Source: Apoderus coryli (lineage: Eukaryota > Arthropoda > Insecta > Coleoptera > Attelabidae). From it: DNA of 64,000 bases. Shown here in pieces: positions 1-64,000 of this stretch; position 1 is the first letter of the stretch; the number at the start of each line of letters is the position of its first letter. The position numbers were made by a program, and so were the translations under genes. The notes below the pieces were generated by a model. The model made no database searches, had not been told where the DNA came from, and worked only from the letters and a program-made list of their open reading frames with translations. Location: NCBI GenBank assembly GCA_911728435.2, contig OU452201.1:21576001-21640000 (forward strand), written 5' to 3'.

Positions 1-573
1 AAAAACTTATTAGAGTCTTTGAGGATTTGAAATAGATTTTATTAGCAGTAACAGCTTCTTGTGGAAATCAGCCAAATTAATTGTTTCGTTATTGTTCAAC
101 GTATTAGTATTTCCGGTTAGTTTGTTATCGTCGAATTCACTTTCTGAATTTATAAATTCATCAGTTACATAATCATTATCTTTATAAGAGTTTTCTCTAG
201 CTCTTCATCGTATGAATAGTTATTTGCCTAAAAAATACTAATTTACTGGGTTTGAATGAAACCTGAATATAAGCCCTGTGGCTGTAAAAAAAACTATGAA
301 AGCATGCAACAAAATGAGGCTTTAAACCCCAGAAATTTTTTGGAAATAAATAAACTCTCAATCTAAAAGTGGAGTAACTGAACAGAATCGGATAAAAACC
401 ACACAAGGCCAAATAGCACTACCTGTATCGAGCTAGCTAGATACCATAGGTAAGATTATTATCTCAAATTTATTGCAACATTTACTGAACTTAAATAATG
501 TAAGAATCAAAACATGACTTCTCCTAGAATAGACGACAATATCATCGATCCATACTAGAACCAAACTGTCTGA
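1..573. other. AT-rich DNA, no feature seen
   Basis: No recognisable coding, RNA or repeat structure. The frame of the downstream retroelement is closed by a stop codon at 571-573. Confidence 0.5.
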
Positions 574-591
574 CATAGACAACAATTATGG

Positions 592-2856
592 ATGTATATC
601 ATCCTGTTCAATAAGATACTGCAATTAGGGCAAGTACCAACTGCATGGAAGACTGGAACAACAGTCCTCATATACAAGAAGGGCGACAGGATGGACCCCA
701 GTAATTGGCGCCCCATCTCGCTCTGCAGCTGCCTATATAAATTGTTCACCTCCTGCTTGGCGTCCAGAATTTCGTCCTGGGCCAACAACAACGGGCTGCT
801 GTCACCTGCTCAGAAAGGTTTCGGACGTAACGAAGGTTGTTTCGAACATAACTTCCTTATACAAAGCGTCCTGGAGAATGTAAGAAGAACGCGAAGAAGG
901 TGTGCCATCGCCTGGCTAGACCTGGCAAATGCCTTTGGATCAGTCCCGCACGGTCACCTGCTGCGGACGTTATCTGCCATGGGTCTGGATGGTACTACGG
1001 TCGAGATTATTCGTGACATCTACAGTGGCTGTTCAGCTACTATACGTACTCCTGAGGGCGAATCGGCGGACTTTCCGGTCCGTGCCGGTGTTCGACAGGG
1101 CTGCCCATTAAGTCCTGTTATCTTCAACCTGGCCCTGGAGCCAGTGCTGCGTTCCGTCCTTAGGACAAACCAGGGTTTTACCCTCCATGGACGACTTCTC
1201 GCGGTACTGGCGTATGCGGATGACTTGGTGATGGTGGCGGAGTCGCCGGAAACCCTTCAGCATCTCCTGGACGAGGCTGGCCGCACTTCAACGAGATGTG
1301 GACTCACCTTCAAACCCGCCAAATGTGCATCTCTACATCTAGACTGCAGAGTCCGCAGCGTCTGCCTTCCTACAACGTTCAACATCCAGGATCGTCAGTT
1401 TGGTGCAATGGTTGAGGGTGAGGCCTATCAGCACCTGGGAGTCCCAACTGGTTACCATGTGGACCAGACGCCGGAGGTGACGGTGCGCAATATGTCGGAC
1501 GCCGTGGATCGGCTTGATTCTTCGTTGCTGGCACCATGGCAGAAGATCGACGCCATCAATACGTTTGTTATGCCTCAGATCAGCTTCACCATGCGAGGCT
1601 GTGTGGTCAAGAAGAACTCGGTGAAAGAACTTGATCGAAAGGTGAAGCTGCTGGTGAAGAAGTGGATGAACCTTCCACAGAGGGCGAGCCCCGAGATTGT
1701 CTACTTGCCAAACAAGAGGGGGGGCGCTGGCGTGCTCCCTCTGGCCGACCTGTTGGATGTGTCAACCATGGTGCATGCTTTCCGCATGCTCACATGTCCT
1801 GAGGATGTCGCCAGGTCCGTGGCGTTGGGCCAGCTCACTGAGGTGGTCCGTCGCCGTATCGGACGTCAACCTTTCCTGGAGGACCTAATGAATTACCTTA
1901 GTGGCGATCTCAGGGGCGAGTTTGGCTATGATCGGGGGGACATTGAGTCGCTTTGGACCAGGGCTCGAAATGCTACCAGGAGACTGGCGGCGAGGACACC
2001 GGTGGCGTGGATGGTGGCTGACAACAACTGCGCCCTGCGTATCGGATTCCCGCGCCCAACCGGTGACAACGTGGTGGTGTCTGGCCAGCGGTCCGCGGTG
2101 GAGTCGAGGCTGAGAACAATGTTGGCCGGTATCTATGAGAATTCCCTTACCCGTAAACCAGACCAGGGTAAGGTCTTCAGGCTGTCATCAAAGAGTGCTG
2201 CCAGCAACCACTTCATGCGAGATGGCTTCGCGACGAGGTTTTGTGATTGGCGATTCCTTCATCGCGCAAGACTGGACTGTGTGCCCCTCAATGCTACTCG
2301 TAGATTTGGAGGGGGCGACAAAAGATGCCGAAAATGCGGGGGTCAAGCCGAGACGCTGCCCCACGTCTTAAACCACTGTCGTGTGCACTCAGCAGCTTGG
2401 CAGAAGCGGCATAACGCAGTCCAGGACAGACTGGTCCGGGCCGTCCCGGACAGGGCTGGGACCGTCGCGGTCAACCGTACTGTGCCGGGAACAGGCTCCA
2501 ACCTTCGCCCGGACATCGTTATAACATCAGGCCAATCAATCACAATAATAGACGTTTCTATCCCGTTTGAGAACGGTCATGACGCCTTCACTGTGGCTCG
2601 TGACCACAAGATTGCAAAGTACGAGCCACTGGCGGATGAGCTGCGGGCTGGGGGCTTCGATGTGGTTGTCGACGCGTTCCTGGTTGGTGCCCTTGGCTCT
2701 TGGGACTTGCTGAACGAGCGTGTGATCCGGCGGTGTGGTGTATCGATGTTTTATGCTCGTCTAATGAGAAAACTAATGTGCAGCGATGTGGTGCGGTGGT
2801 CGCGCGACATTTATGTGGAGCACGTAACAGGGGTCAGACAATACGCCGAGAATTGA
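592..2856 (+). CDS. RLE-type non-LTR retrotransposon polyprotein (R2/NeSL-like), 5'-truncated
   Basis: An uninterrupted 754-residue frame encoding the C-terminal part of a retrotransposon replicase that copies its RNA at a nicked target. Seen: reverse-transcriptase finger motif 'WRPISLCSCLYK' (about 39-50), motif A 'AWLDLANAF' (107-115, Asp110), 'GVRQGCPLSP' (166-175) and the catalytic box YADD (208-211). A CCHC knuckle follows (Cys579, Cys582, His591, Cys596), then a restriction-like endonuclease signature (Pro640-Asp641, Asp654, Lys673). This order defines the R2/NeSL class of non-LTR elements; the exact clade is inference. The frame is open from 574 and starts inside the RT fingers, so the natural N-terminus (zinc fingers, Myb) is missing. 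The ATG at 592 is probably not a native start. It is clearly more GC-rich than its surroundings. No 28S rDNA is seen on either side, so this is not a canonical R2 site. Confidence 0.9.
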   Translation: MYIILFNKILQLGQVPTAWKTGTTVLIYKKGDRMDPSNWRPISLCSCLYKLFTSCLASRISSWANNNGLLSPAQKGFGRNEGCFEHNFLIQSVLENVRRTRRRCAIAWLDLANAFGSVPHGHLLRTLSAMGLDGTTVEIIRDIYSGCSATIRTPEGESADFPVRAGVRQGCPLSPVIFNLALEPVLRSVLRTNQGFTLHGRLLAVLAYADDLVMVAESPETLQHLLDEAGRTSTRCGLTFKPAKCASLHLDCRVRSVCLPTTFNIQDRQFGAMVEGEAYQHLGVPTGYHVDQTPEVTVRNMSDAVDRLDSSLLAPWQKIDAINTFVMPQISFTMRGCVVKKNSVKELDRKVKLLVKKWMNLPQRASPEIVYLPNKRGGAGVLPLADLLDVSTMVHAFRMLTCPEDVARSVALGQLTEVVRRRIGRQPFLEDLMNYLSGDLRGEFGYDRGDIESLWTRARNATRRLAARTPVAWMVADNNCALRIGFPRPTGDNVVVSGQRSAVESRLRTMLAGIYENSLTRKPDQGKVFRLSSKSAASNHFMRDGFATRFCDWRFLHRARLDCVPLNATRRFGGGDKRCRKCGGQAETLPHVLNHCRVHSAAWQKRHNAVQDRLVRAVPDRAGTVAVNRTVPGTGSNLRPDIVITSGQSITIIDVSIPFENGHDAFTVARDHKIAKYEPLADELRAGGFDVVVDAFLVGALGSWDLLNERVIRRCGVSMFYARLMRKLMCSDVVRWSRDIYVEHVTGVRQYAEN

Positions 2857-3114
2857 GATGTGAATTGTATTGTGTATAGTGTATAGACATTTGTATTTGG
2901 TATTGTTGTATTTTATTCTTTTATGACATGGTAATCCATGTAGCGTGTCTTTGCTATAGCTGTATTGATTATGTTTATATAGTTTTTGATTATTGATTTG
3001 TGTATATATCGCATGTATCTGATGACTTAAGTTTTACCTCTTTTTGTGAGTGACTTGTTAGATTTATTTTATTTATACCTGTTTTTGTAAAAAACCATTT
3101 CTTGAAAATAAAAG
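2857..3114 (+). other. probable 3' UTR of the RLE retrotransposon
   Basis: T/G-rich non-coding tail after the stop codon, with AATAAA at 3107-3112. No poly(A) tract or target duplication is evident, so the true 3' end is uncertain. Confidence 0.4.
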
Positions 3115-3500
3115 TATCTAATTTTTCCAAACTGTATGCGACCACACTGTGTAATCGAATATATGCCATGATACGAAATGAGACTGGCGAATTACAACAT
3201 GGCGTCATAAGCCATCTGACTAACTCGCTGCACATTTTGCAAGAAATATCTGAAATTATTAACCGTGTAGGGCAGTTGTTGAACGTCTGTATATCGATTT
3301 CTCAGAAGCGTCTGACAGGATGGATCTTTATATACTTTTCAGAAAGATGGAACGATTGGGATTTTCCTGCAGCTGACTCGAAAGTTATTTGCAGGCGATT
3401 TGGAAAATGTTCATACCCATATTGTGCTTTGCAGGCTTTATATTTCAAGACGAATTATATTCTGTCATAGGAATGATCTTGATTTGACTATCCAGAACAT
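3115..3500 (+). pseudogene. LINE reverse-transcriptase fragment (degenerate)
   Basis: Read across one frameshift, this piece gives 'ELQHGVISH', then 'EISEIINRVGQLLNV', then 'VYIDFSEASDRMDLYILF' and 'KMERLGF'. That is the usual palm-A neighbourhood of Jockey/CR1-like LINE reverse transcriptases (Asp-Phe-Ser-x-Ala-x-Asp). The frame changes near 3290, and stops follow after about 3470. The YxDD box is absent. A short open frame from 3102 overlaps it but changes out of the homologous frame, so it is not a functional gene. It may be the front part of the fragment at 5064-5480. Confidence 0.6.
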
Positions 3501-5060
3501 AAGTTTATTCGTTACTCTCAAAATTGAGTTGTTCTATAATATAATTATTGTAAGAGGAATGTGTTTGACAGACAGTGATCTTTGTTATTTAAAGAATTAT
3601 AGTTCCCTCCATATTAAGCATTATGCTCTAACTATCTTAAGTTAAAGTTCTAATAGAAGCAAATAATTCAAAATAAAAAGAACTGAATGACAAAATCCAA
3701 AACAAACATTTCATTATTTAATGAAGGAATCCATTTCGAAGAGGATCGATGATTTTTAAACACAAAATAAACATAAATATATTGTTAAATTATTAATATT
3801 GTCAGACATGTTTCTAGAATACATTCTTATCATCAGTGTTGTTACAACTCACCATCCGTTATTTATAACACATTATGACTAATATATCTATACGTTAATC
3901 TTGTGAAAATATTTTTTTTAATGTTTAAACTAATACATGAATCAATCAAAACACAAATATTGGCATTAGCAAGCCTGAAAGAACATTTTTTCTTCGTCCT
4001 AGTATGAGATACAAAAAGATTCAGGCAAAGAAGATTATTATGCCTTGTGAACTATAACGGTCGGACAGGCGACAGGAGATCACATATTTTATTCATTGTC
4101 ACACCCGGTATTTTGTAATAAAAATATTGCATCCGGTCGAACTAGGTATTTTACGCTGATTAATAATTTATAAACGTTCATCAAAGTTTATGAAAGTTCA
4201 TGACTCTAATATAGGAATAGACAAGAAATTGCTGATTCAAATAAAACGGTACGACCGACGCTCATTGGTCGATATTCGAAAGAGTGGAAAAAGTAATGTG
4301 ATAAATGTTGGTGTAAGAGAAAGTTACAGGGGATTTTGATTTGCACTTCTGTGTAATAAAGTTTGAATAGAGTGGTTGGAGACTTCGCGGCTCGGACCAT
4401 GCAGACTCCCCGCGATGAGGCACATATGTGTCCGAATGCTTCGCCTGTTTCTCTAACCACAAAACTCTCTTTTTTGGGGTTCTTGAGTAGTGTCTTTTAT
4501 GTTTACTTAACGTGTAAATAGAATTAATCTTAATTATAAATTTGAAATATTCTTTGAAAGTGAAATTACCGAAAAAGATCAGCTGTGTCGTCAAAAATGA
4601 TTGTAATGTAAGTACTAATTTTTAAATATTATAATTGTTGAATTTATTCTGAAACTTGTCCTTTGATTCATTTAAGTGATTTTCTTTTATTTTAAATAAT
4701 TAATTTAATAAATACGAAGAAGAATATATTTGACTTTCCTTTTTTACTTTAAAATAGTTTTCTAAATCTAAACAAGTAACTATTAACTGAGAGACGCCGT
4801 TCAAATACAGACCGTCACTCGCTAACGAGGGAGAATCATTAAGATCCTCTTTTGTGAGCGTGATGTACGTGGGCGATTCCCGAGTAGCTCTACAAGCCAA
4901 GCGAACAACTTATTAAAACCAAAAGAACATAATCAATAAAATTCCAACCCTTCTCTAAACTCTATACAAAGATTTAACTCAGAAGAGCACGCTTATCTGA
5001 ATCTTCAAATTCTACAAAGACATAAGGGAGGCTCAATCCTTACTTTCTAATACTATTTGT
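3500..5060. other. AT-rich DNA, no gene seen
   Basis: No supported coding sequence. A GC-richer patch at 4815-4900 contains a CTCGCTAACGAG palindrome that recurs at about 17570 and 51140. Short minus-strand frames near 4206-4594 have no recognisable motif. Confidence 0.4.
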
Positions 5061-5063
5061 GAC

Positions 5064-5480
5064 ATGGTGAAGACGCCGTTTCTATTAAATTTATTCTCTT
5101 ATATTTTTTTTTGTCATATTATGCTTCATTGGGCTGGCATCCGTATTACACTGTCCATAAAAAAATCTATTGAGAGCAGTCAGCGTCGGTTTTTAAAATA
5201 TTTGGCATTTCGCTTGGATGGCATCAATCCTGAAAGAGGCTATTAATATCTGGATTCGATGTGCACAACGTGTAGCTTCGACAACAGAATAATTTTATTA
5301 AATCTTGAATTAATTGTAATATGTCAAGAATTTACCCACGAGCTCGAGTGTGAAAAAGTTAAGTGAAATTTATCTCAAGGATATCAACCAGAAACAATGA
5401 GCTGTTCAGCTGTACAAAGGCAAGAACCAATGTCCTTTCCCGTTGCCCAATATAATATGTCATATGTGTGGTAGCTATAA
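5064..5480 (+). pseudogene. LINE reverse-transcriptase C-terminal fragment
   Basis: The translation contains 'SIESSQRRFLKYLAFRL' followed by 'GINPERGY', the typical post-palm segment of Jockey-like LINE polyproteins (IE-x-x-QRRFL). About 200 bp downstream, 'KARTNVLSRCPIYNM' resembles the conserved C-terminal end of the same proteins. Stops and frame changes lie between, starting with a stop at 5244. It is a dead remnant, perhaps of the same insertion as 3115-3500. Confidence 0.6.
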
Positions 5481-5599
5481 CAGGTTTTGACCAGATATCT
5501 CTTTTCGGATAGTGTCGAAATTGTATTGCATTCATAGTTCTACTAGTATTTTATGTGGTTTGTCTTTTTTAGATTATTACACACACAAATTTCGACATA

Positions 5600-6790
5600 T
5601 ACAGGGTGTCCGCAAAAAGGAGATCAATCCGTTAACCACAGATTCCTTGAGCAAAAATAATATGAGTTTTGAAATGTAATTTTTCATTTTAGCCCTCCAT
5701 GTTCGATATACAGGGCGTCAAAGTTGAAAATTTAAAACCAATACTGAAATTACCATTAAGGTGCATCAAATTAAGTACAGTTTTCGAAAAGGTAATCAAG
5801 CTAAACACTACGAACACGAAATTGTTTATTATTTTTAACTTAATTTGAAGCACCATAGTCAAATATTAATTATTTAAACATATTATTTTAAAAACATGAA
5901 AAAGTAACTAAATAAACATTAGAAAAACTACCAGTCTAAAGAAATTGCTCGATATGACCCCCATTTTTTTCAATGCATATACGAGCTATTTTTAGTAAAG
6001 AAAATCCTATTCTTTGAAAAATATGAGGCTTCAACCTAAAGTCTCCCCCAGCTTGTAAGATTATCTCTATTAAATGATTTTCACTCAAAATCGGAACCTT
6101 ATAAACAAAAGTCTTTCATACAACAACAACAATGTGGGAGAAGTAAAGCTGCTGTCTTTTTAAAATCTGGTGTACTTCAGATTTCCCAATGTTTTCAACC
6201 TGTCGGACAAGAACTCCTCGATGCTTGTTAAAATACTCTTCTCTTTTTCCGGTTTAATTATACGGGGTCGACCGCAGTTTCCTCTACGGTCTTCCCTAAA
6301 ACTTCAACTGTGCCTTAGTGGCCTAACCAAATTTGAAAAATACCTTCGTTTTGGATGAATTCGATTAGGGAACTTTTCTGCGTATCGCCTATCGGCTAAA
6401 CTAGCGTTAGAGTTACATTTTCCTATTAAATAAACAAAAATACAATTTTACTGATTATAATCAATCAAATGTCTGTAAATCTTACCCATGATTAAAATAA
6501 TATCCATCATTTCCGAAAAACATATAAAATTGTTTCGTCTACGATCCATTTTCGTTGTGTTTACTTATAAAATTACCGATAATTAAAAATATTAACTTTT
6601 AAACCTTAAAGTACTGGCAAATTGTGACCACTAATTTGACAACAATAAAACATTGCTTAATCCAAGGTAACACCAGACTTTTCAAAGTATCTCAAAAACA
6701 AATGATTTTATCCAAATTTTATGAGAGTCATTGGCGTACGTAATAAAAAATTGGGGGGGGGTGGTTCAATGAGTACTGAACATCCCGTAT
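5600..6790 (-). mobile_element. mariner-like element relic (transposase ends retained)
   Basis: The left end begins TATACAGGGTGTCC, the terminal sequence shared with other mariner-like elements in this window. On the minus strand around 6190-6310 the translation gives 'RGNCGRPRIIKPEKEKS', like the linker after the helix-turn-helix. Around 5935-5990 it gives 'IARICIEKNGGHIEQFL', the usual C-terminus of these transposases. The catalytic centre is missing or unreadable between them. A run of nine G lies near the right end at about 6752. The right boundary is approximate. Confidence 0.55.
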
Positions 6791-8360
6791 TTTGGCTATT
6801 AAGAAATTGTTTTTTGTGTTGTTTTTTTGGAAAAAAAGTAGTTCTTTATGCTGAAGCAACACACTAAATTTGAATCCAATATCTCAATAAATACAGCTAA
6901 GACATGAAATTATAGAAAGTTACCGTTTCTTTCATATTTGCGTCATTATGGCCATTATATGGCGTCATATTTCGTTACCATAAAAAGAAGAGATAAAAAA
7001 TATATAACATAGAATATATTTATAAATGCTACGTGTAAAATATATATTGAATATCATATTATACTTCCATAGAACCTATAATAATGTACATACATACAAG
7101 CATAGTTAAACTTTATATTCAACTCCGCAGAGCCAGTTTATGGAGATTGTAATTTACATGCTGTTGACCCTATCATGGCCTATGAACAGAGATATCTTTT
7201 TTTTTAGTATTGTATATCCCTAAAACTTCTTGTCACATCGTTACTTCCTTTTGGTTTCTCTTTCAGTGTGACCCGATCAAGTTCCGTCAAATGCAATTTA
7301 TTAGGAATGTCACTCTACAGTAGTTTAAATTGGGACCTTGCCCTAGAGAAATAGGTTACGAGATGTGTCTGTTGTAATAAATAACTATTTTTTTGAAGAC
7401 ATTCTTAGATGCTTGATAAATAAAACCGATATAAATGTAGTATTTTTTTGTAATTTTCAACAAACTGAATATTTCCACAATTAAACTCAAAATTGAAAAC
7501 TTGTATTTTTCTTTGTTTCCACTTAAGATCGGTAATTTAGCGATAGTGTTGTTTAGGATTAACCTAATTCTCTCTCGACATAAATGTTTGTTCAATACCG
7601 AGCTTTTAGTTCAAAACACCTAAGCACTTCGTTAATAATGAAATTCTTAAATTTTTCTTCAAATATTATTTGTACGGGGATTCTCCATGAATTGAAAATG
7701 GATATAATCGCTGTTGTAAAAAGTTATAATTTATTTTGTAACAACCCTAACATATTTCACACTTGACGCATTTATATAATAATCTATTCACAATGAGTGA
7801 AATGAGTAAAATAATGCCAGGTTTGCTTTTAACGTCATGCATGAAGGCATAAAAAAGATCTTAGGAGACAACTGAATGGTTAGCCTACTGAATGAATTTG
7901 CCTAAAACAATAATCTCTGATTAATTTCAATCCCTTCCGCGAGAGCATTTTCTTATGCACCATAACCAATCACAACAAGGTGTAGGATTTCCAAACATTT
8001 TAGTGCTAATTAAGAAGGAATAATTTTGCATCATTACGGACAAAATTTAGCGGGATTTTGTTTAAATTAGCAGAGCCCAGGTTCAGTCCAGTGGATCTAG
8101 ATGGATGTATGTATGTTTCGACAGATGCTGATGAATTTGATTCGCACTTTTTGTGAGCTCGTCAAAGTACCACAGTCATGCCTATCTACAACATCTGCTT
8201 GCCTTTAACCACATTTTGCATGTGTAAAACTAAACAATTCTCGTAGAAGTATTTACACATTTCACCGTACCCTGATCGATAAATCTAATACATAGATAAC
8301 GCCAGCAGCGAAGGTAGAAAAATATAGAATCATGCAGAAACAATTATTTAAACACAAGAA
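6790..8360. other. AT-rich DNA, no feature seen
   Basis: Only short, motif-free open frames. Nothing is supported. Confidence 0.4.
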
Positions 8361-8856
8361 GCCATCAGGAGACCGTTTCGTCTTTTTGCTAGCATCCCCA
8401 CATATTTGGGTACTAGCAACGATTCGAGCGGTGTTCTCCATCCATTCGGTCGTCGATCTTCAATACCTAACTATAATGAAATTACATAATAATTTGTGGT
8501 CGTTCATATAATAAACCAGAGATTTTCTGGCATAGCCGACAAAATTACTAAGTTTACCTACAGACGGGATTTTGTTTGAATCAGCACTGCGTTTGCATTT
8601 TATCTTATGGCTGGGCGACATAGGTTGCTGAGAGGGTGATTCATCGTTTTTGACATGTTGATTTCAAATCCTTTTGGAATATGCACTTGTGGTAATATTA
8701 TGTTATAGTACCTAAAAAATAAAGATAACACTCTGTTTTGATAAAATTTAACAACAATTTTAGAATAATGAGTTTACGAGTGTTTCGCAAATAATCAAAG
8801 GCGTACATGTTTGTACAAAATATTGCAATATAGGCGGTCTCAAAATTAATTTAGTC

Positions 8857-9900
8857 CAAGGCCTAAAAGTTTCTTAGGGTACATCTAGCACTGGCAAGAT
8901 GATAAGTGGCATTTTTAAGCAACAAAATTATATTAATTTAATAACTATAATAACTATACAATTCATGAGTTATTTTAATTGGTTTAGTAGTTAGTTCATT
9001 AGTCCTTGTTCATTCTCCCGATTATAGGACTTCTGGACGGCAGGTGATGTTGGATTCTTAAGGTCTGCTCTGGATGGCGAGGTTGTTTGGAAGAGTGGTT
9101 GTCGGGGTGGTAGCTTTTGGCGAACGGTAGTAGTGGAAGTGGTTCTGTAGTATTAGACAGTACGGCGACGCTGCGTGCTACTACTGCAATTTCACCTGAT
9201 CTCCTCTGAATCGTCAGCAAGGACGTCAATGTCAGTGTCATCTAGAAGAGCGTCTCCTGTTTTGTTTTAGAACAATTGGCAAGTGGCTCCATTTTCATTT
9301 TCTCTCCTATCTTGTGGTGTATGTTTTTCGTTTCATTATTTTCTTGTGTTAATTAAACCCAGCCAAAAGTAATTTAGCCCATGGCCTAAAAGTTTCTTAG
9401 AGCACATCTAGCACTGGCAAGATGATAAGTGGCATTTTTAAGCAACAAAATTATTTTAATTTAATATCTGTAATAAATATTATACAACTCATGAGTTATA
9501 TTAGTTTGTTTAGTAGGTAGTTTAATAGTTCTTGTCCATTATCCCGATTATGCGACTTCTGCACGGCAGGTGCTGTTAAATTCTTAAGACCTGCTCTGGA
9601 TGGCGAGGTTCTCTGGAAGAGTGGTTGTCGGGGGTAGCATTTCGCGAACGGATGGAGTGGAAGTGGTTCTCTAGAAGAGCAACCGTCTCCTGTTCTTGGT
9701 TTAGAACAATCGGCTAGTGGCTCCATTTTCATTTTCTATCTTATCTTGTGGTGTATGTTTTTCGTTTCATAATTTTTTTGAGTTAATTAACACAACCCTA
9801 AAGGGCACATCTAGCACTGGCAAGATGATAAGTGGCATTTTTTAAGCAACAAAATGCATTTAATATCTACAATTCATGAGTAGAGTTTAGGACAAAAAAT
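8857..9900. repeat. imperfect tandem array, three units
   Basis: The phrase 'ACATCTAGCACTGGCAAGAT' occurs at 8881, 9404 and 9807, each time followed by GATAAGTGGCATTTTTAAGC. The spacings are 523 and 403 bp. Unit 2 lacks about 110 bp found in unit 1, and unit 3 is cut short near 9900. On the minus strand each of the first two units contains an ATG-led frame beginning MKMEPLA; it is quickly interrupted in unit 1 and runs 78 codons in unit 2. This could be an amplified fragment of an unidentified element's first exon. Confidence 0.75.
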
Positions 9901-11040
9901 TTAAAAACAGATTTAACTACTCGCTGACATAGATATACTGTTGGCGAAATGCGTGTCAAATTCAAAAAAGTAATTTAGGTATATACGTATGTAATATGGA
10001 TACTGTAGTACAATTTATTTTCTAATGTATAATCATTATTTACTTATTTTAGTAGCAATTATTAGATATTATTAAGTGGGTTAAGTCCCATGCCGGAGCA
10101 ATGACTTTTACGTTTAAAACAATATAGTAGGAATTAGGAAAAGCAGATAAACTTAAGAGATGAAATAGTATTTACCAGATTAGTATACCCAGATAAAATT
10201 AAATTAGAAATAGGGAGCTGTGGCGCCAATGTTCTAAAATGTGGAAATTTTCCTCACTTGAATTTACAAAAATTTTGTTTCGACTTTTTTGTGTGTGAGC
10301 ATAATTCATCAAGGAGAATAAAATAAGAAAAAAAACTGCGCTTCATAATTTTACTTCTTTAAAGTTTAACCGAGGACGACTTTTACGTGAGTTTTTTTAA
10401 TAAAACCGTATTTTATTTTAAAAGTTTAACGCCACACTTTTAAAGCAACAAATATTCACGTAGCAGAGAGGCGCAAAGGAAAGTTTTAGTATAGCTGTAT
10501 AGGTATGGTATATATGAATGCTTCTCTACTAAGACTTTTGCATTGGGAAGAAGTTTTAAAATTATCGAAAATTTGTAACTCTTCCTGAATTTTTAGCAAT
10601 TGCCGTCTGGAAAATAAAATATTTTTAACATCAAAATATTAATGTTGAGTTGTGATAAATAATCATCGCTCTGCGACTATTTAGTATTTCTATAATATAA
10701 TTTTTTAAAAGTAAGGATTTTTATTTTTATAACTAATCATCAGCTGTTTTGAACCAAAACTTTAAACAATTTAGGTATAAAGTACCAGGGTGCAGTGAGG
10801 TCGGTAAAAAATATGAATTTTATATGTGATGATATTTATATTTCATGTATATGAATATTTTATTGTAATAATTAGATAAATAATGATAAAAATAAAATAA
10901 TAAGTAATAAAATTCCAGTCCACTATAATTAAAAACATTGTTTATTCATTAAGTAAATTTATGAATTAAATAAATGTTTATATTACATTCAAGAAAACAA
11001 CTAAAATTTTTACTTTACAAAGTTTTCTTTAGTAACTCAT
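9900..11040. other. AT-rich DNA, no feature seen
   Basis: Very AT-rich sequence with no coding or repeat structure that I could support. Confidence 0.4.
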
Positions 11041-11185
11041 CTCGCTACCAGTTTCGGCCAGAGACTCTCAATCGACATGAATAAAACAAAAATAGGGTTG
11101 TAAGTGTTACATTAGATTATAAGAATTTTAAATTTTAAAGAGAAATTGTAGTGACATGTTCTCGCTTCAAAACAATTTTTGTAAT

Positions 11186-11375
11186 CTTGACGCTAGTTTC
11201 GCTAACTTGGTTAGCATCCTCAGGAGAGAACAAGAAGATGTTAGTAGTGTTACCGACTCGCGCGTCAAAGTTTAAAAATAATTTAAAAAATAAAATTCTT
11301 GTTGACCTATGTAAAAGTATTGCAACTTATTTTTGTTGTATGCCTGATGATAGTCTTCGGGTCGAAACCGGTAAA
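11186..11375. ncRNA. inverted pair of hammerhead-like motifs (Penelope-type)
   Basis: On the minus strand, CTGAGGA (plus positions 11217-11223) is followed by a 5-bp helix GCTAA/TTAGC and then GAAAC (11196-11200). This is the CUGANGA-helix II-GAAA layout of a hammerhead ribozyme core. On the plus strand, CTGATGA (11344-11350) and GAAAC (11364-11368) bracket a weaker helix. Penelope-like retroelements are known to carry such ribozymes, and a Penelope-like endonuclease remnant lies 150 bp downstream. Helices I and III were not convincingly paired, so activity is not claimed. Confidence 0.45.
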
Positions 11376-11514
11376 GGAGTAGATTATGATTAAATAAACT
11401 TTACTTGGTATTGTTATTTTGGGTGTAAAATATTGGCAGCCACTTAAGAATATTTGAACGAAATTAGCAGACTAACATAATATTATGTATTTTCCGCTTT
11501 TCAGGCCTCAGTAC

Positions 11515-11850
11515 AAAAAACTGGAAAACAAATACTACTAATTGGCTTTTTGCACACCGGTTTATACAACTACATAATATACAAGAGAATTATGGACAAA
11601 GAAGTTCAGGGTAACGTAGAAGAAATAAAAAGCAACTCTTCCTTCGCCAACCACATCGTAAATAGTAACCATTATTTCTCCATAGAAAACACAATAAAGT
11701 ACTCCATTTCTGTCAGAAGAGTACACTGTTAAATGTTCTTCAAGCCCTAGAAATCAATCTATTTAAACACAATAACACTTATACATGTATTGAGGATCAA
11801 TTAGAGTTTGAATGCCTACCTTTCTTCAACTCTCTCACTTTTAACAACCA
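11515..11850 (+). pseudogene. Penelope-like retroelement, GIY-YIG endonuclease end (remnant)
   Basis: The translation contains 'KSNSSFANHIVNSNHYFSIE', then across a frameshift 'LLNVLQALEINLFKHNN' and 'EDQLEFECLPFFN'. The series SFANH...H...E, L(N)xLxxLEI, and final QLEF resembles the conserved tail downstream of the GIY-YIG nuclease domain in Penelope-like elements. The reverse-transcriptase part is not present and the frame is broken near 11725. It is a decayed 3' fragment. Confidence 0.6.
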
Positions 11851-13490
11851 ACCCTGTCCATAATATATATAACCATATCATATATTGATACATTTCTCGG
11901 CCGGTGGTCCCATACATTGTGTGAACAGCTGCATATTATTGTTTTTATCTTTTCAAATACATGTTTATTAGCCTATAACCTCAAATAAGCTGTCAACTAC
12001 AAATCTTCTCTTCTTCATCTCACAATAAAGCTTACTTCCAACATATATAACATTTCTTTCCTAGCTCTTTCCATAAGAGTATTGTCCAATTATATACCAA
12101 ATCTATTCACATTTCAAACTCTTAATTTTCACATACACCGAACATCATTTTTAAAAAACACTATGAACGATCTTTGACTTCCTAGCCATCTGTCTCACCA
12201 AATAATGAAAAATTTCACACCTACCTGTCATAAATTTGCTACCTCTCTTACTGCTATTTGTCAACACTTAATACATAATACGCAACTCATAGAGTTGACA
12301 TCGAATATTAAGAAAAGTATAAGTTCGATTTTTAGAGTGTTAAATTCCGAAATCATCTATTTGAAATTATAAATAAAAAGAAAACTAACAATACATATAT
12401 AGTATGCTAGTTTTTCACTTCTAATATTAATTTAAACAATGTAGATTTCTTTCTTTTAATTTCAAAAAATTTTTGTTTTTATTTTATTGTGTGACAAACA
12501 TTTTTCCACAAAATGGTGAGACACAATGTAACAAATAATTATCAATTTATATCTAACCATATTTATATACCTTTCAGAGTGTGTTTATGTTTAAATCCTC
12601 AATTATATAAATTAACAGCAAGATTCATTAATGCCACTGTAGACTGAAGTTTGAATCTGCGCATTCTGAAACATGTTTGGCACTATAACCATTATATTCC
12701 GATCTTTGGTTTGAACAGATATAAGTATATAAAGTATTTTGTGGAACAGACGTCTTTCATTTGGAATATATCCCGGTCCTCTCTGATATGGATTACTACA
12801 AAAAAAATATATAATATTCAATGTTTTAGTTTTTGTTGTTTTCTTTCAATGTGCTATTAACTCGAAATATTCCTTTCAAAATGAAAAAAGTTAAACGGGC
12901 CCATTTTAATAATCGTGTACCCTTTACATAGTCTAGTTTCATGTTTTCACTCAGTATTCGTTTACCAATATTACGGCTGCACATATTAAAGAGCGTGTTG
13001 GAAACTTTCTCTCTTCGCGGTTCGAGTTGAGAACGACATGAATTGAGGTCAGGATTTAGTAGTTGCTAATTAAGGACCTCCTTTGTATTCGAGAAATGCC
13101 GCACTTTGAGAGACGCATAAGACTATTGTTGATATAGTTCTTAGGAGTATGGCGTGACTGCAAAAGTTTAATGTACCTAACTTGAAGTTGGTTAGTATAT
13201 AAAGTAGCTACTTTATTTTGCTTCATAAGCTTTGAATGCAGTAAAAAGTATAATGTTTAAATTATTACAGTGGTTTAAGTGGTAGTAATTAAAAAATATG
13301 TGACATGGAACAGAAAAATATATTTAGGATTTATCTTTACGTCACATAATACAATATACACATAAACAATTAAATTGTGAATTATTTTTTGTTAATAAAT
13401 AATAATTTAATGAAATTTTATTTTATCACAAAATATTATTTGTATTCATTATTAACGTTATTTTTATGTTTTTAACCGAACCGGAAAGAT
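11850..13490. other. AT-rich DNA, no feature seen
   Basis: No supported gene. Small overlapping frames near 12612-12860 on both strands look like chance. Confidence 0.4.
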
Positions 13491-13494
13491 TGGT

Positions 13495-13880
13495 TTATAA
13501 TAACATCATTTTACTATCCTGCACAGGGAAAGACGATTAAGACCATTTCAAGATGGAACTCTGTCTGTCTGTGTGTGTCTGTATTTCTTTTTCCACGATA
13601 AAGCCTAAATGCTTTAACCAATTGAGCTGAATTTTGGTGTATGAGTTTGAGGGAGTCCTAGGATGAACCCATCAGTTTTGGGTTGAAATCGCTTCAGCCC
13701 TGTGATACGGGTGGGCACAACCGAATTGTCAAATAGGAATGATGCAGCATTTTTTTTATCTTCTTTACATCGATAGGATACTTTTGATATTTGTCCCCAT
13801 AATTCTCGAGGGAAATTGCGTTTAACATTTCACCAGTTAGGTAGTTGGAAGCTACAATTCTTATTAGAATATAATAAATT
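13495..13880 (+). repeat. dispersed repeat A, copy 1
   Basis: It contains GACGATTAAGACCATTTC, a (GTCT)n run, 'GTATGAGTTTG' and 'CCAGTTAGGTAGTT'. The reverse complement of the same ordered series lies at 59660-60010. The copies are diverged but collinear. Family not recognised. Confidence 0.7.
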
Positions 13881-13883
13881 TGA

Positions 13884-13958
13884 TAAAGGGTTTTTGGCGC
13901 CATTGATAGAACGTTCGCTTCGCATGAGGAAGGTCCTGGGTTCGAATCCCAGCTCTGG
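13884..13958 (+). repeat. tRNA-like segment (tRNA-derived SINE head or tRNA pseudogene)
   Basis: A good B box, GGTTCGAATCC, sits inside a perfect T arm CTGGG/CCCAG. A plausible A box starts TGGCGCCATTGATAG about 45 bp upstream. An anticodon-like arm lies between them with loop TTCGCAT. The two acceptor strands do not pair, which argues against a working tRNA gene. Confidence 0.5.
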
Positions 13959-13959
13959 C

Positions 13960-14930
13960 AATATTGTTTTTCTAGTTTTTGAATAAAGTAGCTTGTTACG
14001 TTTTCAAAAGACTTTGTTTTATAACATTGTTACTGTTGGATTCGTCAAGGCATACTCTTGGAAGCGCATAGGGGAAGTCAAAAGAACCTAAGTACCCAGC
14101 GACTTAAACTTAACTTTTGAATGATGTGGCATAATTAATTGAAATTTTTATTTTATGTACCTACGCCATCAAGGCTCGTAAAATCATTTCACAGTGGATG
14201 TTAGCTGAACACTGATTTTTTAATGTTTTCGTAGTTGCCCTATAAAAAGATACATACTCTACATTTGTTTTAGGAAAACCACACAACCAACCAATTTTGG
14301 AAAAAATAAAATAAACTATAAACTAGTATCTGTGTAACAATTGAAATAATCTGAGTTTCCCTTCTCTTTCTTGTAAAGTAAACTCAACAATTATTCTATA
14401 ATTGTCCAGAAATTATTTTACAAATATTTAAACAAATACAAGCGCTATTATTGTTTTCTGGATGAAGAAAAGTAAGCTTAAGTATTGCTTCTTTTAATGT
14501 GGATAACCAGTTATTAATATTAATGATTTATAATAAATATAGCAGTATTTGACTCTATATTAGTTATAGCAATATTAAAAACAGTGGGGAAAAGTAACTT
14601 CACGGCCCTGAATGCGGAAAAGTGCAATTTACTGCACGCTGGAGGAAAATATTCTTGAAACATCGTGAGCAAGATCACAAGGATTTTCAGATCTTTGACA
14701 TATTTCATTGGTATTTCCTCGAAGATAGACTTTTCCCCCGTAGAACGTGTCAACTGTTGTTGTTTTGGTCAGTGAGATTTTTAACGTGTTGTGTTAGTTT
14801 TAGAATTAAGTTTTTCATGTACCTACAAGTGCCTTAAATTTTGTTGACTTTGTATGCTATTAGTTGAATGACCAATTTTTGTTTATTCTATCCTTGTGTG
14901 TTTCTTATTTTAGATTAATCTCCTCTGTTG
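13960..14930. other. AT-rich DNA, no feature seen
   Basis: Nothing supported. At 14935-14959 there is a degenerate hammerhead-like string GGATGA...GGCGAAAC with a weak helix. Confidence 0.35.
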
Positions 14931-15214
14931 ATTCGGATGATGCTCGTGTAAGGCGAAACATGTGATCTTAGTTATACAGGTGGAGATTTTAAATTGTATT
15001 AAATAAGGTTTTTGCGGTATCAATAATTATTTATCAAAATTCCTAATTAATTTAGATTTCTATTTTGCTATGAGAACTAACAACACGTTGGAACTAATAT
15101 TTCGTATTATTTCCTAAATTATGATTGGCGGCTCAAAGTTTTTAAACACACGCTACTGTTTTTTTTTTGTTAATTCAGATTTTAAAAATATACTGCCTAC
15201 AAGTTTATTGTAGT

Positions 15215-15345
15215 TATTGGTATTTTGAAATTTTTTTATTTTATTTTTTTTTATTATTTTTTTTTGCAATATTACTTTTTTTTTGCTGAATTTTTTTTTT
15301 AATATTTTTTTTTAGATTTTACTTTTTTTTTAATTTTTGTTTACC
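15215..15345. repeat. T-rich low-complexity tract
   Basis: Long runs of T broken by single A, G or C bases over about 130 bp. On the minus strand this could be an eroded poly(A)-type tail, but no element can be attached to it. Confidence 0.8.
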
Positions 15346-15374
15346 ACCCTCAATGAATTTTGTCATAGATAAGA

Positions 15375-15765
15375 CTACCACAAGACGACTTGGAAATCCC
15401 AAAAGGATTTTTTGTTTCACAAATATCAAACGTGACACTTCTTACTCACTCTAATCCTCAACCAAAACGAGTTCCAGGCCGTGTAGATCTCCTCCGAAGC
15501 CAAGCAAGTGTAAAATATACCATGTGTTTTTCATACACTTAAATATTCAGGTCAGGTCGTGGGTTACTTTTGGTGAGGCTCCTTTGAAGGGAAACATTTT
15601 TAAAATAGTTCCCAAATCGTCAATTATTTCGTAAAAGTAATGTCATTAGAAGAGAAAAAAGATGTGTGTGCTTTTCTTATGGACATCTACTCGGCTAAAC
15701 AACATACTAAGTTGCGAGGTCCAACATATGCTCAGCTGTCAGACTTTTTTTAAAATTTCAGCACA
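15375..15765 (+). repeat. dispersed repeat X, copy 1
   Basis: It shares an ordered series with 48880-49215 in the same orientation: GTGTAAAATAT, GTTACTTTTG-like, GAAACATTTTT, AATAGTKCCCAAAT, GATGTGTGTG and CTAAACAACATACTAA. It also matches 60885-61065 in reverse. Family not recognised. Confidence 0.7.
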
Positions 15766-16077
15766 AACATATTCGAGCACATTTTCCTCAACAAATCCAC
15801 ACATTACGCACATGGAACATGATTAGATACTTGATTTTCCAACAAATTTAATTTATAATATAACAAATATTGAATTATTATTACATCTTAAAAAAACTTC
15901 TAATTTATGCTCATTTTCATTTTAATACTATTCACAAGAACTAAATCTGTCAGAATTGTTGTTAAATGACAGAAGTTGACACATTTCGCATTCGAATATT
16001 GATTGTTTACTGTCCTCACCATCTAGGGTCTGTGCGTCTGTATTTAAAGAGAATTTTATAAAACCAACCAAGGCATA

Positions 16078-16140
16078 CCTATTGGCCAATTGTGCTAACG
16101 TTGCGTAAGGTTGCGAGTTCAAAACTGGGCCGTGGAACTT
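16078..16140 (+). repeat. degenerate tRNA-like segment
   Basis: An A-box-like TGGCCAATTGTG and a B-box-like GAGTTCAAAAC lie about 40 bp apart with T-arm-like flanks. Too degraded for a gene; possibly a SINE head. Confidence 0.25.
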
Positions 16141-16199
16141 TTTTTTATTTTTATTGGAATTGTACCCGATCTCCACATATTGCTACTCGACATGTTTAC

Positions 16200-17430
16200 T
16201 AAATTCTATTTAGCTGATATTTCGTTAATTGTATACTGTCATGATCTGATTTTACGGTTATGATATCGCGTGGAAAGTTTCAAACATTTTGATATATACC
16301 ACGAGGCCAAATAATTGTGCGAAATGTATAAAAAAATTGTAAAATATTAGTATTTGGAGTGACGAATGTTATTGTAAACCAAACTGAAGACCTAACGGAT
16401 ACGTTTAATTGAACGCCCATACTCAAATGGGCAACTTTCTGTCACTAATAGAGTTGCAAGAAATGTATCGATATATTGGATTCGATCTCAATTTCTTCTT
16501 AAGGCCTGAACTATTCCTTGAGGACTGCAACTGAGTCTATTGGCCGCTTGATGTCACAAGAAAACAACAATATTTTTTGTACAGAATTTAAAAAACGCAA
16601 ACTCATAATAGTGTTATGACATCGTGATTATCTTTTTTAGTTATTTCATTAAATTTGTTTTGAACAAAAATCACAGCTTGTTTGAAAGAAAATATAGCAT
16701 TGCAAACAAATTTAATAAAGTCCTTTATTATCAATAAAATGCAACACAAACTAGAAAAAGCTGGCAAACAACACAAACAACTCCATTTATTACTCGGAAT
16801 TTCCAACTCACGAAAAATATCTTTGTTTATCACTGCGAATGCCAGACTGAAACAATAATAGAAAACGGGAACATACTTTACCTATCATTTCTATTTGCAT
16901 TGTTGTACTGTGCGTGTTTCATCAATCTTTGATTTTTAATTTGGTAAATACAAGATCCTAGGTCAAGTTTATCTGCACTCGGTTTTCCATCTAGAAAGTT
17001 GCATTTTGTAAAACAAAAGCACATAAAAAAGTTGGAAAAGACCGCGATATTGAAGTGGCGTTTTTGTGTATTTGCTGACATAATGCTTTGAAGTTCTTTA
17101 ATTAAAACTTTTCGGGTCGCATTGTAATGATTTAGCAAGTTTTTTTGTTGTATATTTGTGGCTGTGCCATAGTATTCTACGAGTATATTTGAGAAGTTTT
17201 AGAGAAGCGCGGATCGAAAAAATCGAAAAACGGTTACATTTAAAGTATTGAGTTATATTTATTTAGCTCTAGATGCTTAAGACGCAAAGTAATAGGGTTT
17301 GTATTTGTATCTGTGGACTGAAAATAGGGTAAAAGAGAAATAATTATAAAAATAAAAATTATTGCTATTGACCTTACTTTTGAAAATATAAACTTGTATA
17401 TCTATATCAAATTTCTTATAATATACAGGG
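16200..17430. other. AT-rich DNA, no feature seen
   Basis: No supported feature. Confidence 0.4.
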
Positions 17431-17431
17431 T

Positions 17432-17998
17432 GATTCGTAACCTATACGCATAAACTTGGGAAGTTATAGCTGCTGTCAAATAATGACTTGTTTTTATAGA
17501 AACTAAGAAGTTAAGAAGTCAGAACCATATGTTTGGTATTTCTAGCAGTCATCATCAGCATTCACTCGCTAACGAGTATGAATTACTCCAACTCAGGGAT
17601 TTCTGTTGTGAACCCTAAAATCCTTCAGCAACAAATTTTGTCACTAAACTGACACACCGAATCACCACTATTTACCTGCTGTTGTAGGTGAGCTGCCCCT
17701 TCGATTCGTTCTCCCTCCTTTCGATGCTGTCTCTTCGCATACCCATTTCCTCAAAAAGTAACAATGAGAAAGTGCTCTTAATTTTTTATATCTGTAAAAA
17801 TAATTTCAGAAATAAATAAAAACTAAAATCACAAAAAATCGTTTTTTCCAAAATTCTCGAAAATTGCTAAAGTTAATTTACTTTTGAAAACACCATTTAA
17901 AAGGTGTTCAAATTGTATAACTTTTGTCTAATTTACCCGACCTTGTAACACCTACCGTTTCCAAGAATCCAATGCTATTATCTTGGACACTGTATATT
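17432..17998. mobile_element. possible mariner-type MITE
   Basis: The left end is TATACAGGGTGATTC and the right end is CTTGGACACTGTATA, an imperfect inverted counterpart. There is no coding content. Dispersed repeat Z lies inside at 17548-17617. Confidence 0.35.
17548..17617 (+). repeat. dispersed repeat Z, copy 1
   Basis: About 70 bp nearly identical to 51120-51195, including GCATTCACTCGCTAACGAGT and CTCAGGGATTTCTGTTGTGA. Confidence 0.75.
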
Positions 17999-18744
17999 TT
18001 ATTTTTATATATTTTATCTTCTAACGGAGAAATTCAACATAATCAGTTATTAAAATGGTACTCTTTGTTAAAGTTTTATATTTTTCAAATATATAGTATC
18101 TTTGGGCAGTTTCCAGTTTAATATAAGCGTGTTATGTATGCACAAATTTAAATACATTTTAAAGCTTGTATAATATTCGAATTTTTATTAAAAATTCAAT
18201 TTGTGCTTAAGTTTCCCGTAGCGAGCTTTAATATTTATTGTTTCAATTTTAACGAAAGCAAGGAAAAATCCTAGCGTTAAATCTGCAGTGCTTCTTTTTT
18301 GCTTTCTCTATGGCGCTGTAGCCGTAGAAACAAACGACTTAGATTAGCATTGTAAAAAACAACAATGTAAAAAAAAATAATTGAAGAAACAATGATGCGA
18401 TAGTTTTACAAATTATTATCTTTTCTAATATCTGATACATAATTCGTAACTTAAAATAGCTGTAATATCAAAAATATCAATTTTTTGTGGATATTTTTTG
18501 GTGGGCACTAAGTAAGTAGTAGTATAACCCTGATATAATTTTTTTTTGAAATTTACTTAAAACTGGAAAAATGGGATCTATTGATGTTTTAGAGACGTGT
18601 AACTCAATTTTGAGTCAATAAGTTTATATAGTCTGGAATATATGAGGCGTCCTTTTAAAAGGACAGTAGGGTTTTATATTACTTATAGTTTGAAGGAATG
18701 CGATAAGATAGACAACCTCTGAACTGTTTTATTATTGTAAAAAT

Positions 18745-18960
18745 ATAATAATAATAATGGTCTTTATTGATCAGCAAAATACACAAATTGATCATACAGA
18801 GACATTTTTGGAACCTATGCCGATCAAGAGGCGAAGTTTAGCAATTTGAATAGTGGTGGATTCTTAGGGTATAAGGACTTTGAAAAATGCTAATAGCTTT
18901 CATTCATTTAAGCGACGTTTCGCCATATATTTACTGACTTCTTCAGGCTCTCTGAATAAG
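18745..18960 (-). repeat. 3' end of a minus-strand retroelement with Penelope-type motif
   Basis: (TAA)n followed by GGTCTTTATTGAT reads on the minus strand as an AATAAAG-type 3' end with a short-repeat tail. Further in, the minus strand has CTGAAGA (18940-18946) and GAAAC (18917-18921), a hammerhead-like pair with a poor helix. The two parts may be unrelated. Confidence 0.35.
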
Positions 18961-18965
18961 GTTAA

Positions 18966-19004
18966 AGCTAGACATTTGATTGTGACATGAATCAAATGTC
19001 TAGT
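18966..19004. repeat. short perfect hairpin
   Basis: CTAGACATTTGATT pairs with AATCAAATGTCTAG around an 8-base loop. Function unknown. Confidence 0.6.
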
Positions 19005-20780
19005 TTTAAATTTGCTATTTTCAAACTGAACCTACCTATATGTTAATTATTAAAATAGACACATACATTGTGGTAATTAAAAGAAAAATAATCTTTTTCT
19101 ACGATTGTCTTTAAATGCCTTTATGTATATTCAATTATACTTTGAAAATGTAGTTGTTTTTTATTTCCCGCCCACTGTTTCCAGCAACTAGTGGGAAATA
19201 TTTAAAAATGAACGGGTGAATTTCCTGGTAATGACAAAAGTAGCACCGGTTATGAAAAATCACCATAGCAACGAAGATAATACAATTAAACTAAATTGAC
19301 AGTTTATTATTATTACTAAATTATTTCTATGACAATAAGTGGTAATGATCGTGAATACAGTTTAACATTATCTACGCAATTTAATACTTTTAACTCATCG
19401 TATTTAGGGTTACGCCAACAAGGCGAGTATAGGTAAGGTAAAAAGTAAGGTAAAATAAATATTTTCCAAAAAATTATGATGTTTAATTTATTCAAAATCA
19501 GTAAAACAGTCGTAGAAAAAGTACAGTGTGAAACTCACATGAAATGACCATTTCCTTCTAGTATGATTTGCAGCACTCTAACTTTATGAGAGTTCTGAGC
19601 GCAGTTTCTAATGTGCGACACATTTCACGAATTGGGCATTTAAGTTGACCCTCAAGGTCCCAAGACTAAACTGGACCAGATTTTTTTCTGTGTTGCTATT
19701 TAAAAGGGCACATTTTTGCAACTCGTCCAGAAAACATCCCAGAACTCAAAGTCCGAATTGCCGGCGCCTAAATCAGGTTTTGGTTCTATGTGTATCGTGT
19801 CATGAATTGTTTATACATATTTGATGCAATTGATGCAATAATATACCTCACACATTCAATCCATGACTAACACTTTTGTAAAATTTTTGAACCATCTGTT
19901 GTGTCGTGTATAATTTTAACCAGTGAATATTTTATTGCTGACACTTTTTTTATTGTTTCAGAAAATGGATCCAAAGTACACATGTTGGAGATAAAGGTAG
20001 GTTCAAGTGTACCAGTAACCAAAACTAAATCTGCCTAAGAATCACATCATGCAACTCCCTTCAGAATTGATACTATTATGGGCTTCTATACTTTGAGTTA
20101 GATAATATTACATTTGTTGACTATATTATCTGATAAAAATTTGTAACTTTGGTTCATAGTCCAAAAGCCAAAACAGGCAAAAGTGCTTTTAAAGTTTAGA
20201 TATGTTTGAATATATTAGGCGGTTTTGAATAACTGACGTTTTTTAAAAGGATGCTTACCATACTCTGAATTCTTACTACTAAACGTGGATATGCATTCAA
20301 TATTGTATTTTAATTATGGGCCTATTATAAAGAGATATAATAATTAAAATAGCATTATGTTAAAAATATGACAGAAGGAAAATTAATTAATTATGAGAAT
20401 AAACCAAAAACTTATCTTCGTCTTACAAATTATTATCTTTATCTAAAATCCTATTGTTTTCAAGCATGCTAATTATATAATCATTTTTCGGTAAAATATT
20501 TTGGCCAAAGTATCTTCCAAACAACGGAATCTTACTGAAAACAATATTATTCTATTTAATACCCCAATAACCGTTTTTTTTATACATCCAAAAAGTGTAT
20601 CTTGATCGAGGGAAACTCAATTGTCTTCACCATTGAAATTTAGCGTATGACTGATATAATAATTAGGGTTCGTTTTGTAAAGTATGGCCTTCAAACTGCT
20701 CAAGATTAAATAATGTCTATGATGTTGAGGTAGAGAATATAGATTTTTGTTGTAAATGATGATGATGGTCTTACACACAT
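19005..20780. other. AT-rich DNA, no feature seen
   Basis: No supported coding or RNA feature. Confidence 0.4.
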
Positions 20781-20789
20781 TGTAGAGAT

Positions 20790-21005
20790 TCAAGTGCTCT
20801 ATCGTTTGATATGTAACCTTGGTACTTTCTAGTAACGCTGAAAAAAAAATATGATTTTTTTTACTTTGACAGTCCGCGATTTTAAAATTAACTTTCCGAT
20901 TTCAATCGCCAACGAAGTCAAGCGTCGCATTGACCTTGCCGATTTTTAAATCAAATCTTGTTTCGATTGATCCAAAAAGGCGGCCTCGAACGTGCTTGAG
21001 AAAAA
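20790..21005 (+). repeat. dispersed repeat Y, copy 1
   Basis: It contains GTGCTCTATCGTTTGATATG, 'GATTTCAATCGCCAACGA' and 'GCGGCCTCGAACGTGC'. The inverted, diverged counterpart is at 60180-60425. The errantivirus lies about 150 bp downstream. Confidence 0.7.
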
Positions 21006-21157
21006 AAAAAGCAAAACATCAAAGTAGACCCAGGATTTTGATATTTTGAATAGTTAGTTTTTCATTGAGAATAATTTTTCCTAATATCATTTTGTCGTAA
21101 CTTCAACAAGATAATGTTGATTCTCAGCATGCTTAATTTCGAGAATATTTTGGCGTG

Positions 21158-21363
21158 AATTAATTTTCTTAGCCCGGAGTTTCCCTTTTTAAAAAACTTT
21201 ATTTTCAAAATACAAAATTACAATATTTCTGGTTTATATTAACAAATAAAATTATTATAACTGAACTTGAAAAATAGCGTCTTCTTCCTATATATAATGT
21301 TTACTGCGGTGTCATTTGATCTCGCTTGGTCAGCATTTATACGGAGTGGACCATCATATAACT
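21158..21363 (-). repeat. 3' LTR
   Basis: 206 bp, identical by eye to 26974-27179. On the minus strand it carries a TATATATA box (21289-21296), a TCAGTT initiator-like motif downstream of it and AATAAA (21198-21203). Confidence 0.92.
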
Positions 21364-21374
21364 CCTCCCTCCTT
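21364..21374 (-). promoter_or_regulatory. polypurine tract
   Basis: The minus strand reads AAGGAGGGAGG directly before the 3' LTR, the expected place for the plus-strand primer. Confidence 0.85.
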
Positions 21375-21383
21375 AGAATAAAA

Positions 21384-24300
21384 CTACGCCTGGTTTAGGG
21401 GTAGTTGGATATGTTGGTATGTCTGAGTTTCCAAGTTGGTCTTCTTTCCATTGAGTTTTCGTCCTATAATGCACTTATATACCATATATGAGCATATTCC
21501 AAACACTAACATATAGATCAAAATTGTCCATAGACTCGGAAATTTTGAAATGCTGTCAAAAATTGTATATGGCTGATTTTTCATGATTTTATTTTGTAAC
21601 TCGTGTAGACTGTCTAAATTTATCTCTTGCAGATGGATACTTAAATTAAGGAGTGGAAGGTACTCTTTGGTTTCGTTAAAATCTGGGAAAATGATTGGCT
21701 GTTGACTGGAATTGGTTTCCTTTTGGTTATTGATTATTATTTTATCTTCGGTCTTTATTTGGCACCCAGTTGGTATTGTCGTTAAGTAACTTCCTAGTAA
21801 CCTTTGGTTTTCTTCTTGAAAAGGGCATTTTAATTGTACAATAGTTTCCTTTGGTAGTACTAAAATCCATTTATCTGATTGGTCTAGTCGATTTATGATT
21901 GGTTTTGTTGCTGTGATATATGTTTGTTGACAGGTGGGGGTGTTTTTGGTCGATCCTAGTAGTTGTACTTCACAAGGGCTGTTTTCTTCGATTTCTTTCA
22001 GCATTGGTTTGTAGCAGAGGAAAGTTTGTGGACGTACGATTGTACAAGGCGTTCCAAAATGTGAATAGTGTAACTGACTTTTTACTAGATATGTATTACG
22101 CGGAATGACTACCTTAAACAGACTCTGATGTTTGACTGGTAGAGAATATAAATGGTAATAGTCGAATTTATTTGGGTATGTTACAGGAATGTGTAATAAA
22201 AAAGTGATTTTATTTTTATAAATAAAGCAATCTATTTCAATGAGTTTTTCGAACAAAAATATGTTTTCTAAGTTAATAGGTAAAGGCAATGAATTAGGAC
22301 CTACAATGTGTTCCAACTTCTTTAGTTCGGTTAAAAGGTTATTTGTTTTAATTATGCTAGGGTGCATAGTTTTGAGTCTAGCAAAAGTTATTGAATTTTC
22401 TAAGTCTTGGAGCATAGAGTCAATTATTTCATAGAAACTGATTATTTGATTGATAATGTCTTTAATAAAATTATAGTTTTCGGGAATTGTAGTTCTTTGC
22501 ACAATTAGCCCAATTTGATTAATTCTTTTTTCTATTAGCTTTTCATTTTGATTAATTTGTTGAACAGTATTGTTGAAATTCTGGATTATGCTTGTTGAAA
22601 TTGAATTCTGGTTTTTGATAATTGTTGCCAAGTTATTTTGATTGGTTTCTAAATTATTGATGAGTTTTTCGTAGCGTTCGCCATCCGACGCATCGAGGTT
22701 ACCAGTTATGAGTTTGAAAACTGAGCCTGCTGCATTAATAAGTCCTCTTTTGGTCCTTTGGGGGTGAGGTATCAAATTTTTGATTTTGGTTTCAACTCTT
22801 TCTTGAATTAAATTAAGAATTTTTATATAGTTAGATGTTTCGTTAAAATATTCATTATGTTTATTTAAAGAATTGGTTATGTTTTTGGTTCTGAAATGTA
22901 ATTTGTTAACCTCCGTTATAATGGGATTTAAGTCGAAGTAATGTATTAGAGTAAAGGTGTATTGTACGTGTTTTGCTTGTCCAAGTTTAAGAGGTAGTAT
23001 GCCAGGGTTATCGTCCAGTTGCCTAAGTACTATTTTGTCTTCTGCGTAAATTGTGGCGGCGAGCCTGAAATAAAATTTTGGTTTTTTGTCAAAGCTGTAT
23101 GTTTGCCTGAGGGGGCGTTTTAAATTGTCCATATGAACTTTAGTTTGTGATTCTGTAGAAACGGTTTTACGGTTTTCATTTACTGAGAGGATTTTGGTGG
23201 GTTTTAGGAATTTGTCTGTAAGTTTTTGTCTTATGTGTTTCTTAGGGTAGACTTTTTGGTTTTCTGTGAAAATATCGGGTTTATCTCGGTTTTCGTTAAT
23301 TTTAGAAATAACCTTCTCTTTATTTCCAATTAGTTTTTCATTTATATTAGAGTATAAAAGACGAGCCTTTTCTTTGTGATTATTAATATAGTCAGTTGGT
23401 AACATTTGGTCTAATTTTATATCGAATGGATCATTATCAGAAATATGGCCGTTAATAACGTCTATAGGTTTAAATTTCGTAACAGAATGTATTGAGTTAT
23501 TATATGCTAAAATGGCGTAAACCATTTTTTGACTTATTGGAGATTTTGAAAACTCTTGATTATTAAGGAGGCGAATGTGTTCGCTTAAAGTGGAATGGAG
23601 TCTTTCAACTTGCCCGTTAGATTGTGAGTGATACGGAGAGCAAAAATGAATTTTAATTTTATGGAGGTTTAGCATTTCAGTTACAACCGTATTTTTGAAT
23701 TCAGTTCCATTATCTAATATAATTTGTTCTGGGACACTATGATGAGAAAAGAAAATTAATAGTTTGTCAACAATTTCTGAAGCTGCAAGTGACTGAAGGC
23801 CATATGCTTGCGCATATTTTGAAAAGCTGTCGATTATTGTAAGGAATTTGGTTTTTTCTAAAGTGTATACGTCTATATGAATTATTTGAAAAGGACGGGA
23901 AGCAGTAGGTGTGACGTTCATTTGCATATTTATAGGGTGACGTTCGTATTTACTTCTTTGACAAATTTCACAATTGTTTATATAGGTTTGTACAGAGTCT
24001 TTTTGGTTTGGCCAATAATATTTTTGTTTAATTCTTTCGAGGGTTTCGTCGATGCCTCTATGATTATTTTTTGATTCATGATACATTTTTATGATGTCAC
24101 AAATTTCAGTTTTATCGGTAACGTCTATTAATTTCTTTAAACAACGTCTTAACTTTAGTGAAGGCCATTTGAATGTTTTTCTTATAACTTCGCAAAATGG
24201 TTCGTAAATATCTGATTTTTCAAAATAAAGGTAATATTGCTTATCAGGCACGATAATTTCTTTAAATGTATTTAAAATATCGACATCAAAATTACTTTTG

Positions 24301-26660
24301 GAAATTTGGATGATATAGCGGCGTTTCTTTTCAAATAAGATTGTCAATTTTGGTTTTGCAGGGGAATGTAGTACTTGTTGTATAATTATTTGATTCGCAC
24401 CGTAGTTTACAGGAATATCATGTATTGGAATGTCGACTATGGGGTCTTCGTTTACGTTTGTATGTATAGTCATGTTATCGTTGTTCGCTGCATCATCATT
24501 AGGTACTGGGAGTTCTATGTCGTTGTATCGAGTGTTGTCAGTGTCGTCCACTTGGGCAATAGTTGAAATTTGGTCGGTGTTGTGGTCAGCTGTTTCGTTT
24601 TCTAGTTGTTTATTAAAGTCTTCGATATAATCTTTTAGGGAAAATTTTGGGGATTCGTCAATATTGTTTAAATTTATTTCCGACATTACCTTAGAATTGA
24701 ATTGTTCTACGCCTATGGGTTCTGATAGGTCTAACGTAATGGATTCACAGGTATTGTTTAAAATAGTTGTGAGTGCAAAGCCTTTTTTTGCAGTTGATAG
24801 TGATTCTGGGATTTCACAGTTATGAAATTTTTGATGTGGTATTATAATATCACCATTTTTTATGGAAGTCCTAATCGTAATTACTTGTTCGACACGCGGT
24901 GGGATCGTTATATTGTTAAGTTCACATCTTGTTTTCTGGAATTGTAACTTAATATGCGTGTACGGTGTAACTAAATAGTTGTTATTGTAGTCTAAAGTTG
25001 CTTGCAATAATTTTAAATTATCTAAACCTAAAAGTCCATCAAAAATATTATGAAATTTAAATAGGTAGAATTTTAAATCTTTATTTTCGGGTAAATTAAA
25101 TAATTTTGAAGCAGGCATAAGAACACTATGTCTATGAGCTGATTTCTGATATACTGTAGACGCAACGAATGGATCGTCTATTATTTTATTCGGAAATAAC
25201 TTTTTGGCAAGAATCGGGTCCAAAAATGAATTACTTGAACCGGAATCTATCAAAATTTTAAGGTTATTTTCTGGAAATATAATGTAGGATAATTCGTTAG
25301 GGTTGGACATATTAAAAGATATTGTAGGTGTTTCTAACCGTTCGGGGTTTTCCTGGCCGTCCTGTCGAAAATTTGAAGCATTTTCTACAGGCTGATTATT
25401 TACTGGTTGTTCTTGTTGAGGTAGGTCATCGCAGGAGTGTTCGTATTGGTTAGGATATGCAGAGTAGAAATCTTGATATTGGTTAGGTTCATTGTACTGG
25501 CTCTCATCGTAATAATAGTCTTGTTGAGGTAGGTCATGTGATTCTACATTGTATAGTTCTTCAAAAGTGAATTTAGGTGGGTTATAATTATTATTAGGTT
25601 GATTTGTAAAGGGTTTAAATTGAGAAGTTTCTATGCCAGACATGGGTGTGGGTGTAGGTTGTTTTACATTTTGAGGTTTAAAAACATTAGTTCCATTGTT
25701 ATTTGGTCTGCCAAAAACTTGCGAGTTTGTGGGGAATCTTGTTCCGTTAAAACGAGGTCGAATATTAACCGACTGTGGAGAAAAATTCGTTCGAAAAGCA
25801 TTGTTTGAAGTTTGATAATTAAAAGGTCTTTGTGAAAAGTTAGTTTGAAAGGGTCGCGTATATAGGTTTTGTTGCATGGGCCTAAAATTTTGAGTATTAT
25901 TTTTAAAGGATATATTAGGTTTATTTTGGTTTTGAAAATAATGAATATTATCCTCTTGTGAAACAAATTGTAGTGCTTGCATTAGAGTAGCGGGACGCAT
26001 ACATCTGATTGTAGTTCCCAGAGGCTCTTTTAATCCCGATAGGAATGTTTTCAAGGCAAGGTCGTTATACAAATTTCTTTTTAATGTTTTACCAGCAACT
26101 GATAATTCGTGCGCATCAACAAAAGAACATAAAAGATTTAGTATGTGTAAAATCCTGTCGTAAAATTGACTAGGTTTTTCATTAGGTGCTTGTCTCATCA
26201 TAACCAGATCCCTATTTAAACAAGTTTCGTCTCTTTGATCGGCAAAATTACGTCTTAAGGTGTCCTTAAGTTCATTCCAGGTGTTAACATTTTGGATGTT
26301 TACAACTAATTTAGCATGACCACTAAGTTTGCCAATTAAAGAATTTAATAGGTATATATTGTGAAAATTATTTGGGTTAGCTATGTCGTAAAAAGAATCA
26401 ATCAAAGTTTGGCAAGTAGATAAATATCTGTTTAAATCATTAGCGTTACCGTCGAAGGTAGGAACACAGTTTAGATATTCAGGTTTAAAAGTATTTGCCA
26501 TTTTGCTATTACTATTATCTAAAGCAATAATTTCATTCAAATTATCTTTAATATTGACTTCTAAGTTTTGGTCGTAAATAGCAGAGTCAGTTGAAGGAGT
26601 TTGCAATGAGAGATTTTCTAAATTTTCGATAAGATTATTGATTGACATTACATTTATCAC
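21384..26660 (-). CDS. Gag-protease-integrase-Env fusion polyprotein without reverse transcriptase
   Basis: A single 1758-residue frame. Residues 1-450 are Gag-like: a capsid-like region, then an Asn/Gln-rich stretch without a CCHC knuckle. Protease: 'LIDSGSSNSF' (Asp472), with 'DGLLGLDN' near 541. Integrase: HHCC finger His861, His867, Cys897, Cys900, then the core triad Asp930, Asp983, Glu1019 (35 residues between the last two), 'SQSNGQVER' at 1012-1020. Env: from about 1195, with 'IHYFDLNPI', a furin-type RTKR (1302-1305), the conserved errantiviral 'GLINAAGSVFKLITGNLD' and a membrane anchor at about 1710-1733. Between the protease and the integrase there is only an acidic linker (about 650-830). 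No reverse-transcriptase palm, no YxDD and no RNase H is present. In related elements Env is usually a separate, spliced frame. Start chosen as the first ATG after the leader; ATGs at residues 5 and 54 are alternatives. Confidence 0.93.
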   Translation of the reverse strand: MINVMSINNLIENLENLSLQTPSTDSAIYDQNLEVNIKDNLNEIIALDNSNSKMANTFKPEYLNCVPTFDGNANDLNRYLSTCQTLIDSFYDIANPNNFHNIYLLNSLIGKLSGHAKLVVNIQNVNTWNELKDTLRRNFADQRDETCLNRDLVMMRQAPNEKPSQFYDRILHILNLLCSFVDAHELSVAGKTLKRNLYNDLALKTFLSGLKEPLGTTIRCMRPATLMQALQFVSQEDNIHYFQNQNKPNISFKNNTQNFRPMQQNLYTRPFQTNFSQRPFNYQTSNNAFRTNFSPQSVNIRPRFNGTRFPTNSQVFGRPNNNGTNVFKPQNVKQPTPTPMSGIETSQFKPFTNQPNNNYNPPKFTFEELYNVESHDLPQQDYYYDESQYNEPNQYQDFYSAYPNQYEHSCDDLPQQEQPVNNQPVENASNFRQDGQENPERLETPTISFNMSNPNELSYIIFPENNLKILIDSGSSNSFLDPILAKKLFPNKIIDDPFVASTVYQKSAHRHSVLMPASKLFNLPENKDLKFYLFKFHNIFDGLLGLDNLKLLQATLDYNNNYLVTPYTHIKLQFQKTRCELNNITIPPRVEQVITIRTSIKNGDIIIPHQKFHNCEIPESLSTAKKGFALTTILNNTCESITLDLSEPIGVEQFNSKVMSEINLNNIDESPKFSLKDYIEDFNKQLENETADHNTDQISTIAQVDDTDNTRYNDIELPVPNDDAANNDNMTIHTNVNEDPIVDIPIHDIPVNYGANQIIIQQVLHSPAKPKLTILFEKKRRYIIQISKSNFDVDILNTFKEIIVPDKQYYLYFEKSDIYEPFCEVIRKTFKWPSLKLRRCLKKLIDVTDKTEICDIIKMYHESKNNHRGIDETLERIKQKYYWPNQKDSVQTYINNCEICQRSKYERHPINMQMNVTPTASRPFQIIHIDVYTLEKTKFLTIIDSFSKYAQAYGLQSLAASEIVDKLLIFFSHHSVPEQIILDNGTEFKNTVVTEMLNLHKIKIHFCSPYHSQSNGQVERLHSTLSEHIRLLNNQEFSKSPISQKMVYAILAYNNSIHSVTKFKPIDVINGHISDNDPFDIKLDQMLPTDYINNHKEKARLLYSNINEKLIGNKEKVISKINENRDKPDIFTENQKVYPKKHIRQKLTDKFLKPTKILSVNENRKTVSTESQTKVHMDNLKRPLRQTYSFDKKPKFYFRLAATIYAEDKIVLRQLDDNPGILPLKLGQAKHVQYTFTLIHYFDLNPIITEVNKLHFRTKNITNSLNKHNEYFNETSNYIKILNLIQERVETKIKNLIPHPQRTKRGLINAAGSVFKLITGNLDASDGERYEKLINNLETNQNNLATIIKNQNSISTSIIQNFNNTVQQINQNEKLIEKRINQIGLIVQRTTIPENYNFIKDIINQIISFYEIIDSMLQDLENSITFARLKTMHPSIIKTNNLLTELKKLEHIVGPNSLPLPINLENIFLFEKLIEIDCFIYKNKITFLLHIPVTYPNKFDYYHLYSLPVKHQSLFKVVIPRNTYLVKSQLHYSHFGTPCTIVRPQTFLCYKPMLKEIEENSPCEVQLLGSTKNTPTCQQTYITATKPIINRLDQSDKWILVLPKETIVQLKCPFQEENQRLLGSYLTTIPTGCQIKTEDKIIINNQKETNSSQQPIIFPDFNETKEYLPLLNLSIHLQEINLDSLHELQNKIMKNQPYTIFDSISKFPSLWTILIYMLVFGICSYMVYKCIIGRKLNGKKTNLETQTYQHIQLPLNQA

Positions 26661-26973
26661 TTACACTAATACAATCAGGTTCGCTCTGGCCATTACTATA
26701 AGTTCCAAGTCTTGATTAGGCGATGATGGTCCTTCTCAATCACTTAGTCCTTGCGACGATAGACAATATTGATTCTATCGACCGATGATCGATTGTTCAA
26801 GAGCACTTTATAGTTCTGCGATAGATTGGGATTTTTCGATGTCCAGAAAGTCCCTTCTATAAAACACCCTCGCACCAACGTCACAACAAAGGTTCGTATT
26901 TTCGGTAAATCCGTTGACACGAAAAAGCAATACGATTGATTCGCACACTTCCGAAAATCCGACTGACTGCGCC
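26661..26973 (-). promoter_or_regulatory. 5' leader of the LTR element
   Basis: 313 bp between the 5' LTR and the first ATG, containing the primer site. This is where packaging and splice-donor signals would be expected; none could be assigned. Confidence 0.6.
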
Positions 26974-26974
26974 A
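26965..26974 (-). promoter_or_regulatory. primer-binding site (serine tRNA type)
   Basis: The minus strand reads TGGCGCAGTC, overlapping the last base of the LTR. This matches the 3' end of a serine tRNA, the primer used by several errantiviruses. Confidence 0.75.
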
Positions 26975-27179
26975 ATTAATTTTCTTAGCCCGGAGTTTCC
27001 CTTTTTAAAAAACTTTATTTTCAAAATACAAAATTACAATATTTCTGGTTTATATTAACAAATAAAATTATTATAACTGAACTTGAAAAATAGCGTCTTC
27101 TTCCTATATATAATGTTTACTGCGGTGTCATTTGATCTCGCTTGGTCAGCATTTATACGGAGTGGACCATCATATAACT
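26974..27179 (-). repeat. 5' LTR (promoter)
   Basis: Copy of the 206-bp LTR. TATATATA at 27105-27112 followed by a TCAGTT initiator-like motif would drive minus-strand transcription of the fusion frame. AATAAA at 27014-27019. Confidence 0.92.
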
Positions 27180-27250
27180 CGTGTTATTAACCTGTAACAG
27201 GGTTACTTGTAAGTAGACCGGAATATTTTAGGACGTGATAGCAGGCTTCA

Positions 27251-27831
27251 TAAGAAGCCAATTTGGCTATATAGTACCCTGGTCCAAAGTGGTCCCTTTT
27301 CGAGATATTCGAACTTCTAAGATTTTTTGAGAAAATGTCACCTTGAATTTGGTCTCGTTTTGAAGTTTTTATGATGTTTTTTTGTTAAAAATAAGACACT
27401 TTATTAAAAGAAAAATTTAAAGTACAAGTAGACTGGTAATTACTGGAGCCAACTATTTTATCTGCTTGGATAGATAAAAACACTTAGATATTTTTTCAAC
27501 AATCTATACCAAAAAATGTATGTGGATATTTTTGACAAACCGTCGATTTAAATAAAAGTGTTGTTAATATTTTACATTTAATGTAGATTTAAAGGGCTAC
27601 CGCTCCAGTAATTCCCAGATTCCTTGTACCTAAAATTTTACTTTTAATTATGTAAGTGTCTTATTTTTCACAAAAAAACACCAACAAATCTTCAAAACGA
27701 GACCAAATTGAAAAAAATATTATAAATATTCGACTTCAAAGTGACACTTTCCCAAAAATCTTAAAAATTTGAATATCTTGTAAAAGGTCCACTTTTGGAG
27801 CAGGGTACTATATAGTCAAATTGGTTTCTTA
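27251..27831. mobile_element. inverted-repeat element (MITE-like)
   Basis: The left arm starts TAAGAAGCCAATTTGGC. The right arm is its imperfect inverse, ending TTGGTTTCTTA. Each arm extends over 100 bp with scattered mismatches, including ATATAGTACCCTG. There is no coding capacity and no clear target duplication. Confidence 0.7.
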
Positions 27832-27903
27832 TGTATGTATTATAAATAAATCATTTACTATTTTTTTTTTGCAAAAATAATCCATTCTTAAGTGGAGTTG
27901 TAT

Positions 27904-28420
27904 ATTTTCGATGAGAAATAAAACTCGAATCTCCACAATAATAAATTCAATATAAATTTATAATTAATATCCAAACATATTTCGGAACTTCCACCAGTTC
28001 CATCATCGGTTTTTAATTTTTATTTTATTTCTGTCGAGGTGAATTGAATATTATCAAATTAATTAAAAAAAAATATAATTACCATCATGATCTATAAAAA
28101 GAAATGAAGAATATCAAAATAAGGTTGGATTTTTCTAAATTTATTTTTATAATAATAATAATAATACTAAAACGTACTTTATTGGTACAAAACCCCAAAA
28201 AGGCCATTGACCGAAGTCCTTCAGCCTTTTTAATTTTATTATTTTATTAATACAAACAACAAATATTTTCCATAAAAATGAACTCAATGGAAATTTCTGG
28301 AATATTGATTTTGATTGACGATGGAACTGGTGTAGGTTCCCAAACATGTTTGGATATTAATTATAAATTTGTATTGAATTTATTTTTGTGGAGATTCAAC
28401 TTTTATTTCTCATCGAAAAT
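27904..28420. mobile_element. inverted-repeat element with hammerhead-like core in its arm
   Basis: Arms of about 105 bp: left from ATTTTCGATGAGAAATA, right ending in the inverse of it. On the minus strand of the left arm, CCGATGA (28003-28009) is followed by a perfect 6-bp helix GGAACT/AGTTCC and GAAAT (27979-27983). The right-arm copy keeps the helix sequence (28323-28340) but has lost the flanking boxes. A (TAA)n-ACTTTATTGG retroelement tail lies inside at about 28147-28175. Confidence 0.6.
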
Positions 28421-28429
28421 CTTTAACTT

Positions 28430-29550
28430 TTAGTATTGTATTGAATTTTAAAACGTTGCATAGTTCTGTTGCTATTCATTTATATAAATGTAACAAAATA
28501 AGTTACATTTTAACGATTGTTGTGACTAGTAGTAGCATATCGAATGCAAAGATTAAATGATATTTCTGTGTATATCTTCTGAATTGAACCTTTAACACAC
28601 GCAATAAATAGCATAATATATATTTAAATTTCAACAGAGCCCAAGGGATAATTTTTGCGAAGTGTGTTTGCTTACCCACAACACCGAGAGCTTTATAAAT
28701 GACGTATCTATATGCGTGCTGTTGCCAATGTCACAGAAAAAGATAAAGCCCTTTTACTCAAATGAAAAGCTTTTATATATGGAATCAGTGCTTACCGCTT
28801 CTAGCATTAATAAACCTGTTTTCCTCTGCTAACAGCTCTATTGAGTGCTTTTATTAAGTGATTTCGTTTTTGTTTAAATTTGTATTTTGCTGAAATGTCA
28901 GGCATTTATAATTTGATTTACAAACTAACTTGGTTAGATTCTATGATACTGTGTAAATTCGTTTGTGTTAGCAAAGACCTCCCCTTAAATATTATGGTAA
29001 AATTGGAGATAGAATTAGATAAATAATATCTGAGTTAATTTAATGTAAAAGCAAACAAATCAACAGAGATTTCAGGTGGACCCAGCTTTGCAAAAAGCAT
29101 CCAACCCACACAAAGTGAGTTTTGTAGACATATTCTTATAAGAAAAAAATTGTCTCAGTTTAGATATTGATAACCTGGAACATCCAAACCCTAGGTTATG
29201 TTTAGATGTTCTTAATAAACAAGTTTCTTTTTAAATAATAATTTTTTGTAAATTTGGTATTGATTTTTTGGAGCTTGGGTGCTTTCTGCAAAACAAAAAA
29301 AGAGTTATTTAATAATTATTAATAATTTATTTAGTAGTATTAAAAAAAAACAAGTAAAATTATAGTGTTTTTTATAATATTAGGAGTTATACAAAATTAG
29401 TTCTTTTCGACGCAGAAGTCTACATTTTCGATATTGAACCTTCAGTGTCTTCTTCAAAATTGCCATTTCCTTTAAGTTTCTGGTAAAAGTTTAAGCAATC
29501 AGATGGTATAAGATGATACATTTCACGCAAATTATCTGCCATTGATTTTC
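28430..29550. other. AT-rich DNA, no feature seen
   Basis: Nothing supported. Confidence 0.4.
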
Positions 29551-29560
29551 CCTGAGGCCA

Positions 29561-30004
29561 CTAGGCGACCAAATCTATATAGACGTACATCACTCTGATT
29601 TTTAGGTTGCCGTCCTCTTGTTGGTTTTTTTTTATATTCACCTTTTGAATGGGACCCTCAAAAGTGTTTTTTTGAAAATATAACGAATAAGGTAGATTTT
29701 TCTCTATTTTGATAGATCTTACATTAAGCCAGTTAATTTCATCAACTGAAATTTTTATATTAATTATGTTTTTTTCTATATTTCGTTTGCCAAAAAAGTC
29801 TTTTGAAGTCATCTCGGTAACTAGCGGTGGATTTTTCTTTGTGGATTCTTTCACTACGTTTATATAAACGGTAGGTAAATACATCCGCTGTTGGTGTTTC
29901 AAAGCGGATTCTATATCACCAAAATCCGAATCGTTGGGCAAGAAAGTGTGACCTGAATATAGAAATTTCAAAGTAGTCTCTTCACGATGTTGGGATGAAT
30001 GCAA
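29561..30004 (-). pseudogene. C-terminal fragment of a transposon-encoded DUF7869-like protein
   Basis: 147 residues. 'KFLYSGHTFLPNDSDFGDIE' (about 13-32) is followed by 'NPPLVTEMTSKDFF' and 'INWLNVRSIKIEKNLPYSLY'. I recognise this as the tail of a large family of insect repeat proteins with a DDE-like domain often labelled DUF7869; the label comes from memory. In that family SGH-FLP-D-DF precedes a segment with (I/V)xWL...EK..P. The catalytic part upstream is absent: the sequence before the ATG (above 30004) is unrelated and is followed by a hairpin. It is open throughout but is only a fragment. Confidence 0.5.
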
Positions 30005-30046
30005 AATATAATTTAATATTAAAGTCAGCTTAATATTACGATTCTG

Positions 30047-30205
30047 GGGTCACAGGAAGTAGGATCTTGCTTGATAAAGCACATCCAAAACCATTTAAAA
30101 CCGGAAGTTAAACATTTAATCTTGCGGAGAGATTAAATGTTTAACTTCTGGTTTTAAATGGTTTTGGATGTGCTTTCTCAAGCAAGATCCTACTTCCTGT
30201 GACCC
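30047..30205. repeat. 159-bp near-perfect hairpin
   Basis: Arms of about 76 bp around a 7-base loop TGCGGAG (30123-30129), with only a few mismatches. The outer ends are GGGTCACAGGAAGTAGGATC and its inverse. A transcript would fold into one long duplex. It could be a fold-back element or a hairpin-RNA source. Confidence 0.85.
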
Positions 30206-33200
30206 TCTTCCAGTTGGTCGTTTTATGCACATTGGATAATGGAATAAAACCAATCGAAAAATAGCTTTAGCTCAAATTTTATAACAATGTGGCTTGGTCG
30301 CTTACTGCAAAACTGGATCCAAGTAATGCTCAATTAGTAGAAAATCTTCTAGTGGTAAACTAATATACTTACAATGAAAAATTCATAAATAATTTTCCTT
30401 AAAGTTAAGGGTTAGAGTTAGGTACGTAGAATAGTATTACAGAAATTTTTTAAATTCTGTTTCTGTTGTTGATTCATCGGTGAAAACAAGGTTTTGTAAA
30501 AAACACCGTTTTGCTTCTTTTTGTTTCTTGAAGGAAAATTCTCAATATCCAATTATCTAAAAAAAAATCTGGTACCAACTCTTTATCGGGCTGTAGTGAA
30601 ATGAGTGCATTAATTATTCTTTGAATACTCGATGTACACTAGAAATTACTTGTGTTTCTTACAATTATTGTAGTATAGGATCCGGAACAACTTTTAATTT
30701 AAAATATTGTCTTCCGTTTAAGGAATTAGTGCCGTTCATGGTCTAACAGAATTTCGGTACTTTATTTTTGCTTAAAGATCCCAGTCTCACGGGACTGCCT
30801 TTCAAAAATTTTTGTGAAACCAAATTCAGCCGGCTAATAGAGTAAGTTGCAGATCTTGAGTGCTATTATTCTTCCTCAAACAATCGGGATTCTAAAGTCA
30901 ACGTTTCCGCCACCAATATCGCTAGATGAATATCGCTAATTGTTCTAATGTTTTCTCCAAACGACGACCACGGTGTCCTTTATTGCAAACTGTTCCAATG
31001 TGTCAATGTGTATGACCTAGTAGTTGCAGTTGTCGAGTCGAGCCTTTTTTATAAATTTTGTTCGTGATTATAAATACATATACTTAACAAAAACTTAAAT
31101 ATTTGAAGAAAGCTAGATCGTTACTTATGTATGGATTGAATTTCTTATTGTTGTTCTAGTTATGATCTACTCAAGTCTAAAACAATAAATTTACCTACCT
31201 TTGTTGTTTTTCCAACACTTTTCAGCGTAAAATGTTTAACTGTAATTTATTTGGGGATCTTATTTCGTACAATAACAATTCACGTAATGAAATAGTGATA
31301 TTATTGGAGAATCTTTGGAGATCGGCTGACCTCGGGACTGTGATGTAGTTTTGATGAAAATATACGTGAACATACCATATAATTCAACTTTTGAGTCTGT
31401 GATAACGTTTTACGATATATATTTAAATATTTATAGCTTCTATGGTATTTAGTTTAGATACCCCTCTGCCTCTCTAGTCCAGCAGTAATATACTCTCGTG
31501 GTCTACGCAAAAATGTTGTATCGCCGGGGTGGGAAACGAAATGCAGCAGGATCTCTTTCACGAAATTGTGTAAATCAACTTGGTGTTTGGTAATCCGGCA
31601 GTAGGTACATATTATCGTATCGACTACGACCTACCTTTAAATCTCTAATTAAAACATAAAAAGCATCATATTTTTACGATTTTTGTTGATTTTGTACACC
31701 TGAAATCGTATTTTTTCCTCTTGTTGTGTAAAATATAGCCGCAGCAAAAACTCTATGTCAATAGATGAAATACTCTACACTCCATAAGCTACTAGAAGCT
31801 ACTGTCAAGTTTTCCTATTAAAATTTATAGAATAAAAAAGACCGTGTCAACACGTGGTCTAACAAATATGCACAAACGTATATCTACCTACATCAACGGA
31901 CGTGAGGTGGCGTGGCGTGTTGCTAGTGAGTGTCAGCCTTAAATATACTTCTATAGGTAGAAGTTATAAAATACCTTCAAGATATAGGTAAGTTGTAAGC
32001 AGTTATCAAATTGTCTGGTATAAAATCAATAGGGAAACAAAAAAGAAGCCAGGTGCACAGATGTATTTTATAAAGAAATTTTATAATAAGATGCGTTTTA
32101 TTTTATACACATAATTTATTTGGGGCCGTTCGCCCAGGAAAGATGATTTAAACCGTAAAAAATAATTTTTCTGTAGACGAATGCTCTGAAACACAAAAGA
32201 CTGACTATTTCTAAAAACCCATATTCCTAAAAAAATAGTGTAATAAGTAATATTTTTGCCCAATAATTTTCATATATTACTACTATATAGTGAAAGAGAG
32301 TTGTTGCAAATAGTTTGCGGAACGTTGAGATCTTAACTCCATATCCAGGCCTTTTCGCCCAATCATTCTGGCCTCTATATATTTTTTTTCTTAAAATGTA
32401 CCTAATAAAATGTAATATAAAACGCATGAATTATGAATTTATACCCAAAATTCCTCACTCATATGTATAATATGTACCAAACCACCATTCATATATACTC
32501 CAACTTTTACCACAAAAACTAGGTCTTACAATTTCCCATAAATTTGTCAGTTTAGAGGTGTTTTTGTCGGTTTTAGTTTCTCGAGCTTCTGACTAGGGAA
32601 AGGATTTTTATCTGACATCCAACGTCGTGATCCCTCTTTGCAGGCGAACCCAAAAGCTTTTATGTCCTATAGCGCAAAAAGCTGTAGTGATGATTTTTGT
32701 GTTGTTTTGTTTTTTCTCTATAAGCTTAAAATGTCTTGTCTCAAGTGTAGAAATGGATGGGGTTTCTCTTGGAATGTACACCTGTTGAGGGATGAACTGA
32801 TTTTGCGACAATATTAGATTTATCTAATTCCTTCTTAGCTTTAATTAATTGCGGCAAAGAAATGGTACTTACTGCTTGATGGGTATATTTTTAAGTAGAA
32901 CTAATTAATAATTACTAATTTGCAATTTGCACTAAATTCAGTAGTTAGGTATACATGCTGTTATATTTTTTTGTCGTTTTCTGTTTGGATGTCCCGTCCA
33001 TTTCGTACTAATTATAATTAAATAATATAATTGACTGATTGACATCTATGGAGCCGCCAGTCTTACAATATCCTGAAAACTTGCCGATAACATGTATACT
33101 TAGATTTTGGATAACTACATTATTTGTTAATCAAGCATACCATGCCTTGATTGATTAACAATTCATTAAGAAAGGGCTTACCTACACTATCTGCAACTAT

Positions 33201-33286
33201 TTTTTTTAATGCTCTGATTACTTCTTTAAAAAAAGTAACCTACATTTGTTTCAATAAAAATAGCCGATCTCTAAAAAATAATATAA
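30206..33286. other. AT-rich DNA, mostly featureless
   Basis: No clear gene. The minus strand of 30440-31030 has scattered transposase-like words (for example FTDES) but no readable frame. A small stem (TTGTTAATCAA with its inverse) lies at about 33125-33163. ATGCGTTTTAT-type inverted ends at 32092 and 32422 may mark a small MITE. Confidence 0.35.
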
Positions 33287-33760
33287 TTAATATTTATTGA
33301 AGTAATCCATTAGAGAGGAGTGGTGTATATACGACGTTTCATTTCCTGTAATATAATTAAATCTTTCTTCAATAAAATACCGGCTTATAAAATTATTTCC
33401 AATAAAGCCCGCCCACACGTTTATCATGATCCTTTGTTGATGTTTTGTTTCTATTATAGCATGGGGATTTTCATCATAGGGATTACGGTAATTTACTACC
33501 GTATCTCCAGAGAAATTGACCTCGTCCGAAAACAAAACAATGCAAGCAAAATTTAAATTTTGCCTAAGTCGTTATACAAAAACCAATGTGCATAATTGGT
33601 ACTTCCAGGATAACCTGTGAGAGACATGGCATGGACAGTTTGAAGGAGATAAGGGTGCATCAAATTGTTCTCGAAATATCTCATGGACATCCCACCTCAT
33701 CGAATTGATTTGAAGCGAAAGCTTTCCACCGCTGTTAGATCAGCCCCAGTAAAACTACTG
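33287..33760 (-). pseudogene. mariner-like transposase relic, central part
   Basis: The minus strand at about 33620-33690 gives 'MRYFENNLMHPYLLQTVHAM'. After frame changes, 33287-33535 gives 'MFSDEVNFSGDTVVNYRNPY' and later 'RIMINVWAGFIGNNFIS'. These match the first catalytic Asp region (FSDE) and the NVWAG segment of DUF4817/DD41D-type mariner transposases such as 46035-47108. The second and third catalytic residues are missing. Two or more frameshifts make it non-functional. Confidence 0.7.
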
Positions 33761-35270
33761 TGAAGCAAAACTAAAAGCTGTAATTCAGACAATGTTAGAG
33801 ATAAATTTATTAATATAAAATAGTTTATTTAATAGTAGTAGAGTGATATATTGAATTTATTTTGTGGATAATTAAGAGAAAAATAAATATTTGAGTAACA
33901 CATCATAGGGTAAGTAAAAAAAAAAACTGCAGTTAAAAAAATATTAAATCAGCGAACTGGTTAAAAAAATTGTTCTAATATCAAGCAGATACGTTCTTTT
34001 GGAACTGATAGTTTATTGCACAGACACTCAGATTAGTCCATTCTAATTATCAGAAAACCATGTACGTAAGGGCATTAATGTAGTAATTGAGGGCTACAAG
34101 GCTATCTATTATTGTCATTTATGTTTTATGTTTTTGTTATTTAAGATATTTTTTACAATCACAAAACAAAAATTTTATGAAACCACACCATGCTGCCAAT
34201 AACAAAAGTTCACATAAATAAAAATAAAGCTCCTATACATATGTAGAAAATTTTGGTGTGTTTAATTAAAGCAATAAAATGTGGTTTTCGAATTCGAACT
34301 ATATACATTTTTGCTGTTTCGGTATTTTCCCTAGTGGACACGCACGTTTTCAAATTAAATAATTATTACCCAAAGCGCGTTATTATGAAATTGGAAGTTC
34401 TGACTCCCATTGGACCTATATCGACCTCTGCCAGCTGCCTGGTATTAGGTATATAGGATATCTTTGCTGCATTTAACAATAATATTTTTCAGTTTTCAAC
34501 AGATGCCAAGTATATCATTTTATTTTTATTCTTTCAAAAAAATTCATATATACCTACCTACTACTAAAAACTTTTTGATTTACACATTTACAAGGAAAAT
34601 GGATTTTGTTTCAAAAATCTTCTGACTATAACTTAAAACTACAATTTTAAAATACACAGACATAAATAACTAACTCCTCTACGCAAGTTATATGAGATTG
34701 ATGACTCGTAAGGGTTGTCATCCACTAGAGCTCGAAAGCAAGGTGTATATTTCCAGAATGCGCTTTTTATCTTACACGGCAGTAATCTTCCTTGTCGCAA
34801 GCGTATCGAGCAGTCAAGTTGCGGAATCCTTTTACAGAAACAATTTTTCGATTGCTACGTTGAGCAAATATGTAATTTGTTGGAGAGAAATGCGATCAGC
34901 ATTTTCTACATCATAAAGATATGACCAACAAAATTGTAATTTCTTCGTTGGATAAGTGAAAATCATGTAGTTTTGGCAGTGATTTGACAAGCTTTTACGG
35001 AATTCACCTGCGTTAACAGATGGGCTCACCAAGGTACAGGGCGGTCACAAATTACAATATCATGGTTAACTAGGAAAAATAGGCATAATTCATTTTTCTC
35101 AAATGGAACATTTTTTTTTTGATGAGGTATCATGAGGTATCATAAGTTTACTGAATAAATCTGCATTTTTGTGAAAAATGAAAATAATACCTATTTTTAA
35201 TAATATGAAATATGAATCATTATATTTGGATGCCTTTTGTAAGTAAATTAGACCATCACGGTGTCTCAAA
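33761..35270. other. AT-rich DNA, no supported gene
   Basis: The only item of note is an open frame at 34758-34916 with a signal-peptide-like start; it is listed under rejected observations. Confidence 0.35.
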
Positions 35271-35280
35271 ATATTTTAAA

Positions 35281-35475
35281 ATGAACGCGAATAATTATTC
35301 AAATGAAGTTCTTATCAAATTATTTATTTTACACGGACAACGTGGTTAAATTATTGCCAGAGCTTGCAGAAAATTCAACAATAATTGATAGGTACAATTA
35401 TTTTCTAATCTTACAACTGGTTACATTTTAAGCGCAATGATTTGACTACATCGTCCGTGTAAAATAAATCATGAA
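35281..35475 (+). mobile_element. mariner-derived inverted-repeat remnant
   Basis: ATTTATTTTACACGGAC at about 35323 is repeated inverted at about 35452. The plus strand reads 'MNANNYSNEVLIKLFILHGQ' from 35281, then a stop, then 'ARACRKFNNN', the usual start of DUF4817-type mariner transposases. The 5' end of such a gene appears to have become a mini hairpin. Confidence 0.45.
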
Positions 35476-36365
35476 CTCCAATTAATTATGCAAATTTAAA
35501 TTTATTATTAAAAAAAATTATTGGATATTTAAGCAAACCAAAACATATTCGATACATATTTATAAAGACTTTTTGTGATTTTTTAACTATCGAAGCTAAA
35601 CCTAATGTTTGAACGAACAAATATTTAACCCAACCGAACCCTGAATACATCTAAAGTCGTACTTGAAACTGTGCTGTACTCGTATATTTGTACAATATGA
35701 GTACAAAACTCTGTCTCTAGATTTCAGAAAACTTACTGTATCTTAATATAACATATACCAATAACATCTTTATTTTCTAAAATAATATTATATCCTGGTA
35801 CTAACATAATAACCTCTCTATGTAGTGTCTCGTAAATCATCTATTAAAAAAATAAATTTAACTAAAAAAAGACGCGATCACACGCAACATTTCGCAGAAA
35901 TTGATCACCATATACGTTGTTGTCACAAAAGGCTTTTTATTCAATGATGTCATCCCTATGGAGAGGATATTATGCTTTTGTATGGCTTGGCGGGACTGAG
36001 CGTGATGGGGCTTTTGTCAACTGTACAGGGGTTGATCCGCATTATCTGAACGATATGAAAAATTGCAGTTTTTTTCAGCTTCATGTATGTACCTAGACTT
36101 TAATACTATTATCATTTTTTATTCTGCCTTTCATTGTGATAAATAATGTTATAATAAGAAATTCGACTATCTAAATGAGTTTAATTTTGTAAGGGTCCGA
36201 TTTGATATTTTAACACATCTCGTACTCATCTCGGCTTATTTCGGTTGTGTTCTTATGTAAGTAGCATTATAAATAGTGACGGAATTGATCTGCTTCCAAT
36301 AAGCACAAAAGCAAGCGATAACAAATTGTTATTTGATTGCCTTGTGGCATTTCTTAGATTAGGCA
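35476..36365. other. AT-rich DNA, no feature seen
   Basis: Nothing supported. Confidence 0.4.
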
Positions 36366-36366
36366 A

Positions 36367-37650
36367 ATATACAGGGTGGCCCATTAGTGTGTAGTGCGTA
36401 AGATATCTGAAGATCTATCAGCGATAGACAAAAAAGTCCTTTACAAAACTTTTAGGCACTGAAGAGATGTACAACCCAAAAATCTTTTGAATTCAAAAAT
36501 ATATCAATTTTTCGTCCATTTGAGTTCTTTTCTTTTTCCGTTTTACTGGATTTCATTGACATCTGATTTGTAATTTTTCAGGGTGGTCACATTTACTAAA
36601 TTGTATTTTTATTGGAAATTTGAGTAGTCCCTTTTCTATACTCTTTATTGATAACCATCTTTTCATAACAAAATATTTAAAAAGAAAAAAATTGTCAACA
36701 AAAGGCGCAATTTTTTGTAATTTTATTTTTTTTCCTACTTAAAAACAAAAAAAATTAATTTTACAAAAAGACGCTCTTAAAAAATAAAAGCAACTTTTTT
36801 GTCGACAATTTAATTTTAAATAGAATGAAATTTTAACATAAATTAAATGCAAAACTTCCTATTTCATTTGATAATAAGTACACACGAACTAAATTATAAA
36901 CAATCAAGTGTTTTATTTTAATGCTCAATACCACATTGTTGGCGGCATTTCTGCAGTCTTATAAAATAAATGAATTTTTGGTTAGGGCATTTGGGAAGTA
37001 ATGGTTGCAAAAACATTTCGTATTCTAGTTTTCATGTCTTCTACGGTGGTTAGTGACTCACGGTAAAGAATTTTTTTTTCTATGGGGGCAAACATAGAAA
37101 AATCTCGAGAGACGTTAGATCAGGAGATCAGGCTGGCCAAGTTGTTGCTCCTCTATGCCCTATCTGCCTTCCACGGAAAGTTAGTTTTGTATTTAATTTA
37201 AGCTTAGATTTTATTCTATTTAAATTTAAATTGTCTAAAAATGATAAAATGGTTTATTATTGTTATTTTTTAAGAGCGTCTATTTACAAACTATTAAAAT
37301 AAAGCTGTAATTTAACTTTTTTGTTTTTCAATAGAAAATAAAATTATTTAAAATTGCCACTTTTGTCCGCAATGTTTTCTTTTTTTTAATATTTTTTTAT
37401 GAAAAAACGGTTAGCCTTAAACTCATGAAATTATATCAATAAAAAGTATACGAAAGGGACTTCTCGATTCTAAGCAGATTTATAGGGTGTCCCATTTAAC
37501 ATTTTCCCATAAAAGTGCAAGTTAGAAAATGTGACCACCCTGAAAAATTTCAAAACACATGTCAATAAAATTCAGTAAAACGGAGAAAAGAAGGGAATTA
37601 AAATGGACTTGATACGAAAAATTGGTTGGTTTTTTGTTTCTGTAGTAACC
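36367..37650 (-). mobile_element. mariner-like element relic
   Basis: The left end is ATATACAGGGTGGCCC. The inner parts of the two ends are inverted copies: CCGTTTTACTGGATTTCAT and TTTTTCAGGGTGGTCACATT at 36538-36600, mirrored at 37535-37590. On the minus strand, 36930-37180 translates to scraps of 'SPDLTS' and, near the end, 'RLQKCRQQCGIEH', resembling the third catalytic block and C-terminus. The outer right boundary is not resolved. Confidence 0.5.
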
Positions 37651-37799
37651 ACAACGCCTTATATTTATGTCAAAAATTAACCCTTATTTACAAATATTTC
37701 AAAAACTACTGGGCATGTCTTTTAGAGGGACATACAAAATATACGTTACGTTTAAATATTTCTGGTAGATAATCTGTGGTTAGTAGATAAATCACCGGA

Positions 37800-39840
37800 A
37801 GCCATTTCCCTTCAAAAAAAAATTACTTTTATTTGATTTGCCTGAGGAACATTTGTTACACTAGTTTCGAATAAATTCGAGGCAGCGGCATAGTTCAAGC
37901 ATTTAGGGAGTTTAGTGACAGTTGGAAAACAATAATTTACGCCTTTTTTATCTGCATACTTTCCGACAAAATATTTAACAACAATTTTATGAATAAGAAT
38001 ACCTCTAGAGATTTTATTTATAATTTAAATGCTCGTAAATGAGTACAAAAATCCATAAACGAACTCAAAACAAAACTGTAAGTCCAGATGTGTGAGATCC
38101 TTTTATACGTAATATAACTTGTACTCTCTTGCTTTATATATTATACCCACATCATAAATTTATGGCAGCTGAAAAATATATTTCCCAGGTGCAGAAAAAG
38201 TGCCTTTTCCTACGGTCAATGTTCATTAACCTCGATCAATTACAGTTCAAGTTTAAATTAAGTTCAATATAATATGCAGTATCCTTGTACCAAGCTCTTT
38301 TAGGCATCAACTAGATTTAAACTCGTCAGATAATGCTCGGTGAGTTCGCGTTCACAAGATATCAGATGGTTCTCACATTTCAATTTTGGATATACTTGAA
38401 GCTGTGTCTGTTTGTGTGTCTAAATCTAAAAAAACTCGTTAGGCTATTTGGATGTTGTTTCTCTTAGAAGAAATAGGTTTCACAATGTGTATTTATTTTT
38501 GGTGGTAATCCGTATTATTTAAAGCATTCAAAATTAAGAAAAAAGACGGTCGTCAGGTGATATATTTATTTATAACCTACGAGAACCTTAAAATTTTTTG
38601 CGGGAATATAATTCTAGTTTTCATAGGATTGTGTGTGAATTGTTTTTGTCTCATGTTATGTCATAGACCAGTTACGAGTAATATCGGTGGTAAGTTCCAC
38701 TTGTTTCGTGTTTATAACTGCTTTGTTGTGCTTTTGACAAAATATTTTTAGTAGGTGTTGGAATAAAAAAAAATAATTATGTGTAATAATAAATAATGGA
38801 ACGTTTGTTTTTCAACAAGCTTTCCTTGATCAATTTGTGTTTTAACAATGTTATTAAAGAAAAACCAACTTAAGGAGATGAGGTTTCCCTCCGTGTGGGG
38901 AAGTTCAGTAATTAAACAGGTAAATTATATTACTGTTCTATATTCGGCTTATTCGGTCAACGAGAGGTTAGATTTATTGCGTTCTGAATTTCTCGTGTGA
39001 ATTAAAATTGCGGAGCAGAAGTCCTAACTGCATTATCTTCCTAGTTTTTGTCACCGAATATAGAAATATACAACATGATGGGGTACTTGAGTTCCCGACT
39101 TATGTTTCCCATATTGCCTTTCCACCGATCTTAGTAGTTCGGTAACTAATACACTACCGAAACTGTTCAGATCGGGGGAAAGGAAGAGGGAATCAAATTG
39201 GAGAGAATTCAAGAAGCTATATTGTATAACTACGGTATGGTTATACGGAAAGGTCGCTGAACATCGCTTTGTTTAGGTACAATCATTTTATCCATGTAAA
39301 AACAAGTTAAAAGAAATTTAGGTGTATATAAAAAGATAAAAGATGGCACATTTATCATTTATTTTAACCTATGTTTGGAAGTAGTTCTTTTATACTTTTA
39401 AAAAATTGTAGTTGGAAAAAATCTCCTCTTTTCGCCGCTGTTCCCTGTATGCATATCGGGATTTGTATTACAGCATACACGTATTCGATTGACTGCATTT
39501 TGAAAAGGAATATTTTTCTTAAATCGAAATCCATGGCATGTGCGGGTATCGCGGACGTCACAGGCGTCTCAGACGTAGGTATATGTTGTGAATCGACACC
39601 AATGTCGATCTAATCACATTCACGCTCTACTTAATATCAAAGTTTAAGGGAAAATAAGATCAAAGAAGAACTAGAAGAGAAACTAAAAAAAGGAATATCT
39701 GGTTTTATTTGTTTCTTTGAATGCATTTCAAAACTGTTCTGCTTATGTTCTAATTCCTTTTATATATAGGACTAGATTAATTTTGTAAAATATTTCGTTT
39801 GTTATTGTACAAATACTAATATCAGTTTTGATCAAGTGCT
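37800..39840. other. AT-rich DNA, no supported gene
   Basis: Short motif-free open frames only (for example 38557-38751 and 39371-39613). Confidence 0.4.
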
Positions 39841-40296
39841 GGGTGCTCCAAAAAATGTGACATTATACATATCGATTTACGAATTGCTTGTTACATGTAC
39901 CATGCCTTTAAGTTTTGTTGGAAATTTGTTTCACACTACCATGATTTCACCAGACGGGCCGTTTCGTTGATCCACAACTCATCAGGGTGATTATTCTCCC
40001 ATCTAGGGAATAGCTTCTCATGAGAAAATGTGGACGCGTAAAAAAAATTAATGTGTTGTAATCATCTTTTTATTACGAAAAATGCTGGCCTTTTGCTTCA
40101 AAACCTATTGGCAACATTGTACATTGTATATTTCACATCATATGAGTTCGAGAATACCTATTTTGCATTAATGGAGAACACCCAGGTATGTGATAGAGCA
40201 TATTGGTGAAATGAGTGATCACATTCTTTTATACTCGAGAATAGGGACGCAGTGGTGATCGGCAATCAGTGTGACCCAAATTTTCAACATTTACGA

Positions 40297-40473
40297 CACG
40301 AGGGTTGAAAGACAACAAGATGTTTTTGGCGCTATCCAAATATGAGCCGGCAATATGGATGGAGTTGTTGCTTTTCGTCCGGCCATCGTTTGTGCGAACT
40401 GTGTTTCACCGGGCATATTGCCTGCTCACACTAGATGGCGCCAAAAACATCTTGTTGGCTTTCAACCCTCGTG
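40297..40473. mobile_element. 177-bp MITE
   Basis: The terminal inverted repeat CACGAGGGTTGAAAG continues into CAACAAGATGTTTTTGGCGC, mirrored at the other end. A diverged partial copy of its right part lies at 41971-42052. Confidence 0.75.
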
Positions 40474-41970
40474 CTAGTATAAACATAGAATGTTTGTATG
40501 TAGTTCAAATTTTCTTATGTTTTGTAAAATGCTAAAGAACCTGTTCATATACCCCAGTGTGTGTTCTATGTAAGACGAAAATAAGTGTGGGAATATTGAG
40601 ATATCGCCAGAATATTATCTCATCATGAAAATCGCGAATTTTGGCATATATTGTATTTTGTTATTACCATAGTACTTTAGTTTCCCGTTATATTTGTGGT
40701 GTAATATGATATTCTTTTGTGAGACAAAATCATACACAAAAGAATTCATTCTATTTCGTATAACTTTAAAAACAAAACAGTAATTGAGAATTTAGTAGAT
40801 AAGCGCTCGAGGGCTATGTCTTTCGTATATATTTTCATTTCTCAGTTTCTGCCAATTTTATGAAATTGCGAACAAACACGAATGTATGTCAGTAGACTCT
40901 ATCTGTGGGTATTTTTTGTATTTTAGTTTGTAATCCACATACTTTCAAAACCCTTGGATATTTTACAACCAACTTCTTTTAAAATATTAATTATAGATTA
41001 ATAAATGTGTAATTTGCAACACTTATAATATTGTACCAAACAAAATTAGTTGAAAAAAATAATGCATAAGAAATTCGTTATCGAAAAACGAAATAAATAT
41101 TAAATAATGTCGAGTTGTACTTTCAAAAAGACACATTGTATATGCTGCTTATACATACTTATATCTACACCTACAGGCATGCCTGAAGGTGTGCAGTAAC
41201 AAAGAATATCGCAAGTGTCCATTTTCTAATCCCACACGACAAACGACCATACTCCGCATACATGATGGCAACCGATCATATCATTCTCATCTGTCTTGAA
41301 TTTTCTGGTATTACTTTCTGTCGTCCAAATGTATTATAATATCCCGAACATATTTTTCCACAGCTGACCGTGGCCTATTTGTAACGTAAAACATTTAAAA
41401 CTTGAACCTTCAGATACAAATGATGTTATTCATGTATATTATCGATGGGAATATATCGATAAGAGCTTTTCAAGAAGCTTCAAAATCACTTAATTTGATT
41501 TTGCGATTCAATAGGGCATGAAAGATGCTGTATATGGCGAACGGGGCGTGGATAAACGCTATCGACTTACCTGACGTATGTCTTTTTAACGGAAATACAA
41601 ACTTTTGCGAAGAAGATTACAATTTTGCATTAAAAAAATCTGTTGTGGAAATACATTTGCCGAAGAAAACTAATATTATAATACTCTTTCTCAAATACAT
41701 TTTCATAAATATAAGTGTGTTATTTTGACGAGAATGTAGGGAAAAAAGTTCATATTCGACGCAGGTTTGATTAAGGTTAAGTTTGGTGGTTTTGTCTAGA
41801 AATTATATCGTGTAACAATATAACTCAATAACACGTTGCATTTTTCGTCTCTTCATGTCTTTTTCTTTCGTCTTCTTACTGGTTTCTTTCTTCTTGGTTT
41901 CGCGTTGCCGGTTTTCATCTTCACGTTGTTTTAGTTTGTATTCTTTCTAGATTTCACATTGTTTTTCTTA

Positions 41971-42052
41971 GTGTCACCGAGCATTTTGCCTGCTCACACT
42001 AGACATCGCCACGTGAATCTTGTTGTCAATCGGTATCTCGTGCTAGTATAAG
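41971..42052 (+). repeat. partial copy of the 177-bp MITE
   Basis: GTCACCGAGCATTTTGCCTG, then CTCACACTAGA, CTTGTTG and CTCGTGCTAGTATAA match 40410-40485 in order. Confidence 0.65.
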
Positions 42053-42738
42053 CTCTTCGTAAAAGTTGGAAATTTGATTCAAATAGCCTGCCGATCACCA
42101 CTGATGAGTTGTGGATCAACATATCCACAATCCAACATAACTTTAAGTCTTATGTAACAAGCAATTCGTAAATAAATATGTATAATGTGACATTTTTTGG
42201 ACCACCTGGATTATTATCAATATATTTTATTAGTATTGTCTAAAACTTAATTGGCGTTCATGATAACTCCTCCTTTATATTAAGAAATTATTATATTCAA
42301 GTGCCGCCCTAGTGTTAGGTATTGCTAGTCAATACTCATTCGTAGCTAACCTTTAGTTAATTTGAAACTAAATGTTTAATCACAACCTCAGATCTATCTG
42401 CGAGAATAAGTAATGGATCTGTAAAACATACTCTCAGCTACCAAATTCGAAATGCACTTGATCAAAACTGTTTCGGACCTTTCAAAAAACATTGTATAAA
42501 ATAAACAGCATAAGCTGCGGTATATCAAAAATTGCCGTTGTATTAAAAATAAATATAAATTATTAAAATCCAGAAATTGTTACAAAGCTTTAGTACAGAA
42601 ATATATTTAATAAATAAATATTAATCCTATACACAAAATTGGTATATACAATAAAATTTTATTCAAAAACTGTTTGCATTAAAATTTGAATAATATAGCC
42701 AAGCTTTTAGTATACTAGATATCTACGCAATATAGGTA

Positions 42739-43210
42739 CAGGGTATTCCAAGAAGATTGTACCAAACATAAAAAGGTTATGCGGGACATTGTGTTGAACA
42801 ACTTTTGCATAGAGACCCCAAGTTAAAAATGAGCCGTTTTGGTTCTTTTGCTAAAAAAATTGTTGTTACCTTCTGTAATGTAAAAAAAAATCAATATCTT
42901 ATTATTTTTTACTACGAATAATAAAAAAAATATAATAAAGTTTCAAAACGACGACCTGCCACTGCCTTACATAAACTAACTCTTCGACGCATTGAATCTT
43001 TCTGTACGTGAAGAGAGGACATAAATCTTCCTAATATATTTTTCTTGGGTGTCTACAGGAGTTTCATACATACACGACTGCATGTAACCCCAGAAGCAAA
43101 AATCCAATGGGGTTAACTCGGGACTTCGCGATGGCCATATAACTATTTCGACAAAAATTAAATTATCGACAACATCCATTTTATGAATGCACCGCTAATA
43201 CACTTGTATC
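42739..43210 (-). pseudogene. mariner-like transposase C-terminal relic
   Basis: The left end is TACAGGGTATTCCAAG. On the minus strand, 42976-43179 gives 'VIWPSRSPELTPLDFCFWGY', equivalent to the third catalytic block (WPARSPDLSPLDFFLWG) of the intact transposase at 46035-47108. After a frameshift come 'DSMRRRVSLCKAV' and 'RRFETLL', the C-terminal block. The N-terminal two thirds are absent. Confidence 0.7.
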
Positions 43211-43395
43211 GAGACACAAAAACTCTTATTGTTTCTTATCTCTTTTCTTTCACCTTCATTATAATGTTTACTGAAGTATTTCCTGATATTTAATTTTTGT
43301 AGTTTTATTCAGGACAAACAATTAATAACGTTAAAAATAGCAAAAATGTAATCTTACATTTAGTAATTATTACTGATTTATAATCTATTGTAACA
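43210..43395. other. short spacer, nothing seen
   Basis: No feature recognised. Confidence 0.4.
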
Positions 43396-43399
43396 AGAT

Positions 43400-45300
43400 A
43401 TCTAGATCCATTAATTCCTGAGCAGGAATATCATCCAGCACGAAATGTCGAACTTGTTCTAAACCAAAGTATCACTTTCTGTGACCTGAACGGTTTAGTC
43501 TCCTATAATTTCAAAAAGACAAATTACTTGGATCTCTACAACAATTTAAAATCAGAAAAATGGAGCTGTCTAGAAATACCTAATGATGCTGATCAGGCAC
43601 TAGAAACCTTTTACAAAAAACCCTATTCCGTGTTTGACAAATGCGTTCCTCTACTCGAATACAAAAAGAGAAAATATCCTCCTTAGTTTACACCTGAAAT
43701 AATTAAAGATACCTATCAAAGCAGAGAAATGTATAACTCTATAAAATGTCTAACACTGTTTGGAAACGTTTAAGTTCCTAAGAAAAATGGTTTAAAAAGA
43801 TACAAAAAGGGCATACCGTGATTATACTTCTGGCTTCCAGCAGTCCATTCAAAACAACCCGACTAAATTCTGGAATTTTCTCAAGTCGAAGAAAAAAAAT
43901 TGCCCAAAAATATAAATTGAAATGGGTTTTGACGGTAGGTACTAGATATTGTGCAACGACAGATACCGAAGCATTTGCGAAATACTTTCAGAGTGTTTAC
44001 GTGGATTGCGAAATACCTACCAGTCAGCCTCAAATTGCATTTAACGACGAATCATATTTTAGTATAAGCTGTATTACAGAAAACGACGTTCAGGCAGCTA
44101 TTACAAAATTAAAAAACAAGAAATGTATTGGATTCGATCCTATTCCCAGATTTATTAAAAAGGGTTTAGGGTCATCTTATCAAAAACACTTTTCATTATA
44201 TTTAGGTAAATTATTGTTAAGTTTTCCATGCTACCTCAAAATATCGAAGTTAATACCAATATTTAAGAGTGGTAACAGATCGAACGTTAGAAACTATAGA
44301 CCAATAGCGGTCCTATTTAACATAGCCACTTTATTCGAAATCATAATATCTGAAAAACTAAATCACCATATAAAAAAAAACTAAATAATGCCCAACACGG
44401 CTTTCGTCAAAATCGATCGACCACCGGAAATTTAATCGATTTCGTAAATTTTACAACAGATAGTATGGCAAATGGCAGGTAGATACCATATACACCAATT
44501 TCGCAAAAACTTTCAACAAAGTAAATCATCACATTGTAACTAATAAACTTAAAAGTTTTTCAATATCTCAAGAACTCTGTAATTTTTTGGGATCTTCTTT
44601 AAAAAACAGGCCAGAATAATATGTTTCAGTTTCAGGACGTAGTTCAGCTTCAATTATTGCAAAGTCAGGTGTTATAGATCAGATGTTATAAGGTTCAGTT
44701 AATGCTCACTCTAGGCGGATGATTTAAAAGTATTTACCGTTATGCGTAACCCACTCAATGCCACTGCCTTACAAACGGATCTAAATAACCTTTTTAATTA
44801 GTCAGTACAAAATCTCCTTCGATTTAATGTAGAAAAATGCAAGTCAATGTGATATACTTATTCAAAGAAAAATTTAGAATATGAAAATACACTCAGTAAT
44901 ACTTCCCTTGAAAGGGTTCAGTCCATTACAGATCTTGGTATTATATTTGACAATAAACTTACAGTTTCAGAGCATACTGAACATATAACTAACCAATCTT
45001 ACAAGAAATTGGGATTTATCATGCCAAATAGTAAAACCTTCTTGCATACCGTCTAGATAAAGGTTAGTATAAAGCTTTTTTTACCGAGATATCCAGACGT
45101 TTCACTAAAAATTATGCTAGTCAAAATACCTAGGTATATGTGAAATTAACATTAAAAAATGATTTAGAGAATTAGAAGGTTACCTAAATGAAAAAGATAT
45201 GCTTATATTTTGAAAAACTCTGACTGTATATAAGCTTCTTGCAATTTCTCTTAAGAGTCTACATGTGAACATAGAGAGCACAAACTAAAAGTACCAAAAG
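43400..45300 (+). pseudogene. decayed LINE (Jockey/CR1-like), RT region
   Basis: Pieces in several frames follow the LINE order. Around 43440-43690 the sequence resembles the endonuclease/RT spacer. The open stretch 43818-44384 (188 codons) includes 'DVQAAITKLKNKKCIGFDPI', 'LLSFPCYLKISKLIPIFKSG' and 'NYRPIAVLF', the RT finger region. Then come 'NAQHGFRQNRSTTGNL', a palm region with stops, the YADD position broken near 44715, and a later 'LGIIFDNKLTVSEH' segment near 44935. Many stops and frameshifts: a fossil. The region without tail ends about 160 bp before the mariner insertion. Confidence 0.75.
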
Positions 45301-45465
45301 CCAGTAAGTTAAGAAATAATTGTTGATGTTGCACAAAATGTATAAAAAAATATTAACCACATAAATGTAGGGTATATTAAAATATACTTATAGAGATCAA
45401 ATTGAACGCTAATTAGCCATATAAAGACGGGTTCAAGAAAAAAAGAATATGTCTGTAAATATATA

Positions 45466-45827
45466 CAGGGTGGTCCAACGAAAAGTTTGCACCTAGCTTT
45501 TCTCTTTTTTTTGTAGTCGAATGCGAAAATGCTCGGACACGTCGATTTTGCTTTTGAGGGGGACACATTTTAAACATATTTTTCGATCTGCGCCTTTAAC
45601 CCCCTAGCGGGGGTGAGTAACAACCCTAAAATTTTAAATGGAAAGAGGGGTCTAATGACATATCATTTGAAAGGACACAAAATTGTCTTTCTAATGATAC
45701 CCTATTTGTCGAATTTTACTAAAACAGTTAATACGAAAACGACTTTAAAGACATTAAGCCGATAATTTTGGTATTAATGAGAAATACAAATAAGTTTTAA
45801 TTATTACGACTGAAAACAACTACAATC
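45466..45827 (+). repeat. left terminal inverted repeat
   Basis: About 361 bp, the inverse of 47192-47552. It contains the internal palindrome AACCCCCTAGCGGGGGT. Confidence 0.9.
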
Positions 45828-46034
45828 ATTTCTAAATTATTTACTTTGAAGAAAAACGGGATTTCAAAAACACTATCTTATTTATCAGAACTAAATTCCT
45901 CACTAATCGTTTGCGTTTTTTGTTGAAATAAAAACTGCAGATACGTGTAGGAAAAGAATTTACACCGTTTATTTTAGTCTTTTCATTGATTCAGTTTGGT
46001 TGCTTCTCAAGTTATTTTACTTTTACCGTACAAA

Positions 46035-47108
46035 ATGATTTATTCCATTCTAGAACGAGTTGAAATTGTTAAACTTTATTTTCAAAATAATAGTAGTGCT
46101 AGACTTACGGCTCGCTTATTTAATGAGAGACATCCCGATAAAAATGTGAATGATGTGTACGTTGGCAAGTTAGTTAAAAAGTTTGTAGATACCGGATCTG
46201 TCTGTAATGTAAAACACCAGCCGCAGAAACCGATCAGAAATGAAGCTGTGGAAGTCGCTGTTTTAGGGCATGTTGAAATGGATCATAGTCAAAGTACCCG
46301 TCAACTAGCTGAAGCCTCAGGTGTCTCCCGTTCGTCCATAATACGAATTTTAAAAGCGTACAAATTTCATCCGTACAAAATCAAATTAGTACAGGAACTA
46401 AATGAGGATGATCCTGATAGAAGGCTGCAATTTTGTGAAGCAATGAGCCAGCGTTTAATTGAAGATCCGCAATTATTATTTAACATTTGTTTTTCCGACG
46501 AATGCACATTTTATTTGAATGGAGCTGTAAATAGGCACAATTGCCGTTACTGGGATGACAGTAACCCACATTTATTCCGTGAGGTTCATACCCAGTATCC
46601 TCAAAAAATAAACGTCTGGTGTGGCATATTAGGAAATCATATTATAGGACCACTTTTTATTCCTGGAAATTTAACTGGTGAAGTGTACCTAAACATGCTT
46701 GAAGACACAATTGATCCTTTAATAACACAAATAATAGAAGATGACCAAAATCATACTGCTGATCGGCTTTATTTCCAGCAAGATGGAGCACCTCCGCACT
46801 ATGTGGCTCCTGTAAGACAGTTCTTAGATGACCGGTTCCCTGGACGGTGGATTGGAAGGAGGGGCCCAATTGAATGGCCTGCCAGGTCACCGGATTTATC
46901 GCCTTTAGACTTTTTTCTTTGGGGGCACTTAAAAAATAAATGTTTTGCCACGAAGCCCGAGTCCATAGAAGATCTTCGCCAACGCATTACAGAAGAGTGC
47001 AGAAACATAACACCTGATATGCTACAAAATGTTAGAAATAGATTTGAACAAAATCTGTATTATTGTATGGAATCAAATGGGTCACATTTTCAACATTTGT
47101 TAATGTAA
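46035..47108 (+). CDS. mariner-like DD41D transposase
   Basis: 357 residues. The frame is open from 45996, but the ATG at 46035 (context ACAAAATGA) matches the usual family start. The N-terminal helix-turn-helix (DUF4817-like) starts 'MIYSILERVEIVKLYFQ'; a second HTH, 'RQLAEASGVSRSSIIRIL', follows at about 89-106. Catalytic Asp residues in the frame numbered from 45996 are Asp168 (FSDECTF), Asp263 (QQDGAPPH) and Asp305 (SPDLSPLDFFLWG). There are 41 residues between the last two, hence DD41D. 'KINVWCGILG' and the C-terminal 'CMESNGSHFQHLL' are also family blocks. It cuts and pastes the flanking element. The gene is intact, with no stop or frameshift. Relatives in this window are all broken. 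Confidence 0.93.
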   Translation: MIYSILERVEIVKLYFQNNSSARLTARLFNERHPDKNVNDVYVGKLVKKFVDTGSVCNVKHQPQKPIRNEAVEVAVLGHVEMDHSQSTRQLAEASGVSRSSIIRILKAYKFHPYKIKLVQELNEDDPDRRLQFCEAMSQRLIEDPQLLFNICFSDECTFYLNGAVNRHNCRYWDDSNPHLFREVHTQYPQKINVWCGILGNHIIGPLFIPGNLTGEVYLNMLEDTIDPLITQIIEDDQNHTADRLYFQQDGAPPHYVAPVRQFLDDRFPGRWIGRRGPIEWPARSPDLSPLDFFLWGHLKNKCFATKPESIEDLRQRITEECRNITPDMLQNVRNRFEQNLYYCMESNGSHFQHLLM

Positions 47109-47191
47109 CGTTTTAATAAATCAATTTAACAGCTTGTTTACTTTTTTTACAAAGCAATGTTAAAACTAACAAACATTGGAATGTACTAACG

Positions 47192-47552
47192 ATTGCAGGT
47201 GTTTTCACTCGCAATAATTAAAACTTATTTGTATTTCTCATTAATACCAAAATTATCGGCTTAATGTCTTTAAAGTCGTTTTCGTATTAACTGTTTTAGT
47301 AAAATTCGACAAATAGGGTATCATTAGAAAGACAATTTTGTGTCCTTTCAAATGATATGTCATTAGACCCCTCTTTCCATTTAAAATTTTAGGGTTGTTA
47401 CTCACCCCCGCTAGGGGGTTAAAGGCGCAGATCGAAAAATATGTTTAAAATGTGTCCCCCTCAAAAGCAAAATCGACGTGTCCGAGCATTTTCGCATTCG
47501 ACTACAAAAAAAAGAGAAAAGCTAGGTGCAAACTTTTCGTTGGACCACCCTG
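47192..47552 (-). repeat. right terminal inverted repeat
   Basis: Inverse of 45466-45827, ending CCACCCTG before the TA duplication. Confidence 0.9.
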
Positions 47553-47559
47553 TATATTA

Positions 47560-48875
47560 GCCATATAATGGCCACCCAACTGTAAGATCAAATCAATTTT
47601 ATCATCCCATCACATCTAACCAATCGATAGTACCAGCAGCACTTCTTGCCGTTCATATGGTGAAATAGAATTTATTGTCTCATTTAGATTATATCGAAAC
47701 ATATACTAATTTATTAAGTATCAATTGCATTATAATTCAAATTTATGTCAAATAAATTATATGCATTTTGATTAAGTATTTCCATTTTCTTTTTAAAACT
47801 TGCAGTTTCTTTGCAAGCTGGTGCATAGGACGTATTATGCAGCATAAAAAATTATTTTTCCGAAATTTATTTTAGTTCGATTATAAATTATTCTTTTTTT
47901 AAGAAACTCAGGAGATTATTTTTAGTTTGGAATAGTACAAGCCAACAATGTTATCCTGATTTATTATCTCCGATTCTGCTAGAATTATTTAGAATTAAGG
48001 GAATTTGTAACTTACTACTCTGTTTAGTTAAAGTTGTTTCCTAAGAACATTGTTTGTTTGTTAAGATTGCCAAACACTTAATTAGGTAAAGAGCTAAAAC
48101 TATTAGGCAAATTGCACATAAATCAGAACTTTTTTACGGAACAGCCATTAATTTTCACTTTTTTGGTTGAAAATAGATACATACATTTTCATCAACGTAA
48201 ATATTAGTAATTATTGTAGATCCGCATTTTTCTGAGATAAGTAATTACTGGAGAATATAATCTAATAATCAACAAGCAACTTAAAACACATAGTATATAT
48301 TTATATTGATACGTTCTGATAAAATACTGTTGTATACTCAATGTTCACATCAAAAACACGATATTGATTTTTAACTTTGTTTAGCACACGACCTATTACC
48401 TAATATTTAGTTTTGCAATAAATAAACCCAACAACATAAATAATATTATGTTTTGTAATCAGTATGATTCTATTCAAGACTAAGAAACATGTAAATATTG
48501 TGTCAATATATCAGGACACACTTAATCAAATTGCTTTGGAGGGCTGCGCTAAGAGTCACTACAAACTGTTGAAATCAACAAGGAAACCTTCATCAACTAA
48601 ACTCCACGGTAGACGAAACATTCCACAGAGTATATTATGTTTTAAATAAATCTAGGAAAACAAAAAGTAAGCATGTAGCTTTCCAGTTTTCGTGATTTTT
48701 GTTCATAATTAGGCAACCTTTTCAATGTTTCAACTACCTCTTTACATTTTACCGCTTACAAGATTCCAAAGATGGCCTGCCAATAACGATGACATTGCCC
48801 AAAAATTGAAAGTCCTACTACATTTTTAATATCTATTTATTTGCTCGCAGATAAAAATTCACTATAACAAAACGT
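47560..48875. other. AT-rich DNA, no feature seen
   Basis: Nothing supported. Confidence 0.4.
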
Positions 48876-48879
48876 GATA

Positions 48880-49215
48880 GCTCTTATTCATTCTTATCTT
48901 CAAAGAAAACAGGGTAAAGTTAGGCACGGATTTCTGAGAATCGAAAGAAGTGTAAAATATGCCAGGTGTTTTAACATACGTTTAACTATTCAGCACAATA
49001 CCACAGATAAATCTGTCACAATGCAACCTTTACTTTTGTTGAGGCTTCTTTGTTTGTTGGAAACATTTTTCAAATAGTGCCCAAATAGTCAATTTTTTCA
49101 TTAAAGTAAAGTCATTAAAAAAGAAACACAGATGTGTGTGAATTTCTTGGGATCTACTCGCCTAAACAACATACTAACTTACAATGCTCTGGTGCCAGAC
49201 TTTTTTTGAAATTAT
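48880..49215 (+). repeat. dispersed repeat X, copy 2
   Basis: Collinear with 15375-15765; shared words include GTGTAAAATAT, GATGTGTGTG and CTAAACAACATACTAA. Confidence 0.7.
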
Positions 49216-49390
49216 CGCCATCATTTCGTTTCAATATTTAGGCCTTTATAATTATTATTATTATTCGCGTAATAGCGTAATTAATCCAAAATATATCTAC
49301 ACCCAACACATGTGCAGATGCTTAATGAAACACAAACTTAATTTCACCAAGTTTATTTTTCCTAAAAAAATACTATCAATCAATACTTAC

Positions 49391-49993
49391 TTAACCCTGC
49401 AGCACTCGCGCTATGAGCATTTCTCTCACGCTTCGCCTAAAATCGCAAGATTTCACGATATAGACACTGGATGAGCCTACCTCGCTCTCTAGCTGACTTT
49501 GTATTCACGTTGCGCCCCCTGATTAGTTAAATTCTAAATTCAGTACACTGTGTTCTGCGATATAATATGAAGTTGTTGATCAAGTGCAGGTTTGTGAGTG
49601 ATTCTCTCATTCCGCGAGTTCTGGCGTTTGTATTTTCCCACTATATAAAGACAATACAGAAATTATTGAAGATCGTCAAATGTGTCTGAGGATGAAAACA
49701 GTTGATGAAATCACACTTAGTATACCGAGCTTCAGTAATATGTATGTCATTCAACAGACGACAGCGAAGTAGAGAACTGGTAGGCATTCCTGAACCCGAA
49801 CGTGTAACGGCAGAAGATCAAGCTGGATTTTGTGGATTTTGCCCAAGAAGAAAAAACCAAAAATCCAAAAAAAAGATGCAGCACTTCATTAAAAATGATG
49901 CGTAATTAAAAAATACACAATAATAAATTGTGAGAGAAATGCTCACACGCGAGTTCTGCCGCAATTTCCTTAACGCGAGTTCCCTAGGGTTAA
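49391..49993 (+). mobile_element. short piggyBac-like element
   Basis: TTAA lies at both ends (49391-49394 and 49990-49993) around a 595-bp body that starts CCCTGCAGCACTCGCG and ends ACGCGAGTTCCCTAGGG. Subterminal GAGCATTTCTCTCAC is repeated inverted near the right end, and CGCGAGTTCT occurs twice there. TTAA duplication and CCCT ends are piggyBac hallmarks. Most of the transposase has been deleted. Confidence 0.82.
49702..49908 (+). pseudogene. piggyBac transposase C-terminal remnant
   Basis: A 67-residue open piece ending 'CGFCPRRKNQKSKKKMQHF', which resembles the start of the Cys-rich domain closing piggyBac transposases (C-x2-C-...-RK-x-K). The later Cys/His pairs and the whole catalytic domain are absent. 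It lies inside the TTAA-flanked element at 49391-49993. Confidence 0.55.
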
Positions 49994-51115
49994 TCATTTA
50001 ATTGTTTTAAACTGCGGTAGATCGTTCCTAGAACAACAATAAGAAATTCAATCCATATAGTGTAAAAGATGTTCAGACAGGACCCGAAAGAAAGTAACTA
50101 ACACTTTCCACTACTTAGGTAAATATTGAAAATTTTGCCTTAACAAAATTCGTCTTCGAAAAAATAGACAAGGTTAGTTTTTGTTAGGAATAATGCAGAA
50201 TGTAGAAATTTACGTCTTTGTTTGATCTTATTAAAAAAATTGTTGTCGCAGTGTCGCGTTCTCAAAATTATTCTGATTTGTAAAAACATAATAATATAAT
50301 AAGAATAATAATAAAGTCCTTTATTCTTAATTGGGCGAGTTTCAATTAAGCCATAGCTTAAGGCTTAAGAGCTGTGGCCGTCTGTTCAGCCAGCTAACCC
50401 CAAAGCTAACATAATGCTTGTCAACTTGGATCCTACTTCTATAACCTCCTTTATAAATCATATTATATTGTCTTCTTTAATATTCACGTTTGTACTATAT
50501 AAAAAACTTTAAAAAGTCAATTTTTAAAAACAGCTTCTATAAATTATGCGCAAGATTTGAGATAATGTTAATATTTGGTAATTGCAAGGCAAACAACTAA
50601 TTACATGTCATCTTATCAGCATAATGTGCTTTAATTATTATAGTAACCGTGTATAAGCAGAGGCAAGGATGCATTTGATCAGAGGACATGTTTATGTTAA
50701 TTTGTGGCATGTGGAATATGAGACCCAGTGTGTTACAAACGGGAAACCCTAAGGACAGTTACGTGAGATGCCATACACAAAATCAATACAGTTCCCACAC
50801 GTTTACACAATGTTGCGGTTCTGCAAATTATTATTAAAGGTATAAACACACTCCCCTGCAAATCCATAAGTTAAGGTCCGGAAACAGATTGTATTAAATA
50901 ATTTATGTTGTTTTGGTCAGATAATAATATTATTAAGTTTAAATTACGTAGCAGAGTGGAAACAAAATACATAATAATAACCCATACAAGAAAAATATAA
51001 TTGCGAGGCATAGGTCGATATATTAGTAAATTTGTTTCGCACATATAATGAGCTCATCAGAATCTGTCTACTTATTGTTGTAAAAGAAGATTACAAATTA
51101 AGAAAACATACGTAT
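49994..51115. other. AT-rich DNA with one retroelement tail
   Basis: At 50299-50325, (AATAAT)n is followed by AAAGTCCTTTATTC, the inverted 3' end of a minus-strand retroelement. Otherwise nothing is supported. Confidence 0.4.
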
Positions 51116-51119
51116 CAAG

Positions 51120-51195
51120 TCATCATCATCAGCATTCACTCGCTAACGAGTATGAATTATTCCAACTCAGGGATTTCTGTTGTGAACTCTAAGAT
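51120..51195 (+). repeat. dispersed repeat Z, copy 2
   Basis: Matches 17548-17617 almost base for base. Confidence 0.75.
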
Positions 51196-52089
51196 GGCTA
51201 AACAGACCGATCCTCGACCCGCAAACCTTGTATCCTTCGTTTAAATACGCCTGTGCGTAAGCTTTTTTAACGTGCTAATGCTGCTGCACATCAGCAATCA
51301 CACGACACCTGACAGAAACTGAAGTCCGATCTAATGGCATAGTGACTACGACGATTGGAGACTCCAGCACTGTTGCAATCTGTTGCTGGGGTGTCATGGA
51401 TGCGTGAGTAAGATGGTGCGACGTATAACAAGATCAAAGTCGTCCATTTAGTTGTCGCACTGCTGTGGCTACAGTCCGAACGGCTCGCCAAGAGTGCCGT
51501 AGCAGGGAAGGCATTCTGTGGCCTGACTAAACATATTTTATTAACTAAACGCTCCAAATCGCTCTAAGCACCCATGCCCAATCTAATTTCTTTTCACTAA
51601 TAAAATCTAGTCCCAAATTATAAGAGAGAAATATGACACAGCTTACCTTTAGACAAGCGCACGTACGTGAATTCTTTCTGGAAGAAGTAACAGACTAATA
51701 GAGAAAGATAAATCCTGCGTAAAATTTATACTAACCAACAATTCGCTAATGATCCTGTCAGGATTTGCGTGGGCGCGGTTAAACTGAAGGTTTAACTAGT
51801 AAAAATTTGACGCAGCATTTATCCAGAAGCATTTTTTTATAAGTGTAGATGCCTGTAGAAGTTTTCTGTCTACTATGACTTTTATTTTAGTCTTTTTTTT
51901 TTCCGTTCGACACAAGTCCCCAGTTTTAACCGCAGCCTCATGGGTTTACATGGGTTTATTGAGAAAAATCCCCGCAGTTCAGTTATGTATCGGGTGTCAA
52001 TATCTACTGGCACAATCAGCGCATGCCCAAAAATAGCGAGCTACCTTCGCTGTAAAGCTACACACTCACATATTACATGGTAAGTTGTT
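51196..52089. other. mixed sequence, no assigned gene
   Basis: 51290-51557 is GC-richer and has an 88-codon minus-strand frame without known motif. It could be a scrap of the LINE that follows. Confidence 0.3.
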
Positions 52090-53740
52090 GTCACTGCCCC
52101 AGTATACAATCTGCATTGCAGGTCCTCGTTATACAGCTCCATCTTATTTAGGTGGGCTTTTAGAGCGCAATGCAGAGTAAGGAAGGAGTCCCATAGTTAC
52201 TCGCATCTACTCCTGCTTAATGATAGCAGTTTTCCAGTGCGTTTTGTTGCTGCACCAGGTATGAACCTCTTACTATGCTCCTGCTTGGGAATATGTTCCC
52301 AATATCTCTGGTGCTCGCTTTTGGCCCAGCACTTGAGGAGTTCCCTCGCCGTTCTTTTAGACAAACCCAGCGCAGGTTCCGTGCCAGTATATGAGGTTTC
52401 AGAGGCTTGTCTAGCCAGCCAATCCACTCTCTCGTTGCCTTGTATTCCCGAGTGCCCCTGGACCTACACTAGATTAACCTTATTGTGGTCCGCCAAGGCC
52501 CTAAGTTCACTTTGACATTCCCGTACCAGTTGAGTTGTAACCTTTCAGAGCCCTTAAGACCGTCTGGCTATCTGAACATATTATATTGATACGCTTGTTT
52601 GTATAAGCCTTCAATCTTTTTAGTTTTGCACACTGTAAAATTGCAAACATTGCGGCTTGAAACACTTCCATTTTAAGTTTTTGACCCATCTGAAAACCAG
52701 GTTATCCCTCTCAGTATCTGCATGCAGTCTTGATAAAAAATTCTCGGTCCATAATATGCACTTCGAAGTTTATGTGAAATTCAAATTTTGGTCTGATGTG
52801 GTCCATGGGCATGTCTATGATACCGTCTCCAATGCATGCCCCAATTTTGGTATGTCCCCGATGAGTGACTACAATTCCTACCAACCCCCGCAGTCTAATG
52901 AATACCGCCCTTGCCTCGATCCTTACCATGATGTGCAACGGTGGAACGGTCAGCAATACTTATATTGCTGCTGTCTGAGTACTTCTAAACGCTCCCGTAA
53001 TTGCTAAGCAGGCAAGTCTCTGTACTCTGCCTGACTCAGCAATGGCGGTATGCTGTTTCGTCTGTCTTCGTCCACCAATCAGTGACGAGTATGTTTTCAT
53101 AGGTCTGCCTACCGCAGTGTACAACCAGTGCATTATGTTTTGTGCATGTGTCCCCATGTTTTTCCATGAGAGCGTCTGAGTAACATACGCGTTCTCTTGC
53201 TGTGGTTGTTTTAAGACGTGCGGTCCAGGTAACCTTTGGGTCTAGAATGACCCCTAAATACTTTACCTCCCCGGACATTTTTACGATTTCATCTTGAAGG
53301 TACAGTGGTCCTAGTCTAGCAAGTCGCATTGAAGCCTCGTTGCCTCAGTGCTCCTAGGATCGTTCGTTAGAACGTTATCCAAGGCTCCCTGTATACCCAG
53401 GAAGGTTGCAAGTAGAACCTCTCTGATCTCCAGGGCGTATTCGGCCTTACTTACTAGCTGATGCAGCGCTGTCTCAGTCGATATTCCGTATCTAAACGCA
53501 TATTGGTTGGGGTTTAGTAGCACTATTTCTAGATCCCCGTCACAAATATGTCTATCTTTTCGTGTCGCCTCACACCTTGGATGAGGATTTTTGCCAGAGC
53601 TCCGTTAGCCAGCACCACTCTGGTCCCCGCAAGGATCCTAAGATCCTGTCAAGGGCCCGAGCAGCCTGTTTCCACCCCGCACCACGTGGAGGAGGAGTTG
53701 GACTTCTACGGGACGTATTTTAGTCTTAGTATTATCGTAA
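52090..53740 (-). pseudogene. LINE relic with RNase H domain (I/R1/LOA-like)
   Basis: Read on the minus strand from 53523 downwards: 'NQYAFRYGISTETALHQLVS' and 'TFLGIQGALDN' (RT finger and motif A region), then 'VKYLGVILDPKVTWTARL' (thumb region, about 53260). These are followed by 'MEVFQAAMFAILQCAK' and 'IICSDSQTVLRALK' (RNase H, about 52560-52670) and 'MDWLARQASE' (52427). The order is that of RNase H-bearing LINEs. Stops and frameshifts occur throughout, and the YxDD box is not readable. It is clearly GC-richer than the flanks. Confidence 0.8.
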
Positions 53741-53759
53741 TAACATAACATACATTCAT

Positions 53760-55300
53760 TAATACTGTAGACATCGATGTCATTTTAATTCCATACGTTC
53801 CAATTTTGTTCCGTACTTGCTATATAAAATAAAAATTTGCAAGCTCTATTGAGCAACAACTTAATTTAACTCGTTCCTGATAGATTAAAATAACACGTAC
53901 GTACCTGTTTTGTTTTCAACGTTCGGTGTTAAGGTAAGAAACAATAATTATAAACCTATCAAGTCACATAGACTAGGGCAATTAATTTTTAATCATTTCC
54001 TGTTTCAGGTACAAAAAAAAAGTATCAGCTTTTAAATGAGACTACAGATATTACAATTTATATTTTCCCATAAAATAATTAATCCAGTATTACACAAGGG
54101 CATTTAGAAGCTTGACATTTTTGGATTTTAATTATTTATTTTCAAACTGTTTAAAACAAATTTAACTTATTGATTTTGAATTAAACATTCATGCATCGCA
54201 ATAATTATACCAATTATTGGTGAACGAGCGAATCATTGCTGTTGCTTCACAGTGAGGATCATACATAACCAACAACCAAATATGCTAAACAGTTTATGAA
54301 TAATGGTAGACACACGGAGCAAATATAAAAAACTAAAGCACGCTTCACAAGATAATCACTTTTATATCATGCCGCAAATGCATCAGATAAACCTCAAAGA
54401 CCCAAAATCAATTTTCCTAACCAGTCCTATGACCAATAGTCCTGCAGATTACGTAGAATGCAATTTATAGATAGCAACATTATTTTCAAACAATATAATT
54501 TTTGAATCGTTATTTGTCACATAATTTAAAATCAAGGATGTCTGATACTCTGAGATCTGAAAACTTGTGGCCCCTTGTCTTAAGGCCCTTGAAGTTTGGT
54601 TTCAGTTAGAGCTCCCCATCGAGTGCCAGAGTTAGAGCTATGTTAAACTGGTTTACTTTGTTGGTTTCGGGAATCTCCTCATCTTGTATGATTTTATATT
54701 ATAAGTATTCTTTACGTTGGCTGCTATGGCGACGCATTGCATTCACAGTTATCCGGCCGTCGGGTTGTTTTGATTTTTATGTGTTTATAAACAAAACGAT
54801 AAGCATCTAGTATTAGAGTATATCGAAGCTTTAATGTTAATAAAATTAATTAATGATAAATAGATTTGTTATCATAGATTTGATATGCTGTTAATTTGAC
54901 TTTCATTGGTATTTTAAAATATATTTTTGAAGGCATAAAGGTATGAGGTAATTGTTTCCCGTTTAATACTAAATTGCCATATATAATTATTGATATCGAA
55001 ACCTAGATCTAAAGCGGTTTAGTCAGTCTCCAAATGGATAGGTATAGAAAATTGTTCATTATGCACTTATTTTTTAATTATTGTGAAAAAATTCTTTTGG
55101 AGCATATAAAGAAAACTTTATCAGATGATCTATAGGATTAAGAAAAATGTAATCTTAATAATTTCTTTCTTTAACAAACGACCAAATCAGTTAGATTAAA
55201 TAGGTAGTGTACGTTCTGTGGATAAAGATATCGTATTTCTACCATTTAAAAGCATGTAATGAACCTTCATCTTTTCATTAAATCAATATTGTCATTAATA
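53760..55300. other. AT-rich DNA, no feature seen
   Basis: Nothing supported. Confidence 0.4.
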
Positions 55301-55303
55301 GTA

Positions 55304-56443
55304 TATTAAGCACAGTATAATAAATAATACAGTATTCTGACTTTCACGTTTGCAAGCCGTCCTGCGCATATCGTCGCGCATGCCGCCATTATGGGTTACA
55401 ACGTCAAAATAATCGCATAGACGTAGATAGATACAGTTCACTCCTGTGTTCAATATATAGTTCATTGTCGGCGTGTACGAGATAAATAAATATTGTGTTT
55501 AAATCTAAATCTGTGTTTTGTGTTTTTGGTATAGTGTTCGTGAGAATTAAAAGGATTTTATTTTTATTAACGTGTCTTGCGATTCATACAATGAATAATC
55601 ACGGAGGACTGTGTGTGTTGCAAAATGTTGTCCCAACAAGCGGTACACTTGCTCTAAACATTTTTTTCCCTTCCCCAAAGATCTTGTTAGGTGAGTAGTA
55701 AGTAAAAATTAAGATAAATACTAGATAATTTTACGTTTATAACAACTATTTGTATAACCGTAAAATTTATATTACGAAATGACAGTATCTAATATGATTT
55801 TAAACTAAATACAAGTGAAACATAAACACAAGGTGTCGCGTGGCTAGTTGTTATTTTATTGACAATATCATTATAAAGTTTCAAGAAATCTTTGCCAAAA
55901 TTTGCCTTTAAAGTTGCTGTTGTTGTAATTTGTGAATTAAACTACCCGTTTTACTCACTACAACGATATTCATAATAAACCACGAAAATTGAAATAAACG
56001 CGATTTATTAATAAAGAAAAATAACAAACTAAATACAAACTGAAACGATTTTAACTGACCAATATAATATAGAAATTGAAAACTAATCAAAAATCTGACA
56101 ATCTTAATTCTTTTTTGACAATAACAACTTTTTCCAATAGTTATTATTATTGTTATTAAAAATCACCCAATCATGTCAACATTTAACTGATAACACCACT
56201 CAAGGTTGTTTTCAATCACTATGACACACCACAAATATTTCTGAAATTGACAGCGATATTATTATGTACTTAAATATTTTTACAAAAATAAAAATACAGT
56301 ACTGTGGTTAGAAACCGAAAACTATAATTATTCTTAGTCAGGACCTGACTTGTAACCCAAAATGGCGGCATCTTACGTCACAGTTTTTTTCAAAGTGCGA
56401 ACGTGGAGTCGGAATGCTGTACTTATTAATGCTGTGTATTAAG
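55304..56443 (+). mobile_element. P-like DNA element, copy 1 (non-autonomous)
   Basis: Body 55311-56436 (1126 bp) between perfect 7-bp duplications TATTAAG. The ends are imperfect inverted repeats starting CACAGTATAATAA and CACAGCATTAATAA, still alignable through CGCCATTATGGGTTACAA and CGCCATTTTGGGTTACAA about 80 bp in. The left third carries a THAP-like exon; the catalytic part is absent. Confidence 0.82.
55591..55690 (+). pseudogene. THAP-like first exon of a P-type transposase
   Basis: The ATG at 55591 opens MNNHGG. One base appears to be missing near 55609 compared with copy 2 (60850-60890). Past it, the frame from 55611 reads 'VCVAKCCPNKRYTC' and 'SKHFFPFPKDLVR'. Cys-x3-Cys followed by FFxFPKD is the opening of a THAP DNA-binding domain, which P-element transposases carry at their N-terminus. 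The piece ends at a strong splice-donor match, TTAG|GTGAGT (55690/55691). The rest of the THAP domain (second Cys, His, AVPTF) and the nuclease are absent. Confidence 0.6.
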
Positions 56444-56450
56444 TATAAAG

Positions 56451-56552
56451 GGCGGTAAAGCATTCGTTCCAGCCCGCTGCTGTATAGACGCACGAGTGAG
56501 CGAAGCGAGCGAGGGCAGCTATACAGCGAAGGGCTGCAGCGGCTTTACCGCC
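56451..56552. repeat. GC-rich 102-bp hairpin
   Basis: GGCGGTAAAGC pairs with GCTTTACCGCC, and AGCCC plus GCTGTATAG with CTATACAGC plus GGGCT. The apex is GAGCGAAGCGAGCGAG. It stands out sharply from its AT-rich neighbours and starts 7 bp after the P-like element's duplication. Confidence 0.75.
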
Positions 56553-57575
56553 AGTGGTGCTTACAACTGTTTTTCGCCTGCCTCTTCATACTACAATATT
56601 TAACCAAAAGAACTTTATTTTAATAATTAATTATTACTGTTATGAACTGACAGTTTTTCACAGTAATTAATGGGAGTATTTTTTGACGTACATGATAATA
56701 GGCGTTATCCTTTGACAAACTCAGATCAGATAAACTTCTGTGACAGGCTCACATGTCAATGTTGAGTATTTTAAATGTAGAATGAAACTGTCAAATTATT
56801 ATCTGAGCGCGTACGCTATAGAAATTTGATTTTAGAATCTTAGGTATATTTCGGTACTACAATAATAATTAAAAAGTGATTTCTAATAATTAATAATGGA
56901 CAATTTTAAATAATTAAATGAATTTAGCGGAATGGCAGACGACTACCTAAGTAAACTTTCATAATTAATTGTCAACTTATCCTCTAGATGGAATGCACAT
57001 TAAGTTTATGTGAGGGAAAACTACTGATGTTCACGTTATTATTGGAAATCTAACAGTAGCGCCATCTATGAAAAAAAAATAAAAAGAGCGGGCGCTAAAT
57101 GGTCATTTGCCGCTTGCATGTGCGTGCGGTAAAACTCTGTTTAAGTGCAGGCAGGCGAAAAAAATATATAAGACAGAAACAATAATTAAATTAAATTAAA
57201 AAAATACAAAAAATATATGTTTGCTAATTTTGAGATCTATCATAAGTCTTCATTATCAATTTAGTTATAGGCTGGAGTTTGACGAATTTAGAATATTTTT
57301 TTATTATCATTCGTTACTCCAATAGTTGCCTGCCTTTTCAGTTGAGAACTGCTCAAACAGCTTAAAAATTTGTACATGACACTACTTAGTGGGTATGTAG
57401 TTTAAATTATAGTATACAAGACTTAATACGCTTGGGTTAATGTTAATAACTGCCAATAAGTACTCATTGTGCCTCTAAGTACTCATTGCCTAAATCAAAA
57501 GCGCCTAAAATTGGATCTCCATATTTATGAGCGAATATGATATGAATGATCTCTCTTAGGATGTGTGGGTGCCTA
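56553..57575. other. AT-rich DNA, no gene seen
   Basis: TTTTCGCCTGCCT at about 56571 is repeated inverted at about 57149, possibly the ends of a small element that includes or adjoins the hairpin. GCGGTAAA recurs near 57126. No coding sequence. Confidence 0.35.
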
Positions 57576-57579
57576 TAGG

Positions 57580-58062
57580 CCAGGGTCGATAATTTTTGAG
57601 ACCAAAAAAAATTATAGTAGGATGAAACCCATTGGAAAAGGTAGAGAATATAACAAGAATGAAAGGAAAAATAAATTACGGGCGATCTGAGGTCGGGAAG
57701 GGAGATGGGGTGAGATTTTAAGGGTAAGAAACGGTTAATCTCGATTTCCGGTAAAACTGCAAGTCCTCTGAAAAGAAGTTAAATGGCAAAGTTGTAGGCA
57801 ATAAAAAGATCTACAACTTTTGTATCGACATTTTTTTCACATAACCTCAAACTTTATGTGAAAAATTCGAATAACCGAGTTTTTGGATTTTTATTTTTAT
57901 CTTTTGCAAAAAAAATTATTTTTACACCAAAGTTGGTCAAAACTTACCTTTGTATGTCCCAAACATACCTCAGATCGCTCGTAATTTATTTTTCCTTTCA
58001 TTTTTGTTATTTTCTTTACCTTTTCCTTCACTTTTTACCATTTTTAAAATTATCGACCCTGG
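57580..58062. mobile_element. 483-bp MITE
   Basis: The terminal inverted repeats CCAGGGTCGATAATTTT extend over about 115 bp with mismatches; both arms hold GAAAGGAAAAATAAATTACG and GCGATCTGAGGT. The centre has a GTTGTAG/CTACAAC stem at about 57793-57818. Non-coding. Confidence 0.8.
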
Positions 58063-58069
58063 TCTACTA

Positions 58070-59650
58070 TGCGTATTAAAAATCGGGCATGATGAGTTTC
58101 TTGATAAATTTGAGTTTGTGAGTAAATGTGAAATTGGAAATTATTAACAACTGCATAATAAACGCAAGATACAAAACGCGATGGGATATTTTGTCAAAGG
58201 AGCGTCACAGCTCCCTGATTAATTTGAGAAATAATATTTCAAATATTATTCTGCTTCATCTATTGGCTCCTAGATTTCAACATAAAAAATATGTTACTAA
58301 TAGTTCAATTATTTTGCCTGCTTAATAATTATATACTGAACAGAATTTGCCAATGCCAATCAAAGAAGAATGGAGGTTATATGTTATATACTTATACTAT
58401 AAAAGTGACCTACATACATTTTTTTGTGCGTAATTAAATATGTTTTCTTTTTTGTTTTTTCATATAAATATGTATTGCCTACTGTCAGACTATTGTTATC
58501 TTTCTATCTTCAATAAGAGGACTGTGTCTTTCTACCAGAGCTTAGGATAGAAGTATGGGACATACTAAAAATTCTTTTTTGCATGCATGTTCTTATTGCA
58601 GATCACCTCACTAGCCGCCACTGTGCTAAACGCTGATAAATAGAAGAAAACCAATCAATAAGTTTCGCAGGTGGCGTAACAAAATTCATTTAATCTTTTC
58701 TAATTTTTAATAATGATTGATTTAAACATCGCTGAAACTATTCGTATCTATCGTTAATATTTTTGTTGAACTAATAACTGAACCGATTTATCCTTCATTT
58801 TTTCACTAGAGATTTACACTAAAATTTTTTTGCAAATGAGTCTAGGCTGCATCAGCATCAATTTTGCCCGCTACTTGCATGAATGTCTAAGACATTTTCT
58901 CTTTCTAGGTATACGACCCCTAAAATAAAAGTGAAATAAATGGTATATTTCTATTGCTAATGGTGTATTCACGCGTCTCTAGATCTGATTTTGAATCACG
59001 TAGACTAGAAAGAAGCCACAGATATCCTAAAATCAGCTTTTACTACTGTGGTGTAAACCAGAACTCTGAAAGATTAATAGAAGTTTAATATGTGTAGGTA
59101 TACCGCAAAACAGCTTCTGGCAAATTGAGGTTGCCCCAGATGAAATTAAATATTTATAGAGAGTTTTACGGTTTTATTGTAATTGTTTTTTTAGTATCTA
59201 TCGGAGACAGACATATGGAGTCGTAATACCGTGCATCATTTTATAAATTGCCACCCAGAATAAGGCGCCATCTGAAGTAAACACAATTTTCTGCAAAAAC
59301 ACGTCGATTATGTTTTTGAGAGGGAGCTTCAAAACCATTGTTGGTTGAGTCTTGTGTTCCAGCCTTGCGCGCCCAGCAAACCCAATTTTATAATTTCAAA
59401 TGTCATCCACTGGCTTCTTGTGCTACATCATTTTAAACGGCTTAATAGTTATTTATGATATAACTGTGTAAAATTACATTTTTAAAGCACGCGTGATGGT
59501 TTGCAGATTGAGCGAAGGGAATTCTGCAATTCACATTAGTGTGTGTACTTTTAACACAAATATATAATTTTTATCATATCTTTATAGTAATAGTAACATT
59601 AGGGTTATAGAGAGACAAACACATAACGTATAACTTCAGTAAACACCACG
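58070..59650. other. AT-rich DNA, no feature seen
   Basis: Nothing supported. Confidence 0.4.
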
Positions 59651-59659
59651 TCAGTTACT

Positions 59660-60010
59660 TATGCAATTTGTCATTGAAACTACCTAACTGGTGAAATTTT
59701 AAATGCAATTTTCTCGAGAATTATGGAGGCAAATATCAAAAGTAACCTATCGCTGTAAAGCAGATAAGAAATGCTTTCAAATGATGTATCACTCGAACCC
59801 TACTGCTATTTGAAAATTTGAAGGTAGTGTCCACCCCTATCACAGGGCTAAAACCTAATGGATTCATCCTAGGATCCACCAAACTCATATACCAAAACTT
59901 GCCTCAATTGGTTGAAGCGTTTAGGCGGTATCGTGGAAGAATACATACAGACAGACAGACTTCCATCTGGAAATGTTCTTAATCGTCTCAAGGGACTTCA
60001 CAATGGTTAT
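59660..60010 (-). repeat. dispersed repeat A, copy 2
   Basis: Inverted, diverged counterpart of 13495-13880: CTACCTAACTGG, CAAACTCATATACCAAAACT, (CAGA)n and AATCGTCTC in mirrored order. Confidence 0.7.
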
Positions 60011-60179
60011 ACCCGTCTTTATCTCATTTTAGTAGATTTAAAAAAAAAAAAACTAACTATTCAGAAGATCTACACAACCGAAATTTTGAAAAATTTTTAT
60101 GCAGTCCTTTATTTCATGACCCCTGGATCCTAAAAAAATAAAAGTTTATATATCTATATATATATGAGATATAGAAAAC

Positions 60180-60425
60180 TTTGCGGCACGTTCTAGGCCG
60201 CATTTTTTGACCAATGGAAACAAAATTTGGTTAAAAAATCGGCTAGGTCATGGAATCGCGTGAGCTCGTTGGCGATTGAAATCGGAGAGCTAATTTCAAA
60301 ATTGCGGCCTGTCAAAATTTTGAAAAAATCATATTTTTTTCATTGTTAATAGAAAATACCGATGTTACATATCAAATGATAGAGCACTTAAATCTCTACA
60401 ATGCTTATTTGGAGAGTTTTTTCAT
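60180..60425 (-). repeat. dispersed repeat Y, copy 2
   Basis: Inverted counterpart of 20790-21005: GGCGATTGAAATCGG, ATATCAAATGATAGAGCACT and GCACGTTCTAGGCCGC. Confidence 0.7.
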
Positions 60426-60561
60426 CGCTGGCATATTTAATTAAATGTAAGTCAATATAAAGTAACAAAAAATAAAAAAAATCATGACCCGCTACACCTG
60501 TAATTATTTTTGACAAATAAACACCTTGTGAAATAACAATAAGACCGTGCTTACGTATGTA

Positions 60562-61638
60562 TTATAGCCACAGTATAATAAATAATACAGTATTCTGACT
60601 TTCACGTTTGCAAGCCGTCCTGCGCATATCGTCGCGCATGCCGCCATTATGGGTTACAACGTCAAAATAATCGCATAGACGTAGATAGATACAGTTCACT
60701 CCTGTGTTCAATATATAGTTCATTGTCGGCGTGTACGAGATAAATAAATATTGTGTTTAAATCTAAATCTGTCTTTTGTGTTTTTAGTATAGTGTTCGTG
60801 AGAATTAAAAGGATTTTATTTTTATTAACGTGTCTTGGGATTCATACAATGAATAATCACGGAGGACATGTGTGTGTTGCAAAATGTTTCCCTTCAAAGC
60901 AGCCTCACCAAAAGTAGCCTACCGCCTATTCTCAATATTTAACTGTATGTTAAAACACATATTTTACAATTGCTTATCATCGGAGGAGATACGTACGAAC
61001 TTTTACTCATTTTCGTTGAAGATTACAGTGAATAAGGGCTATCACGTTTTATATTAGTTAAAAATAGCCACTCTAATTGACTTAAAAAATATTAAATATT
61101 AAATAAAGCGTTTACTATAACTTAACAAAATAAAAAAAAAATTGTTATATTAAAAAAAAACAATAACCCATGGAGACTTCAGCTTTTCGAATTATCGACC
61201 ATTACAGAAAAAAAATTAGATATATCAATTCAACAAACAAAAGAAAAGTTAAATTTAGGTTAAGTTAGGAAGCACTGCTTCAACTCTTGTAAAAATGTCT
61301 ATTTTTTTTACTAATAAAATCTTTATTATTGTTGTGTTTATTATTATTGTTATTAAAAATCACCCAATCATGTCAACATTTAACTGATAACACCATTCAA
61401 GGTTGTTTTCAATCACTATGACACACCACACATATTTCTGAAATTGACAGCGATATTATTATGTACTTAAATATTTTTACAAAAATAAAAATACAGTACT
61501 GTGGTTAGAAACCAAAAACTATAATTATTCTTAGTCAGGACCTGACTTGTAACCCAAAATGGCGGTATCTTACGTCACAGTTTTTTTCAGTGCGAACGTG
61601 GAGTCGGAATGCTGTACTTATTAATGCTGTGTTATAGC
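60562..61638 (+). mobile_element. P-like DNA element, copy 2 (non-autonomous)
   Basis: Body 60569-61631 (1063 bp) between perfect 7-bp duplications TTATAGC. Its left about 320 bp and right about 300 bp match copy 1 (55311-56436) almost exactly; the middles differ. After MNNHGGHVCVAKC (60849 onward, in frame here) the sequence switches abruptly to repeat X. It has no usable transposase. Confidence 0.82.
60885..61065 (-). repeat. dispersed repeat X, copy 3 (inside P-like copy 2)
   Basis: Minus-strand match to about 15430-15600: CCCTTCAAAGCAGCCTCACC, AATATTTAACTGTATG and ATCGGAGGAGATACG mirror the copy-1 words. It interrupts the THAP-like exon. Confidence 0.7.
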
Positions 61639-61639
61639 A

Positions 61640-62430
61640 TAATGGGTTCAAATAACTGTCAATATTAGTAGTAATAATAGTGGGTGTCAATGGTAGACTA
61701 AGTATAAATAAAAAATATATAAATCGAAAATCTACTTTTCCGACTGGCTGCCATCGGGATTTTTTTTTTAGCTCGTTCACAATTCTTTCCCATATTCAGA
61801 TTAGAATACACTTCATAATCTGGTTTTGAAATCACCTAAGGAACCATCTTATAGTAATGCCGACAGCGGGAAACAAGATATTAATTCGGGTTGTTCCACA
61901 CAATCAAATATCTCTCTCCACTAACATCAAGTTAGCCGATCGGGAAGATTATTAATAATAAAAAAAACAATTAAGTTTGATTTTTCAAGGGAAGGATGTT
62001 TGATAATTAATGGCCCTATAACCCACAGATAGCAGGTTTACTAATATGGGAAGCCAAGAAAGTAGAACAAGACTAGAGGTCAAGTAGCAAATTTGATATG
62101 ATTTAGCTTTATATTAGTTAATGAATATTATCATTTCCTTCTTCTAAATCTAAAATAAGTACATTCCTAAATAACTTAGTTATGATATTACAATCTAAAA
62201 TATTGTTAATTGTTTTTAGTTTGACATTAATGTATACTTAGTCACCAATAAACGTTATCTTTCAACACCAAATATCCATCATTTCCACCAATTTGTAGAG
62301 CGTGCAGTTTTTGTATTAGTCACAAGATATATATGAGCATTAACTACTTTTATGAGAATTCCAACATATTCAGGCGTAAACTAAGGACTTTCCTCATTAC
62401 TCTGTAATTTCCATGTTCTGACAGGCTGAT
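61640..62430. other. AT-rich DNA, no feature seen
   Basis: Nothing supported. Confidence 0.4.
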
Positions 62431-62439
62431 GTTTTGCTT

Positions 62440-62640
62440 TATTATCGTTGTTAGTTTCACTTTGCTTTGTAGCATTGTCAGATTACTATGTTCTATGTCT
62501 ATTTATGAGTGTGTTTTTTTTTTGAGATCATCACCTATGTTACGTACTTTAGTTGTGCTTATAATTATAATTATGTTATACTTAATATTTGTGTCTTGTA
62601 CTTGGGCTGTCGCCTGACAATAAAAGATTATTATTACTAT
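62440..62640 (+). repeat. 3' tail of a plus-strand retroelement
   Basis: A T-rich segment ending GCCTGACAATAAAAGATTATTATTA: an AATAAA signal followed by an (ATT)n tail, as at LINE 3' ends. No coding part remains. Confidence 0.4.
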
Positions 62641-64000
62641 TTTAAATGCACATTCCTTTTATAAATTATATTCACAGTTAAATGAGAACTTTATTTTCAA
62701 AATGTTTTACAACAGTTGCAGTTGATCATGACACATTATTGGCCCAGAGTGATCGGAATTGTAGAAGGATAACGTCTATTATTATCATTAAACTATTTTA
62801 ACAGGACGTTGGATTTCTTAATTCCAATAAAACTTTGAAGTTTTGTCAAATACAACAGAACTAGATACTAGTTTTAATAAATTCTACTAGAAAGTCACTT
62901 ATTTATGGTTATGACGATAAATAATTATCAATAAAATATAAGGAAATTAAAGAAAATACAAAACAAAATTGAAGCGCGAGTTTGTGAAATAATTTGATCA
63001 GATATGCTATTCGAGATCGAAACGGAAATGAACGTCAGATCATTTCCTGTATCTTCTTAAGTATATGAGCAACATACTGGAGTATTTAATAATAAAATTA
63101 ACATTGCATAGGTTACTATCGAAATCATCATCATCATTCCTGTTCATTAGGTAAATATAACATTTGCTGGTTATCACTTTCCGCTAATGCTTGGAATGAC
63201 TAGCAACGTTAATTTTAATTAACTTAGCCGAACATACTTTTTTTGATAAAGTAAATTCTGTCCACAACAAATAAAACAAGAACAATCAGTATTAACTAAA
63301 TATCTGTGAACTTTTACATTTTATGGTGATCTAATTCTAAAAATAGTCACTATTGTAGGGAACAAAACATATTGAATTTCAGCTCGTTAGTAACGCAACG
63401 ACTGAAGTTCTGTTAAACAGGTAAAATGAATACCCATGACAAATGGCAAACAAGTCAACACAGTAGTATATAATAAACGTACCGTTTTCATGGAGAATTA
63501 GCAACATAATATACACCGAGCAATAATTAACAAGCCAATTAGTGACGTTTTGGAAACATCGCTGCTTTTTAGAATAATATAATCTTTAGAATAGTAAAGT
63601 TTGTAAATGTCAATTCGCAGACCAGAGATCCCGGTTAAAAGTAATAGGATATAAAGCAATTTCAGCTCTAGTTGAACAATTAGTGTGAGTTTTGTTAATA
63701 TAAAATTCGGTAGTTCAGCTATGTATTTCATTAGAAGTTTTCCGAGAATAAATGAATATGTTGATATGAATGTTTCTACGTTTATATAAGGAGGAAAGAG
63801 CTACTTTTTAAAAATATGTACAAATGGCGAGAGTTCCGGTTATACCGGTAAAAGATATGAAAAAATAATTTATTTAAATTTTTTTGGCCCAAAACAGGTT
63901 TCCCGGAAAAAAAATCATTTTTCATAGCCTCAATAGATAGTATCTTGATATTGTAAAGGTACTTTAAGAGCGTCTTAGGAAAGTAATTTCTTTTGAAAAT
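62641..64000. other. AT-rich DNA, no feature seen
   Basis: Only short motif-free open frames. Confidence 0.4.

What the first reader, a model, noticed from the sequence alone, without database searches (positions are those of the whole stretch)
21154..27183. Errantivirus-type element with intact Gag, protease, integrase and Env but no reverse transcriptase
Seen: one 1758-codon frame with protease Asp472, integrase HHCC and D-D-E (930/983/1019), and an Env with furin site and anchor. No RT palm, YxDD or RNase H lies between about residues 560 and 850. LTRs, primer site, polypurine tract and CGTG duplication are all present. Known: gypsy-group elements normally encode RT and RNase H between protease and integrase. 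Inference: a clean in-frame loss made a non-autonomous retroelement that keeps integrase and envelope and must borrow RT in trans. Non-autonomous LTR elements usually lose all of pol; losing RT alone is unusual.
Basis: partly seen in the sequence, partly recalled or inferred. Interest (0 to 1): 0.88.

Follow-up and report, generated by a model that had tools for sequence, protein, structure and literature searches.

The report
Insect retroviruses that repeatedly discarded polymerase
In one insect-type genome, copies of an endogenous retrovirus lost the reverse-transcriptase gene in at least five separate events, yet apparently kept moving by borrowing the enzyme from full-length siblings, and many fused their remaining genes into one long reading frame.

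Summary
The window copy has matching LTRs, a CACG duplication and one 1758-codon frame with Gag, protease, integrase and Env but no RT or RNase H. It is no one-off. Of 40 scored copies, 18 lack RT and 21 keep all of it; 24 RT-bearing copies are known in all. The RT-less ones fall into five deletion classes with different breakpoints, all multiples of three bases. All 18 have their own 4-base duplication and 15 have identical LTR pairs, so they moved as RT-less units. Shared variants show recombination with RT-bearing siblings, as expected of co-packaged RNAs. The unexpected part is convergence: three different one-base insertions fused gag to pol, four different events removed the pol stop, and ten of 18 RT-less copies, from four classes, are now one gag-to-env frame; none of 24 RT-bearing copies is. 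RT-less copies show no stop in 114 coding changes, while their integrase changes look unconstrained. I infer selection in cis for uninterrupted translation; the closest precedent is the mouse IAP 1Δ1 element. No RNA or protein evidence was available.

The parts
26974..27179 (-). 5' LTR (AGTT...AATT)
21158..21363 (-). 3' LTR, identical to the 5' LTR
27180..27183 (-). target-site duplication CACG, 5' copy
21154..21157 (-). target-site duplication CACG, 3' copy
26959..26974 (-). primer-binding-site-like sequence TGGCGCAGTC... at the end of the 5' LTR (tRNA-Ser assignment is recalled, not tested)
21364..21374 (-). polypurine tract directly before the 3' LTR
26665..26693 (-). short leader coding exon upstream of gag, ending at a splice-donor-like GTAAGTG; would supply the start of an Env signal peptide (no RNA evidence)
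21384..26660 (-). single open frame of 1758 codons: Gag, protease, linker, integrase, Env
25368..25374 (-). AAATTTT, candidate -1 slippery site in the ancestral gag/pol overlap (inferred from sequence only)
25348..25351 (-). A-run one base longer than in the RT-bearing siblings with an unfused overlap (22 of 24); gag and pol are in one frame here
24640..24648 (-). RT/RNase H deletion junction; 9-base direct repeat AAAATTTTC; 1464 bases missing
23088..24116 (-). integrase (residues 849-1191): zinc-binding domain and D930/D983/E1019 present
23085..23087 (-). Lys codon where the RT-bearing copies compared end pol with a stop
21387..23064 (-). env main exon (Baculo_F type), after the acceptor-like TTTATTTCAG at 23065-23074
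22746..22757 (-). furin site RTKR, followed by a fusion-peptide-like stretch
21471..21542 (-). hydrophobic anchor of Env (residues 1707-1730; judged by eye)

Best explanation
The window copy belongs to a set of non-autonomous proviruses derived from one errantivirus-type family. During replication the RT-RNase H segment was deleted, in frame, at least five times; the junctions share 9, 7, 5, 5 and 3 bases, as template switching would leave. The RT-less genomes keep LTRs, primer site and polypurine tract, and are copied and integrated by enzymes of RT-bearing siblings in shared particles (shown only indirectly, by many dispersed insertions and by recombinants). RT-less genomes whose RNA can be translated without interruption spread best, so gag, the rest of pol and env were repeatedly fused into one frame (inferred selection in cis). 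Whether the benefit comes from the fused protein or from the translated RNA is undecided. The near-neutral integrase changes and the loss of the Env start in classes B, C and E lean towards the RNA or translation.
For: 18 RT-less copies, each with a matching 4-base duplication (18 of 18); 15 of 18 LTR pairs identical. Five RT deletions of 1464, 1398, 1506, 1713 and 1203 bases, all divisible by 3. 24 siblings match the full RT query at 99-100%, and hits outside the family fall to 71%. Recombination: RT-less L014, L015 and L019 share three protease-region alleles with RT-bearing L018 and L020; L019 shares four env alleles with L026; class C L038 carries the gag-pol insertion of class A and the pol-env deletion of class B. 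One frame through env in 10 of 18 RT-less against 0 of 24 RT-bearing copies (p = 3e-5; 10 of the 24 were not fetched and are judged by their unfused overlap); gag-pol fused in 11 of 18 against 2 of 24 (p = 5e-4). 16 of 21 distinct RT-less indels keep frame (p = 7e-5), and 9 of 9 that are shared by two or more copies do. 0 stops in 114 RT-less coding changes, P 0.0015-0.0064 against neutral models.
Against: 7 of 18 RT-less copies are not gag-pol fused and still inserted, so fusion is not required. Two RT-bearing copies are also gag-pol fused (L021 by a deletion; L042 by an insertion in a degraded, 3'-truncated copy), and L026, which keeps most of RT, carries the class A insertion. Copies are related and recombine, so the tests overstate independence. 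The overlap has homopolymer runs that may be insertion-prone. Missense:silent in RT-less copies (80:34) is only mildly below neutral (about 2.7-3.7 to 1), and the gag, protease and env comparisons with RT-bearing copies are not significant. RT-bearing copies, which should need their proteins more, do carry stops at about the neutral rate (3 of 67), and the direct contrast 0 of 114 against 3 of 67 is only p = 0.049. No transcript, protein or particle evidence.
Confidence: 0.72

Rival explanations
1. The fused Gag-protease-integrase(-Env) protein itself helps its own RNA, as reported for the mouse IAP 1Δ1 gag-pol fusion protein. This is a sub-case of the best explanation in which the protein, not only open translation, is selected.
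For: Precedent described in PMC6466679 and PMC7411935 (passages). Catalytic residues of protease and integrase are intact in the window copy. A gag frame is open in each of the 18 RT-less copies.
Against: Integrase changes in RT-less copies are near neutral, 25 non-silent to 7 silent, against 7 (one a stop) to 9 in RT-bearing copies (Fisher 0.025). L029 has a changed integrase triad residue, although that change may postdate insertion.
Confidence: 0.35
2. Neutral decay: RT-less copies are young, carried passively by the helper, and the fused frames are chance results of deletions and slippage in A/T runs.
For: Low divergence overall; 7 of 18 copies are unfused; the overlap has A and T runs; copies L029, L031, L036 and L040 carry frame-breaking indels. 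The direct contrast of stops with RT-bearing copies is weak, p = 0.049.
Against: 5 of 5 RT deletions, 3 of 3 pol-env deletions and 9 of 9 shared indels keep frame; three different gag-pol insertions and four different losses of the pol stop converge; 0 stops in 114 changes.
Confidence: 0.22
3. A one-off deletion at this locus, or a misassembly.
For: None found.
Against: Eight copies at different chromosomal places span the same junction, each with its own target duplication.
Confidence: 0.01
4. RT comes from another retroelement family, not from the RT-bearing siblings.
For: Related families at about 70% DNA identity are present.
Against: Alleles and deletions are exchanged with members of the same family; the siblings' LTRs and leader are nearly identical.
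Confidence: 0.05

Closest known systems
Mouse IAP 1Δ1 proviruses (non-autonomous IAP with a gag-pol fusion ORF)
   Same: Internal deletion creates a gag-pol fusion frame; [quoted passage not shown] the fusion protein is reported to help in cis (passages in PMC6466679, and PMC7411935; the primary paper of 2008 was not held).
   Different: Here the deletion removes RT-RNase H and leaves protease and integrase; the frame continues through env; at least five independent deletions and three gag-pol insertions converge; the family is an insect errantivirus type.
Insect endogenous retroviruses / errantiviruses with Env-F (gypsy group; ZAM and Beagle arrangement)
   Same: [quoted passage not shown] env main exon with a donor in a short peptide-coding exon upstream of gag, as described for the ZAM and Beagle subclades (passages in PMC12992720).
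   Different: The window copy and 17 others lack RT and RNase H, and 10 of these 18 are one frame.
MusD/ETn pair
   Same: Non-autonomous elements replicated by particles of a coding relative (passages in PMC12283350).
   Different: ETn is recalled to have little retroviral coding capacity; the elements here keep large parts of gag, pol and env open.

Membership tests
Errantivirus-type insect endogenous retrovirus (Metaviridae) | LTRs, primer site, polypurine tract, short target duplication | tested here: met
   4-base duplication in 18 of 18 RT-less copies. The tRNA identity was not tested.
Errantivirus-type insect endogenous retrovirus (Metaviridae) | RT and RNase H between protease and integrase | tested here: not met
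   Absent in the window copy; present in 24 siblings (domains identified in one, L018). The window copy is a derivative, not an autonomous member.
Errantivirus-type insect endogenous retrovirus (Metaviridae) | Baculovirus-F-like Env expressed from a spliced RNA | tested here: inconclusive
   Baculo_F domain 6.6e-33; donor, acceptor and a signal-peptide-like reading are present in sequence; no RNA evidence.
Errantivirus-type insect endogenous retrovirus (Metaviridae) | Position in an RT-based phylogeny | not tested
   No named reference set was used; most relatives came without names.
IAP 1Δ1-like fused-frame non-autonomous element (works like) | Internal deletion and a fused gag-pol frame | tested here: met
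   11 of 18 RT-less copies; here the fusion comes from a separate one-base insertion, not from the deletion itself.
IAP 1Δ1-like fused-frame non-autonomous element (works like) | Mobilised by full-length relatives | tested here: inconclusive
   Indirect only: dispersed RT-less insertions with own duplications, RT-bearing siblings, recombinants.
IAP 1Δ1-like fused-frame non-autonomous element (works like) | Translation of the fused frame promotes mobility in cis | not testable with these tools
   Only the selection signature was measured.

The most novel reading that the evidence does not exclude
Natural selection on retroviral RNAs acts on the mere openness of one long reading frame: deprived of RT, these genomes convergently abolish frameshifting, internal stops and (classes B, C, E) env splicing, so that ribosomes traverse the whole RNA, protecting it from decay or favouring its packaging, largely regardless of the protein made.
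Probability: 0.35. Interest if true: 0.85.

Novelty: new variant of a known kind. Interest (0 to 1): 0.72.

Why it matters
It offers replicated natural experiments on what a retroviral genome needs in cis. Five separate RT losses inside one young family, with RT-bearing siblings still present and recombination visible, make it possible to ask whether translation of a non-autonomous RNA drives its spread, a question for which the one precedent I found is a mouse element. It also shows that RT can be the one part a retrovirus sheds while keeping protease, integrase and, in some lineages, an apparently expressible envelope.

Tried and rejected
One-off deletion and misassembly: rejected by eight copies spanning the same junction. 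A purely stepwise history inside class A (RT loss, then stop loss, then gag-pol fusion) looked attractive from the ORF table, but L013 shares alleles with L012 and other states with RT-bearing copies, so recombination scrambles the order and I do not claim one. Strong purifying selection on all proteins of RT-less copies: not supported. Fusion unique to RT-less copies: rejected, because L021 and L042 are RT-bearing and gag-pol fused. The same phenomenon in a second family (L043): 5 copies match the full RT query at 97-100%, other close matches are pieces, and no spread RT-less subfamily was seen (one search scored 40 of 237 candidates). Relatives in viral contigs and phage records: none found. 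Protein searches with the Env and Gag parts found no relatives among candidates of the allowed length (0.55 to 1.75 times 1758 aa), so separate Gag or Env proteins were out of reach. Among 97 homologues of the protease-integrase part, 96 carry an RT domain; the exception P0078 (a beetle gene model) seems by eye to lack parts of protease and integrase too and may be an annotation product. Literature searches on RT-less LTR elements and non-autonomous errantiviruses listed no title that describes this arrangement; I saw listings, plus passages of one hit; most subscription papers are not held.

Full report
What is there. On the minus strand, a provirus of about 6 kb lies between CACG duplications at 21154-27183. 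LTRs of 206-207 bases are identical. One frame of 1758 codons reads Gag, protease, a linker, integrase with its zinc-binding domain and D930/D983/E1019, and a Baculo_F-type Env with furin site RTKR and a hydrophobic anchor. No RT or RNase H model matches and there is no [FY]xDD motif. Other frames of the element hold only short ORFs.

The ancestral layout. The genome (428 Mb, 129 contigs, unnamed) holds copies at 99-100% identity to a 1001-base integrase-side query (40 of 84 candidates scored). RT-bearing siblings have gag (441 codons), pol (1257) in an overlapping -1 frame, a stop, then the env main exon in the pol frame. Seven of the 14 RT-bearing copies I fetched have all three frames open at 441, 1257 and 566 codons (the others). 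The overlap contains AAATTTT in the right phase for -1 slippage (the role is inferred). A splice donor sits in a short peptide-coding exon before gag and an acceptor just after the pol end; the joined reading begins with a signal-peptide-like sequence. This matches the ZAM and Beagle arrangement described in PMC12992720 (passages).

RT loss happened repeatedly. A query across the window junction finds 8 copies that span it. The other hits include four more classes. Relative to RT-bearing L018 the losses are A 1464 bases (window, L012, L013, L014, L015, L017, L019, L029), B 1398 (L031, L032, L037, L040), C 1506 (L030, L035, L038, L039), D 1713 (L036) and E 1203 (L041). All five are divisible by three (chance 0.004). 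The junctions share 9, 5, 5, 3 and 7 bases. By the RT query, 24 copies carry the complete segment, L026 matches in part, and then identity falls to 71% (40 of 184 candidates scored). So the 40 scored hits are 18 RT-less copies, 21 with complete RT and L026, which lost 305 bases out of frame and keeps most of RT. Three further RT-bearing copies appear only. L033 is a 1.9 kb remnant between LTRs. The count of 18 is a lower bound, since 44 candidates were not scored.

They moved as RT-less units. Each of the 18 has a perfect 4-base duplication, at different places. LTR pairs are identical in 15 of 18; L031, L037 and L040 of class B differ by about 0.5-1%. Shared variants cross class boundaries. 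L014, L015 and L019 (class A) share three protease-region alleles with RT-bearing L018 and L020. L019 shares four env alleles with L026. L038 (class C) has the gag-pol insertion of class A and the pol-env deletion of class B; L039 has the same insertion with another pol-env deletion. Independent recurrence of the class A deletion cannot simply explain the first case, since these copies also share downstream alleles found only in RT-less copies. Template switching between RNAs in one particle is the economical explanation, and it makes the siblings the likely RT source.

Convergent fusion. Gag is joined to pol by an extra base in the overlap at three different places: one in the window, L012, L017, L029, L038, L039 (and L026), one in L030, L032, L035, L037, one in L041. 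The pol stop is gone by a point change (7 of 8 class A copies, not L013) or by deletions of 408, 156 or 288 bases, all in frame. Ten copies are now one frame through env: window 1758, L012 1746, L017 1755, L030 1631, L032 1644, L035 1631, L037 1640, L038 1608, L039 1692, L041 1749. L029 is fused too but carries two one-base deletions and a changed integrase triad residue. Of 24 full-RT copies, 22 have the unfused overlap (matched to by position, by hand), L021 is gag-pol fused by a deletion and L042 by an inserted base; both keep the stop before env. Ten of the 24 were not fetched and are judged by their overlap alone. So 10 of 18 against 0 of 24 are one frame, and 11 of 18 against 2 of 24 are gag-pol fused.

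Selection. Distinct RT-less indels, counted by hand and leaving out the three fusing insertions, keep frame in 16 of 21 cases; the five that do not are private to L029 (two), L031, L036 and L040. All 9 shared by two or more copies keep frame. For comparison, the four RT-bearing copies given to (L010, L011, L021, L028) show five indels, two in frame; indels of L027 and L042 were not tabulated. Coding changes found only in RT-less copies (18 copies; sites within 25 bases of 18 breakpoints dropped; L026 and L033 left out) are 80 missense, 34 silent, 0 stops. In 13 RT-bearing copies (L042 was fetched later and not included) they are 35 missense, 29 silent and 3 stops. Zero stops in 114 has P 0.0015-0.0064 with three nonsense rates. 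The direct contrast with RT-bearing copies, 0 of 114 against 3 of 67, is weaker (p = 0.049), and the RT-bearing stops are at about the neutral rate. Integrase changes are 25:7 non-silent to silent in RT-less against 7:9 in RT-bearing copies (Fisher 0.025); gag, protease and env do not differ significantly. Thus openness seems constrained while integrase content seems not to be. In classes B, C and E the env acceptor and Env start are gone, yet in the seven single-frame copies of these classes the frame stays open to the Env end.

Interpretation. Shown: RT-less copies, shared junctions, duplications, siblings with RT, exchanged variants, frame statistics. Inferred: co-packaging, use of sibling RT, benefit in cis. 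The precedent is mouse IAP 1Δ1, whose gag-pol fusion is said to act in cis while gag and pol come in trans (PMC6466679 and PMC7411935, passages). I did not see the primary paper. Differences are the part deleted, the retained integrase and env, the insect-type family, and the repeated origin.

Limits. One assembly, no reads, no RNA, species not identified; that the host is an insect is inferred from the kind of element. Copies are related and recombine, so p-values are guides. Ages rest on LTR identity only. The helper role of siblings is indirect.

Noticed in passing
window 592-2856 (+): 754-codon frame with a reverse transcriptase domain (RVT_1, 5.5e-35), looks like a non-LTR retroelement.
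   Followed up: partly
window 45996-47108 (+): 370-codon transposase-like frame with HTH domains, DUF4817 8.4e-09.
   Followed up: partly
window 27896-28428: Inverted repeat with 112-base arms, 89% complementary, 309 bases apart, just outside the element.
   Followed up: no
P0078 (Trypoxylus dichotomus gene model): Relative with a Gag-like start and integrase but no RT domain; other parts seem missing too, so it may be a gene-model product.
   Followed up: partly
L033: 1.9 kb derivative with identical LTRs and its own duplication, keeping only the start of gag and the end of env.
   Followed up: partly
L042 (G000:C14:18253300-18261800): 3'-truncated RT-bearing copy with fused gag-pol; pieces of a second family lie on both sides, suggesting a nested insertion.
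   Followed up: partly
L043 (G000:C10:20506500-20514500): Second, related family (about 67% DNA identity) with the same gag/pol/env layout, and few copies.
   Followed up: partly
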